From positions 1 to 64,000 of the forward strand of contig JALEVV010000063.1 of assembly GCA_022788185.1 (NCBI GenBank): a stretch of DNA of 64,000 bases, in the 5' to 3' direction. Positions 1 through 64,000 of this stretch are shown in pieces. The position numbers and the translations under genes are program-made. The notes beneath the pieces were generated by a model. The model searched no databases. It was given only the letters and a program-made list of their open reading frames with translations, and had not been told where the DNA came from. The DNA is from Spirochaetales bacterium (GTDB taxonomy: Bacteria > Spirochaetota > Spirochaetia > Sphaerochaetales > Sphaerochaetaceae). Each line of letters begins with the position of its first letter. Within the stretch, counting starts at the first letter, position 1.

Positions 1-1
1 G

Positions 2-58
2 CGGGAAATCAACGCCTGTGGAGACGAACATGGTGGACGACCGTGCGAACGCACCTAA
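2..58 (+). mobile_element. tnpB: C-terminal tail of IS200/IS605-family TnpB (5' part outside window)
   Basis: Frame 2 reads REINACGDEHGGRPCERT*, the characteristic TnpB C-terminus, followed directly by IS605-type right-end hairpins. Confidence 0.85.
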
Positions 59-141
59 GAAGCCCAACGTCGAGAAAGCAGGAATAGTTCCTGAGAATAC
101 GACTCAGGAAGCTCCCTGCCTTTAGGCGGGAGAGTTGTCAC
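59..141 (+). mobile_element. IS605-type right end / putative omega (re)RNA scaffold
   Basis: Perfect 8-bp stem TTCCTGAG(88-95)/CTCAGGAA(103-110), then CTCCCTGCC-TTTA-GGCGGGAG (112-132), ending GAGAGTTGTCAC; typical IS605 right-end layout after tnpB. Confidence 0.7.
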
Positions 142-171
142 TTTTGATATATGGTGTGTTAGTCTGTGACT

Positions 172-1413
172 ATGTCACAAACGGAAACCACACCCTTACC
201 CCTATGGACCCGGGACTTCACCATCATCACCCTGGGCAGCGTTGTTTCGATGGTCGGTAACTCGCTCTCTGGATTCGCAATGAGCCTGATGGTTCTGGAC
301 TACACCTCATCACCGCTGTTCTATGCCATATATGTGATGGCCTTCACCTTTCCGCAGATAGCTGTTCCCATCTTCAGCGGGGCCCTGCTGGACAGATTTT
401 CCCGCAAAAAGACAATTTACACGCTGGACTTCATTTCAGCGGCACTGTACCTGGCCTCGGGAGTACTGCTTTCCACAGGCTGGTTCAGCTATCCTGTTTT
501 CGCCCTTCTCGTATTCCTTTTCGGGACGATACAGTCGGTCTATCAGGTGGCATACCAGAGCTTCTACCCCATGCTCATCACAAAAGGCAACTACAGCAAG
601 GCGTATTCCATTGCATCAATACTGGAATCGGTCAGCGTTTTCATAGTTCCCCTGTCCACCTTCATATACAACAGAATGGGTATTGCACCCCTGATGATGG
701 CCAATTCAGTCTGTTTCTTCACTGCGGCAGTGATGGAAAAACAGATCAGGGCTGAGGAAAAATATGTGAAAGCAGAAAAAGGCGGCGGGATCAGGCGGAT
801 GCTTTCAGATACCAGGGAGGGCTTTACATACCTGAAGTCGGAACGGGGACTGTTCTTCATAGCATTATATTTCCTCTTTTCATCACTGGGAGGTGGGGTC
901 AGCAACGTCGCACTGCTTCCCTATCTGAAGTCTTCCTACCCGGGAGGGGAATACTACTACCTCCTCATCGGCCTTTTCATGATGGCAGGAAGATCCATCA
1001 CATCCGTCTGGCACTACAGGCACACGCTGCCCACAGAGAGAAAATTCACCATCGCCCTTACCGTTTACCTTCTTATTGCGCTCTCTGAGGGAACGATGCT
1101 TTTCATGCCCCTGGCAGTGATGTTCGCAATGTCGTTCGCATCCGGTTGTCTCGGGGTGACCAGCTACACGATAAGGGTATCGGCCACACAAAGCTACGTC
1201 CCTGACGAAAAGAAGGGCCGCTTCAACGGAGCCTTCAACGTGCTGAGTGTCCTGGGGTCCCTCATCGGGCAGGGGGCGGCAGGCATTCTCTCAGAGATCA
1301 TGGACCTAAGATTCGTGATGCTTCTGACTCAGATGGTGGTATTCACTGCGGCATTAGTGATCATAAAGGGTCATAAAAAGGATGTTTCGGCTATTTACAA
1401 CAGGCAACAGTGA
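172..1413 (+). CDS. MFS transporter
   Basis: About 12 hydrophobic segments; MFS-like motif LLDRFSRKK; ATG at 172 (GTG at 166 possible). Confidence 0.8.
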   Translation: MSQTETTPLPLWTRDFTIITLGSVVSMVGNSLSGFAMSLMVLDYTSSPLFYAIYVMAFTFPQIAVPIFSGALLDRFSRKKTIYTLDFISAALYLASGVLLSTGWFSYPVFALLVFLFGTIQSVYQVAYQSFYPMLITKGNYSKAYSIASILESVSVFIVPLSTFIYNRMGIAPLMMANSVCFFTAAVMEKQIRAEEKYVKAEKGGGIRRMLSDTREGFTYLKSERGLFFIALYFLFSSLGGGVSNVALLPYLKSSYPGGEYYYLLIGLFMMAGRSITSVWHYRHTLPTERKFTIALTVYLLIALSEGTMLFMPLAVMFAMSFASGCLGVTSYTIRVSATQSYVPDEKKGRFNGAFNVLSVLGSLIGQGAAGILSEIMDLRFVMLLTQMVVFTAALVIIKGHKKDVSAIYNRQQ

Positions 1414-1511
1414 AGAGTACGGGGATATTGTTGTCCAACACCCTTGAATAATCTTTCTGAAAATAGTAAATTATCCAAGTTGGTACAGGTATCGTATCGT
1501 CTTTACGTCTT

Positions 1512-1599
1512 GGAGAGATGTCCGAGAGGTCGAAGGAGACGGACTCGAAATCCGTTATGTGGCTTGTCTGCATCGAGGGTTCGAATCCCTCTCTCTCCG
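1512..1599 (+). tRNA. tRNA-Ser (anticodon CGA)
   Basis: Acceptor GGAGAGA/TCTCTCC, anticodon stem ACGGA-CTCGAAA-TCCGT, long variable arm, T-arm AGGGTTCGAATCCCT. Confidence 0.95.
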
Positions 1600-1624
1600 T
1601 ACAAACCTGTCGCAGCACTCCTTT

Positions 1625-1710
1625 GGAGAGGTGTCCGAGTGGTCGAAGGTGCACGATTGGAAGTCGTGTAAGGTCAAAAGCCTTCGGGGGTTCGAATCCC
1701 CCCCTCTCCG
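1625..1710 (+). tRNA. tRNA-Ser (anticodon GGA)
   Basis: Acceptor GGAGAGG/CCTCTCC, anticodon stem CACGA-TTGGAAG-TCGTG, long variable arm, T-loop GTTCGAATC. Confidence 0.95.
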
Positions 1711-1720
1711 TAATCATAAC

Positions 1721-1757
1721 CGCTGTTGATGCAAATGCGTCGACAGCGTTTTTTTTG
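1721..1757 (+). terminator. Rho-independent terminator after tRNA-Ser genes
   Basis: CGCTGTTGA-loop-TCGACAGCG followed by T-run. Confidence 0.85.
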
Positions 1758-1876
1758 CTTGAGAAAGATGTTTCCATTTCATAAGGCTAGACAAATCTAA
1801 CTATAAAGGCATGACAGTGTCGTTATTTTTTTGACACCACGGTTAGTGAAAACCATGCAAAGGGAAGAAAAAGGAA

Positions 1877-2233
1877 ATGAAATGCATCGGAGTAGGTCTT
1901 GGTACCGCCGGTGCGGTAGTACCACAGCTTCCGGCCTTTCCCTTTCTCATGCTCTATGACTTCTGCTTTGCGCGTAGCAGTGAAAAGCTTAATACCTGGC
2001 TCAGGGGAACAAAGCTTTACAGGGACAATCCGGAGGACTTTGTGGCAGGCCTTGGCATGACGGTTAAAACCAAGATCCGGATCTTGGTCACCGTCACGCT
2101 GCTGATGAGCATCGGCTTCATCATGATGGGTGCAAAGGGCATAGTCCCGAGATGCATCGTCCAGGGCTGTGTCTGGGCCTTCCATATCATTTACTTCTGC
2201 TTTGGGGTAAAGACGATTCCTGCGGACAGTTAA
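1877..2233 (+). CDS. DUF454 / YbaN-family inner membrane protein
   Basis: Family pattern VVPQLPAFPFLMLYDFCFARSSEKLNTWL, two hydrophobic segments. Confidence 0.75.
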   Translation: MKCIGVGLGTAGAVVPQLPAFPFLMLYDFCFARSSEKLNTWLRGTKLYRDNPEDFVAGLGMTVKTKIRILVTVTLLMSIGFIMMGAKGIVPRCIVQGCVWAFHIIYFCFGVKTIPADS

Positions 2234-2296
2234 TGGACTGTGAGGTCGTGTGAATGACTCTTTCTTATGCATCCTTTATGGGGTAAGATTCTTTCC

Positions 2297-3019
2297 ATGA
2301 AGATTACGATCCTTTCGATGTTCCCCGAATCCTTTGACTCATTTCAGTCATTTCCCGTGGTTAAGCGTGCCGTGGACAGGTCCCTGCTGGAGCTTGAGAT
2401 CGTTGACATCAGGAAGTTTGCCGGCGGTTCATTCAGGCACATTGATGATTCCCCGTGCGGTGGCGGTCCCGGGATGATCATGAGGATGGACACGCTCATG
2501 AGAGCCCTTGATAGCGTCAGGACACCCTCATCCCATGTGATATTGCTTTCCCCGAAGGGACAGCAGTATACCCAGAAGCGGGCACGGGAGCTTTCTGCAG
2601 CGGAACATCTCATCATAGTGTGCGGACACTATGAGGGCGTGGACAGAAGATTCGAGGATCATACCGATGAGATGATAAGCCTCGGGGATTACATCCTTAC
2701 CGGCGGGGAACTGCCTGCCATGTGCATCACGGACTCCATAGCCAGACTGCTGAAGGGTGCCCTCAGGGAGGGAGCAACCTCAGACGAAAGTCATGAAAAC
2801 GGTCTGCTGGAATATCCCCAGTACACGAAGCCGGTGGACTGGAATGGGGAAAAGGTGCCGGAAATACTACTTTCTGGCAACCATGGAGCCATCGATAAGT
2901 GGCGCAGGGTACAGGCCCTCAGGGATACCAGGAAATACAGACCGGACATGTTCATGAAATATGAAATGAGTGAAGAGGAGAAGAAGTGGCTTTCCGAAGC
3001 AGATCAGAATGATGAGTGA
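2297..3019 (+). CDS. trmD: tRNA (guanine-N1)-methyltransferase TrmD
   Basis: MKITILSMFPESF; LSPKGQQYTQKRARELS; ICGHYEGVDRR; SLGDYILTGGE. Confidence 0.95.
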   Translation: MKITILSMFPESFDSFQSFPVVKRAVDRSLLELEIVDIRKFAGGSFRHIDDSPCGGGPGMIMRMDTLMRALDSVRTPSSHVILLSPKGQQYTQKRARELSAAEHLIIVCGHYEGVDRRFEDHTDEMISLGDYILTGGELPAMCITDSIARLLKGALREGATSDESHENGLLEYPQYTKPVDWNGEKVPEILLSGNHGAIDKWRRVQALRDTRKYRPDMFMKYEMSEEEKKWLSEADQNDE

Positions 3020-4137
3020 AAGCGCAGCTTATCCTCATACATCAGCGCATCCGCCTTGCTGTAAAGCTCCTCAAGCACCAGGGAGGGATAGAGATCGCTT
3101 CTTACATACCCTACTGCGATACTCAATTCGGAAGAGTATTCACCGATCCAGGTATCGCAATGCATTTTCATTTCAGCTATGAGCTCCGGTATCCTTTCCG
3201 GGGCAACGGCAATTACCGCAGCCATCTCATCCCCGCCTATGCGGTAGCACTTTCCGAAGGGGGAAAACACGTTGCTTATTATAGTGGCCGCACCTTTTAT
3301 AAGCTCATCACCGGCCACGTGGCCCAGGGTATCATTGACCTTCTTGAGGCAGTTGATGTCAAATGAGAACACTGCAGTGTTCCTGGGAAGCTTCCTGATA
3401 CTGTATGTTTCCAGAGCCTCGTAGAAGGCATACCTGCTGTAAATTCCGGTCAGCACGTCGGTATTCAGCAGACTGTTCTGCCTGTTTATCTCCTCATCAT
3501 ATGAGAGCATCGAGTAATCTGAATAGTAGATGAAAAGCAGGATCGAACCCATTACCATGGAAATGCTGGCAGTGCGTATGACGCTGCCAGATATCTCCTG
3601 TATTGCGGCTCCGACCAGTATTATTACTATGATGAAGACAAGTGGTATGAGGTTTCTGCGATCAAAGGACCTGCTGAAAACCACTACACAGCAAATGACA
3701 TAGGCTATTGAATACAGATAGACAAGCATGTAGACCCACCATAGAGGCCCATGGTGCATATAGTTGTTTTCATCAAGGAAGTATGTCCATCCTGTAAAGA
3801 CCGAGCTGAACTGAAAAACCAGGTTCAGAAGGAGTATGCGAACTGTCACTTTGTCAGTTTTGCTCCTCCCGAGTATCTGACGGACGAAGAAAATCCCAGC
3901 CGCAGGGGTGAACACGTAATCCAGGAACTTTGCGAAATAATGAATGCTGCGGGTCCACCAGGGAGTCCCGTCGAGCATAACGGAAAGCCATTCGGAGAGA
4001 ACCGCTATCAGGATGATGATGTATGAGCGGTAAAACCTCCTCTTTGCATCCTTTGAAATGTGTGTATTCCCGTGAACCAGCAGGGTAAGGCAGAGGATGG
4101 ACAGACATGATATTACGATTACTGATGTATAGTGCAT
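3004..4137 (-). CDS. Membrane-anchored GGDEF-domain protein (putative diguanylate cyclase)
   Basis: N-terminal transmembrane segments, then DVLTGIYSRYAF...CYRIGGDEMAAV. Confidence 0.85.
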   Translation of the reverse strand: MHYTSVIVISCLSILCLTLLVHGNTHISKDAKRRFYRSYIIILIAVLSEWLSVMLDGTPWWTRSIHYFAKFLDYVFTPAAGIFFVRQILGRSKTDKVTVRILLLNLVFQFSSVFTGWTYFLDENNYMHHGPLWWVYMLVYLYSIAYVICCVVVFSRSFDRRNLIPLVFIIVIILVGAAIQEISGSVIRTASISMVMGSILLFIYYSDYSMLSYDEEINRQNSLLNTDVLTGIYSRYAFYEALETYSIRKLPRNTAVFSFDINCLKKVNDTLGHVAGDELIKGAATIISNVFSPFGKCYRIGGDEMAAVIAVAPERIPELIAEMKMHCDTWIGEYSSELSIAVGYVRSDLYPSLVLEELYSKADALMYEDKLRFHSSF

Positions 4138-4164
4138 GTTTCCTCCCCTTCTGAAACAAAAAAA

Positions 4165-4261
4165 GCGACAAATTTACCAGGTCACATATAACATCCTCTG
4201 ACCGCTGCTACATTCCTGTCCTGACGGGGTTGGGAGGCGTATATTGCCTGGGATCTGTCGC
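4165..4261 (-). ncRNA. ffs: Bacterial signal recognition particle RNA (small SRP / 4.5S type)
   Basis: Minus strand GTCAGGACAGGAATGTAGCAGC matches the SRP core GUCAGGUCCGGAAGGAAGCAGC with compensatory ACA-GGAA-UGU apical stem; terminal stem GCGACAGAT/ATTTGTCGC; CCAGG/CCTGG; T-run after the 3' end. Confidence 0.87.
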
Positions 4262-4405
4262 TAAGGAAGACATGGGAGTCGGACCCAATATGAAAGACCG
4301 CTTCTTCCGTTTTTCATCATGAATGATTTTTTCACTTTTGAAAAGGGGGTTGTGGTGTATAAAGAGGTTTTCATGGTATACTTTTCATCTGACTAAGGAG
4401 ATGAG

Positions 4406-6115
4406 ATGGCATACGAAGTAACCGCTACCAGGAAAAGGCCGCAGGCATTTGAAAAACTAGTAGGACAGGAATTCGTGGTTTCCACGATAGAGAATGCCAT
4501 CGAGAGCGGAAGAATTGCCCACGCATATCTCTTTTCAGGCCCAAGAGGTGTCGGAAAGACATCCTCTGCCCGTCTGCTTGCAAAGGCACTGAACTGCGAG
4601 CATGGTCCGACGGCACACCCCTGCGGGGAGTGTGTGTCATGCCGGGAGATAACCCAGGGATACAGTACCGATGTTATCGAGATCGACGGTGCTTCCAACA
4701 CCAGCGTCAACGACATCAGGGTCATCAAGGATGAGGTGCTCTTTCCGCCCCAGTCATCGAGGTATAAAATATACATCATCGATGAGGTTCACATGCTGAG
4801 CACCAGTGCGTTCAACGCACTTCTCAAGACCATCGAGGAACCGCCTGAGTATATCATATTCATCTTTGCGACCACCGAACTGCAGAAGGTTCCGGCCACA
4901 ATTCGCTCCCGCTGTCAGCAGTTTCATTTCCAGCTGATACCCCTCGAAACGATAAAGGGATGTCTCAGGGAAGCTGCGGCAGAAATGGGAATTCAGGCCG
5001 ATGATGACGCCCTCTTCTGGATAGCGCGTGAAGGTAACGGCTCGATGAGGGATGCCTATACCCTTTTCGACCAGGTCGCAGCCTTCTCCCAGGACCACAT
5101 CACCCTTGACAAGATAAAGAACAAGCTCGGCCTTGTCGGCAGCGATCAGATCGCAAGGATAGTTGAAGCTGCGATAACAGGCAACAGTGCCTCTGCACTG
5201 AGGGAGTTCAGTTCCATCCTGGCAAAGGGAATTTCCGTGGAACAGTGCATCAGGGACCTGACGTCCTTCTTCCGTGCCGTCCTTTTCATCAGGCAGGGAA
5301 TAACCGATGAGGATCTGCTGAACATGAGGACAGAGGAAATACCCGACAGCGTGCTTTCAATGCTTTCCCCGGCCCAGGCGGAAGCCGCACTGAGATCACT
5401 CCTGCAGCTATACAGGGAGATAAGATACTCCATATCACCCAGGTTTGAGGCGGAGCTTTTCATATCAAGACTCAGCAGTCTTCCATTCCTCACCTCTCCT
5501 GAGGAGCTCGTGAAGAAGCTTGAGGAGATGAAGAAGGATGTAGCCGCAGGCAAGGTGACCGTCGTCAGGGAGCGTTCCCTGTCCCTCGTCCAGCCGACAG
5601 TCCAGGTAACCGCTACCCAGGAAGTCAGAAAAGAAGCAACTACTGAGCCGGTGAAAAGTCCCACCCCTGAACCGGTAAAAGCTGTTGCCCCCGAACCTGT
5701 AACGAATGCTCCCTTGGAAACTGTCCCCACTCCTGAAATGAAGACTCCCGTGGAGGCTGTACCGGAGCCAGTGAAGAAGGCAAAACGGATTCCGGTGCTG
5801 GAAGATATAAAGAAGCTTGCTGCCTCAGGCGATATCGATCATGTATTCGGACTTCAGAACGCCCTCAATAACGTAAACGGCGTGACACTGGCCGAAGACG
5901 GAACCCTCGAACTCAGGACGAACTCCCTTCTGCCCGCAAAAACCATAAGATCCAATTCAAAGCTCATAAGGGAACTGCTTGAAAGGGAGACCGGCTTTGA
6001 CGGTGCGATAAACAGCTTTGCAGCCGAAAAACAGAAGGAACGGGTGAACCCCGTCCTTGAGAAGCTTGCAACCAGCTTCAGGGGAACCGTCATAAGCGAA
6101 CAGGAGGATTTATGA
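4406..6115 (+). CDS. dnaX: DNA polymerase III subunit gamma/tau
   Basis: RPQAFEKLVGQEFVVSTIENAI, Walker A GPRGVGKTSSAR, C4 zinc motif, IDEVHMLS; AAGGAG RBS. Confidence 0.95.
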   Translation: MAYEVTATRKRPQAFEKLVGQEFVVSTIENAIESGRIAHAYLFSGPRGVGKTSSARLLAKALNCEHGPTAHPCGECVSCREITQGYSTDVIEIDGASNTSVNDIRVIKDEVLFPPQSSRYKIYIIDEVHMLSTSAFNALLKTIEEPPEYIIFIFATTELQKVPATIRSRCQQFHFQLIPLETIKGCLREAAAEMGIQADDDALFWIAREGNGSMRDAYTLFDQVAAFSQDHITLDKIKNKLGLVGSDQIARIVEAAITGNSASALREFSSILAKGISVEQCIRDLTSFFRAVLFIRQGITDEDLLNMRTEEIPDSVLSMLSPAQAEAALRSLLQLYREIRYSISPRFEAELFISRLSSLPFLTSPEELVKKLEEMKKDVAAGKVTVVRERSLSLVQPTVQVTATQEVRKEATTEPVKSPTPEPVKAVAPEPVTNAPLETVPTPEMKTPVEAVPEPVKKAKRIPVLEDIKKLAASGDIDHVFGLQNALNNVNGVTLAEDGTLELRTNSLLPAKTIRSNSKLIRELLERETGFDGAINSFAAEKQKERVNPVLEKLATSFRGTVISEQEDL

Positions 6116-6420
6116 CAATAGACGAAAACACATTCAAAAACATGTTCGGGAACCTTTCCGAAATAGAGAAGACAGCAAAGGATTATGCAAAGCAGATGGA
6201 AGCGATCACCGTCACGGGAAGTGCCGGTGCCGGGCTTGTGAACATCACCGTCAACGGTAAGGGCAGGGTCACCTCCGTCCAGATCTCAGAACAGGTGTAT
6301 GAACTCGGCGATGTCCATACCGCAGAGGTCCTTATCGCAGCTGCCTTCAATGATGCCGTGGAAAAGGCTGAGAAAGAGAAGATGGCAATGGCTTCCGACA
6401 TCACGAAGTTCTTCAGATGA
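6112..6420 (+). CDS. YbaB/EbfC nucleoid-associated protein
   Basis: About 100 aa between dnaX and recR, ATGA overlap; VTVNGKGRVTSVQIS. Confidence 0.9.
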   Translation: MTIDENTFKNMFGNLSEIEKTAKDYAKQMEAITVTGSAGAGLVNITVNGKGRVTSVQISEQVYELGDVHTAEVLIAAAFNDAVEKAEKEKMAMASDITKFFR

Positions 6421-7004
6421 ACGCACTGGAAAACCTTATCAGACAGCTCTCACGTCTTCCCGGAGTGGGAGCCAAAAGTGCAACAAGGATGGCCTATCAC
6501 CTATTAAAGTGTGATGAAAGCTACAATGAAAAGCTTTCTGATGCCATCGGAACAATAAAGGAAAAGATTCATAAGTGTTCAGTATGCGGTTCCTATACCG
6601 AGACAGACCCCTGTGAGCTCTGCAGTGATCCCAAAAGGGACCACACGCTTCTGTGCATCGTCGAACAGCCCCAGGATGTAATGACGATTCAGAACAGCGG
6701 CATTTACAATGGCATGTACCATGTGCTCGGAGGAGCCATCGATCCCCTGAACGGAGTCGGCCCAGAGGACCTTTCCTTCCGTGAGCTGAGGGAAAGGATA
6801 AAAAACGGTTCCTTCTCAGAAGTAATAATCGCCACGAATCCGACTGAGGAAGGTGACACCACTGCCCTTTATATCAGGCACGTGCTTCAGGATACGGGCA
6901 TAACCGTTTCCCGTCTTGCAGCCGGACTCCCGATAGGAGGGGACCTGGAGTATGCCGACAGACTTACCCTGGCCCGCTCGATAAAGGGAAGGGTCAGTTT
7001 CTGA
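6417..7004 (+). CDS. recR: Recombination protein RecR
   Basis: LIRQLSRLPGVGAKSATRMAYHLL, C4 zinc motif, Toprim CIVEQPQDV. Confidence 0.96.
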   Translation: MNALENLIRQLSRLPGVGAKSATRMAYHLLKCDESYNEKLSDAIGTIKEKIHKCSVCGSYTETDPCELCSDPKRDHTLLCIVEQPQDVMTIQNSGIYNGMYHVLGGAIDPLNGVGPEDLSFRELRERIKNGSFSEVIIATNPTEEGDTTALYIRHVLQDTGITVSRLAAGLPIGGDLEYADRLTLARSIKGRVSF

Positions 7005-8484
7005 ACGAGGCATCATAGAAGTAGAAGCCGTTATTCTCCTTCACACCCTCAAGCCTGCTTCTGTAGAGATATCCGCTGTTGTAGTGGCCTGCCACTATGA
7101 CAGGCAGATACTCCTCACAGTACTCCTGGATATCATCCCAGATTTCCGCAGCTTCCCCATAACTCTCGCTTTCGGAAAAGGCTGAAAGCAGCTCCTGCAG
7201 GTGCTCATCATCGCTCCACCCCGCATACGTGGGATCGAAGAAGAGCTTCAGGGACGGAAGCGGCACAGCGGTCATGGCGGTGATGCAGAGGTCGTATTTA
7301 TCCTCCTGACTTCTCCAGGCCATCATGGTGGACCAGTCCGTCACCAGGAGTTCCACCTTCATTCCGGCCTTCTCCAGCTCGCTTTTGATGAAAAGCGCCG
7401 CCTTATCCATGTTGGAAAGATTGCTTGTGAGGATTGTGAAGGTCTCTCCGGCATAACCGCACTCAGACAGGATTTTTCCTGCCTCAGCCTTATTATTGAG
7501 GCCATAGGCACCTTCCCTGTTAGGCCACAGCTCCTGCCAGGCTTCCATGTATCCATGATTCAGCGTGAAGCCCTCCTCACCGTAGCATGCCTTCATGACT
7601 CCCTCGAGATCGAGGGCTGTATTTACTGCCTTTCGTATTTCCCTGTTTCCGGCAATGGGACCCCTTTTATTGAAGAGAAGCACGAAGGATCCAGTCTCAT
7701 CACCAAGGGAGAGAACCACATCCTCATTGGCCCTCAGTCTTGAAAAATCACTGCTCATGACGTCATTCATGAAATCATAAGTACCGGTCTCACACCCCAG
7801 GGTCCTGACTGCCGATTCAGGCACGAAGTGGTAGACGAGTCTCTTCACCTCAGCCTTCCTGATGCCCTCATACCCCTCATAGCGATCAAGGGTAACAGCT
7901 ACTCCCGCCTCATAACTCACGAAGCGGTAAGGACCGGTTCCGATATATGATTTGAGAAAACCGTTTTCATCGGTATTTTCAAGGGACTCCCTTGCAATGA
8001 TGACCGCGGCATAGGGACTTTCCGCCATCATCTGATCCAGGAAGATGACGGGATGGTCAAAGTTTATTGAAACCCTGTCACCCTCAGATACGAAGCGTGA
8101 TTCGCCGCACATCTTCCTGATGGCTGCGTAGTTGTCTATCCAGCGGTTCAGGGAGAGAGTGACATCCTCCGCATCCATCTCCCTTCCGTTATGGAAGGTA
8201 ACTCCCTTTCTTAAGGTGAAGACCCACTTCCGTCCACCGTCAAGCATCTCATAACTTTCGGCAAGCAGCGGATAGGGTTTGGAGTCGTCACCCCTGTCAA
8301 TGAATCTTTCAAGCGTGTTGCCGCAGAGTATGTAGCGTATTACCTGGGATGAATTCTTATGAACATCCAGGGTAGGCATCTCCTGGGAGAGGGCAATGTC
8401 AATCGTATCCTTCACACTCTCTTTTTCGGTGCAGGACAGGAGCATCAGGGTAATCATCAGTAGTAGTATCAGCTTTTTCATCAA
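6994..8484 (-). CDS. ABC transporter substrate-binding lipoprotein (peptide/solute family 5)
   Basis: Lipobox MLLSCTEK; YEMLDGGRKWVFTLRKGVTFHNGREMDAEDV. Confidence 0.9.
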   Translation of the reverse strand: MMKKLILLLMITLMLLSCTEKESVKDTIDIALSQEMPTLDVHKNSSQVIRYILCGNTLERFIDRGDDSKPYPLLAESYEMLDGGRKWVFTLRKGVTFHNGREMDAEDVTLSLNRWIDNYAAIRKMCGESRFVSEGDRVSINFDHPVIFLDQMMAESPYAAVIIARESLENTDENGFLKSYIGTGPYRFVSYEAGVAVTLDRYEGYEGIRKAEVKRLVYHFVPESAVRTLGCETGTYDFMNDVMSSDFSRLRANEDVVLSLGDETGSFVLLFNKRGPIAGNREIRKAVNTALDLEGVMKACYGEEGFTLNHGYMEAWQELWPNREGAYGLNNKAEAGKILSECGYAGETFTILTSNLSNMDKAALFIKSELEKAGMKVELLVTDWSTMMAWRSQEDKYDLCITAMTAVPLPSLKLFFDPTYAGWSDDEHLQELLSAFSESESYGEAAEIWDDIQEYCEEYLPVIVAGHYNSGYLYRSRLEGVKENNGFYFYDASFRN

Positions 8485-8527
8485 AATCCATAGTAGAGAA
8501 AAAAAAGACTGACTACAAGAGACGCAA

Positions 8528-8553
8528 AATGCCCCGCCGGAAGGCAGGGCATC
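8528..8553 (-). terminator. Rho-independent terminator after SDR gene
   Basis: Minus strand ATGCCCTGCCTTCCGGCGGGGCATTTT. Confidence 0.65.
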
Positions 8554-8576
8554 TGAAACGCGTTTCCAGAAGAAAC

Positions 8577-9377
8577 TTACTTGGGCTGCTTGCCGATGTA
8601 AGCCAGGATACCGCCGTCAACGTAAAGGATGTGACCGTTGACAAAGTTGGATGCATCACTTGCAAGGAAGACTGCAGGTCCCTGGAGGTCCTCTGCATTA
8701 CCCCAGCGAGCTGCGGGTGTCTTTGAAATGATGAACTGATCGAACGGATGGCGTGAACCGTCGGGCTGGATCTCCCTGAGAGGAGCTGTCTGCGGTGTTG
8801 CAATGTATCCGGGTCCGATACCGTTACACTGAATGTTGAATTCGCCGTACTCGGAAGCGATATTCTTTGTGAGCATCTTGAGACCGCCCTTTGCTGCAGC
8901 ATATGCGCTGACTGTCTCACGTCCAAGCTCACTCATCATGGAGCAGATGTTGATGATCTTTCCGTGACCGTTCTTGATCATGGAAGGAATGACTGCCTTT
9001 GCACAGATGAAAGGAGCGTTGAGATCAACGTCGATGACCTGTCTGAACTCAGCGGCTGTCATGTCGCACATCGGGATTCTCTTGATGATACCTGCGTTGT
9101 TGACGAGGATGTCAATCTTTCCGAATTCACTGATGATCTCTGCAACAGTAGCATTTACCTGCTCTTCGTTCGTGACATCACAGACATAACCCTTTGCATC
9201 GATACCGGCTTCAGCATATGCCTTGAGTCCCTTATCGACAAATTCCTGCTTGATATCATTGAAAACGACTTTTGCACCTGCAGCGGCAAATGCTGATGCA
9301 ATGGCAAATCCGATACCATAAGAGGCACCTGTCACCCATGCGACCTTGCCCTCTAATGAGAAATCCTTCATGTTCAT
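8577..9377 (-). CDS. SDR-family oxidoreductase (gluconate 5-dehydrogenase / KduD-like)
   Basis: VTGASYGIGFAIASAFA, NNAGI, YAAAKGGLKMLTKNIASEYG. Confidence 0.88.
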   Translation of the reverse strand: MNMKDFSLEGKVAWVTGASYGIGFAIASAFAAAGAKVVFNDIKQEFVDKGLKAYAEAGIDAKGYVCDVTNEEQVNATVAEIISEFGKIDILVNNAGIIKRIPMCDMTAAEFRQVIDVDLNAPFICAKAVIPSMIKNGHGKIINICSMMSELGRETVSAYAAAKGGLKMLTKNIASEYGEFNIQCNGIGPGYIATPQTAPLREIQPDGSRHPFDQFIISKTPAARWGNAEDLQGPAVFLASDASNFVNGHILYVDGGILAYIGKQPK

Positions 9378-9530
9378 AGTATTTATCCTCCGAAAAGACC
9401 GTAATGATCCTGTTATAATCTAAGTATAAGAGGGTTTGCCCCATCATGCAAGTAAAAAATGAAACATTGTTTCACTTTTTACGAAAACATGCCCCTTTCG
9501 GAGCATGCGTAAATCGGCTTTATCGGATTA

Positions 9531-10955
9531 TCAGAGCTTATCGATCAGCATCGAACACTTACCGGACGGAATCGGAAGGGTCTTCTTCTTGTTCTCATCC
9601 AGGATCATGATGGTGAAGTAATAGAGCTTCTCACTCTCCAGTCTGATCTCCCAGCCACGGGTGTTCTTGTTGGAAAGAATCGTGATGTTGTTCCTCTTCA
9701 GGGAAAGCTTCTCGATACCCATCGATTCAAGGGAAGTCATGGTCCAGTCGACGGTCTTCCTGGGAAGGGAGATCTCAAGACCGATTATGTTCTCGATCAT
9801 CAGCGTGATAGTGACAAGGGAAAGCATGGCAAGATAGTGCCTGCGGTTGACGAAGGATCCGTCCGCTGAAACCGATGCACCTTCCCTGTTGGGCTTGTAG
9901 GACTCCCAGACATCACCTACCACCTCTCCGTCCGGATGGAGTGTATCAAGGATAAAGTACATATGCCTGATGGCACACTCCCTGGCGAAGATGAAGGAAT
10001 CATATCTGTTGAGACCCTTGATTACCATATAGGTGTAGAAGGGAACGACACCTCCCCTGTATCCGTCGCCGTCCTCACTGAAGCATGGATTTGAAACGGG
10101 CACGCAGGGGAACGGGTTGTCGGTACCGAACTCCGCAGGATCCCTGAGCTTTTCGATCAGGTACTCGGCATACTCATCATTGGGAATCTCGGCGAGCATG
10201 GTCCAGTATGCACCGATGTGCTTATTCCTGACTATCTTCTCGTCCTCGTCGATATCATAGTAGAAGTGATCCTCAGGATCCCACATCATACTGTTGATGC
10301 GGGTCTTCAGTGAGAAGTAGATCCTCTTGTACCTGAAACTAAGTTCCTTGTCGTTGAGGATATCCCCGATATTGGACATGTAGAGGGCCGCGAGTGCCAT
10401 CATCGCATTGAAGTCTATGGTGTAATAGGCATTGAGACGGGGCACATTGCCGAGCCGGCATGCGCTGAACGGAACATGGAAAAGTCCGTTGGGACACTGG
10501 TATTCCGCAACCAGGAAACCGAAGTACTTCTCAAGGAAGGGCACGACCTCCTTAAGTCTCTTCTTGTTTCCGATCTTGTGATAGAAAAGATATTCCACAT
10601 ATGGCAGAAGAGGAGGACAGACACCCTTGGGGTTGTCTTCTGTCAGAACAGGTTCATATGTTCCTGCCTTATAACGCTCACATATGCGACCGTCCTCCTG
10701 CTGCATCCGGTAAAAGAAATCAATAAGGGAATAAGCATCAAAGTTCTGATTGCTGTATGAAAGGGATATTGCTGTAAGGCAGCTGTCAAACATATCAATG
10801 ACATCACTGTCTGAACCCACGAAATATCCGTTTGCGAACATGCCGTCATCGGACTTCTGAATCCAGTTCTCCTCGATCCAGACCCATGTACGGTCATACA
10901 TGTCTACAAAATCCTGATCATAAAAATGTACGCAGGGGACTAAATCCTTAACCAC
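9531..10955 (-). CDS. (alpha/alpha)6-barrel glycosidase, GH37/GH63-like
   Basis: DGDGYRGGVVPFYTYMVIKGLNRY, GDVWESYKPNREGASVSADGSFVNRRHYLAM. Confidence 0.65.
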   Translation of the reverse strand: MVKDLVPCVHFYDQDFVDMYDRTWVWIEENWIQKSDDGMFANGYFVGSDSDVIDMFDSCLTAISLSYSNQNFDAYSLIDFFYRMQQEDGRICERYKAGTYEPVLTEDNPKGVCPPLLPYVEYLFYHKIGNKKRLKEVVPFLEKYFGFLVAEYQCPNGLFHVPFSACRLGNVPRLNAYYTIDFNAMMALAALYMSNIGDILNDKELSFRYKRIYFSLKTRINSMMWDPEDHFYYDIDEDEKIVRNKHIGAYWTMLAEIPNDEYAEYLIEKLRDPAEFGTDNPFPCVPVSNPCFSEDGDGYRGGVVPFYTYMVIKGLNRYDSFIFARECAIRHMYFILDTLHPDGEVVGDVWESYKPNREGASVSADGSFVNRRHYLAMLSLVTITLMIENIIGLEISLPRKTVDWTMTSLESMGIEKLSLKRNNITILSNKNTRGWEIRLESEKLYYFTIMILDENKKKTLPIPSGKCSMLIDKL

Positions 10956-11100
10956 TGTTTCTCCCGGCTTTTTATCGAAAAAGCGTCTTTTTTTGCCTAT
11001 AAACTCAGATTAAAGAATAACCCATCACCAAGGTGAAGTCAACAAAAATTTTAATCCCATTATTTATAGGAATAACATGAAGTTATAGGAGTAAACTGAA

Positions 11101-12042
11101 TTATTTAACGGCTATTCCGGGCGCACAGAAAAGTCTCAGTCCTTTTTCTATCATCTCCACGCGGCAGTAATCGGAATCCCGGGAGATTTCCTCACCGTCG
11201 ACATGAATCTTCATCTCAGGCCTCGTTGTCCTGAGGATTACCGACTTTTCAGCCCTTTTCATGGACATCGCGGAGTTTTTCAGCTGAGTTCCGGAGAAGA
11301 ATCTCAGGGCTATCGCCGTAATCCCCAGACGCTTCAGGGGACGGTTGGCATAAACCACGTCCAGTTTACCGTCATTGATTACAGCCTCAGGCCCCATTAT
11401 GAAGGCCGCACCCATTCTCCGCCCGTTGCATACGGATATCTGCTGTGTCTTAAGTAAGATTTCCTCCCCATCGACCGTCATTGACATATCATAGGGTTTG
11501 GGAATGAAACAGAAACAGTGGAAGAAGGCAAGAAGATAGCTTGCGAATCCGTTTACGTTGCGGTAAGAGGAGGCCCTGAAGTTGACTTCAGGCTCAAAAC
11601 CGAATCCGGCTCCGTTGAGGAAGTATCTTCCGTCAAGCGCATTTCCGCCATAGAGCAGGCCAACGTCTATCGGGCGGGCGGCAGTGGTCAGGATGAGATC
11701 GACGGCCCTGTCGATGTCAGAAGGAATGCCGGCAGAGTAAGCGAAATCATTTCCCCGCCCGATGGGAAGGATACCGAAGGAGACCTTTCTTCCTGAAAGC
11801 ATTATTCCGTTTGCCACCTCATTGACGGTACCGTCACCTCCGGCGGCAATTATTATCTCATAACCGGCTTCAGCACCCTGACGGGCAAGCAGTATTGCCT
11901 GTCTGTGCTGGCCTGTCATGACCAGATCTATGTCCTGCTTCCTGTCTGCGAAAGCCTTCTTTATTCTGTCTGTTTTACGTGCGGCCTGACCCTTTGAGGC
12001 GTGACCGTTCATTATGCAGAGTATGCCGGAGGTTTTTTTCAT
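11101..12042 (-). CDS. Diacylglycerol kinase-family (YegS/BmrU-like) lipid kinase
   Basis: AAGGDGTVNEVANGIM, LPIGRGNDFAYSAGIP; probable start MKKTSGILCIMNGHASKG at 12042 rather than ORF start 12228. Confidence 0.9.
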   Translation of the reverse strand: MKKTSGILCIMNGHASKGQAARKTDRIKKAFADRKQDIDLVMTGQHRQAILLARQGAEAGYEIIIAAGGDGTVNEVANGIMLSGRKVSFGILPIGRGNDFAYSAGIPSDIDRAVDLILTTAARPIDVGLLYGGNALDGRYFLNGAGFGFEPEVNFRASSYRNVNGFASYLLAFFHCFCFIPKPYDMSMTVDGEEILLKTQQISVCNGRRMGAAFIMGPEAVINDGKLDVVYANRPLKRLGITAIALRFFSGTQLKNSAMSMKRAEKSVILRTTRPEMKIHVDGEEISRDSDYCRVEMIEKGLRLFCAPGIAVK

Positions 12043-12124
12043 GGCTGATATATTAACGCTTACATTTCCTGCGCGCAATAAAAGATGTATTGCAAATAAG
12101 CGGAATATCATCAATGATGGACTG

Positions 12125-13480
12125 ATGGATTCAAAACGTGATTTCTTCAGGAGGCTTTCCGCCATTGCCCTTCCGATAATGCTGCAGAACCTTCTCTCCT
12201 CCTCCCTGAGCTTCATAGACACCCTCATGATAGGGCAGCTAGGTTCGGATCAGATAGCAGCCGTAGGCATTGCAAACCAGATATTCTTCCTGGTTAACCT
12301 TTTCATATTCGGAATCGCCTCGGGAGCTTCAATATTCTTCTCCCAGTACTACGGTGCCGGACGCCATAAGGATCTGGAAAACGTAATGGGCCTTGCCCTC
12401 ACCCTTTCACTGGCAGTATCCACGGTATTTGCGGCTGTATCCTTCTTCTCCCCGAAGCTGCCGGTAAGTCTGTTTACAGATGATCCCTTCGTTACTGCAA
12501 TCAGCGCATCCTATCAGAGATGGGTTGCGGTGAGTTACCTGTTCTTTGCGGTCTCCTATGTCCATTCAATTGCACTGAGATCGGTCGGATGCGCAGCCGT
12601 CCCCCTGGTCGCATCCCTGATTTCAATGACCATGAACATGGTCGGAAACGCACTCCTGATCTTCGGAATCGGACCGTTTCCAAAACTGGGTGCGGAGGGA
12701 GCAGCCATTGCAACAATGCTCTCAAGACTCACAGAAATGTGCATTGTGATGGGTTATTCCTATCACGGGAGGTATGAATTCAGGATTCATAGTCATTCAG
12801 CATTCCGCTGGTCACCTGCATTCATATCGGTCTACATTAAGACCTGTCTTCCCGTTCTTCTGAACGAAGTTCTCTGGTCACTGGGCATGACAGCCTACAA
12901 GATAGGCTACTCAAAACTCGGAGTCGACGCACTGGCGTGCATCAACGTTTCGGAATCAATTGCCAATTTCTTCTTCATCTTTGCGATGGGCCTGGGACAC
13001 GGAACGACCATACTTCTGGGACAAATTCTCGGCAAGGGCGATACCCGGGAAGCAAAGTCCGGTGCATCCCTGATATTAAGGACAGCCTTTGCCATAGGCT
13101 GCCTTATGGGACTTTCAATGGCCCTGACGGCGCCTCTTTTCGCAGGCCTCTTCAATGTATCGGATGAAATAAGGAATATGGCATCCAGATGTCTCTTCAT
13201 TAAGTCCGCCTTCCAGCCGCTGGCCAACATGAACATGGTACTTGTAGTGGGTATTCTCCGTGCCGGAGGTGATACCAGATATGCCCTGTTTGCTGAGACA
13301 TCCTGTGTCTGGCTGATAGGCGTGCCGATGGCTTTCCTCGGTACCGCAGTGCTTCATTTACCGATATATGCCGCAGTTGCCATGACAAGTCTTGATGAGG
13401 CAGGAAAGCTCCTGCTGTGCTATCCGCGTTACAGAAGTGAAAAGTGGATTAAATCCCTCGCAAAGCCCCTTGATAAGTAG
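12125..13480 (+). CDS. MATE-family efflux transporter
   Basis: LPIMLQNLLSSSLSFIDTLMIGQLGSDQIAAVGIANQ; probable start MDSKRDFF at 12125. Confidence 0.93.
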   Translation: MDSKRDFFRRLSAIALPIMLQNLLSSSLSFIDTLMIGQLGSDQIAAVGIANQIFFLVNLFIFGIASGASIFFSQYYGAGRHKDLENVMGLALTLSLAVSTVFAAVSFFSPKLPVSLFTDDPFVTAISASYQRWVAVSYLFFAVSYVHSIALRSVGCAAVPLVASLISMTMNMVGNALLIFGIGPFPKLGAEGAAIATMLSRLTEMCIVMGYSYHGRYEFRIHSHSAFRWSPAFISVYIKTCLPVLLNEVLWSLGMTAYKIGYSKLGVDALACINVSESIANFFFIFAMGLGHGTTILLGQILGKGDTREAKSGASLILRTAFAIGCLMGLSMALTAPLFAGLFNVSDEIRNMASRCLFIKSAFQPLANMNMVLVVGILRAGGDTRYALFAETSCVWLIGVPMAFLGTAVLHLPIYAAVAMTSLDEAGKLLLCYPRYRSEKWIKSLAKPLDK

Positions 13481-13492
13481 TATCATTAAGTT

Positions 13493-14701
13493 ATGAGCAT
13501 AAAGTATGTTTTGATTAACGGAACCGTCATCTCCGGAGTCGCCAGCATCAGCGACTGTGCCCTGTCCATCGATGACCAGGGCAATATCGAAGATGTCTTC
13601 AGGATGCGTCGCTTTGATCCCGATCAGTTCGATGACTCTATAACCAAGATAATCGATGTGAAGGGAGCATATATCACTCCCGGCCTTATAGATACACACC
13701 TCCACGGAATCGGAGGATATGGTACGGAAGACTGTTCTCCCGAATCGATTCTCGGCATGAGCGAAGCACTTGCCGACAACGGCGTGACCTCCTTCCTTCC
13801 CACAGTCTACACCGACTCCCTGGACAAGATGCTCGCCTCCACAAGGGCAATCGTCGCGGCCATGGGAAAGGAAAAGGGTGCCATCATCGAAGGCATCAAC
13901 CTGGAGGGCCCGTTCATCTCACCTGAAAGGATAGGAGCCCAGAGTCCGGACGGACTCCAGAGTGTCTCCCTCGATGTGTTCAACCAGCTGTATGAGGCCG
14001 GAGAAGGCCACATTGTGGCAATGACAGTCGCACCGGAGCTCAAGCACATGAGGACTCTTGCGCTTGAGGCACAGAAAAGAGGAATCGTCCTCCTTGCAGG
14101 TCATACGAATGCCACCTATGAGAACATCATGGACGGCATGCAGTGCGGCATTCTCCATACGACCCACTTCTTCAATGCCATGAGCCGTCTCCACCACAGG
14201 AACCCGGGATGTGTGGGTGCAATCATGATCCAGCAGGACATGAAGGCCGAGATCATCTGTGACGGAATTCACGTCCATCCTGAACTCATCAAGCTGCTTT
14301 TAAGGGAAAAGCCGGTAAGCAACGTCATCATGGTGACCGACTCACTGAAGCCCACCAAGCAGAAAAAGGGTGAACTCACAGCCAACGGCGTTCCCGCAAT
14401 TCTGCAGGACGGTGCCTTCGTAAGCAGGGACAATCCCGATCTCTTCCTGGGTTCGGCACTCACACTCCTCAACGGCGTGAAGAACATTGTCTCCTGGGGC
14501 ATACCTATTGATCAGGCCATACAGATGGCATCATCCAACCCGGCAAGGGTATACAACTTCAAACAAAAGGGAGCACTCATCCCGGGATACAGGGCAAACA
14601 TAACGATAATCAACAGGGATTTCTCTCTCGGAGGTCTGTTCATCAACGGAGAGCTTAAGAGAGGTCTGCTCAGCAAGGAGTTCGTCAATGTGGTACGATA
14701 A
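13493..14701 (+). CDS. nagA: N-acetylglucosamine-6-phosphate deacetylase (copy 1)
   Basis: GLIDTHLHGIGGYGTED, INLEGPFISPERIGAQ, LAGHTNATYEN, THFFNAM, VTDSLKP. Confidence 0.9.
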   Translation: MSIKYVLINGTVISGVASISDCALSIDDQGNIEDVFRMRRFDPDQFDDSITKIIDVKGAYITPGLIDTHLHGIGGYGTEDCSPESILGMSEALADNGVTSFLPTVYTDSLDKMLASTRAIVAAMGKEKGAIIEGINLEGPFISPERIGAQSPDGLQSVSLDVFNQLYEAGEGHIVAMTVAPELKHMRTLALEAQKRGIVLLAGHTNATYENIMDGMQCGILHTTHFFNAMSRLHHRNPGCVGAIMIQQDMKAEIICDGIHVHPELIKLLLREKPVSNVIMVTDSLKPTKQKKGELTANGVPAILQDGAFVSRDNPDLFLGSALTLLNGVKNIVSWGIPIDQAIQMASSNPARVYNFKQKGALIPGYRANITIINRDFSLGGLFINGELKRGLLSKEFVNVVR

Positions 14702-16115
14702 TCTTGAGGAAAAGAAAGTATGGGAGCATTTTGAGGCCATTTCCGAAATTCCCAGGGAATCAGGAAACGAGGAGGGGGTGAGAAAATACCTTCTTTCATG
14801 GGCCGAGAAACACGGCATAGAGGCAAAGACAGATAAAATCGGCAACGTGATAATGTTCAAAGCCGGTGCCGAGGGCAGGGAGCCGGTATGTCTTCAGGGA
14901 CATATGGACATGGTGTGCGTGAAGAGGGAAGGATCCTCACATGACTTTACCAAAGATCCGATAGAAATAGTTCTCGACGGTAATATGATCAGGGCAAAGG
15001 ATACATCCCTTGGAGCAGACAACGGAGTGGCAGTTGCTTTCGCCCTTGCGCTGCTTGAAGAGAATGATCCCTCATTCCCTCCCCTGGAGGCACTTTTCAC
15101 CGTATCCGAGGAGACAAAGCTCCTCGGTGCCAACAATCTCGATGCATCGATGATCAGATCAAGAAAACTGATCAACATCGACAGCGAGGAAGAAGGCATC
15201 ATCTACATCGGCTGTGCAGGCGGTCTCCAGATCAATGCTAAGAAGAAGGCAAAGCTCAGAGATGTATCAGATGACACCATTCACCTGAAGCTGTCCGTAT
15301 CGGGCCTTCTCGGAGGTCACAGCGGCGGAGAGATCCACAAGGAAAGGGCTAATGCCATCAAGCTCCTTGCCAGGATCATGCACCGCTTCCCCGTCTACTC
15401 GCTGACTGACATTCAGGGTGGAACAAGAAGCAATGTCATTCCATCCCAGGCTTATGCATCATTCGTCATCGACAGCGAGGATGAAGAGACGATCAGGAGC
15501 CTCGTTACCAACGCAGCCGCCGAGATAAAGAATGAGTACAGAATTCAGGATCCGGGTATCGAGATAACACTGGAGACCCTTGCTCCTGTTTCCCAGGCAA
15601 TCAAGTTCAAGACTTCCGTTGCCTTTATCGAAGCCCTCTACCTTGCCCCATGCGGAGTGCAGGCAATGAGCCAGGCTGTCCCCGGCGTTGTTGAATCATC
15701 AAACAACATTGCCATCGTGAAGTATGAGGACGGGGAACTGAAGGTACTTTCCTCAACAAGATCACTGGTCGAGAGTGCAAGAAATGAAACCGCCCTCAGG
15801 GTGGGTGCTGCCTTCGAGATCATGGGACTTAAGGTATTCTATGATGACGGTTATCCTTCCTGGGCCCCCAACCCCGACAGCCAGCTCACGAAGAAGGTTG
15901 CAGAGGAGTATAAGAAGTTCACGAAGAAAAAGCCTGTCATCACATGCATCCATGCAGGTCTGGAGTGCGGTATCATCAACTCCCTCATTCCCGGTATGGA
16001 CTCCGTATCGATTGGTCCCGATCTCTTTGACGTACACTCCGTAAATGAACACATCGACTACCAGAGTGCGGTAAGGACCATGGCCTTCCTCAGACACCTT
16101 CTCAAAACACTATGA
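14688..16115 (+). CDS. pepD: Aminoacyl-histidine dipeptidase (PepD-like, M20)
   Basis: ISEIPRESGNEEGVRKYL, LQGHMDMVCVK, SGLLGGHSGGEIHKERANAIKLL; overlaps nagA by 14 nt. Confidence 0.92.
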   Translation: MWYDNLEEKKVWEHFEAISEIPRESGNEEGVRKYLLSWAEKHGIEAKTDKIGNVIMFKAGAEGREPVCLQGHMDMVCVKREGSSHDFTKDPIEIVLDGNMIRAKDTSLGADNGVAVAFALALLEENDPSFPPLEALFTVSEETKLLGANNLDASMIRSRKLINIDSEEEGIIYIGCAGGLQINAKKKAKLRDVSDDTIHLKLSVSGLLGGHSGGEIHKERANAIKLLARIMHRFPVYSLTDIQGGTRSNVIPSQAYASFVIDSEDEETIRSLVTNAAAEIKNEYRIQDPGIEITLETLAPVSQAIKFKTSVAFIEALYLAPCGVQAMSQAVPGVVESSNNIAIVKYEDGELKVLSSTRSLVESARNETALRVGAAFEIMGLKVFYDDGYPSWAPNPDSQLTKKVAEEYKKFTKKKPVITCIHAGLECGIINSLIPGMDSVSIGPDLFDVHSVNEHIDYQSAVRTMAFLRHLLKTL

Positions 16116-16819
16116 GCATAAGACCCTTAATAGGCATCGCCGCTGAAACAATCAGCGGCGATATGCATTCTGGAGCATTCAGATACGATTGGTATATAGC
16201 AAGCGCTTCATATGTGAGGTGCGTGACGAATGCCGGAGCGGATCCCGTGATCCTCATTCCAGGTTCCGATCCCGAACGCATGATCACCATGGTCGACGGT
16301 CTCCTGCTTCAGGGAGGAAAGGATATCTCTCCTTCAATGTACGGAGAGGAAAAGATTCCCGAATGCGGGGTCAATAACCTTGCTGAGGATGAATTCCATA
16401 TTGCCCTGATAAAGGAAGCGATAAGGCAGAAGAAGCCTATACTCGGAATCTGCCGTGGCCTCCAGATAATCAACGTGGCGCTGGGAGGAACCCTCTGCCA
16501 GCATCTCCCGAACCAGGAACACAAGCACTATGAGGATTATGAAAATCCTTCCCATACCATTTCCATAGTACCGGGTACGAAGCTTGCATCCATATTCGGA
16601 GATGGCGAACTTCCGGTGAACAGTCTTCATCACCAGGGCATAAAACAGCTCTCTCCATCCCTTAAGGCTGCCGCATACAGCCCTGACGGTCTTATCGAGG
16701 CAGTGGAAGCCGACGGAATAATCGCCGTTCAGTGTCACCCTGAGGCACTGAAGGAAAGACACAGGGAGTATCAGAAGTTATTTAATTTTTTCATTGATTC
16801 CTGTAATATCAGGACATGA
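16112..16819 (+). CDS. Gamma-glutamyl-gamma-aminobutyrate hydrolase-family class I GATase
   Basis: LLQGGKDISPSMYGE, ILGICRGLQIINVALGGTL, NSLHHQGIK, AVQCHPE. Confidence 0.9.
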   Translation: MSIRPLIGIAAETISGDMHSGAFRYDWYIASASYVRCVTNAGADPVILIPGSDPERMITMVDGLLLQGGKDISPSMYGEEKIPECGVNNLAEDEFHIALIKEAIRQKKPILGICRGLQIINVALGGTLCQHLPNQEHKHYEDYENPSHTISIVPGTKLASIFGDGELPVNSLHHQGIKQLSPSLKAAAYSPDGLIEAVEADGIIAVQCHPEALKERHREYQKLFNFFIDSCNIRT

Positions 16820-17553
16820 AAAAATTAATGTTATTCATTATCATGCTGGTCGCACTCACACCTGTTTTTGCAGACCAGCTGATCATAAACGGTGCCCTGA
16901 GCACCGGAAAGGACACACTTAACAACAATCCGGTATTCGGAAGCGTGGCAGTTGGTTACACAAAGGACAAAAGAATGTCCATCCTTGCCGCCGAAATGAA
17001 AGGACAGGAGACCACATTCTCTCTGCTTGCAAAGTGGAACATCGGCAGGCAGACCGACACAAGGATTTCCCAGTACGAACAGCTCAGATACATTGAATCA
17101 AGGGACATGTTCTCACTGTTTTCCTTTACCAGTGCTTATTTCTACTACGATGTTTCATCGTCATACAGTAACGGCCTTGCAATGGCCTTTACCTTTGAGA
17201 ATAAGGGAGACATAAGACTGGGCACCAATCTCATGGCAGGTATCTACGGTAAGATGAGCATCATAAACGATGTGAAAAACCCTGTTTTTTCAGTCGCACC
17301 GTTCGCACTCATCGATGTATATCTGAGCTTTTATGACAAGGTCAGGCTTCAGACGGAGCTGACCACAGGATCAATCTTCTACCTGCCCACAAACTTCGCA
17401 TATGAACTTACCTTCATGCTTAATGTGGAACTGATGAAGGATCTCTCGATCGGAGCAAGTCTCACCACGGGACTGGCGGACAACTTCACCGAGACTTTCT
17501 TTTCCAACAGATTTGAGTATTCGACATTCGTGAACTGGGGGTACACCTTATGA
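16816..17553 (+). CDS. Putative outer-membrane/periplasmic beta-rich protein, unknown function
   Basis: Signal peptide MKKLMLFIIMLVALTPVFA; alternating beta-like pattern; ATGA overlaps with both neighbours. Confidence 0.55.
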   Translation: MKKLMLFIIMLVALTPVFADQLIINGALSTGKDTLNNNPVFGSVAVGYTKDKRMSILAAEMKGQETTFSLLAKWNIGRQTDTRISQYEQLRYIESRDMFSLFSFTSAYFYYDVSSSYSNGLAMAFTFENKGDIRLGTNLMAGIYGKMSIINDVKNPVFSVAPFALIDVYLSFYDKVRLQTELTTGSIFYLPTNFAYELTFMLNVELMKDLSIGASLTTGLADNFTETFFSNRFEYSTFVNWGYTL

Positions 17554-18479
17554 GAAAGATATTACTGCTTATCGTGCTGACTCTTGCCTTTTTCACATCA
17601 TGCGACAACATCGTACCGATTGCCAGCATCGACCCTTATAAGGAAACAGCAAAGGAGAACTACTATGCCGACCCCCTGACCGGTCTTAATGGCAATGATT
17701 TTCCGAAAACTGATGCTGAGGGCTTCAAAATTCTCCTGATATCCGATACGCACTTCGGAAAGACCAAGAGCGGCACATTCTTCAAAACCGAAGATTTTGA
17801 AAAGTACATAAAGGATAGCGGAATTCTTTCTTCCTCTGATTTCATCGTGAACCTCGGAGACGTATCCGATAACAGCGAACAGGCTCAGCTTGATGAATAC
17901 AAAGAATGGAGTGAAAACCTTTTTGCAGGCAAACCCATCGTCAATGTCATAGGAAACCATGACAACAGAAACGGAGGAGTGCAGAGATTCATCGATACCT
18001 TTGACATGGACAGTACCTACTACAGATTCAATGCCTCCGATGTGCAGTTCTACGTCGTCGATTCCGCATTCAGAACACTGGGACGACAGCAGCTTGACCA
18101 CCTGATGAAGGTACTTGAGGAGAATAAGGATGAAAAGAAGATCATCCTCACGCACATTCCCCTCTACGGTTCAATTACGAATTTCTATGCCTCGTTTGCT
18201 GATGAGAAGGAAAGGAACTTCCTTCTTTCCCGTTTCTCCCGCTACGGCGTCAATCTGCTGCTGACAGGTCATAAGCACGTTCCTGAATCGTATTACGACT
18301 ATACGGGCAGCTTCACGGAGATCGTTGTTAATGGTTTCCATGGTGAAAGTTTCCGTGGTTCCGTTCCTGCATTCTATGTATGTGACTACAAGAAGGATGA
18401 TTCGTCATTTACCATAGATGCCTACTTCTATAAAGACGGCACTTTCAGTAAGACAAACTCTCACACATACACGCTGTAG
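17550..18479 (+). CDS. Metallophosphoesterase lipoprotein (calcineurin-like)
   Basis: Lipobox LAFFTSCDN; ISDTHFGK, NLGDVSDN, VIGNHDNR, LTGHKH. Confidence 0.9.
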   Translation: MRKILLLIVLTLAFFTSCDNIVPIASIDPYKETAKENYYADPLTGLNGNDFPKTDAEGFKILLISDTHFGKTKSGTFFKTEDFEKYIKDSGILSSSDFIVNLGDVSDNSEQAQLDEYKEWSENLFAGKPIVNVIGNHDNRNGGVQRFIDTFDMDSTYYRFNASDVQFYVVDSAFRTLGRQQLDHLMKVLEENKDEKKIILTHIPLYGSITNFYASFADEKERNFLLSRFSRYGVNLLLTGHKHVPESYYDYTGSFTEIVVNGFHGESFRGSVPAFYVCDYKKDDSSFTIDAYFYKDGTFSKTNSHTYTL

Positions 18480-18485
18480 ATAAAT

Positions 18486-18516
18486 CAAGGCTCCCTGAAA
18501 ACCACGGGGAGCCTTG
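18486..18516. terminator. Bidirectional terminator hairpin between convergent genes
   Basis: CAAGGCTCCC/GGGAGCCTTG. Confidence 0.75.
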
Positions 18517-18535
18517 AAGTATATTCCGGAAAACT

Positions 18536-19723
18536 CTATTTGATAAGCTCGATAAGCTTTCTGAATCCATCCTCGATTCTGGTCCTGTCTTCGGCAGTAC
18601 CCTTGCCTCTGAACTCAATTGAATCAACAACCTCAAGCTTCATCTTCTCTGCATAAGAAGCAAATTCCTTTGCGGCACCTCCTGACCAGAGGGAAGAACC
18701 GAAGTAGAGAACCTTTCTGCCCTTTACTGCTTTCCTGTTGAGAAGGTCAAGGGTGTGTGCCATTGAGGGGAAGAGCTCCATTTCATAGGTGGGAGCCGCA
18801 ACAACGAACGCCTCACTCCTCCAGACCTTTTCAAGTGCATAGGAATCATTGGTGTCGGGGATGCGGACAGTATGAACCACAATGCCCTCTTTCTTTGCAA
18901 TCTGAACAAGGTTTGAAACATATGAGAGGGTGTTGCCGTACATGCTTGAAAGCAGGATCGTGATCTCCTTCTCCCTGGGTCCCTCAAGATATGTTGCAAG
19001 CTTCTGATACCATGCAACCACATATCCGGGATCCTTTCTCCATACAATTCCGTGGCTCGGGCAGATCGTCCTGATATCAAGCGCTCCGAGTGCCTTGATG
19101 CCCCTGAGAACGAAGGAAGAGAAGGATGCAACGATGCTTGCATAGTATCTCTCGGTCTCGGGTCTGAGAAGAGCCCACTCCTGTTCGGTCAGCTCGTCAT
19201 CAAACACACTCTGATAACTTCCGAAGGCACCGAAGGCATCACAGGAGAAGAGGATTCCGTCTTCCTTGATGAAGGTCATCATGGTATCAGGCCAGTGGAT
19301 GTTCGGGGTTGTGTAGAAGACAAGTGTCTTACCTCCGATATCAAGCTCCTCACCGTTTGCGATGATGTGCACATTCTTGTGTCCGTACAGGGTTTCAGTC
19401 TCTGTTGCACCGAGTCTTGTGGCATAGACCTGAATGTCGGGACATCTTCTGAAAAGCACGTTCAGGGCACCGGTGTGGTCAGGCTCCATGTGGTTGAGTA
19501 CGAGGATGTCGATATCCTCAAGTCTCAGTCCCATGTCAGCGAGATCACTGTCAAAGGATGCTCCTGATTCAGTATAATCGATAAGCACCTTCTTCTCGGT
19601 ACCTAATACACAGTATGCGTTGATCGAGACGCCGTCCCTGATGGGCCAGCAACCCTCGAAAAGATCATCATGGCTCTTCTCATATCTGAAGAGCGTTACA
19701 TTGTCGTTGATATTCTGTTTCAT
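18536..19723 (-). CDS. FprA-family A-type flavodiiron protein
   Basis: NHMEPDHTGAL (HxExD), CDAFGAFGSY, PSHGIVWR, C-terminal flavodoxin MYGNTLSYV. Confidence 0.92.
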   Translation of the reverse strand: MKQNINDNVTLFRYEKSHDDLFEGCWPIRDGVSINAYCVLGTEKKVLIDYTESGASFDSDLADMGLRLEDIDILVLNHMEPDHTGALNVLFRRCPDIQVYATRLGATETETLYGHKNVHIIANGEELDIGGKTLVFYTTPNIHWPDTMMTFIKEDGILFSCDAFGAFGSYQSVFDDELTEQEWALLRPETERYYASIVASFSSFVLRGIKALGALDIRTICPSHGIVWRKDPGYVVAWYQKLATYLEGPREKEITILLSSMYGNTLSYVSNLVQIAKKEGIVVHTVRIPDTNDSYALEKVWRSEAFVVAAPTYEMELFPSMAHTLDLLNRKAVKGRKVLYFGSSLWSGGAAKEFASYAEKMKLEVVDSIEFRGKGTAEDRTRIEDGFRKLIELIK

Positions 19724-19800
19724 ATCTTAAAGATAGTTATTAGAAGTCATTATTACAATACAATATTGCGTTATATTCCGTTTTTTTCTACCATCTCAAT

Positions 19801-20214
19801 ATGGTATTCAGCCTCAATCTTTCATATGAACTCACATACAGGGAAGCCCCTGTAAACTTCGAAACGATAGACTCTCTTCCAGTCGGAAGCGAGACCTGCT
19901 TCAGATATCATTTTTTCTTTGATGACGTCTTCATAAGAACGAAGCTTATCTGGTCAGGAACCAGAAAACCCCTCTCAAAAAAGGAAAAGGACATTATTGA
20001 AAGCGGTTTTCCCCCGCTTCCCAGGGATGATGAACATCTGTTCATTCCTGTCGGCAGGTACTCCCTGCTGCAGACTGTTCCCGCAGTGAGTGAAGGGGAG
20101 CTTTCAAGACACATCCTGCCCTTCTCCGCATCAAGGCAGGAGGGAACGGTTTATGTGAGGTTCATTAAGGAAAACGAACTGGAGTGTGTCATGCAGCTCT
20201 TTTTTCCGGAATGA
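19801..20214 (+). CDS. Hypothetical protein
   Basis: 137-aa ORF filling the gap between flavodiiron and TraB genes; codon usage resembles neighbours; no family recognised. Confidence 0.55.
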   Translation: MVFSLNLSYELTYREAPVNFETIDSLPVGSETCFRYHFFFDDVFIRTKLIWSGTRKPLSKKEKDIIESGFPPLPRDDEHLFIPVGRYSLLQTVPAVSEGELSRHILPFSASRQEGTVYVRFIKENELECVMQLFFPE

Positions 20215-20245
20215 CTCCTTGCCGATGAAAGTTTATTAAATTATA

Positions 20246-21442
20246 GTGAATGTTATGCAGCTTGAAACAATAAGTGATACCGTACACAGACTGATCCTTC
20301 CTGATCAGGAGATAATACTTGTCGGTACGGCCCACGTCAGTCAGAACAGCGTGGAAGAAGTAAAAAACATAATTGAAACAGAATCCCCGGACAGGGTATG
20401 CATAGAGCTTGATGACGGCAGGATGAAGTCCAAGACCGATAAAAAGTCATATGATAACATGGACATCAGGAAGGTCATCAGGGAAGGAAGAGGTTTCTTC
20501 CTCCTGGCAAACACTGCCCTTGCATCCTTCCAGCGCAGGATGGGTGCCCAGACAGGCACTAAGCCCGGAGAGGAAATACTGGGAGCAGCTGAGATAGCAA
20601 AGGAAGCAGGAATTCCCGTTTCCCTCTGTGACAGGGATATCCAGACCACGTTCAAACGGGCATGGGCAAAGAGCTCGCTCTGGAACAAGTGCAAGCTGCT
20701 TGCAACGCTCATCTCTGCCGCATTCTCCAATGAGGAAATAACTCCTGAAGAGCTTGAACAGCTGAAGAACCAGGATACCCTCCAGACACTTATGCAGGAA
20801 ATGGCAAAGGAACTTCCCATGGTAAAGGAGGTTCTGATCGATGAAAGGGATCAGTACCTGGGAAGATCCATATTCGAAGCTCCGGGAAAGAAGAAAGTTG
20901 CCGTAATAGGAGCAGGTCATACTAACGGTGTCATTTCCACAATTGAAAAACTGTCAGAAGGAAAGGATACTCCTACCCTTGATTCCCTTACGGTAGTTCC
21001 CAAAGGGAAACCCGTGGGAAAGCTGATTTCCTATCTGATACCCATGCTCATAGTCCTCCTGATCCTATTCAGCTTCCTATCTTCAGGCTGGGATCAGGGG
21101 CTCAGGACCTTCCTGATTTGGATTGCGGTTAACTGCGGATGCACATTCCTGATGACCACAGTATCACTGGCCCATCCGCTGAACATTATTGCATGTACGC
21201 TGACAGCACCCTTCTTCGCACTCAATCCCGCACTGGGTGTGGGAATGCTTGGAGGAATTCTGGAAGCAACGCTCAGAAAGCCCAAGGTAAAGGATTTCGA
21301 GGGAATAAACGATGATACCATGTCCCTGAAGGGATGGTACAGGAACAGGATACTCCATGCACTGGTCGTCTTCCTGCTCTCATCGGTAGGAAGCGCTTTC
21401 GGAACGCTTGTAGCCTTCCCGATACTGATATCACACATCTGA
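20246..21442 (+). CDS. TraB-domain membrane protein
   Basis: ILVGTAHVSQNSVEEVKNIIETESPDRVCIELDDGRM; C-terminal transmembrane segments; start may be second Met. Confidence 0.9.
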   Translation: MNVMQLETISDTVHRLILPDQEIILVGTAHVSQNSVEEVKNIIETESPDRVCIELDDGRMKSKTDKKSYDNMDIRKVIREGRGFFLLANTALASFQRRMGAQTGTKPGEEILGAAEIAKEAGIPVSLCDRDIQTTFKRAWAKSSLWNKCKLLATLISAAFSNEEITPEELEQLKNQDTLQTLMQEMAKELPMVKEVLIDERDQYLGRSIFEAPGKKKVAVIGAGHTNGVISTIEKLSEGKDTPTLDSLTVVPKGKPVGKLISYLIPMLIVLLILFSFLSSGWDQGLRTFLIWIAVNCGCTFLMTTVSLAHPLNIIACTLTAPFFALNPALGVGMLGGILEATLRKPKVKDFEGINDDTMSLKGWYRNRILHALVVFLLSSVGSAFGTLVAFPILISHI

Positions 21443-21450
21443 GACTCAAG

Positions 21451-21476
21451 CTCCGGTGAAAGCCGGAGTTTTTTTT
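21451..21476 (+). terminator. Rho-independent terminator after TraB gene
   Basis: CTCCGGTGAAAGCCGGAGTTTTTTTT. Confidence 0.9.
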
Positions 21477-21580
21477 CACCTTTAAATAGAAAACAAGTAA
21501 GGCTTATTAAGTCATCCCACCGCAAGATATCTGAAATCAAATTTTATATTATAAATAGTTAAATTAATTATCCATCCAAA

Positions 21581-21735
21581 CTAAACCTCTTTTCATACCA
21601 TACAGGCTATCATAATGACCTGTTTGACGTTCCTATCCCCTCAATGTCCTTAAGCTTTCTAAAAAGCCCTATCATGGTTTGTCTTACCCTTTTTCAGGGA
21701 AATCCACAGAACGTACCTCCCCGGCAAGTGCTGTG
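21581..21735 (-). pseudogene. Decayed partial copy of the radA 3' end
   Basis: Minus-strand fragments ALAGEVRSVDFPEKG* and RKLKDIEG match RadA LSLAGEVRPVAFLEKRV and SKLKDIEGMST; nucleotide similarity continues into the post-radA region. Confidence 0.85.
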
Positions 21736-21921
21736 CTGCAAATGCAGAATGGTTTTCAGGGAGGTCTGGATGAGCGGAGTATTGAATCTATTCTGAAGCC
21801 AGTATGTTTTATAGTACAGAGATAACCAGTTAAAAAAAGGAGTTATCGCTGGCTTTCACGATGATTATTGAATTATACAGGGTGACCCTTCTGACAAAAA
21901 AACAGGTGCACTATAAAATAA

Positions 21922-21942
21922 GGATGACTTATTAAGTCATCC
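21922..21942 (-). terminator. Hairpin downstream of radA
   Basis: GGATGACTTA-T-TAAGTCATCC; minus strand followed by TTATTTT. Confidence 0.65.
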
Positions 21943-22006
21943 CATATTACAACAACCATAACTAAACTTTTGTAATTTAAATACTTGAATTCATTATCAG
22001 TCCTAA

Positions 22007-23410
22007 CTAAACCTCTTTTCCCACCACACCGGCTATCATGATGGCCTGTTTGACATTCTTACAGGTGGACATTCCTTCAATATCCTTAAGCTTTGAGGGA
22101 CCAAGCATTCTGGTAAAGCCCATATCAAGGCTTGCCTTGACTCTTTTCTCAAGGAATGCAACCGGACGCACCTCCCCTGCTAGGGAAAGTTCCCCGAAGC
22201 TTACGAGATTCTCGGACAGTGCCTTCCCGCTTCTCGCAGAGTAGAGTGCAAGTGCAAGAGCCAGCTCTATCGAAACCTCGTTTATCTTCATGCCCCCTGC
22301 AACGTTTATGTAAACATCCTGATCTGAAAGGCGAACCCCTGCATGACGCTCCAGGATTGCGGCAACCCTGTTTACCCTGGCGATGTCGATCCTGTCTGAA
22401 TACACTCTGGAAAGTCCGCTCTTGGCAGGAACGGTCAGAGCCTGTATCTCAACCAGGAAGGTGCGGGATCCCTCGACCACGGCAGTGTATGCGATTCCGG
22501 GCGGTACTGCTTCATCATGACGGGATGCGATGAAGAACTCAGTGGGATCTCCGACAGGTTTAAGACCATCACTGTCCATGCGGAATATACCTATTTCATC
22601 AACGGAGCCGAATCTGTTCTTTGCAGCCCGAAGGAATCTTACACCTGTCTCTGCATTTTCAAAGTAGAGTACCGTATCAACAAGATGCTCAACTATTTTG
22701 GGTCCTGCAAGAGTTCCTTCCTTTGTGACATGACCGATGAAGAACATGGCGATGTTCTTTGTCTTGGCCGTAAGACTCAGGGCATAGCAGCATGCCCTCA
22801 TCTGGTTGGGTGAGCCTGCAATGGAAGGCACCGTGGATGAGGAAAGCGTCTGCAGTGAATCGATTACCACCACTGCAGGAGAAAGCTCCTCTATGGCATT
22901 CTGAAGGGCCTCCAGACGCGTATCACAGAAGATGCTTATACTTTCAAGGTCCAGCCCCAGTCTGATGGCTCTGAGCTTCACCTGAGAAGGCGATTCCTCT
23001 CCTGACACGTAAAGAACCTTTCCATGCTTTGCCGACGATGAAAGCATCTGAAGCATGATGGTCGACTTTCCTATTCCGGGTTCACCTCCCACCAGAACTG
23101 AGCTCGGACGCATTATTCCGCCGCCGAGAACCCTGTTGAGTTCACTGATACCTGAATCAAAACGGGTGGCTTCATCGACAGTTACATCTGAAAGGCTCCT
23201 GACGGCCTTGTCAATGACAGGAACCGCAGACTGTGTTTTGTTGGCACTCTGGGCAATTACCTTTTCTTCAGTGAAGGAATTCCAGGCTCCGCAGGAAGGA
23301 CATCTGCCCAGCCATTTACTCTCCTCACGTCCGCACTCAGAGCAGACATAACGGATAACATCCTTTTCCTTTTTCACGGTAGTATTCCTCCTGTCAGATA
23401 AATAAGCCAC
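22007..23410 (-). CDS. radA: DNA repair protein RadA
   Basis: CSECGREESKWLGRCPSCGAWNSF, GGEPGIGKSTIMLQ, KNRFGSVDEIGIF; probable start downstream of 23410. Confidence 0.96.
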   Translation of the reverse strand: MAYLSDRRNTTVKKEKDVIRYVCSECGREESKWLGRCPSCGAWNSFTEEKVIAQSANKTQSAVPVIDKAVRSLSDVTVDEATRFDSGISELNRVLGGGIMRPSSVLVGGEPGIGKSTIMLQMLSSSAKHGKVLYVSGEESPSQVKLRAIRLGLDLESISIFCDTRLEALQNAIEELSPAVVVIDSLQTLSSSTVPSIAGSPNQMRACCYALSLTAKTKNIAMFFIGHVTKEGTLAGPKIVEHLVDTVLYFENAETGVRFLRAAKNRFGSVDEIGIFRMDSDGLKPVGDPTEFFIASRHDEAVPPGIAYTAVVEGSRTFLVEIQALTVPAKSGLSRVYSDRIDIARVNRVAAILERHAGVRLSDQDVYINVAGGMKINEVSIELALALALYSARSGKALSENLVSFGELSLAGEVRPVAFLEKRVKASLDMGFTRMLGPSKLKDIEGMSTCKNVKQAIMIAGVVGKEV

Positions 23411-23445
23411 GTCTCATCCGGGACGTGGCTAAGTTCGGAACGTAA

Positions 23446-24396
23446 TCAGAAATCAAGAAGTTCCACATCAAAGATCAGGGTTGACTTCGGAGGTATTACT
23501 CCGGGATAGCCCTGAATTCCGTATCCCAGCTGGTAAGGAATTATGAGTGTACGCTTTTCACCCTTCTTCATTGTGAGAAGTGCCTCGTTCCAGCCTTCTA
23601 TGACCTGTCCGATTTTGAATGTCGCAGGTTCATTTCTGAGAATGGAGGAATCAAAAATCTTTCCGTTCAGGAAGGTTCCCTGATAGTGGACGGTTACGGC
23701 CTGTCCCCACTTGGGAGAAGCTGTTCCCGTACCTTCCTTGAGAACAACATACTTAAGTCCGGAAGGAGTTGAAACTGCACCTGGATATCTGTTTGAGATC
23801 TCACGGTCAATCTTCTGCTGCTCCTCAGCTTCCTTCTTAAGGGCTTCATTTTCAATTTTCTCAACAAGATCGGAAAAGGCCTGTTTGGTACATACGAACT
23901 TCTCAGCATCCTCGCCGACTCTCACGATTCTGACGCTTTCAATCCTGTCACCTGTCTTAATCTTGTTTACCACATTCTGGCCTTCGACGACATGACCGAA
24001 TACGGAGTGCTTTCCGTCAAGCCAGGGAGTTGCGACATGGGTAATGAAGAACTGGCTTCCGTTAGTTCCGGGACCTGCATTGGCCATTGAAAGGATACCG
24101 GGCCCAGTGTGCTTCAGGGAAGGATCGAATTCATCGGGGAAGCGGTATCCGGGACCGCCGGTACCATCACCCTTGGGGCATCCGCCCTGAATCATGAAAT
24201 CAGGGATGACCCTGTGGAAGTTAAGCCCATCATAGAACGGCTCACCTTCATCCTGAATATTGAGAACACCTTCTGCAAGTCCCACAAAGTTCATTACTGT
24301 CATGGGAACCTTTTTGTACTCAAGCTCAAGAGTGATGTCACCCTTACTGGTGGCGATTACGGCGTAAAGACCGTCCTTAAGTTTACTTTTATCCAT
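23446..24396 (-). CDS. Dual-domain peptidyl-prolyl isomerase (cyclophilin + FKBP)
   Basis: N-terminal cyclophilin [25 protein letters not shown]...[20 protein letters not shown]-terminal [22 protein letters not shown]...[11 protein letters not shown]; start MDKSKLKDG. Confidence 0.93.
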
Positions 24397-24415
24397 ATAT
24401 ATTTTCCTTTTAAAA

Positions 24416-25354
24416 TTAGTCGAATAAATCCTCGCTTTTGCCAAGCAGCCTGTACAGTCTTTCAAGATCGGACTGACTTGCATAAGGAATGACAAGCTTA
24501 CCTTTCTTAAGGTTGCCCTTAACCTCAACCTTTGTTCCGAAGGCTTCAAGCAGCTTATCCTCCACGCCCTGAATGTAAGGATCCCTGGCCTTCGGAGCTC
24601 TCTTTACCTTCACCTTCTTTCCTTCATTGAGAGCCTGAGCTTCCTCTTCGGCTTCCCTTACGGAAAGCTCCTTCTCAATGATTTTATCCCTCAGAAGCAT
24701 TCTGTCATTGGGATTGACAAGTGAAAGAATTGCCCTGGCATGACCTGCAGTCAGAACACCTGAAACTATGTCATCCTTCATCTGATCAGGGAGCTGCAGA
24801 AGTCTGAGACTGTTTGTTACAGTGGATCTCTTCTTTCCTACCTTCTCCGCAACCTCTTCCTGAGTGAGCCCGGATTTCTGAATGAGATACTGATAGGCCG
24901 CAGCCTCATCTATGGCATTGAGGTTCTCCCTCTGGATATTCTCAATAAGGGCAACCTCGATGCGCTGTACCTCATTGAAGCTTTTCACGATTACAGGTAC
25001 TTCGGAGAGCCCGGCAATCTTCGCAGCCCTGAACCTTCTTTCACCTGCAACAATGACATAGCTGTCATCGGTTATCTTCTCAACCAGAAGGGGCTGGAGG
25101 ACTCCCTGATTCTTTATGGAAGCGGAAAGCTCTGCCAAAGAGTCATCATCGAAGGACTTTCTGGGCTGATTCACATTAGGCGTGATCTTATCGACACTTA
25201 CATAGAGAACCCTGTCTTTTATATCTTCTTCTGACACCTGAACTGTAATCTTCTCTTTAGGAGAGGAAACGACATCAGGGGTTATATCAAAGTCAAAATT
25301 ACCCAAAAGGGAACCCATTCCCTTTCCTAATCCATGTGTTTTCTTAGCCGACAC
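24416..25354 (-). CDS. parB: Chromosome partitioning protein ParB
   Basis: [62 protein letters not shown] start at 25354 overlapping parA. Confidence 0.95.
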
Positions 25355-26105
25355 GCTGAATGACCTCCTTAGCCAAAGCGGCATACGCCTTTGATCCTGA
25401 ATTGGATGAATCATAGATGTTGATAGGCATTCCATGGGATGGAGCTTCTGCCAGTCTTATGCTTCTGGGGATAATAGTCTTAAATACCAGCTGTGGGAAG
25501 TAATTGGTTATATCCTCAACAACTTCAGAATTAAGCTTTGCCCTCTTTGTAAACATAGTGAAGAGAATTCCAAGAATTTCAAGGTGAGGATTAATTGACT
25601 TCCTTACGGATGAAATCGTTCTCATCAGCATGTTCAGCCCCTCCATTGCGAAATACTCGCACTGCATGGGAATGATGACTTTTTCAGCCCAGCACATCGC
25701 ATTCATTGTGATAAGACCCAAAGCTGGAGGGCAGTCCACAAGGATGAAATCAAAGCTTGATGAAACTGAATCAAGGGCCTTTGAAAGGAAAAACTCCCTG
25801 TTATCCTCATCAACCAGCTCAACATTCAGTCCGGCAAGATCCAGCGATCCCGGAATGACGAAAAGATTCTGAAATGCTGTTGCCTGAATTGCTTCTTCCG
25901 CAGAAACCTTACCAACCACCATGTCATAACAGGTAGGCTTTCTGCTGTCTCCTGAGACGGAACCCGTAAGATTACCCTGGGAGTCAAAATCAACAAGAAG
26001 GACTTTGTATCCCATTGCCGCAAGGGAAGAGCCTAAGTTTACACAAGTAGTGGTCTTACCCACACCACCTTTCTGATTTAAAAAGATAATCTTATGCGCA
26101 CTCAT
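25344..26105 (-). CDS. parA: Chromosome partitioning ATPase ParA (Soj)
   Basis: FLNQKGGVGKTTTCVNLGSSLA, DFDSQGNLT, DCPPALG. Confidence 0.96.
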   Translation of the reverse strand: MSAHKIIFLNQKGGVGKTTTCVNLGSSLAAMGYKVLLVDFDSQGNLTGSVSGDSRKPTCYDMVVGKVSAEEAIQATAFQNLFVIPGSLDLAGLNVELVDEDNREFFLSKALDSVSSSFDFILVDCPPALGLITMNAMCWAEKVIIPMQCEYFAMEGLNMLMRTISSVRKSINPHLEILGILFTMFTKRAKLNSEVVEDITNYFPQLVFKTIIPRSIRLAEAPSHGMPINIYDSSNSGSKAYAALAKEVIQRVG

Positions 26106-26214
26106 ATGTACTTAATATATTGTTTATATCTGAATTTGTCGACATCTTAAAAAGAGTTTGACCCACCAACCCATAATGTAGTATTTTAATACTATATTCT
26201 TTCGGAGGAAGATC

Positions 26215-26460
26215 ATGGCAGAAGAAATGACATTAGAACAAAGAGTCATTGATGCGATAAACCAGATCAGGCCATCCCTTCAGAACGATGGCGGCGACAT
26301 TGAGTTTGTCAGCATGGAAGGAAAAAATATAAATGTTAAACTTCTTGGCGCATGCGCCGGATGTCCCATGTCCCAGGCTACACTGAAGAACGGTGTTGAA
26401 AAGTATCTCAGACACACAGTCGATCCCGAACTGGTAGTTGAGAATTCTTTACAGTTCTGA
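26215..26460 (+). CDS. NifU C-terminal-domain protein
   Basis: RPSLQNDGGDIEFV, GACAGCPMSQATLKNGVEKYL; GGAGGAAG RBS. Confidence 0.93.
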   Translation: MAEEMTLEQRVIDAINQIRPSLQNDGGDIEFVSMEGKNINVKLLGACAGCPMSQATLKNGVEKYLRHTVDPELVVENSLQF

Positions 26461-26480
26461 TAGTAAAGGACAACGATTAT

Positions 26481-26510
26481 AAACCTGCAGTCTCATTCTG
26501 CAGGTTTTTT
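26481..26510 (+). terminator. Terminator after nifU-like gene
   Basis: AACCTGCAG-tctcatt-CTGCAGGTTTTTT, abutting a parS site. Confidence 0.85.
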
Positions 26511-26524
26511 GTTTCACGTGAAAC
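26511..26524. promoter_or_regulatory. parS site 1
   Basis: GTTTCACGTGAAAC. Confidence 0.9.
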
Positions 26525-26549
26525 CTACAGAAAACCACATACCGAAATT

Positions 26550-26563
26550 GTTTCACGTGAAAC
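26550..26563. promoter_or_regulatory. parS site 2
   Basis: TGTTTCACGTGAAACC. Confidence 0.9.
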
Positions 26564-26619
26564 CCAATATTTAAATCAGGATTATTTTAAAATTATTTCC
26601 AGCTGACTCAGAGAACCTG

Positions 26620-26875
26620 GAATTACACTGTCTTTCACACCACATTCACAAGCTGCCTAAACCTTAGGATATCCCACAAACACCGATACGCTGAGTTACA
26701 CGGAATTGATACAGCATGTGGACATGATCAGGGCAACATTCCGCCTCAACTATCAGTGCACTTTTTGGGGTACACATTTGTCTAAATATCTTCCCTGTCT
26801 CTGTTCTGAGTCGGACGTATATCATAAGCTGTTTTCCAAGCACTATGTGGTATGAGCTAAACTTTCCTCATCCAT
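26620..26875 (-). pseudogene. Decayed IS200/IS605-family TnpA (Y1 transposase) remnant
   Basis: Minus strand: AAGGAG RBS, MDEESLAHTT*, then SYHIVLGKQLMIYVRLRTETGKIFRQMCTPKSALIVEAECCPDHVHML (HUH motif HVH), then broken frames including a V-x-T-V remnant. Confidence 0.85.
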
Positions 26876-28096
26876 TTGATTCTCCTTTATTGGTTGTGGT
26901 GCTACTGGGGAGTACAACACTTCCAATATCGGAGAATTATATGCTTAACTGACGCTTTCAAAATATCCAGGTAAAACAGGAGAATCTCGTTTGGAAATGA
27001 TCCTAATCAATAATTTATTTCAAATCTCTTACATGAGAAAACTCACATGTATGAAATAAAAATCTTTCAATGCCGATAGCAAGAAGATATATGATATCTG
27101 GCTGCATATCATTTATATTAAATGACAATGTGATCAAAAATATCCAGAAATATGAGAATTGATATATCAGGTAACTGATAACATGGTGATCAATCAATAC
27201 AATTATTGTTATTCATTTTTTGCTCAGCAACAAAACAATGGAAAATGACACAGAATACAAACATAGAAAAGCACCATCCTTTTCCAGTGATCAACTACCG
27301 ACATAAACAGCTCATATAAGATTCAGCACTGATAGCATCGAAAAAAAAATATGTTGAGTTATCGAGATACAATAAGGCTTTGTTCAGATTCAGGGTACGT
27401 CAATAAAGGACACAATTAAATATAATATACAATATTTATATAACTAAAATATTAGATTATCTTTATTATTTCTATGCATACCTACACGTAAACAGAGATC
27501 AGCTATAATCTATGATAATTAAAGCTACAAAAGACGAAAGATTTGAAAACAGTTACTTTATTTTAGAAAAGTAAACAAGGCTTTAACAGGATATTCTGCA
27601 ATTTAAATAATGATAATTGTCAAGCTTAATAGTAAATTCTATAAAGTACAATCTGAATAACGCAGCAATCTGTTACCAGGAATAAAGAACAACAAATACG
27701 GTTAATGAAGGTAATAATTGTTATTGAATGTGTATAATGCTTCATTATTGGATAAATCATGAGAAACAACACTATTTACGTGTAAGTAACTGCAATAATA
27801 TGCTCCCTTGATATTGCAGCGATTTGAAATAATTCAATTTCTAAGAAATCTCTGGCTAGAAATTATTATTAGCGACAATATCATTATCGTAAGCATTCAG
27901 GCATCTTACTCTACTATTAAATTTCTGAATCTATATTCGATAATTAAGTAGAAAACAAAACTATTAATATATATGACCAGCCATTGATATGCATAATTTG
28001 TAATTAAATTGAAAATAAATTAACTCCAATCAGAATAAGCATCATCCAGAATTTAGTATGGCATTCAAAGATCATCATCAATTCTGTGTATTTATT

Positions 28097-28110
28097 GTTT
28101 CACGTGAAAC
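28097..28110. promoter_or_regulatory. parS site 3
   Basis: TTGTTTCACGTGAAACT. Confidence 0.9.
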
Positions 28111-28388
28111 TATCCAATATTATTAGCTCAATATTTCATTTTCATAATTAAATGTAAGAACTGAATATTTACAGTTATCAGGAAATAGTTTTCCCAATAA
28201 ACATGGACAACTCTGAATAATATAAATCAAATTTTTTGATTCATATGAAACTTTAGGGGAAAATCTTATCTTTGCTTTTCTAAACAAATATGGGAATTAT
28301 CTTTGAAGTGATATCCACAACCTTTAAATGGACTTCATCAATTAAGAAATAATCATTATGCGAATATCAGTATACATATTCTATCATT

Positions 28389-28402
28389 GTTTCACGTGAA
28401 AC
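28389..28402. promoter_or_regulatory. parS site 4
   Basis: TTGTTTCACGTGAAACC. Confidence 0.9.
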
Positions 28403-28694
28403 CGTTTCCCATTATTATGCAAGTGGAGCAGCCTTACATTTAATATGGCGTGTAAACACATGAACCAATTAGAATGGAAATACTGGGCAACATATCTACC
28501 TACTCCTTCCATCCATCAACAGTCGTCTATAGCGTGTAATTAGATTACTGTAAACACTCAGAGAGAATTATTATCCAGATCTATTCAGCCATATGACTGC
28601 CCTCAGGGAAGCCATGTCCTTCTATAGGTTTTATTATCCAAACTGGTTAGAGTCCCTGGTTTTTTCTGTTAGATTTTCACTTTCTCCCAAAACC

Positions 28695-28722
28695 CCATTT
28701 AAACGCTTTAAATGGCGTTTTT
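28695..28722 (+). terminator. Orphan terminator-like hairpin
   Basis: CCATTTAAA-CGC-TTTAAATGG then CGTTTTT; no plus-strand gene immediately upstream. Confidence 0.55.
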
Positions 28723-28826
28723 CGATTAAAAATTCTATATATAGAAACAGTTATATGTGGAATTATTACCCTCTTTTATTATATTATGTATAATACTAAT
28801 AGAGGTTTTGAGAGGGTATAAAAATA

Positions 28827-28844
28827 CCCGGGAGTAATCCCGGG
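28827..28844 (-). terminator. gyrA terminator
   Basis: CCCGGG-agtaat-CCCGGG; minus strand followed by TATTTTTATA. Confidence 0.7.
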
Positions 28845-28871
28845 CATCGTATATTCTGTCTTGGATGTTAA

Positions 28872-31412
28872 TTACTGATTCTGATCATCTGAGACTGGTT
28901 CAGCAGTTGCTTCATTTTCAGCAGGAGCCTGTTCAGGAATCTCTATTTCCTCATCTGACTCTTCCTGGTAATCAGTTGCTGCCATTGCAACGATTGAGTC
29001 ATCCTTCTTCTTGAAGGAAGCAACTTTGACGCCACGTGCGCTTCTGCCCTGGATTGAAATATCCTTCACGTGCACACGGATTGTCTGACCGTTCAGGGTG
29101 ACAAACACCACATCATTCTCATCATTTACCGCAAGAGCATTCACAAGTCCGCTTGCCTTGTCATCAACTGAGTAAATTTTCTGTCCCATGGTTGCTCTGC
29201 CATGAGCGTTGAATTCCTCGAATCTGACCTGCTTGCCCTTTCCGTTCTCAGTGACCATGAGAATGCGTTTTCCTTCCTCAACCCTTACGAGACCGATGAT
29301 TTCATCGTCATCCAGAAGCTTCATTGCTCTTACGCCACGTGTGGATCTGCCCATTGTCCTGATTGAATCAGAACCGGTTCTCAGTCCCTTTCCATACTTG
29401 GACACGATCATGACGTCATCACCTTCGTTAACGAAGATAGACTGAACAAGACTGTCACCCTCATCAAGAATGATTGCCTTTACACCGCGCTTCTTTGCAT
29501 TGACGAATGCACTGAGTTCAACCTTCTTGGTAACACCGTACTTTGTGATCATCATCAGGTACTCATCATCCTTGAAGTCCTCAAAACAGATGATTGACGT
29601 TACCTTCTCCTGATTTTCTATCTGGAGGAAGTTCTTCAGGTTGGCCCCCTTGGAGTTCTTTGCACCCTCAGGAATCTCATATACATAGGTGTAATATGCC
29701 TTACCCAGGTTGGTGACATACATGACGATATCATGGGAAGAAGCAATGAACATGTGCTCCACGAAGTCACCGTCGGTGAGTTTTGCACCTCTTACTCCCT
29801 TACCGCCTCTGCTCTGAGCCTTGTATTCCTCTGCAGAAAGACGCTTTGCAAAGCCCTTATTTGAAATAAGGACAACTACCTGTTCTTCCTTGATGAAATC
29901 GGCATCAGTTGCGTTCTCGAGCTCACGCTCCTGAATCTCAGTGCGTCTTCTGTCTCCATATCTCTGACCGATATCCTGAATTTCCTTCTTCACTACACCG
30001 AGAATCTTGTTTCTGTCGGAAAGAAGTTCCTTGAAGTATGCGATCTGGGCTTCGATTTCAGCCAGTTCATCCAGAATCTTCTGAGTCTCAAGGTGGGAAA
30101 GTCTTCCAAGTTTCATGTCAATGATGGCAGCAGCCTGCTTTCCGTCAAGACCGAATCTCTTCTGAAGCTCAAGAGAAGCCACATTGTTATCCTCACTTGC
30201 CTTGATTATCTCGATTACCTCATCGATGTTATCAAGACCGATTTTGAGACCAAGGAGGATGTGAGCCCTTTCCTCTGCCTTCTGCAGGTCAAATCTGGTG
30301 CGTCTTTCGATTACCTGTTCCCTGTGATCGACATAGGATGAGATCATGTCCCTTAAGGTAAGTACCTTAGGTCTTCCGTCCTTAAGTGCCAGATTGTAGA
30401 CATTAAAGTTGGACTGAAGTGCGGTCCTGCTGAAAAGCATGTTCAGAACAATGTTCGGAACTGCTCCCTGCTTGAGATCCACGACAATTCTGATACCGTC
30501 CCTGTCAGACTCATCCCTTACCTGTGCGATGTTGGGAATTGCATTGTCCTTTCTGAGATCGTCTATCTTCTTTACCAGCTCTGCCTTGTTAACCTGATAT
30601 GGAATCTCAGAGAAGATGATTCTGTCATGACCTTTGTCATTCTCTTCGATTTCATAGCGCGAACGGATGATTATCTTACCTTTTCCGGTAGTATAAGCAT
30701 CCATGATACCTCTTTTTCCGCAGATTATGCCTGCAGAGGGGAAGTCAGGACCCTTTACGTAATCCATCAGTTCAAGCGATGAGATCTCAGGATTATCGAT
30801 GAAAGCACATATACCGTCCACGACCTCTGTAAGGTTATGGGGTGCCATGTTCGTGGCCATACCTACCGCAATACCGCTGGTTCCGTTGGTAAGAAGGAAG
30901 GGGAATGCGGCGGGAAGAACCGTAGGCTCCTCGAGTGAATCATCGTAGTTGGGACCGAAATCAACGGTGTTCTTGCCGATATCGGTAAGCATTTCCTCAC
31001 CGATCCTGCTCATCTTTGACTCGGTATACCTCATTGCGGCAGGAGGGTCACCATCGATTGAACCGAAGTTACCCTGCGGTGTTACCACGGGATATCTCAG
31101 GGAGAAATCCTGTGCAAGACGTACCAGTGCATCATAAACGGAGGCATCACCATGGGGGTGATATTTACCGAGAACGTCACCGACGATACGGGCACACTTT
31201 TTATATGAGCCGCTGGCCTTCAGTCCCATCTCATACATATCGTAGAGAATTCTTCTGTGTACAGGCTTAAGACCATCCCTCACGTCTGGGAGAGCACGGC
31301 TGACAATGACCGACATTGCATAGTTAAGATAGCTTGTCTTCATCTCCTTGGAGACATCAGCTATTATCGTGCGGCTGTTAATGTCCTCAGCCTTGGTTAA
31401 TTCGTCATCCAT
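28872..31412 (-). CDS. gyrA: DNA gyrase subunit A
   Basis: [53 protein letters not shown]-terminal beta-pinwheel. Confidence 0.97.
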
Positions 31413-31423
31413 ACTAACTTCCT

Positions 31424-33451
31424 TTATACGTCAAGGTTGGCTACGTAAGTAGCATTCTGTTCGATGAACTCGCGCCTGGGTTCCACATCCTCACCCATGA
31501 GCATGCTGAATACCCTGTCTGCTTCCTCAGCATCCTCCAGATGGATCTTGCTGATGAGTCTCGTCTCGGGATTCATGGTTGTCTCCCAAAGCTGCTCGGG
31601 ATTCATTTCACCAAGACCCTTATATCTCTGGATAGGAATCTTGGCCTCATCCATTCCGGCACAGTTCTCTTCGATGATCTTCTTCTTGTCAGCCTCGTCA
31701 TAGGCATAGAAAACCTTCTTTCCAAGGGTGATCTTATATAGGGGAGGCATTGCGAAATAAATGTATCCCGCTTCAATCAGAGGCCTCATATATCTGAAGA
31801 AGAAAGTAAGCAACAATGTCCTGATATGAGATCCATCGACATCGGCATCGGCCATAATTATTATTTTATGATATCGTGCCTTTGTAATATCGAAGGTCTG
31901 CTCAGAGTCCTCGATATTATTGTTGTACCTGGTAAGACCTGCACCGATGGTGGAAATTACAGGCTGAAGCTTGTCGTTTCCGAGAACCTTGTATTCCTGT
32001 GCCTTTTCCACATTGAGCATCTTTCCCCAGAGAGGAAGGATGGCCTGGAATCTTCTGTCACGGCCCTGCTTTGCGGATCCGCCTGCAGAGTCTCCCTCAA
32101 CGATGAAAACCTCACACTTTGCGGGATCCTTTTCCGAGCAGTCGGCAAGCTTACCGGGAAGTCCGCCTCCCTCACTCTTCTTTCTTATCTGCTCACGGGC
32201 CTTTCTTGCGGCAATACGTCCAAGGGCCGCACTGATGGCCTTATCAAGCAGCAGCTCAATGTCTGCAGGGAACTCATCAAAGTAATTGTTAAGCTTCTCA
32301 TAGACCAGAGACTGGACGATGAACCTGACGTTGGCGTTACCGAGCTTCATCTTGGTCTGACCTTCAAACTGAGGGTTGGGTATCTTAATCGATACAACTC
32401 CGGTAAGGCCTTCGGAGATATCAGCTGACTCCAGCTTGTCATTACCGAACTTCTTGAGCATCTTGGCATTCTTTGACAGCTGATTGTTCACGGCCATCAG
32501 AATGGCTGTTTTGAATCCGGTAAGGTGGGTACCGCCCTCACGGGTATTGATGTTGTTTACGAAGGAGTAAACCTTCTCATCATACTTGTCGTTGTACTGA
32601 AGAGCGACTTCAACGAGCACATCGTTCTTCTCACCCTCAAAGGCAACGGGAGCAAAGAGGGTCTTCTTATACTGATTGAGGTACTCGACGAATTCACCGA
32701 GTCCGCCTTCGGAATGGAAGGACTCCTTCTTTTCCTCTTCACCTCTTCTGTCATCGATGGTGATCCTGATTCCGTGATTGAGGTAGCTCAGCTCACGGAA
32801 ACGGTTTGAAAGGGTTTCATAGCTGAAGCTGTTGTTTTCCATGACAGTGAAGTCCGGTGAGAAGCTGATAGTGGTTCCGTGTTTCTCGGGATCACAGTGT
32901 CCCACGATCTTCACATCTTCCTCAGGAACGCCCTGATGATAGATCTGCCTGTAAATATTGCCATCCCTGTATACAGTGGCCTCCAGATAGCAGGAAAGTG
33001 CATTTACGCAGGAAACACCGACACCGTGAAGTCCTCCGGAAACCTTATACGCACCCTTTCCGAACTTACCGCCGGCATTCAGCCTGGTAAGACAGACCTC
33101 CAGGGTACTCTTTCCGACCTGAGGATGGATGTCAACGGGAATACCTCTTCCGTTATCCTCAACCGTGCAGACCTCACCGTACTCGTTGTGATCGAAGATG
33201 ATGTTTATATGATCACAGAACCCGGCCATGGCCTCATCAATACTGTTATCAAGTACTTCGTAGACAAGATGGTGCAGTCCATCAATACCCGTGGTACCGA
33301 TGTACATGCCAGGGCGAAGACGCACATGTTCAAGACCTTCAAGGACCTGAATTTCACTGCTGTCGTATTCCTCTGAACCGGCTGCATCGAACTCTGCATT
33401 CTGTTCTTCCGGGATGACGATCTGATCTTCGTTTTTCGTTGTTTCGTCCAT
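31424..33451 (-). CDS. gyrB: DNA gyrase subunit B
   Basis: [80 protein letters not shown]. Confidence 0.97.
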
Positions 33452-33693
33452 AAAATCTTTCTCACCTTATCCCGTCTTTCCGACGGGTTGCATAATATAT
33501 AATATATAGTAACAGTTTTAAGGGTTATCTTCAAGAAGCCGTTCAAAAATATTCACTATAATAACTTATTATATAATAAAGAAATAATATAAAATGAATT
33601 CGTAAAACAACTTTAGTGTGCTCCTGGTTACTGAAAAACAGCAATTGAGATATCGATTTTTATATGCTAAATTAATTCCCAAAGGATTTTCCA

Positions 33694-35034
33694 ATGCTGA
33701 AAGACTATTATCTTGAAGCCCTTGAGGAAACTCAGGGCAGGATACAGAAGGGTAAGCAGATATGGCTTTCCAATGCTTCCTTCAAAAAGGAAGGAAAGGA
33801 CTCCATAACACTCGTTTTTGCCACCAAAATGTATCTCAACAACTTCAACAGTTACTGCAAAAGCGAACTGCAGAACGTTCTGGACGATCTGGCAGGCACA
33901 CACATAGAAATCGAAACCATAATAGGTGATACAGAGGAGAAGAACGAAGATCCTGAACCCGTGGTTATCCCCGAAGCTGTCGAGGAACAGCCAAAGAGAA
34001 GTTCATACCTTAATCCCATATACACCTTCGAAAGCTTCATTCCATGTGAAAACACCAATTTCGCATACAATGCGGCCAAAGCCATCGCGATGCATCCCGG
34101 CATAAATTACAACCCCTGTCTCATCTATGGAGGAGTAGGACTCGGTAAAACCCACCTGCTGCAGTCCGTTGGAAACTATATAGAGAAGGAAAACCCCAAA
34201 AAGAAGGTCATATACGTGACTGCCGAGACTTTCACAAATGACTTCATCAACTCACTTCAGCAGAAAAACGCCTCATCCTTCAGAATCAAATACAGGAAGG
34301 CAGATGTCCTTCTCATTGATGATATCCACTTCCTGCAGGAGAAGATTTCCACTCAGGAGGAACTCTTCCATACCTTCAACGACTTATATGAGTCCAACAA
34401 GCAGATAATATTTACCTGCGACCGTCCCATCAGCGAACTCAAGGGCTTTACCGACAGGCTTAAATCAAGATTCACGAGAGGTCTCAATCTAAACCTCACG
34501 GCCCCTGACTACGAGACCAGGGTGGCAATCCTGAAAAAGAAGTGTGAAAACCAGAATGTAAGGATTTATGACTCAGTAATTTCCTACATGGCTGAGAACA
34601 TCAAGACCAATGTCCGTGATCTCGAAGGATCACTGACGACACTCATAGCTTATTCAAAGCTCATAAAGACGAACATCACCCTTGAAATCGCACAGGAACA
34701 GCTCAAAAACCTGATTGCAGCTCCGATGGCAAGTGAACAGGACATTTCCATCAGCACGATAGTCAGGGAGGTTGCATCCTACTACAACATAGAGACCAGT
34801 GAGCTTAAGGGCAAGAAGCGTACCGCCATCATTAAGGATGCCAGGAACATGGCCATCTACCTTACAAGGAAGATCACCCAGTATTCCACGACTGAAATAG
34901 GCAACTACTTTGACAGGGATCACTCCACGATCACCCATTCAATAGACAAGGTGGACAAGGAAAGGAAGGAAAACTCCGACCTTGCAGCAGCTCTGGACAC
35001 TCTGGAGAATAATATAAGATCAAAAGCCAAATAA
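33694..35034 (+). CDS. dnaA: Chromosomal replication initiator DnaA
   Basis: LNPIYTFESFIPCENTNFAYNAA, YGGVGLGKTHLLQSVGNY, LLIDDIHFLQ, DRDHSTITHSIDKV. Confidence 0.97.
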   Translation: MLKDYYLEALEETQGRIQKGKQIWLSNASFKKEGKDSITLVFATKMYLNNFNSYCKSELQNVLDDLAGTHIEIETIIGDTEEKNEDPEPVVIPEAVEEQPKRSSYLNPIYTFESFIPCENTNFAYNAAKAIAMHPGINYNPCLIYGGVGLGKTHLLQSVGNYIEKENPKKKVIYVTAETFTNDFINSLQQKNASSFRIKYRKADVLLIDDIHFLQEKISTQEELFHTFNDLYESNKQIIFTCDRPISELKGFTDRLKSRFTRGLNLNLTAPDYETRVAILKKKCENQNVRIYDSVISYMAENIKTNVRDLEGSLTTLIAYSKLIKTNITLEIAQEQLKNLIAAPMASEQDISISTIVREVASYYNIETSELKGKKRTAIIKDARNMAIYLTRKITQYSTTEIGNYFDRDHSTITHSIDKVDKERKENSDLAAALDTLENNIRSKAK

Positions 35035-35039
35035 TGTCC

Positions 35040-35451
35040 TGAAATATAATTTTATTTCAAATATTATTATTTAAATTGATATTTTATACCATTGTAAGCA
35101 GACAGGATTAAACCTGTCTGTTTTCTTTGTTTCCACAGGCCTTGTGGAAAACCATGCTGAAAACCTGTTGAAATGCTGTTGAAAACACTCTGATAACCTG
35201 TTTAAAAAAGGAGGCATTTATGTTGATAATTCTGAAAACTTTCCGGCCTTTCAATTTTTTTCCACATTTTCAACACGAGAAAAAACTTATCCACAGGTTT
35301 TCCATGGAGGTTTTCAACATGATAATCCATTCTGTCACAATAAATAAAACAGTTTTCAACAATCAAAATGCCTATATTATCACTATTACTAAACTTAATT
35401 ATCCTTTATAATATCAGTAATGATATTCGAAGAAGAGGAGTTTTTATTTAT
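35040..35451. other. Putative oriC: dnaA-dnaN intergenic region with DnaA-box-like cluster
   Basis: TTATCCACA (35287-35295); TTTTCCACA (35258-35266); TGTGGAAAA (35143-35151); TTTTCAACA-type at 35177-35185, 35267-35275, 35311-35319, 35353-35361; AT-rich; next to the gene-strand switch. Confidence 0.8.
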
Positions 35452-36558
35452 ATGAAGTTTATATGTCCGAAAGATACAATACTTAAGGAAGTGGAATATG
35501 CCAGCAATTTCACCAGCCAGAGGAATTCTCTCTCCATATCTTCCAATATACTGCTGGAAAACTACCAGAACGTGCTTACGATAAAGGGTACTGACGGAAA
35601 ACTCGGTTTCGTCACATCCTTTCCTGTTTCCACTGATGTTCCCGGTTCCACTACCGTTACATGCGACAAGTTCCTTCAGGTTCTTAAATCCATGCCTTCC
35701 GTTGACATCGAATTCTCTGAGGAAAAGGATAAGATGAAAATTACTCCGGTAAAGGACAGCAAGAGCATCAACTTCAACATAAGGACCATAAGTGCCGAGC
35801 ACTTCCCTGAACTGCTGCAGTATGATGAGACTGCTTTCTTCTCCCTTTCCCAGCGTGATTTCTTCGACATGGTGGATAAGACGGCTTTTGCAGTCGGAAC
35901 CGATGAATCCAAGTTCTTCCTTACCGGTGTCTATCTTGAGAAAAAGGATGATCAGGTGGTAATGGTTGCCACCGACAGTAAGAGACTTAGCTGCATCAGA
36001 AAGAGCTTCGAACAGGATATTCCTGATTTCCGTTCATCGATCATTCCGGTAAAATTCCTGCAGATTCTCAGGAACATCGGTATCGGAGAGGGACTTTTCT
36101 CCCTTATGCTCACTGACACTCATATTTTTGCCCAGATAAACGGTCACCTGATCTATTCTTCTCTGATCACGGGTAATTATCCTGCATATCAGAGGGTAAT
36201 TCCGCCCAGCTTCAACTACGAATGCAAGGTAAACGTGTCAGAGATGCTTGAGGCCCTCAACAGGGTATCAATCTTCGTTGAAAGCAATTCAAAGAAAATC
36301 TTCCTCGAGCTCAGACCCGACGGCATCATGTTAAGCGGTGAGACCAGTGACGTGGGTGATGCGAAGGAAATCGTTTCCTGCGAATACAACGGACCTGAAG
36401 CCAACATTACCTTCAACAACAACTTCCTGGTATCTTCACTGAAGAAAATAGATACTGAATACTTCAGGATCTGCTTCAATTCCGCAACGACTGCAATGGC
36501 ATTCTTCCCTGATCCTGAAAAGGATTACATCTTCATAATCATGCCCATGCATGCCTGA
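35452..36558 (+). CDS. dnaN: DNA polymerase III beta sliding clamp
   Basis: MKFICPKDTILKEVEYASNFTSQRNSLSISSNILLE; C-terminal YIFIIMPMHA; position after dnaA. Confidence 0.96.
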   Translation: MKFICPKDTILKEVEYASNFTSQRNSLSISSNILLENYQNVLTIKGTDGKLGFVTSFPVSTDVPGSTTVTCDKFLQVLKSMPSVDIEFSEEKDKMKITPVKDSKSINFNIRTISAEHFPELLQYDETAFFSLSQRDFFDMVDKTAFAVGTDESKFFLTGVYLEKKDDQVVMVATDSKRLSCIRKSFEQDIPDFRSSIIPVKFLQILRNIGIGEGLFSLMLTDTHIFAQINGHLIYSSLITGNYPAYQRVIPPSFNYECKVNVSEMLEALNRVSIFVESNSKKIFLELRPDGIMLSGETSDVGDAKEIVSCEYNGPEANITFNNNFLVSSLKKIDTEYFRICFNSATTAMAFFPDPEKDYIFIIMPMHA

Positions 36559-36561
36559 TTT

Positions 36562-37644
36562 ATGCAGATAAAAAGCATAAAGTACTACAATTTCAGAAAC
36601 ATAAAAGACGGTATCGTCCCTTTCAGCGGGGACGATATCATTCTTGAAGGGATAAACGGTCAGGGAAAGACCAATATCCTCGAATCGGTATATACGGTCT
36701 GTTACGGAAATTCCTTCAGAACGGTCAACAGCCGGGACATGATAAAGATACCTGCCAGGGAAATGAGTCTGTACGCCAGGCTGGAGGAGGATGACGAAAC
36801 CTACGATGTGATCTTTTCCCTTGAACAGGGAAAGAGAAGGATAAGCGTCAACGGCAGGGAAGTAAGGGACAGGAAGGATCTCATATATCTTTTTCCGTGC
36901 ATTGTGTTCACCCATGAGGATATAGACTTCATAAAGGGAGAGCCTGAGAACAGGAGAAGGTTTTTCGATCAGACGATGAGCATGTACGATCCCGTGTATC
37001 TCACCTCCCTGAGGGCATACAGGGCAATTCTTGAGCAGAGAAATGCCGCTATCAGAAATTTAAGGAAGGACCTGCTTCCGTTTTACAACGGGCGCCTGGC
37101 CTCCTATGGTCTGGAGCTCATGAAATCCCGCAGGAACCTGGTTGAGGAATTCAATGGGATATTCCCTGATCTTTACAGGAGAATCTCCCAAACCGATAAG
37201 CACATTACGGTGAGTTACCGCTCCTCCTGGGATGATTTCACAACACCTGAGGAGGTGTGTGAATATCTGGAAGAAAACGTCGAGAGGGACATGAAGATGA
37301 TGACGACCACATCGGGAGTCCATCGGGACAGGTTTACCGTGAATGATGAAAACGGTCCGCTGCTTCTCACCGGATCAACGGGACAGATCAGACTGGCATC
37401 CCTGCTGTTCCGTGTGGCTGAGACCCAGTTCTTCCGTGAGCACACGGGAAAGGATCCCATCCTGCTGCTTGATGACGTGCTTCTTGAGCTGGACAGCACT
37501 AAAAGGGCTGCTTTTCTTTCAGAGCTCAGTCACTACAGTCAGGCTTTCTATACTTTTCTTCCCAATGAGCGGTATTTTGATGAAAGGGAAGGTCATCTTA
37601 TGGTTTATGATGTGAAGGGAGGCTGTCTTGAAAAGAGGAAATGA
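36562..37644 (+). CDS. recF: DNA replication/repair protein RecF
   Basis: YYNFRNIKDG, GINGQGKTNILESVYTVCYGNSFR, LLLDDVLLELD. Confidence 0.96.
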   Translation: MQIKSIKYYNFRNIKDGIVPFSGDDIILEGINGQGKTNILESVYTVCYGNSFRTVNSRDMIKIPAREMSLYARLEEDDETYDVIFSLEQGKRRISVNGREVRDRKDLIYLFPCIVFTHEDIDFIKGEPENRRRFFDQTMSMYDPVYLTSLRAYRAILEQRNAAIRNLRKDLLPFYNGRLASYGLELMKSRRNLVEEFNGIFPDLYRRISQTDKHITVSYRSSWDDFTTPEEVCEYLEENVERDMKMMTTTSGVHRDRFTVNDENGPLLLTGSTGQIRLASLLFRVAETQFFREHTGKDPILLLDDVLLELDSTKRAAFLSELSHYSQAFYTFLPNERYFDEREGHLMVYDVKGGCLEKRK

Positions 37645-37918
37645 GGTATCCGTCGGGGAATACATGAAGCGCTACCGGAAGCAGATAGAGGAAGCATTCG
37701 GTGATGAAGCCGTAGTCCTCAGGTGGAAGGAGATAGTAGGTCCGGTCCTTTTCCCCCACGTCCGTCTTGAGACAATCGATGTGGAAAACATGGAGGTCCG
37801 TATAGATCATCCGGCGTACCGGAATGCGTTCATGATGCGTCAGAAACTCATTACAGACAGGATTCATGAGCTGTTTCCCCGGTATGAGATAAAAAATGTA
37901 ATGATACACCTGTCTTAG
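37628..37918 (+). CDS. DUF721-family protein
   Basis: Small protein overlapping the recF 3' end; WKEIVGPVLFPHVR...RVDHP-like pattern. Confidence 0.75.
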   Translation: MKRGNEVSVGEYMKRYRKQIEEAFGDEAVVLRWKEIVGPVLFPHVRLETIDVENMEVRIDHPAYRNAFMMRQKLITDRIHELFPRYEIKNVMIHLS

Positions 37919-38021
37919 ATATTGACCATTTTTCTTATCCGATATAAAGTTGCAAATCGGACGATTTTGTCCGTAAGTAAGAAAATCTGCGCTTCACGCA
38001 AAAAAATAATGGAGTGAATTC

Positions 38022-38189
38022 ATGAGTTACAAAGGAAAAAGAACCTATCAGCCCAGTAAGACAAAGAGAACCAGAAAATTCGGTTTCCGTGCACGCATGG
38101 CTACCAAAGGCGGACGCCTGGTCCTCGCTCGCCGCAGAGCAAAGGGCAGACACAGCTTAACAGTTTCTGATGAGAAGAAACCTTTCTAA
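38022..38189 (+). CDS. rpmH: 50S ribosomal protein L34
   Basis: [55 protein letters not shown]; absent from ORF track. Confidence 0.97.
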
Positions 38190-38529
38190 GACAGAGATAA
38201 TTCGTAAGAAGCAGGATATCGATCGCATTTTCAGACAGGGGACTGCAGTTTCCTGTAAGGGAATGCGATTGGCCTTTATAGAGAACACCTGTCATTTCGA
38301 CCGCTTCATCATCATACCTGCAAAGCACTATGGAAATGCAGTAGAGAGAAATAAGTTAAGGAGGAGATGCAAGGAACTTTTCCGTCTCTATCCGGGCAGG
38401 ATACTCAGCGGTGCTGCTTCAGAAAATGAAAAATGTCATGATATCGCCTTAGTAGTATATCCTGGAAAGGTTCTCAGCTATTCCTTGCTTGAGTCCAAAT
38501 TCTACGGTTTGCTGGACAGGATCCGCTGA
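38170..38529 (+). CDS. rnpA: Ribonuclease P protein component
   Basis: Overlaps the rpmH 3' end; [27 protein letters not shown]. Confidence 0.93.
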
Positions 38530-38612
38530 GAATTGCTCCTAATCCCTCTTCTTGCAGAGTTCATATTCCTATCTTTCCGATTATTCTACAGGCCATAGTT
38601 CAAGGAGACAAA

Positions 38613-40361
38613 ATGGATAGGAATACTATTCTTGCGATCATATTATCCGTGATCGTGATCACAGTGGGAATGACGGTTCAGACCGTTTTCTTCCCAATGG
38701 ATACCGCAATCGCGGAAACGGAAGTTCAGACAGTTGAGGAAAACGTAACCTCCGTCAGTTCTGTAATATCAAGCCCGGCAACCCCGAAAAACACAGTAAC
38801 AGATACAAATCCGTTCACGGTTGAGACGGATGCCATGACCGTTACCTTCGATCCCTATGGTGCATCGGTAAGCAGCATAAAGATGAAGAAGCATCTTGAT
38901 GCCTCAAAAGAACCGGTGGAAATCCTGCTTACGGACGGAGGAAAGGGCAATGCATTCCTGATGTATCGTTCCAATGATACCTCAGCGCCCATAACGGATG
39001 CCTTCAGCCACAGCATTGAGGAACGAGGGGATCTTATCCTCGTCATCTTCTCACAGGTGTTCGAGCAGGAAGGAAAGCAGTATGAGATAATCAAGAAATA
39101 TGCACTCAGCAAGAGTGAGGAATATCTCTTCCAGATAGCCGTCACACTCAATTCCCTTGATGGTTCCCAGCTTCCCTTCTCCGTATATACCATCGGTGTG
39201 GAGCCTCAGGTCGGTCCTGAGTTCGAGAACCTCAGCGGTAACTATGACTACAGAAGGATGTACTATTCACCGCTTGACAAGACATCGAAGAAGACGGTCA
39301 GCTTCAAGAACGGAGTCTATCAGACCAGTGACAGCGTCTCATGGGCAGCCCTTGCAGGCAAGTACTTCACCATCATAGGTGTGCCTGCCGAAGGAAGCAG
39401 CAACACGGTCAGATTCACGCAGGACACATCCGAAAAGCAGCAGAACTCCTTCTATATCACGAGAACTGGAGTGGCAGCTTCAAGCGTAACCGATGTCTAC
39501 AGCTTCTACTGCGGACCCAAACTCACCAAGTATCTCAACATGTATGATATCGCGAATGACAATACATTCGGTATCACGAACCTCCACCTTGCGAAGGTTA
39601 TGGATTCCTCAACCTGGCTTGGCTGGCTTGAGACAATCCTCAAGTGGGTACTTACACTCATTTACAGATTCATCCCCAACTACGGTGTTGCGATAATCAT
39701 CCTTACACTGCTCATCAAGCTCATGCTTCAGCCGATAAGCAAGAAGGGTATGGAATCAACGGCGAAGATGTCTGCCATCAACCCCAAGCTGGAAGAGATC
39801 AAGGCAAAGTATGCGGACAATCCGGAAGCAATGAACAATGCAATGGCCAAACTCTACAAGGAGGAGGGCATCAACCCGATGGGTTCATGTCTGCCGATGT
39901 TCATTCAGTTCCCCGTATTCATTGCTCTCTACGGACTTCTCAACAACCATTTCGAGCTGCGCGGTGCAATGTTCATCCCTGGATGGATTCCCGATCTTTC
40001 AATTCCCGATACTGTCGCGGTCCTTCCCTTCAGCCTTCCCCTTCTCGGAAGTCAGATCCATCTGCTGCCGATCATCTACACTGCATCCATGATCTTCTCA
40101 ATGAAGATAACGCAGACTGCAAGCACGCAGTCATCACAGCAGGGCATGATGAACTTCATGACCTACGGCATGCCTCTTATCTTCTTCTTCATGCTCTATA
40201 ATGCTCCGTCAGGACTTCTTGTCTACTGGACAGTGACCAACGCAATTTCAATAATCCAGCAGGTCTACGTCAACTCAAAGAAGAAGAAGCAGTACGAAGA
40301 GGAGATGAAGTCAAAGGAAGATGAAAAGAATCTGAAATTCAAAAGCAGAAAGAAAAAATAA
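38613..40361 (+). CDS. yidC: Membrane protein insertase YidC
   Basis: MDRNTILAIILSVIVI, periplasmic domain, PNYGVAIIILTLLIKLMLQPISKKGMESTAKM. Confidence 0.96.
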   Translation: MDRNTILAIILSVIVITVGMTVQTVFFPMDTAIAETEVQTVEENVTSVSSVISSPATPKNTVTDTNPFTVETDAMTVTFDPYGASVSSIKMKKHLDASKEPVEILLTDGGKGNAFLMYRSNDTSAPITDAFSHSIEERGDLILVIFSQVFEQEGKQYEIIKKYALSKSEEYLFQIAVTLNSLDGSQLPFSVYTIGVEPQVGPEFENLSGNYDYRRMYYSPLDKTSKKTVSFKNGVYQTSDSVSWAALAGKYFTIIGVPAEGSSNTVRFTQDTSEKQQNSFYITRTGVAASSVTDVYSFYCGPKLTKYLNMYDIANDNTFGITNLHLAKVMDSSTWLGWLETILKWVLTLIYRFIPNYGVAIIILTLLIKLMLQPISKKGMESTAKMSAINPKLEEIKAKYADNPEAMNNAMAKLYKEEGINPMGSCLPMFIQFPVFIALYGLLNNHFELRGAMFIPGWIPDLSIPDTVAVLPFSLPLLGSQIHLLPIIYTASMIFSMKITQTASTQSSQQGMMNFMTYGMPLIFFFMLYNAPSGLLVYWTVTNAISIIQQVYVNSKKKKQYEEEMKSKEDEKNLKFKSRKKK

Positions 40362-40375
40362 AAGGACAGATATAG

Positions 40376-41038
40376 ATGACCAGAGAATTTGAAGGAAAGA
40401 CAGAACAGGAAGCCATTGACATGGCTATCCGTGAGTTAGGTCTGGACAGAGATGATTTCGATGTCGAGATAATAGATCAGCAGAAAAAAACTTTCTTCAA
40501 GAAGGGAAGCGTTACGATAAGGGTTCACATTCCTGAGGAAGAGCCTGAGGAGATTTTCTCTGAACAGGCGCTTGCCAGTGAGAGTGAGGATGAGGAGAAG
40601 ATACTCCATTTCATAGAGAATCTGATAATGAAGATGGGATATGAGTGCAGTGTCAGCATCAACTTCAGAAAGGATCATAAGCTTGGTTTCAGCATTGAGA
40701 GTCCCAATTCCTCAATCCTTATCGGAAGGAAGGGTAAGAACCTTGATGCTATCCAGCTGCTGGCAAATGTCTATGCCGCAAAGCTTGATGAGGACTACAA
40801 GATCATCGTTGACAGCGAGGATTACAGGATGAGACATGAGGAGTACATTGTGCGCAATGCGTTCAAGTGTGCCGAATATGTCAGAAAGTCAGGTAAGAGC
40901 AAGCTGCTTGAACCGATGAATCCGTTTGAGAGAAGGCTCATTCATACGGCGCTCAATGATTTCGACGGAGTCGAGACAAAGAGCGAGGGTGAAGGACTTT
41001 ACAAGCAGGTAAGAATAATACCCGTAAAAAACAACTGA
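40376..41038 (+). CDS. Jag/KhpB RNA-binding protein (Jag_N, KH, R3H)
   Basis: FEGKTEQEAIDMAIRELGLDRDDFDVEII; IGRKGKNLDAIQLLAN; MNPFERRLIHTALNDFDGVETKSEGEG. Confidence 0.94.
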   Translation: MTREFEGKTEQEAIDMAIRELGLDRDDFDVEIIDQQKKTFFKKGSVTIRVHIPEEEPEEIFSEQALASESEDEEKILHFIENLIMKMGYECSVSINFRKDHKLGFSIESPNSSILIGRKGKNLDAIQLLANVYAAKLDEDYKIIVDSEDYRMRHEEYIVRNAFKCAEYVRKSGKSKLLEPMNPFERRLIHTALNDFDGVETKSEGEGLYKQVRIIPVKNN

Positions 41039-41044
41039 TAGTGT

Positions 41045-41062
41045 GGCCCGGAAAACCGGGCC
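41045..41062 (+). terminator. Terminator after jag
   Basis: GGCCCGGaaaaCCGGGCCattctt. Confidence 0.8.
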
Positions 41063-41128
41063 ATTCTTATAATTGACAGATAGGTTTACTGCTATTACTA
41101 TTAATATCGATTACTGATAAGAGGTTCT

Positions 41129-41527
41129 ATGAAGGAGTTGAGGAATACAAAGCAGAGGGAGGAAGTGCTTAATGCGGTCAGAACGCTCATGTACCATCCC
41201 ACGGCAGAGGAAGTATATCTTGATGTATCCAGAAAGAATCCTTCTATCAGCAAGGGTACGGTATACAGAAATCTGAATCTGCTTACACAGCTGGGGGAAA
41301 TCAGCAAAATCAGCATGCCCGGAAGCGAACCTGACAGGTTCGACCACATTACGGAAGAAAATCACCATCATGCTTTCTGCCGATGCTGCAAAAGACTGTT
41401 CGATTATGAGCTTGATGAGGAGCTTCATTATGAGGGACATGTCATCGATAAGGATTTTACCGTGGAAAAGAGTCAGTTGATACTTACCGGCATCTGCAAG
41501 GATTGTCTGGAAAAGAATAAGGAGTGA
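41129..41527 (+). CDS. Fur-family regulator, PerR-like
   Basis: NTKQREEVLNAVRTLMYHPTAEEVYLDVSRKNPSISKGTVYRNLNLLTQLGEI; HHHAFCRCC. Confidence 0.9.
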   Translation: MKELRNTKQREEVLNAVRTLMYHPTAEEVYLDVSRKNPSISKGTVYRNLNLLTQLGEISKISMPGSEPDRFDHITEENHHHAFCRCCKRLFDYELDEELHYEGHVIDKDFTVEKSQLILTGICKDCLEKNKE

Positions 41528-41530
41528 AAA

Positions 41531-42073
41531 ATGGAATTAAAAGGCAGTAAGACTGAAAAGAACCTGCAGGAGGCATTTGCAGGAGAGAGCCAGGCAAGGA
41601 ACAAGTACACATACTTTGCCTCAAAGGCCAAGAAGGAAGGTTATGTGCAGATTGCAAAGATCTTCGAGGAAACAGCTGACAACGAGAAGGAACATGCAAA
41701 GCTTTGGTTCAAACTTCTCCAGGAGAACGGTGAAATCCCCACAACGGCTGCCAACCTGAAGGCTGCCGCAGAAGGTGAGAACTACGAGTGGACCGACATG
41801 TATGCCCGCATGGCTGATGAAGCTGAGGAAGAGGGCTTTAAGGCTATCGCAGCCCAGTTCAGAGGTGTTGCTGCCATCGAGGCTGAGCATGAGAAGAGAT
41901 ATCTCGAGCTGCTCAATAACGTGGAAAAAGGTCTTGTGTTCTCAAGGGACGGAGAGATGATCTGGAAGTGCACTAACTGCGGACACATCGTAATCGGTAA
42001 GAGCGCTCCTCAGGTCTGTCCTGTATGTGCTCATCCGCAGGCATACTTTGAGATTGCCGCAAAGAACTGGTAA
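41531..42073 (+). CDS. Rubrerythrin
   Basis: [28 protein letters not shown]; rubredoxin-like [29 protein letters not shown]. Confidence 0.96.
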
Positions 42074-42198
42074 TCCCGGTCCTCAGGCGAAAGACGGCTG
42101 CCATGACGGTGGCCGTTTTTGTTTTTATCATGAAGATTGTCAGAAAAGGTTGCCATATCTGTGTCTGAGGCACATATTTGAATCATCCAGGAGGAATT

Positions 42199-42489
42199 AT
42201 GGCAGAATATTATTCAAATGAACCCGATAACGGAAACAGAAAGGGTGATGAAGGCACAATGCCCCTTATTCTGGGAATTCTTTCGATTGTGCTGTCCCTT
42301 ACCTTTTCCCGTCTGGTAGGGCTTATACTCGGAATTATTGCGATTGTGAAGGGCGGTCAGCATCGCCATGAGGACAATGACGCCAGAATCGGCTTCATAT
42401 GCGGCATTATCGGTGTCTCCCTGTCATCGGTATTCCTGTTGGCAGTATCATCGTTACTGTTCTCATTATTCACGTTCTGGCTTATCTGA
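42199..42489 (+). CDS. Small DUF4190-like membrane protein
   Basis: PLILGILSIVLSLTFSRLVGLILGIIAIVKGG pattern. Confidence 0.6.
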   Translation: MAEYYSNEPDNGNRKGDEGTMPLILGILSIVLSLTFSRLVGLILGIIAIVKGGQHRHEDNDARIGFICGIIGVSLSSVFLLAVSSLLFSLFTFWLI

Positions 42490-42500
42490 GGTGGATGAAT

Positions 42501-42731
42501 ATGAAAAAGAAGATTTATCCGACAGTTTGTGCAGTCACGGGAGTGGCAACGGCATTTACGTTGATTCTGTCTCCCCTTTCCCTGATCCTGTCCCTCATAG
42601 GTCTTGTTTCAGGTTCCGTTGAGAGGAAGGAAAATCCTTCCCCCTTCATTCTGGGAACAATAGGAACAGTAATATCAATTGTGTCACTGACCGTACTTTA
42701 CTGTCTTTTCAGACGCATATTGATGCTTTAG
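42501..42731 (+). CDS. Small membrane protein
   Basis: 76 aa with two to three hydrophobic segments, directly after previous ORF; possible start at 42495. Confidence 0.5.
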   Translation: MKKKIYPTVCAVTGVATAFTLILSPLSLILSLIGLVSGSVERKENPSPFILGTIGTVISIVSLTVLYCLFRRILML

Positions 42732-42733
42732 GA

Positions 42734-43729
42734 TCACTCCCCGTAGTGTTCCTCAATATAGTGTCTGAGCTCCAGACTTCTTTCCTTTGAGAACTGTGCT
42801 CCTATCTGGCTGATGATCTCACCGGCCAGGAAGGATGCGATTTTACCGGCAGTCTCACTGGAATATCCCTTAGCAATTCCATACAGGAAGCCTGCGGCAT
42901 AGGTGTCTCCGGCTCCTGTGGTATCCACCGGTTCCGAAGATCCCTGAACGTCAATCTTCGTGATCACCCTGTTGTCCGACACGAAGGAACCCCTCTTGCC
43001 GTTTTTGACGACAGCTATCGGGGCAAGCTTTCCCATACTCTTGCAGCACTCATAGGCATCGTAGTTGTCAAAGAGATATCTTGCTTCCTCGCTGTTGGCG
43101 AACACTATGTCGCAATGGTCCGTAATCAGCTGGAGAAAGTCAGATCTGTATCTGCCTACGGCAAAGGGATCCGCGATATCGAATGCAACCTTAATCCCGT
43201 TCTCACTGCAGAAACTCAGAACCTTTCTTATGGCCCTTTTCTGAGGCTCTGTATCCCACATGTATCCGGTGAAGTAGAAAATAGAGGCATCCTTCAGATT
43301 GTCCAGATTCACGTTCGGTGCATCAAAGCACTTGTTTGCGCCCAGAAAGGTATTCATGGTCCTTTCCTTGTCATCGGTGAGTAGGATGATGGACGTGCCT
43401 GTGGGTTCATCATATGAGATAAGATCGTCACCGACCCCGATTTCACGGAGTTTTGCCCTGTAAACCTCGGAAAGCTCATCCTTTCCCACACCTCCTGCAA
43501 GAGTGGTATGAATACCGAGGGAGCATAGTGTAACCATAGTGTTGGGGCATGAACCGCCCGGAGAATAAACCAGCTTCTTGGTCTTAAGGTAATCGATTAG
43601 TTCCTTATGACGGGCTTTATCAATCAGATGCATTGTTCCCTTGTACAGGGAAAGGGCATTAAGGTCTTCATTGGTGATGTTTGCCAGTATGTCTATAAGG
43701 GGATTGCCGATTCCGTAGATCTTATTCAT
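42734..43729 (-). CDS. PfkB-family carbohydrate/adenosine kinase
   Basis: GIGNPLIDILANI, YSPGGSCPNTMVTLCSLG, VDTTGAGDTYAAGFLYG. Confidence 0.92.
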   Translation of the reverse strand: MNKIYGIGNPLIDILANITNEDLNALSLYKGTMHLIDKARHKELIDYLKTKKLVYSPGGSCPNTMVTLCSLGIHTTLAGGVGKDELSEVYRAKLREIGVGDDLISYDEPTGTSIILLTDDKERTMNTFLGANKCFDAPNVNLDNLKDASIFYFTGYMWDTEPQKRAIRKVLSFCSENGIKVAFDIADPFAVGRYRSDFLQLITDHCDIVFANSEEARYLFDNYDAYECCKSMGKLAPIAVVKNGKRGSFVSDNRVITKIDVQGSSEPVDTTGAGDTYAAGFLYGIAKGYSSETAGKIASFLAGEIISQIGAQFSKERSLELRHYIEEHYGE

Positions 43730-43815
43730 GGGAAAATTATAGCTTCAAACGCCCAATAAAACAATTCAATATAATCCCCATGCCAAAACACACTCATAAA
43801 TGATACACTGAATTC

Positions 43816-45099
43816 ATGAGCAGATATGTGATAAGAGGCGCAAGGGAACTTCACGGTGAAATAAATGTCAGCGGAAACAAGAATGCTGCCCTTCCGTGCA
43901 TAGCTGCGACCCTTCTTACCGATGAGGAAGTAAGACTTTCAAACATCCCGGACATTCTTGATGTAAGGGTAATGAAGAAACTGCTTACAGAGCTGGGATC
44001 TGAAATTCATGAACACTCTCAGAACAGTGCTTCCTATTATTCCCATATAAGATTCTCAGGACTTACTCCTTCCCTTGTGGACAGCGTAAGAGGATCCATA
44101 CTGTTTTCCGGTCCCCTGCTGGCAAGGGGTGAAAAAGTAGTTATACCTCCTCCCGGCGGTGACGTGATAGGGCTGAGAAGACTTGATACCCACTTCATGG
44201 GGCTTTCAGCCCTTGGTGTGGACTGCAGTGTGGATGAAAGGGGCTATCTAATTCTCACACCTCCCCAGAGGCTTATGGGAGCGGACATATTCCTTGACGA
44301 AGCCTCCGTCACGGCCACTGAGAACTGCATAATGGCAGCCACCCTTGCCTATGGGGAGAGTACCATTTACAATGCGGCGTGCGAGCCTCATATCCAGGAT
44401 CTGTGCCATCTTCTGAACAGAATGGGAAGCTCAATTGAGGGTATAGGCTCCAACTATCTCAGGATAAAGGGAAGGGAAAAACTCAAAGGTGCAGAATTTG
44501 CCATAGGTCCCGATTACATGGAAACAGGATCCTACATCGGACTTGCCGCCGCAACCGGCAGTGAACTGCTCCTTAGAAGAACCGATACATCCTACCTGAG
44601 GCCTCTGGAACTGGGCTTTGACAAACTCGGCATAAAGTTTGAGTCCTTCAAAGACTGTATTTATATACCAAAGGAACAGAAGAAGATCATAAGCAGGACC
44701 TATTCAGGTGTTACTAACAAGCTTGATGATGCCCCATGGCCGGGCTTTCCCGCCGACCTTCTGTCCATAATGACGGTAACGGCTACTCAGATGACAGGTA
44801 CCCTCCTTATCCATGAGAAGATGTTTGAATCGAGACTCTACTTTGTTGATTACCTCATCAGAATGGGAGCTGACATCATTCTGTGTGACCCACACAGGGC
44901 TGTTGTGAGCGGCAAGAGCAGACTAAAACCCTGTGAGCTGACAAGTCCCGATGTCAGGGCCGGAATGGCCATGGTGATAGCAGCGCTGGCAACCGAAGGC
45001 GTCTGTTCAATTGACAGGATAGACCAGATCGAAAGGGGATATGAAAAGCTTCTTGAAAAGCTCAGCGGGGTCGGTGCCGATATCGTGAGAGCCGACTAG
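43816..45099 (+). CDS. murA: UDP-N-acetylglucosamine 1-carboxyvinyltransferase
   Basis: GARELHGEINVSGNKNAALPCIAATLLTDEEV; SPDVRAGMAMVIAAL; IERGYE. Confidence 0.93.
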   Translation: MSRYVIRGARELHGEINVSGNKNAALPCIAATLLTDEEVRLSNIPDILDVRVMKKLLTELGSEIHEHSQNSASYYSHIRFSGLTPSLVDSVRGSILFSGPLLARGEKVVIPPPGGDVIGLRRLDTHFMGLSALGVDCSVDERGYLILTPPQRLMGADIFLDEASVTATENCIMAATLAYGESTIYNAACEPHIQDLCHLLNRMGSSIEGIGSNYLRIKGREKLKGAEFAIGPDYMETGSYIGLAAATGSELLLRRTDTSYLRPLELGFDKLGIKFESFKDCIYIPKEQKKIISRTYSGVTNKLDDAPWPGFPADLLSIMTVTATQMTGTLLIHEKMFESRLYFVDYLIRMGADIILCDPHRAVVSGKSRLKPCELTSPDVRAGMAMVIAALATEGVCSIDRIDQIERGYEKLLEKLSGVGADIVRAD

Positions 45100-45124
45100 T
45101 TTTTTCCTCCCCTGGGACACTAAA

Positions 45125-45390
45125 TATGGGTTTTCCACAAGTTTTCAACAATGTTTCAACAATTAATGCACAGGGGTTGTGGAAAACTCTGAAAACTTAA
45201 AACCGTTATTTGTTGCACTATAGTGTGATAATAATAGTTAAATATTTGCAATAAAATAAATTATTTAAACTTTGAGCTTATTGGAAATACCTAGAAATTA
45301 TATAATTTTTACCTTGTTCCGAGTTTGAAAACCCTTGTTGAAAACATATGAAAACACGGAGTTTTCAACAGGTTTTCAACAGGTGGGGTT
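45125..45390. promoter_or_regulatory. Second cluster of DnaA-box-like motifs
   Basis: TTTTCCACA 45131-45139; TTTTCAACA 45142-45150, 45362-45370, 45373-45381; GTTTCAACA 45153-45161; TGTGGAAAA 45178-45186; TGTTGAAAA 45336-45344. Confidence 0.65.
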
Positions 45391-45487
45391 TTCGGTGTGT
45401 AAAAGTAGTTAATTATACCTTGGTGATGGAATTAACCCTGTGCAAAACGGAAAAAGAGAGAAAAAGGACACACTTTCCGTAGTGTAA

Positions 45488-45514
45488 TGACAGCCTTCCG
45501 GAAGAAGGCTGTCA
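45488..45514. terminator. Terminator hairpin downstream of sigma-54-type activator
   Basis: Perfect TGACAGCCTTC-cggaa-GAAGGCTGTCA. Confidence 0.6.
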
Positions 45515-45540
45515 TAAAGAGGAAAAGATAATCACCGGGT

Positions 45541-46647
45541 TCAGAGATCTTCGTCAGGGAGGGAGAAGATGAATGAGCCCTCACTGCATGTCCTGTGCAT
45601 GTGTTCGACCGTCTTCAGCAACTGTCTCACATTGCCAGGCCAGTCATACTCCATGAAGGGAGTGTAATCAGCTATCATGTTTTTATAACCCTTTGCTTCC
45701 TCATGATGGCGGATCAGGGCTGGAATGTCTTCCTTCCGTTCCCTGAGGGGAGAGATCCTGATGACCTGTGAGCAGATTCTGTGGTATATGTCCTTTCTGA
45801 GTTTCCCGCTTTCCATGAGCGCCTTGGGAGACTGGTTTGAAATAAGTATTATCTTACCGGTCGACTGACACATATCATTTCCGTAATATCCCACCGGACG
45901 GTACTGTCTGTCCTCAATGAACCTCAGCATGAGGCTCTGGGAAGATAGGGACAGATTCTCTATCTCATCGAATATGAGACAGGTGTCGTTGGCTTCCTCC
46001 GCGTATCCCTTCACGGTTTTCACGGAACCCGTATAGGAACCTTTGTCTGAACCGAACAGAGCCGATTCACAGAGGTCGGAATTGATCTGGCAGCTGTTCA
46101 CCACAACTCTTTCCTTTGAGCTGTTATAGGTCTTTGCAATTGCCCTGCTTATAACTTCCTTGCCTGTTCCGGTTTCTCCGTAGATAAGAACCAGTTCGTC
46201 ATCGGATGAAAACAATCTGGCTTTGTTCCTGACTTCAACGGAGTTTTCTGAAGAGCCTATATAGAGGCTGTCAAAAAAGTCCTCATCCGCATTGACTGAA
46301 TTCATCTCCTGGCTTTCCGGGATCAGGGAAGCCAGTTCATCCTCTGAAAATGGTTTCCTCAGCAGCGTGAAACCTTCACGCACTTCCGCAGAAACCATAT
46401 CCTTCATCAGTGTTTTGGGGCAGAGCAATATTACCTTTGTTTCCTTCAGGCTAAGGGCCTGCATGAACAGTGCTCCGTATCTTTCGGGACTGTCAACGTC
46501 GATGATACATAGCTTTCGATCAGGTATGCCTTGAAGCATTTCGGTAATGTTTTCCGTTGACCTGATGAAGAGACACTGCTGACCGGTTATTTTATTAACA
46601 GTGGTCCTATGGTGAGAATTAGTGGAAAAGAGCACAGTTTTATTCAA
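45541..46647 (-). CDS. Sigma-54-interaction AAA+ regulator with receiver-like N-terminus, no obvious C-terminal HTH
   Basis: IYGETGTGKEVISRAIA, ESALFGSDKGSYTGSVKTVKGYAEEA, LIFDEIENLSLSSQSLMLRFIEDRQYRPVG, YDWPGNVRQLL. Confidence 0.88.
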   Translation of the reverse strand: MNKTVLFSTNSHHRTTVNKITGQQCLFIRSTENITEMLQGIPDRKLCIIDVDSPERYGALFMQALSLKETKVILLCPKTLMKDMVSAEVREGFTLLRKPFSEDELASLIPESQEMNSVNADEDFFDSLYIGSSENSVEVRNKARLFSSDDELVLIYGETGTGKEVISRAIAKTYNSSKERVVVNSCQINSDLCESALFGSDKGSYTGSVKTVKGYAEEANDTCLIFDEIENLSLSSQSLMLRFIEDRQYRPVGYYGNDMCQSTGKIILISNQSPKALMESGKLRKDIYHRICSQVIRISPLRERKEDIPALIRHHEEAKGYKNMIADYTPFMEYDWPGNVRQLLKTVEHMHRTCSEGSFIFSLPDEDL

Positions 46648-46815
46648 TGTTACGTCCTTTTCATGAATTCTGAGACGACGTTAATAAGTGACCTTACTAA
46701 CCTTAAAATGTTAATTTGATAACAATTACCCCCTACTCACTTATATGGTAAGGGTGAAAATCGGAATTTGACAAGAAAAATTTTGTATAATTTTTAAATA
46801 AGTCTATTGACCATA

Positions 46816-46851
46816 TATATAGTGTAATTAACTGAATAACTACACTATATA
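46816..46851. repeat. Inverted repeat TATATAGTGTA-N14-TACACTATATA
   Basis: Perfect 11-bp arms overlapping the rsmE stop codon. Confidence 0.8.
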
Positions 46852-47592
46852 AGGGTTTTCCCAGATGGTTTCAATTGCACCGACCGCAAAAATTCCTGCC
46901 GTTTCAGCCCTGAGAATATTGGTCGGAAGCAGCACAGGGACCACACCGGAGGCTTCGAGCATGGCACATTCCCCATCGCTTATTCCCCCCTCGCTGCCAA
47001 TCAGGACGGACACAGAGGAACCACTGATGTCCGACAGTGCTTTTTTTAAGCTCATGGTTCTTTCCCTGCTTCCCTGATGGAGGAAAATAAGGGGATAGGG
47101 GGAGTCCGAAACAGCATCCTTTATGTCAATTACCCTGATTTTCCCCATTGAAGAGGAGCTTCCGCTCTGCTGCGCCGCTTCCTTCCTTATGTCCTCAAGT
47201 CTTCTTATGTCGTGGTCACCAAGAGTCTTTTCCTGACAGTATTCACTGATCACGAAGACGACCTCCTCCACACCGGCCTCAGTGAGCATCCTCATCACTG
47301 TTTCATTCTTCTTTCCCTTGCATATGGCCTGGTAGACTCGGATGGAAGGAATGGTACCCCTGTACGCCGAAAGACTGTCGAGAAGGGTTGCTTCAGGATC
47401 GTCGGTAGCCTCCAGGAAAAGAGTGTCCTCATCGGTTACCGTTGCCCTGTAATAATTGTTTTTGATGTCCTTACATGTGAAAACATCACCGGTTTTTATG
47501 CGAAGAACCTTAATCAGGTAATCTTTTTCCCTTTTCCGGAGCTGGTATACACTCTCTCCCGAGTAGGTGCGGTCAAGGATGAATACTCTCAT
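46840..47592 (-). CDS. rsmE: 16S rRNA (uracil1498-N3)-methyltransferase
   Basis: RKREKDYLIKVLRIKTGD, VLIGSEGGISDGE, LPTNILRAETAGIFAVGAI. Confidence 0.93.
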   Translation of the reverse strand: MRVFILDRTYSGESVYQLRKREKDYLIKVLRIKTGDVFTCKDIKNNYYRATVTDEDTLFLEATDDPEATLLDSLSAYRGTIPSIRVYQAICKGKKNETVMRMLTEAGVEEVVFVISEYCQEKTLGDHDIRRLEDIRKEAAQQSGSSSSMGKIRVIDIKDAVSDSPYPLIFLHQGSRERTMSLKKALSDISGSSVSVLIGSEGGISDGECAMLEASGVVPVLLPTNILRAETAGIFAVGAIETIWENPYIV

Positions 47593-49034
47593 TTGCCTTC
47601 CTTAAGATAGTCAACGGCGGCAATGAGGGCCGTATCATACATTAAATCGACCTTAGGTCTTTCATTGTACGGCATGGCATAGATGTACTCATTCCTGATA
47701 AGCAGCTTAAGGGCTGTTTCATGGATGCCCAGACCTGCGTGAAGGGCGGCAAAGGCATCTATGTTCTCCCTGGAGTACAGGGGATTATCCTTGATATACT
47801 GTGTTATCTCATCCTGACTGCTTTCCACGAAATCGTAGTATGCCGTGATTTCCTCATCGGTGTATTCATGCTCCTCTACGGCAATGTCAGGTTCTATTCC
47901 CGTTTTATGTATGTTGTTCCCATTTGGAGTGAGGTAGTAGGCCGATGTGTATTTGATGTATCCGTTCTTCCACATGGCAGACTCCTGTATGATGCCTTTT
48001 CCGAAGGTCTTGCTTCCTATGACTGTGGCCCTGCCGTTTTCCTGAAGGGCAGCCGTAAGTATTTCACTTGCAGAGGCTGTTCCGCCGTTTGTCAGGATGA
48101 CTATGGGAATTGTCAGGTTTTTCCTCGTGTCATTCGAAGCGACTGTTGAGTAATTCTGTCTTGAGGATCCTTCCTTGTGCTGGATCGACAGAACCGTCGC
48201 ACCTTCGGGCAGGAAGAAGTTCGCGATCATGGTGGCGGAGTCTACAACTCCTCCCGCATTGTTCCTTAAATCTATTATGAGTCCCTGAGCGCCGTTCAGG
48301 GTGAGTTTTTTCAGATTCTCGCTGAAGAGCTCATAGGTCTTCTGGGTAAAGGATGATATGCTGATGTACCCGATATCGGTTCCTTCAATCATCAGGGATG
48401 TGGTATTCGGGGTTGTGACCTCCTCAGGATACATTGTGATGTCAAAGACTGCAGAGCCCCTGTGAACGGTCAGGGTGATGGGTTCCCCTGCCTTACCCCT
48501 TATCTTCATGCTTGCTTCCGTTGCGGTAAGCTCGTAAACGGTTTCCCCGTTCACGTGGGAGATAAGGTCTCCGGCCCTGAGTCCCGCCCTGTCTGCGGGG
48601 CCGCCAGGGAATGGCGCTATGATCTCGACCATGTAGGTCTTTTCATCATCCCAGTCGATGAATGCGGGGGAGTATTTTGTCAGATAGGTGCCTATACCTA
48701 CGTAGATACCTGTTATGTCTTCGGTGAATTCCTCGCTTTCTTCCTCTGTTATGTACTCGGAATAGGGGTCATCGAGGGCCTTGAAAAGGGCTTTAGTGAG
48801 CTCCACATCGACTTTGTCGATATCGATGTCATAAAGAAAGTTCTGACTCAGATACTGGTAGAGTGTGTTCAGCCCCAGCAGGGTGGATGAAATGTTTGTG
48901 ACCTGAACCTGCTGAAGGGCAGTGTTCTGCTGCTGTCCTGATCCGGAATGGGTCTCGGAAGAGGCTCCCGCTGTAAGTGGAGAGAGTGTCAGAATCGCGA
49001 TCAGAATGATCAGCATTGCTTTTCTTAATTGCAT
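47589..49034 (-). CDS. S41-family C-terminal processing peptidase
   Basis: DDPYSEYITEEE, PDZ GGPADRAGLRAGDLISHVNG, GGTASASEILTAALQENGRATVIGSKTFGKG. Confidence 0.95.
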   Translation of the reverse strand: MQLRKAMLIILIAILTLSPLTAGASSETHSGSGQQQNTALQQVQVTNISSTLLGLNTLYQYLSQNFLYDIDIDKVDVELTKALFKALDDPYSEYITEEESEEFTEDITGIYVGIGTYLTKYSPAFIDWDDEKTYMVEIIAPFPGGPADRAGLRAGDLISHVNGETVYELTATEASMKIRGKAGEPITLTVHRGSAVFDITMYPEEVTTPNTTSLMIEGTDIGYISISSFTQKTYELFSENLKKLTLNGAQGLIIDLRNNAGGVVDSATMIANFFLPEGATVLSIQHKEGSSRQNYSTVASNDTRKNLTIPIVILTNGGTASASEILTAALQENGRATVIGSKTFGKGIIQESAMWKNGYIKYTSAYYLTPNGNNIHKTGIEPDIAVEEHEYTDEEITAYYDFVESSQDEITQYIKDNPLYSRENIDAFAALHAGLGIHETALKLLIRNEYIYAMPYNERPKVDLMYDTALIAAVDYLKEGK

Positions 49035-49121
49035 ATATAAGATTGTAATTAAAACATGTTCTCAAGTGAAGAGATACTTTCTGTAATTGACTCATTATCT
49101 GTCTCTAACTACACTTTCACT

Positions 49122-50087
49122 ATGCTTTCCTATATCGAATATCCCTCATGGATCAGGCCGGAGGTCGTATCCTTTCTTCCAGTCAGATGGTATGCAGTGA
49201 TGTACATCGTGGCATTTGCCATTGCATATCTGCTTTTCAGATACCAGGTCAGACATGACGGCAGGCTTGAGATGTCAAAGGATGATTCGGAGAACATGTT
49301 CCTTCTCTGCATAGTCCTTCTTCTTGTCGGTGCCCATCTCTTCTCCGTATTCTTCTACAGTGATGCGGCCTACTATCTGACACATCCCTGGCTTATCTTC
49401 TGGCCGTTTGAAAACGGTCGGTTCGTGGGCCTGCCGGGAATGAGCTACCATGGAGGAGTGGTAGGAGCCATTATCGGAGGCATTATCTTTGCCCGGAAGA
49501 AAAAATATGATTTCTTCCTTCTTGCGGATACCGCCTGTGCAGGAATTCCATTGGGATATGCCTTCGGAAGGATAGGCAATTTCATCAATGCCGAGCTCTA
49601 CGGCCGTGTGACCGCATCCCCCATCGGCATGGTTTTCCCCTATGCGGAGAAGTTCTCGACCAACTATGAATGGGTAAGGAACATATGCGACAATGTGGGA
49701 ATAGAGTATGCACTCGGTGAGTACGTGAATCTTCCCCGCCATCCTTCCCAGCTTTATGAGGCGCTCTTTGAAGGTGTGGTGCTTTGGCTTGTATTATGGT
49801 TTATATGCAGACCAATGATCAGAAAATATGCATTGAAACCGGGATCCATGCTATCATTCTATCTGTTCGGATATGGATTTGCCCGATTTTTCATCGAGTA
49901 TTTCAGACAGCCGGACAGCAATATCGGTTATGTAATCGCACTGGGAAAGGAGAGCGACAACATCGCGGTCTTCCAGTCGTTTTTCAATATTTCAAAGGGA
50001 CAGGTCTTCTGTTTTCTCATGATGGCAGCGGCCGTTGTCCTATATCTGTACGTGAACAGGAGAGAGAAAAAACATGTCAACCATTGA
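49122..50087 (+). CDS. lgt: Prolipoprotein diacylglyceryl transferase
   Basis: RWYAVMYIVAFAIAYLL, GMSYHGGVVGAIIGG, GRIGNFINAELYGRVT, RHPSQLYEAL. Confidence 0.95.
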   Translation: MLSYIEYPSWIRPEVVSFLPVRWYAVMYIVAFAIAYLLFRYQVRHDGRLEMSKDDSENMFLLCIVLLLVGAHLFSVFFYSDAAYYLTHPWLIFWPFENGRFVGLPGMSYHGGVVGAIIGGIIFARKKKYDFFLLADTACAGIPLGYAFGRIGNFINAELYGRVTASPIGMVFPYAEKFSTNYEWVRNICDNVGIEYALGEYVNLPRHPSQLYEALFEGVVLWLVLWFICRPMIRKYALKPGSMLSFYLFGYGFARFFIEYFRQPDSNIGYVIALGKESDNIAVFQSFFNISKGQVFCFLMMAAAVVLYLYVNRREKKHVNH

Positions 50088-51846
50088 CGAAAGAGTCAGT
50101 GCCCTCAGAGCACTGATGAATGAGAAGGGTTACGATGCCTATATCGTGACAGGTACCGATCCTCACATGAGTGAGTATGTCGCTCCCCGCTGGAGGACAA
50201 GGGCTTTCATAAGCGGTTTCACAGGCAGTGCCGGAACGGTGCTTGTCACTAAGGACGAAGCTATCCTCTGGGTTGATTCCAGATACTTCATACAGGGGGC
50301 CGCCGAGATTCAGGGTACCTGTTTCCGCCTCATCAAACTGGATATCGACAACAATCCCGATACAAACACCTATATCGAGCAGACACTTCCGGCCGGAAGC
50401 ACTATCGGAGTTGACAGGTGCAGCATTTCAATATCAAAGTTCAATGAACTGAAGGAAAGATTCGCGAAGAGAAATCTCATTCTTGCCGACTCAGACGATC
50501 TCCTTGAGCCCATCTGGGAGGGAAGACCCGCCATTCCAGAATCTGCACTCAGAAGTGTTCCCGTACACTATGCAGGACTCACCGCAGCTGACAAGCTTTC
50601 AAAGGTAAGGGCCGCCCTTAAGGAGAAGGGTGCCGATTACACCTTCATCGCCTCAATCGACGATGTGGCATGGCTTACCAACCTCCGTGGTAATGACATT
50701 AAGTGCAACCCCGTGTTCATGTCCTTCTGCCTCGTCACAATGGATAAGGCTTATCTCTTCACCTCACCCTCCCGTTTCTCAGAGGAAGTGAGAAAGATCT
50801 GTGAGGAGGATTTCATCATCCTCCCTTATGAAGAGGCATACAGTCTTTCCCGGTACGTGAGCGGAAAGGCTTACTACGATGCTGACAGGGTCAGCATGGC
50901 ATTCAGCGCCGTTCTCGACAATCCTGATAGCATTAAGGGCCGTGACATCACTACTGACCTGAAGGCAAAAAAGAATGAGATAGAGCTTCGCGGAATGAGG
51001 AGAAGCCACCTTATGGACGGTGTTGCCTACATCAACTTCCTTTCCCGTCTCAATACGGAGCCTGACGGTTCACTGGATGAAATTGCCGTTTCCGATCTCC
51101 TTGAAAAGGAAAGGGAGAAGCTGGAAGGTTATCTCGGACCCTCATTCAATCCCATCTCCGGCTTTGCCGAACACGGTGCGATGTGTCATTACAGTGCGAC
51201 TCCCGAATCCTCCAAGAAAATCGATCATGACGGACTTCTGGTACTCGATACCGGTTCCCAGTTCTACTACGGCATGACCGACATCACCAGAACCCTGTGC
51301 TTCGGTAAGCCCACCGCAGAGCAGAAGAAGGATTACACCCTCGTACTGAAGGGGCACCTTGCCCTGGCAAGACAGATCTTCTACAAGGGAACAAAGGGTG
51401 TCCAGCTCGACATCCTGGCCAAACAGTACATGTGGCAGGCGGGAATGACCTACTACCACGGAACAGGTCATGGAGTGGGCTTTAACCTCAATGTCCATGA
51501 GGGCCCCATGAACGTATCATCCCGTCTTGTTGACGTACCCCTTGAGAAGGGCATGGTAATCTCAGATGAGCCGGGAATCTACAAGGAAGGCCGCCATGGC
51601 ATCAGGATTGAGAACCTCATCGCTGTTGATGACTACGTGAAGACCGAGTTCGGTGAGTTCATGGCCTTCGAGGTCCTGACAATGGTGCCTTATGAGAAGA
51701 AGCTCATTGATCTCACATATCTCGATGACAGCGAGATCAGCCAGATCAACGCTTATCATCAGTGGATCAGGGAAGAACTTTCATCCCTCGTTGACGAAGA
51801 TGCCAAAGCTTATCTCGAAAGTGCCACCGCTCCACTTGTGAGATGA
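50074..51846 (+). CDS. M24-family Xaa-Pro aminopeptidase
   Basis: FISGFTGSAGTVLVTKDEAILWVDSRYF, TDITRTL, HGTGHGVGFNLNVHEGP, SDEPGIY. Confidence 0.95.
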   Translation: MSTIDERVSALRALMNEKGYDAYIVTGTDPHMSEYVAPRWRTRAFISGFTGSAGTVLVTKDEAILWVDSRYFIQGAAEIQGTCFRLIKLDIDNNPDTNTYIEQTLPAGSTIGVDRCSISISKFNELKERFAKRNLILADSDDLLEPIWEGRPAIPESALRSVPVHYAGLTAADKLSKVRAALKEKGADYTFIASIDDVAWLTNLRGNDIKCNPVFMSFCLVTMDKAYLFTSPSRFSEEVRKICEEDFIILPYEEAYSLSRYVSGKAYYDADRVSMAFSAVLDNPDSIKGRDITTDLKAKKNEIELRGMRRSHLMDGVAYINFLSRLNTEPDGSLDEIAVSDLLEKEREKLEGYLGPSFNPISGFAEHGAMCHYSATPESSKKIDHDGLLVLDTGSQFYYGMTDITRTLCFGKPTAEQKKDYTLVLKGHLALARQIFYKGTKGVQLDILAKQYMWQAGMTYYHGTGHGVGFNLNVHEGPMNVSSRLVDVPLEKGMVISDEPGIYKEGRHGIRIENLIAVDDYVKTEFGEFMAFEVLTMVPYEKKLIDLTYLDDSEISQINAYHQWIREELSSLVDEDAKAYLESATAPLVR

Positions 51847-51887
51847 ACGATAAATATATAGAATAAAGGCAATAAAAGGAAAACAAA

Positions 51888-53534
51888 ATGGTTGAAGCAT
51901 TAAAGAAGAACTCCAAGATCACCAGAAAAGGTCCAGTGGTGCTCGTCATCATGGACGGTGTCGGTTTCGGTAAGTATTCCGACGGCGATGCAGTCGCTGC
52001 GGCAATGACGAAAAACCTTGACGGATTATATAAAAACTATCCATGGACCAAGCTCAAGGCTCATGGACTTGCAGTCGGTCTTCCCTCAGATGCCGACATG
52101 GGTAACAGTGAGGTAGGACATAACGCAATGGGCTGCGGAAGGGTATTCGCACAGGGTGCTGCCCTTGTCAGCAATTCAATCTCATCAGGTGCCATGTTCA
52201 AGGGTGCAACCTGGGTAAAGCTCGTGGAGAACTGCAAAAAGAACAACTCCACACTTCATTTCATCGGTCTTCTTTCCGACGGTAACGTCCACTCTCATAT
52301 TGACCACCTCAAGGCAATGGTTAAGGAAGCCAAGGCAGAGGGTGTGAAGAAGGTAAGGGTACACGCCCTTCTCGACGGAAGGGATGTGGGTGAGGTTTCA
52401 GCCCTCGATTACTTCGATCCCTTTGCAGCATACCTTGCAGAGCTCAGCGATGAGAACTTCGATGCCAGAATCGCATCAGGCGGCGGAAGAATGGTCATCA
52501 CCATGGACCGCTACAATGCCAACTGGGATATGGTCAGAAAGGGCTGGGAAACTCACGTCCTCGGTGAAGGCAGACAGTTTGCTTCAGCTCACGAGGCAAT
52601 CGAGACCCTCAGGGCAGAGACAGGTGCCATCGACCAGGATCTTCCTCCCTTCGTAATTGCAGAGAACGGCAAGCCTGTCGGAACGATCGAGGACGGCGAC
52701 TCAGTCATCCTCTTCAACTTCCGCGGTGACAGGGCCCTCGAGATCACAAAGGCATTTGAAGCAGAAGACCTTAAGGAGTTTGACAGGAAGAGAAAGCCCC
52801 AGGTTGAATATGCAGGCATGATGGAATATGACGGAGACCTCCACGTTCCCGCCCAGTACCTTGTATCACCTCCTTCAATCGACAGGACGATGGCAGAGTA
52901 CCTCTGCAAAACCGGAATCAGGCAGTTCTCAATTTCCGAGACTCAGAAGTTCGGACATGTCACCTACTTCTTCAACGGTAACAAGACAGGCAAGTTCGAT
53001 GAGAAGCTTGAAGAGTATGTCGAGATTCCTTCAGACATCGTTCCCTTCGAGGAAAGGCCCTGGATGAAGTGTGCCGAGATCGCTGACAGAGTCATCGCTG
53101 AGGTTGAAAGCGGCAAGTGGGATCTCATCAAGCTCAACTTCCCCAACGGAGACATGGTAGGTCACACAGGTGTCTTTGAAGCAGTCGTATGCTCAATGGA
53201 GGCCATGGATCTCCAGATCGGCAGGATCTGGGATGCAATCAGGAAGGCCGGCGGTGTCATGGTCGTCACTGCAGACCACGGTAATGCCGATGACATGTAT
53301 GAGCATGGCAAGGACGGATCACTCAAGCTCAAGAAGGACGGAGAGCCCAAGAGCAAGACATCCCACTCTCTCAACCCCGTACCGTGCATCATCTGCGATT
53401 CAGCTTACAACGGAGAGTATTCGAAGGAGCTTAAGACAGGTCTCGGAATCTCATCCATTCCCGCAACCCTCATGAACCTCCTTGGTTATGACGCACCGGA
53501 GGATTACGATCCTTCCGTGATCACACTGAACTGA
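51888..53534 (+). CDS. gpmI: 2,3-bisphosphoglycerate-independent phosphoglycerate mutase
   Basis: VVLVIMDGVGFGKYSDGDAV, ADMGNSEVGHNAMGCGRVFAQGA, HALLDGRDV, NFPNGDMVGHTG, VTADHGNADDM. Confidence 0.96.
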   Translation: MVEALKKNSKITRKGPVVLVIMDGVGFGKYSDGDAVAAAMTKNLDGLYKNYPWTKLKAHGLAVGLPSDADMGNSEVGHNAMGCGRVFAQGAALVSNSISSGAMFKGATWVKLVENCKKNNSTLHFIGLLSDGNVHSHIDHLKAMVKEAKAEGVKKVRVHALLDGRDVGEVSALDYFDPFAAYLAELSDENFDARIASGGGRMVITMDRYNANWDMVRKGWETHVLGEGRQFASAHEAIETLRAETGAIDQDLPPFVIAENGKPVGTIEDGDSVILFNFRGDRALEITKAFEAEDLKEFDRKRKPQVEYAGMMEYDGDLHVPAQYLVSPPSIDRTMAEYLCKTGIRQFSISETQKFGHVTYFFNGNKTGKFDEKLEEYVEIPSDIVPFEERPWMKCAEIADRVIAEVESGKWDLIKLNFPNGDMVGHTGVFEAVVCSMEAMDLQIGRIWDAIRKAGGVMVVTADHGNADDMYEHGKDGSLKLKKDGEPKSKTSHSLNPVPCIICDSAYNGEYSKELKTGLGISSIPATLMNLLGYDAPEDYDPSVITLN

Positions 53535-53553
53535 TCGGTAAATCAGCAATTAC

Positions 53554-53583
53554 ACCGGCATGGGAAACCGTGCCGGTTTTTTA
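53554..53583 (+). terminator. gpmI terminator
   Basis: ACCGGCA-tgggaaaccg-TGCCGGTTTTTT. Confidence 0.85.
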
Positions 53584-53598
53584 ACAGGAAAAACATAC

Positions 53599-54066
53599 AT
53601 GTCATTTGAGAGTGCATATTCGTATCTGAAGGAAAGAGGATTTTCTGACAGGGTAATAACTTTTGATGTATCAACTGCCACCGTGGCGCTGGCTGCGGAG
53701 GCTCTTCATACAGAGGAGTGCAGGATAGCGAAGACCCTGGGATTTCTCCTCTCGGATGGCCCGATCCTGGTCGTGATGGCAGGAGATGCCAGGGCTGATA
53801 ACAGAAAGTACAGGAATACCTTTCATGAAAAGGCCCACATGCTTTCCTATGAGGATGCGGTGGAGAAAATAGGACATGCCCCGGGAGGCGTATGCCCGTT
53901 CGGGGTGAAGGAAGGTGTAAGAATATTCCTTGATGTCACGCTGAAAAAGTATGATACGGTATTCCCCGCCGTGGGAAGCAGCAACAGTGCGGTCAGGCTT
54001 ACGCCCAATGAGCTTGAGAGCCTGCTTCCTGATGCACGGTGGGTGGATATAGCTAAGGATCAGTAA
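53599..54066 (+). CDS. YbaK/EbsC-type aminoacyl-tRNA deacylase-like protein
   Basis: CRIAKTLGFLLSDGPILVVMAGDARADNRKY, GVCPFGVKEGVRIFLDVTLKKYDTVFPAVGSSNSAVRLTPNEL; start 53599 because 53560 lies in the terminator. Confidence 0.92.
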   Translation: MSFESAYSYLKERGFSDRVITFDVSTATVALAAEALHTEECRIAKTLGFLLSDGPILVVMAGDARADNRKYRNTFHEKAHMLSYEDAVEKIGHAPGGVCPFGVKEGVRIFLDVTLKKYDTVFPAVGSSNSAVRLTPNELESLLPDARWVDIAKDQ

Positions 54067-54809
54067 CCGTCAGGTCCTACGAGACAAAGCATCAGAGCTC
54101 CGATTGCCATCATCACCATTCCGATGATGTTGGTGATCAGGAAGCTGTTTGAAAGCATTATCATGAACTGACCGATGGAAATGAACAGGAAGGTCAGGAA
54201 TCTCTTTATCTTATAGACCTCCCTGTCCCTGAGAAATGCCAGAAAGTATGTGATGTTCGCAAGTATCAGCACTACCAGCACGCACATCGTAAAGAACTGG
54301 TTGTGCCTGTTTCCTGAAGGATTAAGTTCATCCACCGGGATGAGGAATGCTACCATGAAGGAAGCAATTACCGAGAACGTGATGTAGAGTGACATTTTCG
54401 ACATCGAATCCCGCTGCAGGTTGATTATGGCCGCAAAGAACAGCGATACGGCGGCGGACAGGAAGATACCCCTCATAATCGTCACTGATACATAGTAGGA
54501 AATCATGTACGTCCCGAAGTAGTCGTAGAACGATGGAACTATCACAAGGGATTCCATCGTCGTGAAAAGCAGAAAGAGCGGTATGAGGGCACCCTCAACC
54601 GCTTCTGACTGGTGTTTCACCCTAAGTACGATGGATGGGACAAGCGTAGTCAGGACTATCGTCAGCTTGGGGATCACCTCCAGGAAAATGAAAAGGCTGT
54701 CATCTGAAATGTACATCACATAACCCATCCAGGAGAGGATGGCAACAGCCAGGATCGACATACAGATCTGAATGGTGGAGATGACCTTTGCGGTATTGCT
54801 TGTAGTCAC
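54060..54809 (-). CDS. Unknown polytopic membrane protein
   Basis: About 7-8 hydrophobic segments; one-nucleotide overlap with upstream transporter. Confidence 0.65.
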   Translation of the reverse strand: MTTSNTAKVISTIQICMSILAVAILSWMGYVMYISDDSLFIFLEVIPKLTIVLTTLVPSIVLRVKHQSEAVEGALIPLFLLFTTMESLVIVPSFYDYFGTYMISYYVSVTIMRGIFLSAAVSLFFAAIINLQRDSMSKMSLYITFSVIASFMVAFLIPVDELNPSGNRHNQFFTMCVLVVLILANITYFLAFLRDREVYKIKRFLTFLFISIGQFMIMLSNSFLITNIIGMVMMAIGALMLCLVGPDGY

Positions 54810-56083
54810 TACAGAATGTCCTTATAAGGCGGTTTGATATCGGTGCTGATGAACCTGGATGAAACCACCTGACCCAGCATCATGATCTGTGCATCGAGCA
54901 GGATGGCAAGACCGTTCACAAGGGGAAGCAGACCGAGAACAGTCATTTCCGCCCCATAGAGGGAAATGCCGGACATGCGGAAGACGATGAGCAGGGAGAA
55001 CATCACTTCAAAGCCTGTTGCCATCGATGTGGTGAAGGAAGCGAGGCATGAGAACAGGGCAATGATAATGGCCGTCCTGATGTCGGGGGCCGCACCCGTT
55101 ACCGAGGTGATCAGGGCAAGTGCCGAAAGAGTGGTAATGGCAGCTGTTCCTGCCCTTCCCGTCATGGTGTAAAGGGGAACGGTGGTAGCCGCCACTCTCT
55201 TCTGTACTCCGTTACTGTGCCTTCCGGTTGCTTCCGCAATCGGAGCGACTGTGAGGATGTTTGAGGTGGTAAGACCCGCAACCATTGCCGACAGGGATCT
55301 GAATGTATCCCTGTACGGGTTCCTTTTGCCCTTTGTGAAAATGGCATAGAGTAGAGGAAGCAGTATGAGCGAGAGAATCGCGGTCACTGCAATGAATGAA
55401 AGCACGAAAGCCGGTGCCACGAACACTGTCTTTTCCTGATACAGCTCTGTGAAGAACTGGGCGGAAGCGATGTATACGATAATGTAGCTGAATACGGTAT
55501 ACGTCCTGGAAAGCCTGAACATCACTTCACTGAATGAGTTTATCGTCATGTATGCCGGTTTGATAACATCGGCGTTGGGCTTGAGGGCATATCCGAAAAT
55601 CCATGCCAGGATTACGATGGGAAGAATGAAGCCCGTGGCGGTTGCCATGGAATAGTAAACATTGCTCATTATGAGCTGCTGTCCGGCGGAAGTGAACACT
55701 GATGAGAGAAAGGTATCAGGCAGTGAATCATATCCGGCCGTTGATGAAACAGGGAATGTTACCGGGCGGAGAGTGAAGAGAAGCGCTGCGGCAAGGGGAA
55801 GCAGCACTGCTGTGACTGCCGACCAGGAAATTACACCTGCAAGGCTCTTCCCTCCCAGACCATCCTTTCTCAGGGATGCGACTCCGGCTGAGAAGCCGAT
55901 AAGGACCAGTGGAATGAACAGAAGTATTCCGATACTCCCCACTAGGCCTGACAGCGTTGTCAGTATGGAGCTGATGTAAACACTGTCACCAAATAACAAT
56001 GTGGTGGCGATTCCCATGAAAAGGGCTGCCAGATAAGTGATCCAGGTCTTCATATTGAAAAAGATTACTCCAATAGCCCCCAT
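54809..56083 (-). CDS. Dicarboxylate/cation symporter-family transporter
   Basis: FIPLVLIGFSAGVASL; TTVPLYTMTGRAGTAAITTLSALALI; multiple transmembrane segments. Confidence 0.75.
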   Translation of the reverse strand: MGAIGVIFFNMKTWITYLAALFMGIATTLLFGDSVYISSILTTLSGLVGSIGILLFIPLVLIGFSAGVASLRKDGLGGKSLAGVISWSAVTAVLLPLAAALLFTLRPVTFPVSSTAGYDSLPDTFLSSVFTSAGQQLIMSNVYYSMATATGFILPIVILAWIFGYALKPNADVIKPAYMTINSFSEVMFRLSRTYTVFSYIIVYIASAQFFTELYQEKTVFVAPAFVLSFIAVTAILSLILLPLLYAIFTKGKRNPYRDTFRSLSAMVAGLTTSNILTVAPIAEATGRHSNGVQKRVAATTVPLYTMTGRAGTAAITTLSALALITSVTGAAPDIRTAIIIALFSCLASFTTSMATGFEVMFSLLIVFRMSGISLYGAEMTVLGLLPLVNGLAILLDAQIMMLGQVVSSRFISTDIKPPYKDIL

Positions 56084-56114
56084 AAGTCAATTTTATGAGG
56101 GCTATATGTCTTTA

Positions 56115-59100
56115 TTACTGTCCGAGCAGGTTGTCCAGCTTATATTCGGCAAGGGCTTCCTTCTCAAGAAGTTCATCTATGTATTCATCCGCACTGAACT
56201 TTCCCTTTACTCCGTTTACGGTCACGTAGGAGAGTGCCGAGAGAACGATGAGGGTCTGCATGAGCTCCTTGTTATACCAGGTGACACCCTGATATTCATT
56301 GCACTTTACACAGGCTCTTATCTCACTGTCCTTCAGGATCTCCCTGAGCATTCCGACAGCGGTCCGGTCCTCCGCCCTGAACATGATGTGACCTAGGATG
56401 GAGAAGAGTGCGCCGAAGTGGATGACCTGGTGGAAATCCTGTTCATTGAGCTTAAGCGCATTTCTTCTTTCGTCGAAGAAATAGTTCATGAGTATCCTGT
56501 CACAGGCGGTGAGGGCTGCCTTGGCATTACAGGTTTCCTCATCGATGAAGGGCTTGAGTGTGATGGCTACCGCGATGATGACGGGAAGTTCGGGGGCAAT
56601 CCTGGCATAGGCTGCAAATGCCTTCCTGCCTCTGGGTGCCTTCATTGCCTTGCTGAGGTTGCCGATCTGCCTGATCATGGTTTCGGGACTGATCTCGACA
56701 GGCATCTGATAAAGCTGTGCCCTGAGTGCTTCGTCAAAGGTTTCGCTTTCCCCTACGAGATGGGTGTAGGTCTCGGCAATCGTCAGAAGCAGGGTCTTCT
56801 CATTGTGAACCGTTGAATTGGCGAAGATGATCTGGGACAGACTCTTGAAGAAGAACTGACCTCTGAAGTTCTCAAGGAGCCTGAAGAGCGGCTTGAGCCT
56901 GAGAAGGGCGACCGCGATGTTGATGTTGGGAACACCGCTGCCGTTAAGGAAGTTGCAGAGGTTTTCATAGGAACCGTCGGTATCCTCGACCTCCCTTATG
57001 TTCCAGAGCACCAGACTGTCATAGCCGTCGATGGTGAAGCTGTAGCCTTCCTCGAAGAACTTCATTGAAGGAGTGATGTATGTGAGACCGTCTGAGAAGT
57101 TCTCATAGATCACGTATCTCCTTCCGCTGAAGGTAAGTCCGAGGTTGTCGGCCAGTGAGATGCACTCGGTGTGCCTGTCATCACCCTTTCTGAGCTTGGG
57201 GGCGGAAACCTTGATGTTTGCGCTGACCCTCTCGTACTGGTTATTCACGATTACGAGATTGCGTTCATCCCTGTCTCCGTTGACGTAGGCGAAGATGGAT
57301 TCCTCAACACCGCTCATGCCGTAAGCATCGTAGATGTTGAAGTGCTCGACACCGCTGAAGAGGTAACGCTTCCTGAGCAGGGGGAAGATCTTCCTGTAGT
57401 GCTCTGAGATGATCCATTCATTGGGTGTCTCGTTCCAGTATGCCCTCTTGTACTCCATTCCGTACTTCTCGCGGAAGCCCTCGATCTGTCCATGTCCGAA
57501 CATGGGAAGACCGGGAAGCGTGGAGAGGATAGTACAGATGCTGAAGTATCTGTTTCCGTCACCGAACTGGGCTATGGCCGTTTCCTCATCGGGGTTGTTC
57601 ATGAAGTTGACATAGCGCTTGAGAATTTCAGGCTCATAGGCAAGAGTGTTCTTTATGGCAAGGCGGTACTTCTGGTTCTCCTGGTTCTTGAGCATGTTCA
57701 TGAACGCGGAGTTGTAAACACGGTGCATGCCCAGTGTTCTTACGAAGTATCCCTCGAGCATCCAGAAGGCCTCAGCCAGCAGGAGAGTGTCAGGCACTTC
57801 CTTTGCGATCCTGTCAACGACCTCACGCCAGAATTCCTGCGGGATCCTCCTGTTGAATTCCTCATCGCTCATTGCATAGACGAATCTTCCCGCAATGTCT
57901 CCGCCTGTACCCGGCTTGGGGTACCAAAGCCTCTGAATATGGCGCTTTGCCAGGGTCATTGCCGCATCGAAGCGGATGATCGGGAAGTTCCTGGCAACAT
58001 GAAGAATTTTCTGAATGACAGCCTCACGGGTAGTGGGATTGAGATAATCGAGCTGTGCAGTGTCGTTCCAGGGCATCGATGTACCATCATTACCATGGAA
58101 AACATACTTGGTTTCACCAGTTCTCTTATCCCTGCGGCGGAATGTTACCGCTGCATCGGTCCTGCTGAAGTAGTGGTCCTCAAGCTTGATCTCGATGTCG
58201 GGATTCGTTGAGAGATCGGGACCGTTGAAGGTGTATGACGGGAACGGGGAGTAATCCTGTGAAACGAAGTATTCGGGATGCTCATACATCCAGTTGCTGT
58301 CCAGACCGGTGTGGTTGGGAACCATGTCGGAAGCCAGGCGGATTCCTCTCTGCTGACATCTCTTCCTGAGATTTTCCAGTGCTGGCCAGCCGCCTATGGA
58401 TGCAGCAATCTCATAGTCCTTCAGGGAGTATGCGGAAGCATCGGCATCGGGGTTTCCGCAGAGGATCTTTATTTCCTTGGAGGCCGAGCTTCTCTCCCAG
58501 AGTCCGATGAGCCAGAGGGCGGTAAATCCGCGCTCTGCAAGCAGGTCGAGCTCATGATCGGGAATCTGATCAAGGGTCTTTATCTCCCTGTGGTACCACT
58601 TTGAAAGCTGATCAAGCCATACGAGCGTGCACTTTGCGATCATGACGACGCGTGGCATCCAGTTTGTATCGGCACTGAAGGCTTCATATTCATTGCTGAG
58701 ACCTGAGTAGTCGGGCACTTCCATTACGGGTGCGGGACCGCCGCCTCCGTTGAAGGTACCGTGGTCCTTCTCCTCCTGGGCAATGAAGTCGAGGCCTGAC
58801 TGCAGAAGGAGCTTGATGTCTTCGGGAAGAATGAAGCTCCACTCCCTGAGAATGAACCTCAGCTGATCAGAGAGGCTGTTGGGGAAGAGACGGCCCGGAC
58901 GTGTGAGGAACTCGAAGATGTCGTCCTCATCGAAGCCGGTTATCTTCCTGCCCTTTGAGTAGCTTCCCAGCAGGGACTGAAGTCCTTTGAAGCCCTGCGG
59001 GAAGGTTATGCCTTCCGGCTGGACGAACGGCTTTGACGCCTTCACGAGCGCAGGGTTCTGAAGCATTATCTGATGGATGAAGAAGCCTCTCAGGTCCTCT

Positions 59101-59486
59101 TCCGTCTCATAAATCCTGTCAGGATTCACTGATTCAAGCAGAGGGGAGGGAAAGTTGGTCCTGTAGTATCTGACCACGTCACCCATCGTTTCGTCATTAA
59201 GTACAAGCGGTGTGATCCTTGAGAAAAGATCGGGGTTGTTTTCCTTTAAATATGTGGTGAGTACGCTCTGATAGAGCAGATGGAGTACTGCCACCGTGTG
59301 AAGCTTACCCGCACTTACGTACTCTTCCGAGTCACCTTCCCTCTTCACAAGCTCATTGTACCTGAAAGCAATTTCATTGGCTTCATTATAAATTTTCTGA
59401 AGATCAAACTGCGTGATGAACACGGGTGCAGTCAGATTCAGTTTTTCCCTAATGAATCTTGATATACGAAAATCGTGCTGTTGCAT
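56115..59486 (-). CDS. Large alpha-amylase-family (GH13-like) protein with N- and C-terminal extensions
   Basis: ASDMVPNHTGLDSNW, IIRFDAAMTLAKRH, LLLAEAFWMLEG; 1123 aa. Confidence 0.88.
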   Translation of the reverse strand: MQQHDFRISRFIREKLNLTAPVFITQFDLQKIYNEANEIAFRYNELVKREGDSEEYVSAGKLHTVAVLHLLYQSVLTTYLKENNPDLFSRITPLVLNDETMGDVVRYYRTNFPSPLLESVNPDRIYETEEDLRGFFIHQIMLQNPALVKASKPFVQPEGITFPQGFKGLQSLLGSYSKGRKITGFDEDDIFEFLTRPGRLFPNSLSDQLRFILREWSFILPEDIKLLLQSGLDFIAQEEKDHGTFNGGGGPAPVMEVPDYSGLSNEYEAFSADTNWMPRVVMIAKCTLVWLDQLSKWYHREIKTLDQIPDHELDLLAERGFTALWLIGLWERSSASKEIKILCGNPDADASAYSLKDYEIAASIGGWPALENLRKRCQQRGIRLASDMVPNHTGLDSNWMYEHPEYFVSQDYSPFPSYTFNGPDLSTNPDIEIKLEDHYFSRTDAAVTFRRRDKRTGETKYVFHGNDGTSMPWNDTAQLDYLNPTTREAVIQKILHVARNFPIIRFDAAMTLAKRHIQRLWYPKPGTGGDIAGRFVYAMSDEEFNRRIPQEFWREVVDRIAKEVPDTLLLAEAFWMLEGYFVRTLGMHRVYNSAFMNMLKNQENQKYRLAIKNTLAYEPEILKRYVNFMNNPDEETAIAQFGDGNRYFSICTILSTLPGLPMFGHGQIEGFREKYGMEYKRAYWNETPNEWIISEHYRKIFPLLRKRYLFSGVEHFNIYDAYGMSGVEESIFAYVNGDRDERNLVIVNNQYERVSANIKVSAPKLRKGDDRHTECISLADNLGLTFSGRRYVIYENFSDGLTYITPSMKFFEEGYSFTIDGYDSLVLWNIREVEDTDGSYENLCNFLNGSGVPNINIAVALLRLKPLFRLLENFRGQFFFKSLSQIIFANSTVHNEKTLLLTIAETYTHLVGESETFDEALRAQLYQMPVEISPETMIRQIGNLSKAMKAPRGRKAFAAYARIAPELPVIIAVAITLKPFIDEETCNAKAALTACDRILMNYFFDERRNALKLNEQDFHQVIHFGALFSILGHIMFRAEDRTAVGMLREILKDSEIRACVKCNEYQGVTWYNKELMQTLIVLSALSYVTVNGVKGKFSADEYIDELLEKEALAEYKLDNLLGQ

Positions 59487-59551
59487 GTTTAAACACCTCT
59501 TTGCTGGATAGTATCAGGATATCAGAAAAATACTGAGTTGGATACAAACAA

Positions 59552-60076
59552 TTACAATTTTATGTCTGTCTGGACTGTCGGAAATGAGGAAAAAACAGAC
59601 TTAAGCCTGACTGTCAGCTGATTAAGCTTTACCGTCTCTTCCTTCGTGAAAGGGGATGTCACGAAAACCCTCACATCTCCATGAACCGGACGTCCTATCC
59701 CGATTCTGAGGCGCCAGAACCGGTCACTTCCCATTCTTTCCCTGATGCTCCTGAGTCCGTTGTGTCCCTGCAGGCCTCCTCCCTGCTGGTAGCGGGCACA
59801 TCCGAGAGGCAGTTCCAGGTCGTCGTGTACGACAAGAATTTCCTCGGGCCTGATCCTGAAAAAAGAAGCTGCCTCGCTGACGCAGGTTCCTGAGGCGTTC
59901 ATGTATGTGAGAGGCTTCACATACATCACCCCGCCTTCCTTTGCGAAGGCTCCGTGAAACTTGACTGACCACTGCAGATGGGAAAAGAGTTCATCGGCAA
60001 CGATGAAACCGGCGTTGTGTCTTGTTTTTTCATATTCCTTTGTGGGGTTTCCCAGAAATGCCACGAGCTTTATCAT
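59552..60076 (-). CDS. pth: Peptidyl-tRNA hydrolase
   Basis: LVAFLGNPTKEYEKTRHNAGFIVAD, KPLTYMNASG, VVHDDLELPLG, GHNGLRSI. Confidence 0.95.
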   Translation of the reverse strand: MIKLVAFLGNPTKEYEKTRHNAGFIVADELFSHLQWSVKFHGAFAKEGGVMYVKPLTYMNASGTCVSEAASFFRIRPEEILVVHDDLELPLGCARYQQGGGLQGHNGLRSIRERMGSDRFWRLRIGIGRPVHGDVRVFVTSPFTKEETVKLNQLTVRLKSVFSSFPTVQTDIKL

Positions 60077-60106
60077 GAAGAAAGATTATATTAGGAAAGA
60101 GGAGTA

Positions 60107-60436
60107 ATGACTATGTATAACCTCTCTGTATATGTCCCCGGGACTCATCTGGATGCCGTCAGGGAAGCCCTTTTCAGTGCCGGAGCCGGAGCAATCGGTG
60201 CCTATGACCGCTGCTGCTGGGTTACTGAAGGAACAGGGCAGTTCCGCCCCTTGGCCGGAAGCGATGCCTTCATCGGCAGTGTGGGGGAGGACACCTTCGT
60301 CCGGGAATATAAACTGGAGATCACCATGGAGGACAGTGTCCTTGAAAAGGCCGTGGAGGCACTCCTTAAAGCCCATCCCTATGAGACACCCGCCTACGGG
60401 TTTTACAGGTTCGATCCCCCCTTTGGTATGAAATAA
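60107..60436 (+). CDS. Stand-alone NIF3 insert/CutA-like domain protein
   Basis: LSVYVPGTHLDAVREALFSAGAGAIGAYDRCCW...ALLKAHPYETPAYGFYRFD. Confidence 0.85.
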   Translation: MTMYNLSVYVPGTHLDAVREALFSAGAGAIGAYDRCCWVTEGTGQFRPLAGSDAFIGSVGEDTFVREYKLEITMEDSVLEKAVEALLKAHPYETPAYGFYRFDPPFGMK

Positions 60437-60494
60437 AATAATACTTGTGGATAAAAAATGCGATGATAAACTGTCTCATAAGGAGACGTAACAA

Positions 60495-61649
60495 TTGTCA
60501 CACATTCTGCTGATGCATGGTGGTGCCCCCACCGCAGTGATCAACGCATCACTTTACGGAGCCGTCAGGGAAGCTCAGGAGAGCGGTTTCGACGGGAGGA
60601 TTCTTGCTGCCCGGGGAGGAACGGGCGGTTTTCTCAGGGAAAGCTTCATTGATCTTTCCTCCAGACCTGACAGCGATATAGAGGCACTGAAGCATTCACC
60701 CGGAAGTGCGATAGGCAGCGGCAGGGATCATCTGGAGAGTGAGGACTATGACAGGATGATCGAGCTTTGCCGGAAACATGACATCTCAAGGGTCCTCCTG
60801 ACCGGAGGAAACGGCACGATGGACACATGCAGGAAGCTTTCCGTGGCCGCAAAGGGCAGCGGTGTCACAGTGACCGGTATTCCCAAAACCATGGATAATG
60901 ACCTTTCCGTGACCGACCACAGTCCCGGCTTCGGTTCAGCCGCCAGGTATCTGGCAGGCTCCGTGAGGGAGGTTGCCTATGACGTGAAAGGACTTCCCAT
61001 ACATGTTGTCGTCATTGAGACCTTCGGCCGCGATGCCGGATGGCTCACCGCATCGGGAGTCTTTGCCTCCACCGGACGGGGAAGCGCTCCGGACATGGTT
61101 CTACTTCCGGAAGTTGCCTTCGACGAGGAAAAGTTCCTTAAAAGGGCCGAAGAGCTCTTCCGCGCCAAGGGCGGCGTGATCGTGCTGGCCAGTGAAGGAC
61201 TGAAGGGCAGGGACGGAAAGCCCATCGTGGAACCTATTTTCAGTGTAGGAAGGAGCATTTACTTCGGGGATGTATCAGCACATCTTGCCAATCTCATAAT
61301 AAGAAAACTCGGAATAAAGGCCAGAAGTGAGAAGCCCGGAATTCTGGGCCGCTGCAGCGAAAAGTGGGTTTCTCTCTCTGACAGGGAGGAAGCCGTTGCC
61401 TGCGGAAGGGTGTCGATGAGAGCGGCACTTAATGGCCTGAACGGGTATATGAGCATCATAAAAAGAGAAGATTGTCCTGAATACAGGGTATCGTTTGATG
61501 CAGTACCCATCAGGGATGAGATACTTAAGGAAAGGACCGTGCCCCTGGAGTGGATCGACAGTGATGCCTTTTCCATGAAGCAGGAATTCATCAATTACGC
61601 GGCCCCGCTCGTCGGAGGCGGACTCGGAGAGTTCGTATCGTTTATATAA
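60495..61649 (+). CDS. 6-phosphofructokinase (PfkA superfamily)
   Basis: LLTGGNGTMDTCRKLS, GIPKTMDNDLSVTDHSPGFGSAARY, VVIETFGRDAGWLTA. Confidence 0.9.
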   Translation: MSHILLMHGGAPTAVINASLYGAVREAQESGFDGRILAARGGTGGFLRESFIDLSSRPDSDIEALKHSPGSAIGSGRDHLESEDYDRMIELCRKHDISRVLLTGGNGTMDTCRKLSVAAKGSGVTVTGIPKTMDNDLSVTDHSPGFGSAARYLAGSVREVAYDVKGLPIHVVVIETFGRDAGWLTASGVFASTGRGSAPDMVLLPEVAFDEEKFLKRAEELFRAKGGVIVLASEGLKGRDGKPIVEPIFSVGRSIYFGDVSAHLANLIIRKLGIKARSEKPGILGRCSEKWVSLSDREEAVACGRVSMRAALNGLNGYMSIIKREDCPEYRVSFDAVPIRDEILKERTVPLEWIDSDAFSMKQEFINYAAPLVGGGLGEFVSFI

Positions 61650-61655
61650 GGAGGA

Positions 61656-62477
61656 ATGAAAATGGATGTAAGGTTTTATCATACTGAGCCGGAGGAACTT
61701 AAGAACGGAAAGATTCCAGTTAAGCTGCTCGGTGACAGCGGTGAGGTTTTCTATGAAATCGCCCTGGACATGATCAGGGAAATCGAAAAAAACAACAGGG
61801 ACGGAAAAAGAACCGTCTTCATCGTTCCCGTGGGTCCTGTAGGTCAGTACCCGATCTTCGTGCGTCTCGTGAACGAAAGAAGGATCAGCCTTAAAAATGT
61901 CTGGTTCATCAACATGGATGAGTATCTTACTGATGATGAGAAGTACATCGACTCCTCATCCCCGCTTTCATTCCATGGCTTCATGGACCGTACGGTCTAC
62001 TCTAAAATCGATCCCGAGCTGGTCATGAGTCCCGATCAGAGGATCTTCCCCGATCCTGAAAACGTGAAGGCCGTCCCTGAGCTCATCGAAAGACTCGGAG
62101 GCGTGGACATCGCCTTCGGTGGAATCGGGATAAACGGCCACCTTGCCTTCAATGAGGCTGAGGATGTCACTGCAGAGGAGTTTGCGGGACGGATGACCCG
62201 TGTGCTTTCAATCAGCCGTGAAACGGTGACCGCAAATGCCATCGGTGATCTGAACGGTGCGATCGACGCAATGCCGAAGAAGGCCGTCACGATCGGAATA
62301 AAGGAAATCCTCAGTGCCAGAAAGGTCCGTCTGGGCGTATTCCGTGACTGGCACCGCTCCGTCATAAGAAGGGCAGTCTTCGGTGAAAGGACGGGAGCCT
62401 TCCCTGTGACTCTCGCACAGGATCATTCCGATGCGATGATTTACGTGAACGCCAATGCGGCAAAGAGACCCTTCTAG
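61656..62477 (+). CDS. nagB: Glucosamine-6-phosphate deaminase-family protein
   Basis: FIVPVGPVGQYPIFVRLV, NMDEYL, FGGIGINGHLAFNE. Confidence 0.88.
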   Translation: MKMDVRFYHTEPEELKNGKIPVKLLGDSGEVFYEIALDMIREIEKNNRDGKRTVFIVPVGPVGQYPIFVRLVNERRISLKNVWFINMDEYLTDDEKYIDSSSPLSFHGFMDRTVYSKIDPELVMSPDQRIFPDPENVKAVPELIERLGGVDIAFGGIGINGHLAFNEAEDVTAEEFAGRMTRVLSISRETVTANAIGDLNGAIDAMPKKAVTIGIKEILSARKVRLGVFRDWHRSVIRRAVFGERTGAFPVTLAQDHSDAMIYVNANAAKRPF

Positions 62478-62478
62478 A

Positions 62479-63633
62479 ATGGTAATATCTTCCAGAAATA
62501 CTGTCTCGGAGGGACGCTTCGTCCCTCTGGACATTGAATATGAAAACGGCATCATAACTGCCCTGAGGCCGTATGGCACATCGGAACATATCGATGCCGA
62601 TTACGGGGATGATCCCATATATCCGGGATTCATCGACATTCATACCCATGGCGGTGACATGATCGACGTGAACCACCTCACCTGTTATGAGGATGCGGAC
62701 AGACTGTCCCGCTTCTATGCAGCCCATGGGGTTACCTCATTCACCCCGTCAGTCATGACCGATACCCGGGAACAGACGGAAAACCTCCTCCTTATCCTTA
62801 AGGATGCGATCGAAAGGGGTGTAAGCGGCGCCACCATTGAGGGAATCCATCTGGAGGGACCGTTCCTGGCGATGGAGTATAAGGGTGCGATGCCCGATTA
62901 CCTCATCAGGAACGGAGATCCGCAGCTTTTCGATCACTATCAGGAAGTAAGCGGCGGCCATGTCATCTACATTACCGTAGCCCCCGAGATCGAGGGAGGG
63001 ATGGAGCTCATAAGACACATCAGGAAAAAGGGCGGAGTGACCATAGCCATGGGACACTCAGCCGCGGAATATGAGACTGCCGTCGAGGCAGTGAAGTGCG
63101 GCGTCACCGCATCAACCCATCTTTTCAATGCGATGAAGCTGTTCCACATGCACCGCCCCGCCATATCCGGAGCGTCCCTCACCGAGGATGAGGTCTATAC
63201 CGAGATAATTTCTGACGGCTTCCATCTTCACCCTGCCACCGTCAGACTGGTCCTGAAGACAAAGGGCCTGAATAAGGTTGTTGCCATCAGCGATTCGATA
63301 ATGGCGGCAGGCCTTCCCGACGGAAACTATCAGCTCGGAGTCAATCCCGTGGTGGTTAAGGACGGGGATGCAAAGCTTTTGAATGGAGTAAGGGCAGGAA
63401 GCACGCTGACGCTTGAAAGGGCACTGAGAAAGCTCATTGAGTTCACGGGACTTTCAGGTGCTGAGCTTTCACCGGTATTAAGCCTGAACCAGGCACGTCT
63501 GCTTTCACTTGGCAGCAAGGGTGAGATAAGGCAGGGAGCCGAGGCATCCTTTGCCGTACTGGATAAGGACGGTGCTGTCAGGGAAACGATAGTAAAAGGA
63601 AAGAGTGTATATAAAAAGGAGGAAACAAGATGA
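62479..63633 (+). CDS. nagA: N-acetylglucosamine-6-phosphate deacetylase (copy 2)
   Basis: PGFIDIHTHGGDMIDVN, IEGIHLEGPFLAMEYKGAMP, MGHSAAEYE, STHLFNAM, ISDSIMAAG; track start 62455, likely ATG after nagB. Confidence 0.88.
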   Translation: MVISSRNTVSEGRFVPLDIEYENGIITALRPYGTSEHIDADYGDDPIYPGFIDIHTHGGDMIDVNHLTCYEDADRLSRFYAAHGVTSFTPSVMTDTREQTENLLLILKDAIERGVSGATIEGIHLEGPFLAMEYKGAMPDYLIRNGDPQLFDHYQEVSGGHVIYITVAPEIEGGMELIRHIRKKGGVTIAMGHSAAEYETAVEAVKCGVTASTHLFNAMKLFHMHRPAISGASLTEDEVYTEIISDGFHLHPATVRLVLKTKGLNKVVAISDSIMAAGLPDGNYQLGVNPVVVKDGDAKLLNGVRAGSTLTLERALRKLIEFTGLSGAELSPVLSLNQARLLSLGSKGEIRQGAEASFAVLDKDGAVRETIVKGKSVYKKEETR

Positions 63634-64000
63634 GTCTGGTACCACTGAGACCGATTCTGGATGCGACGGACAAGTATTCCTATGCACAGGGGGCTTTCAA
63701 CGTAAATGCGGTCTGTCAGGCCGAGGCCGTGATAAGGATTCACGAGCTCTTCAGATCCCCGGCGATCCTGCAGGGTGCGGATCTGGCTAATGGCTTCATG
63801 GGAGGGCGTACCGATTTCATGAATGCCACGATCGAGGACAAGAAGATCGGAGCCAGGAACATTGCCGCAGCGGTAAAGAAGTTCGCTGAAAACAGTCCTA
63901 TACCTATTGCGCTTCATCTTGATCACGGCCGTGATTTCGATTCGGTAAAGGCGGCAATTGACGGCGGATACACATCCGTCATGATCGACGGTTCATCCCT
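63630..64000 (+). CDS. Class II fructose/tagatose-bisphosphate aldolase (3' truncated by window)
   Basis: [48 protein letters not shown]...[41 protein letters not shown] RBS. Confidence 0.93.
   Translation, partial: [123 protein letters not shown]

Follow-up and report, generated by a model that had tools for sequence, protein, structure and literature searches.

Right end of an IS200/IS605-type element from an uncultured Spirochaetales bacterium, with a predicted TnpB guide-RNA scaffold

The window analyzed here, a stretch of 64,000 nucleotides (G000:C28:1-64000, where G000 is the source genome, an uncultured Spirochaetales MAG), starts where its contig starts and retains the last 40 codons or so of a tnpB gene, whose tail reads ...GKSTPVETNMVDDRANAPKKPNVEKAGIVPENTTQEAPCL* in window frame 3. 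The cut inside tnpB is an assembly break, the contig beginning there. An IS200/IS605-type element has its 3' (right) end at positions 1-141, beyond which lies a gene for an MFS transporter (Table 1). Farther along, the minus strand of window positions 26685-26852 contains part of a further Y1 transposase gene (PF01797, E = 4e-5).

Elements of the IS200/IS605 type that carry the TnpB nuclease are common jumping genes, the end of which encodes the scaffold of a guide RNA, with the guide itself coming from the adjacent DNA. The TnpB-omegaRNA system is thus already known (PMC8612924, PMC10097598, PMC10278001).

Table 1. Features at the right end of the element and in its flank, in window coordinates
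Feature	Position	Strand	Remarks
tnpB 3' end	1..125	+	Frame 3 from base 3, TAG stop 123-125; 5' part lost at contig start
omegaRNA/reRNA scaffold, conserved part	20..141	+	Covariance model R1; covariation; ends at the right end
Putative pseudoknot, 5' strand GACGAC	36..41	+	Pairs with 134-139
Short hairpin GUGC-GAAC-GCAC	43..54	+	4/4 pairs changed on both sides across relatives
Hairpin 1, 8-bp stem	88..110	+	TTCCTGAG (88-95) pairs with CTCAGGAA (103-110), 8 bp perfect; 5/8 pairs changed on both sides
Hairpin 2 (right end)	112..132	+	CTCCC-T-GCC / GGC-GGGAG, 112-120 with 125-132; 8 bp plus bulged T, TTTA loop; 7/8 pairs changed on both sides
Putative pseudoknot, 3' strand GUUGUC	134..139	+	Pairs with 36-41
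Element terminus TCAC	138..141	+	Every copy ends ...GTTGTCAC, then diverges; boundary after 141
Predicted guide	142..161	+	Host DNA, first bases past the boundary; TTTTGATATATGGTGT (16 nt) to TTTTGATATATGGTGTGTTA (20 nt)
MFS transporter gene, flanking, outside the element	166..1413	+	ORF; GTG 166 or, more likely, in-frame ATG 172

Element ends, copies and target sites

Window 1-141 matches three other places in the source genome (C74:1-141, C30:52-192, and C30:64590-64731 on the minus strand) at 99 to 100% identity. These matches end at 141/142, and the downstream DNA differs in all four copies. Together with several copies in relatives, the four share sequence as far as ...GAGTTGTCAC and diverge after it; in relatives from the genus and family, the element stops at this terminus too (...GGCGGGAGAGTTGTCAC), and the DNA after it is unrelated. 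A pattern of 22 bases spanning the terminus found 48 matches in 20 of 139 genomes, and its reversed control found none in the 139. The boundary that the original prediction had put at about position 141 is therefore exact to the base, and the alignment that might have moved the element's end elsewhere returned the same end for every copy in the genome and in relatives. By comparison with IS608 and ISDra2, the terminal TCAC is probably the right cleavage site of TnpA. Right ends 96 to 98% identical to that of the window occur in a different genus (G030 and G032), which points to recent movement between lineages. An XRE-type regulator gene at C74:138-404 (minus strand, L078) has the element at its 3' end and gains a new stop codon from it; G001:C34 carries the same gene without the element.

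The assembly holds four right ends and four left ends in total. The left ends, found by a search for the missing left parts with a homologous TnpB (P0001, from G009), lie on other contigs (C60, C1, C84, and C85) and show the same type of hairpin after (T/C/G)TTAT. All four read TTAT followed directly by AAAATCCAT(G/A)CGGGAA...CTTTAGG..., with T, C, or G as the base before TTAT, and the motif precedes 5/5 left ends in the genome when a solo hairpin on C34 is counted. Subterminal hairpins at both ends, a mark of IS200/IS605 membership, are thus present. Insertion 3' of a fixed short motif with no target duplication is seen in related insertions and at the solo hairpin, and the corresponding empty sites show a native TTTAT or CTTAT in G001 and G011. 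The complete homologous element G009:C12 measures 1376 bp from CTTAT to GTTGTCAC. Its two flanks adjoin, free of the element, in G007 and G014; right-flank homology in G007 begins at most ~5 bp from the predicted boundary, and G011 has CTTAT at the equivalent position.

The proposed comparison with empty sites in relatives accordingly succeeded for two related insertions but not for the window's own. No empty site was found for the latter because nothing homologous to the downstream MFS gene exists at the DNA level elsewhere in the genus; at the protein level, only sequences of 19 to 26% identity were retrieved. Joining the right flank of the window to one of the four left-end contigs was likewise impossible, the MFS gene lacking a DNA homologue in the genus.

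Solo-hairpin remnants of ~54 bp, in which left and right ends are fused via a common CTTTAGGCGGGAGA or a variant of it, were also observed (L075, at G000:C34:2645-2700 on the minus strand; L168, L172, L178, L179, L181, L186, and L187). In these remnants the left flank is still of TTAT type and the right end still GTTGTCAC, and G001:C23 has an empty TTTAT site corresponding to the solo hairpin of C34.

Conserved RNA structure predicted at the 3' end of tnpB

The two hairpins noted in the original prediction, at 88-110 (8-bp perfect) and 112-132, are genuine and form part of a conserved RNA about 122 nt long. A nearly identical copy of hairpin 2 stands at the left end of the element. The strand from 80 to 141 folds at -26.6 kcal/mol (z = -4.36), with 0/200 shuffles as good; for 20-141, z is -2.60. 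Among the nine closest copies, both members were changed in 5 pairs, compared with an average of 1.3 in shuffles, none of which (0/500) reached 5. Covariance model R1, built without the pseudoknot, has matches in 35/139 family genomes, spread over 4 genera. Across 38 distinct sequences, both-sided changes affect 17/25 pairs, the covariation score is 0.470 versus 0.167 in shuffles (0/500 reaching it), and 89.6% of cells are paired versus 37 to 46% in slid versions, figures that lean towards structure since the alignment was fitted to nested helices and kinship inflates covariation scores. The Rfam search gave no match at the element ends up to E = 5, retrieving only tRNAs and an overlapping plastid family.

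The pseudoknot falls outside the model. About 81% of its cells are paired over the 38 sequences (5 pairs counted), with one compensatory pair. Its complementarity alone is not significant per sequence, about 8 to 13% of shuffles equaling it in window-type sequences; for this reason, we grade the 36-41/134-139 pairing as probable only.

A conserved structured RNA thus covers the tnpB 3' end and stops at the right-end boundary, as expected of an omegaRNA/reRNA. The proposal of such a scaffold over the tnpB tail and right end gains support from this conservation and from the compensatory changes in 38 relatives. Right ends with the whole omegaRNA stretch, no tnpB, and a guide of their own also occur (L027 in G009:C30 and L022 in G009:C2); these are possibly orphan omegaRNAs or decayed copies.

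Reading frames and transposon proteins

That the window opens in the end of tnpB was correctly recognized in the original prediction, but its reading frame (REINACGDEHGGRPCERT*) was not; the true frame is 3, as established by a longer copy and by homologues. The longer copy (G000:C30, L003) has 51 nt more upstream and reads VNIQKKGYEMMTIPVDGGKSTPVETNMVDDRANAPKKPNVEKAGIVPENTTQEAPCL* in window frame 3. Homologues with intact genes carry RuvC-III and a zinc finger upstream in that same frame, a near-identical copy in G032 extends the tail to DRDRNGSVNIQKKGYEMM... with the RuvC-III context included, and G022 has an intact tnpB of 420 codons, stop to stop, in the frame of the window. The TAG stop falls at the loop of hairpin 2, so that the coding sequence overlaps all of hairpin 1 and most of hairpin 2. 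The REINACGD of the earlier translation comes from the same nucleotides in another frame. The correction leaves the RNA interpretation unaffected.

The other frame serves a related lineage. In genus g16 (G092: ESNVCGDEHGGRP), the conserved nucleotides are translated as ESNVCGDEHGGRPLFEPKKPD...EAPCL*; 13 other readable members use the frame of the window, and despite the change of frame the nucleotide sequence stays conserved. One reading, to which we give an even chance, is that the scaffold is so strongly selected as RNA that the tnpB tail is in effect a noncoding RNA that happens to be translated, in an ETNMVDDRA-type frame here versus a CGDEHGGRP-type frame in G092. The C-terminal tail of ISDra2 TnpB that overlaps the RNA is reported to be disordered and dispensable (PMC10097598), which fits the frame switch seen in this tnpB tail. 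The G092 loci with the switch are L201, L256, and L257, compared with window 20-58. G108 (L180) also has the motif in the G092 phase, but there the frame stops upstream. A wider comparison of distant TnpBs gave no support to the idea that their NACGD and TPVE tails reflect a single RNA motif read in two frames (3/20 readable tails).

In relatives, TnpB matches PF01385, PF07282, and PF12323 as well as ISDra2 TnpB (8bf8/8h1j, E about 5e-69), with D190/E275/D358 on the catalytic triad; proteins with the RuvC DED triad and the zinc finger are found in G009, G010, G007, and G022. Within the source genome, every tnpB copy is broken at a contig end. The gene is assembled only as the N-terminal 156 codons (C60) and the C-terminal 57 (C30), both open, and codons ~150 to 362, including the first two RuvC residues (RuvC I/II), are absent from the assembly. 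The upstream check for an intact tnpB thus had a positive outcome in relatives, but the middle of the gene is missing here.

The search for tnpA found a Y1 gene (PF01797) in the C1 copy, divergent from tnpB, the first codons of which follow at the contig end. C60 joins its 156 open tnpB codons to an internally deleted tnpA, and C84 and C85 each hold a left end together with the tnpA 3' end. In the one TnpA that is close to full length (C1:24124-24474, L070), Tyr replaces the first His of the HUH motif (DYVHL, versus DHVHI/L in the same-type TnpAs of G007 and G010). Because of this substitution and the C60 deletion, the genome may, judging from sequence, hold only nonautonomous copies.

Predicted function and comparison with known systems

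Taken together, these results lead us to interpret window 1-141 as an IS200/IS605-type right end with an omegaRNA scaffold and a flank-derived guide, at a probability of roughly 93%. A decayed counterpart of this arrangement, that is, a real right end in which tnpB and the omegaRNA are disused and the hairpins persist as the copies are young, strikes us as unlikely. It would agree with the damage to tnpA in both copies where that gene is readable (C1 and C60), with a tnpB that cannot be assembled in the source genome, and with the tnpB-less right ends (G009:C2 and G009:C30) and solo-hairpin remnants of relatives. However, the copies are 98 to 100% identical, no readable piece of tnpB has its frame interrupted (156 codons in C60 and 57 in C30), compensatory changes keep the scaffold across genera, and the near-identical copies in another genus (G030 and G032) show that the element moved recently.

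It is highly improbable that the hairpins are DNA signals for TnpA with no role as RNA. Nearly the same hairpin at the left and right ends is what TnpA recognition needs, but the left end has just the one hairpin, beside its terminus, whereas the 3' end of tnpB has two further covarying structures, hairpin 1 and the 43-54 hairpin, the second of which lies upstream of the terminus by ~90 nt. A double role, as TnpA signal and as RNA, may fall to hairpin 2 alone. Two G+C-rich hairpins close to a stop codon might also be taken for an ordinary transcription terminator of tnpB, a reading that we find scarcely credible: no T-run directly follows hairpin 2 (GAGTTGTCAC), the sequence past it is conserved up to the end of the element, and the coding sequence extends into both hairpins.

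Under the favored interpretation, an omegaRNA-bearing right end, an element with divergent Y1 tnpA and tnpB would have inserted 3' of a TTAT-type motif without target duplication. The 3' part of the tnpB message would fold into the scaffold (the short hairpin, hairpins 1 and 2, and probably the pseudoknot) and end at 141, with whatever host DNA lies past that point becoming the guide. Should an omegaRNA be produced, the predicted guide is TTTTGATATATGGTGT(GTTA), window 142-157/161. This agrees with the original placement of the guide from 142 on, just upstream of the MFS gene, given a boundary exact at 141; the guide ends 10 to 14 nt before the likely MFS start. The other right ends in the genome would yield CAGAAATAGAACAGCT (C74), ATCCAGATTGCACAAC (C30 start), and TGAACCCATCCTGTGT (C30 end). 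Elsewhere in the genome, no site matches the window's 16-mer guide with 0 or 1 mismatch, and three match with 2; the target of the guide is therefore its own insertion site once emptied, in line with the role already described for such guides (PMC8612924). If the element works as ISDra2 does, TnpB would process its own mRNA and bind the scaffold, then cut the empty site left by TnpA excision (a TTAT-type TAM plus a guide-matching right flank), after which the element would be copied back by repair. Transcription, processing, cleavage, and any activity of the window's own copy are predictions from this analogy.

The system type is well known; what is added is a TnpB-omegaRNA family of Spirochaetales without a counterpart in the Rfam copy searched. 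The family offers a covariation-supported structure, a TTAT-type target motif, and several readable guides, which is enough for an ordinary cleavage assay. The frame switch over a conserved RNA also offers a natural way to ask whether tnpB tails are under selection as RNA or as protein.

The closest known parallel considered is ISDra2 of Deinococcus radiodurans, which likewise has genes for a Y1 TnpA and a TnpB, an RNA scaffold (predicted here) over the tnpB 3' end and right end, and a flank-derived guide; the TnpB of relatives is homologous to its TnpB over 367 residues. The loop of the right-end hairpin lies at -21 to -18 here, compared with disordered positions -20 to -17 in ISDra2, and the putative pseudoknot pairs -106..-101 with -8..-3, compared with -105..-103 with -5..-3 (PMC10097598). 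In contrast, the target motif is (T/C/G)TTAT rather than the TTGAT of ISDra2, the right terminus here is TCAC, and the pseudoknot strand, enclosed by stem 1 in ISDra2, is here followed on its 3' side by the covarying 43-54 hairpin. In TnpB elements of Sulfolobus islandicus, the left end likewise shows a TAM-type motif, either TTTAT or TTTAA (PMC10640517); these elements are archaeal, and the likeness noted is one of motif. Finally, the free-standing stem-loops of IS605 type on Borrelia plasmids (PMC2775950) are spirochaete hairpins like the solo hairpin of C34, although the latter is a fusion of left and right ends that retains both outer ends beside TTTAT.
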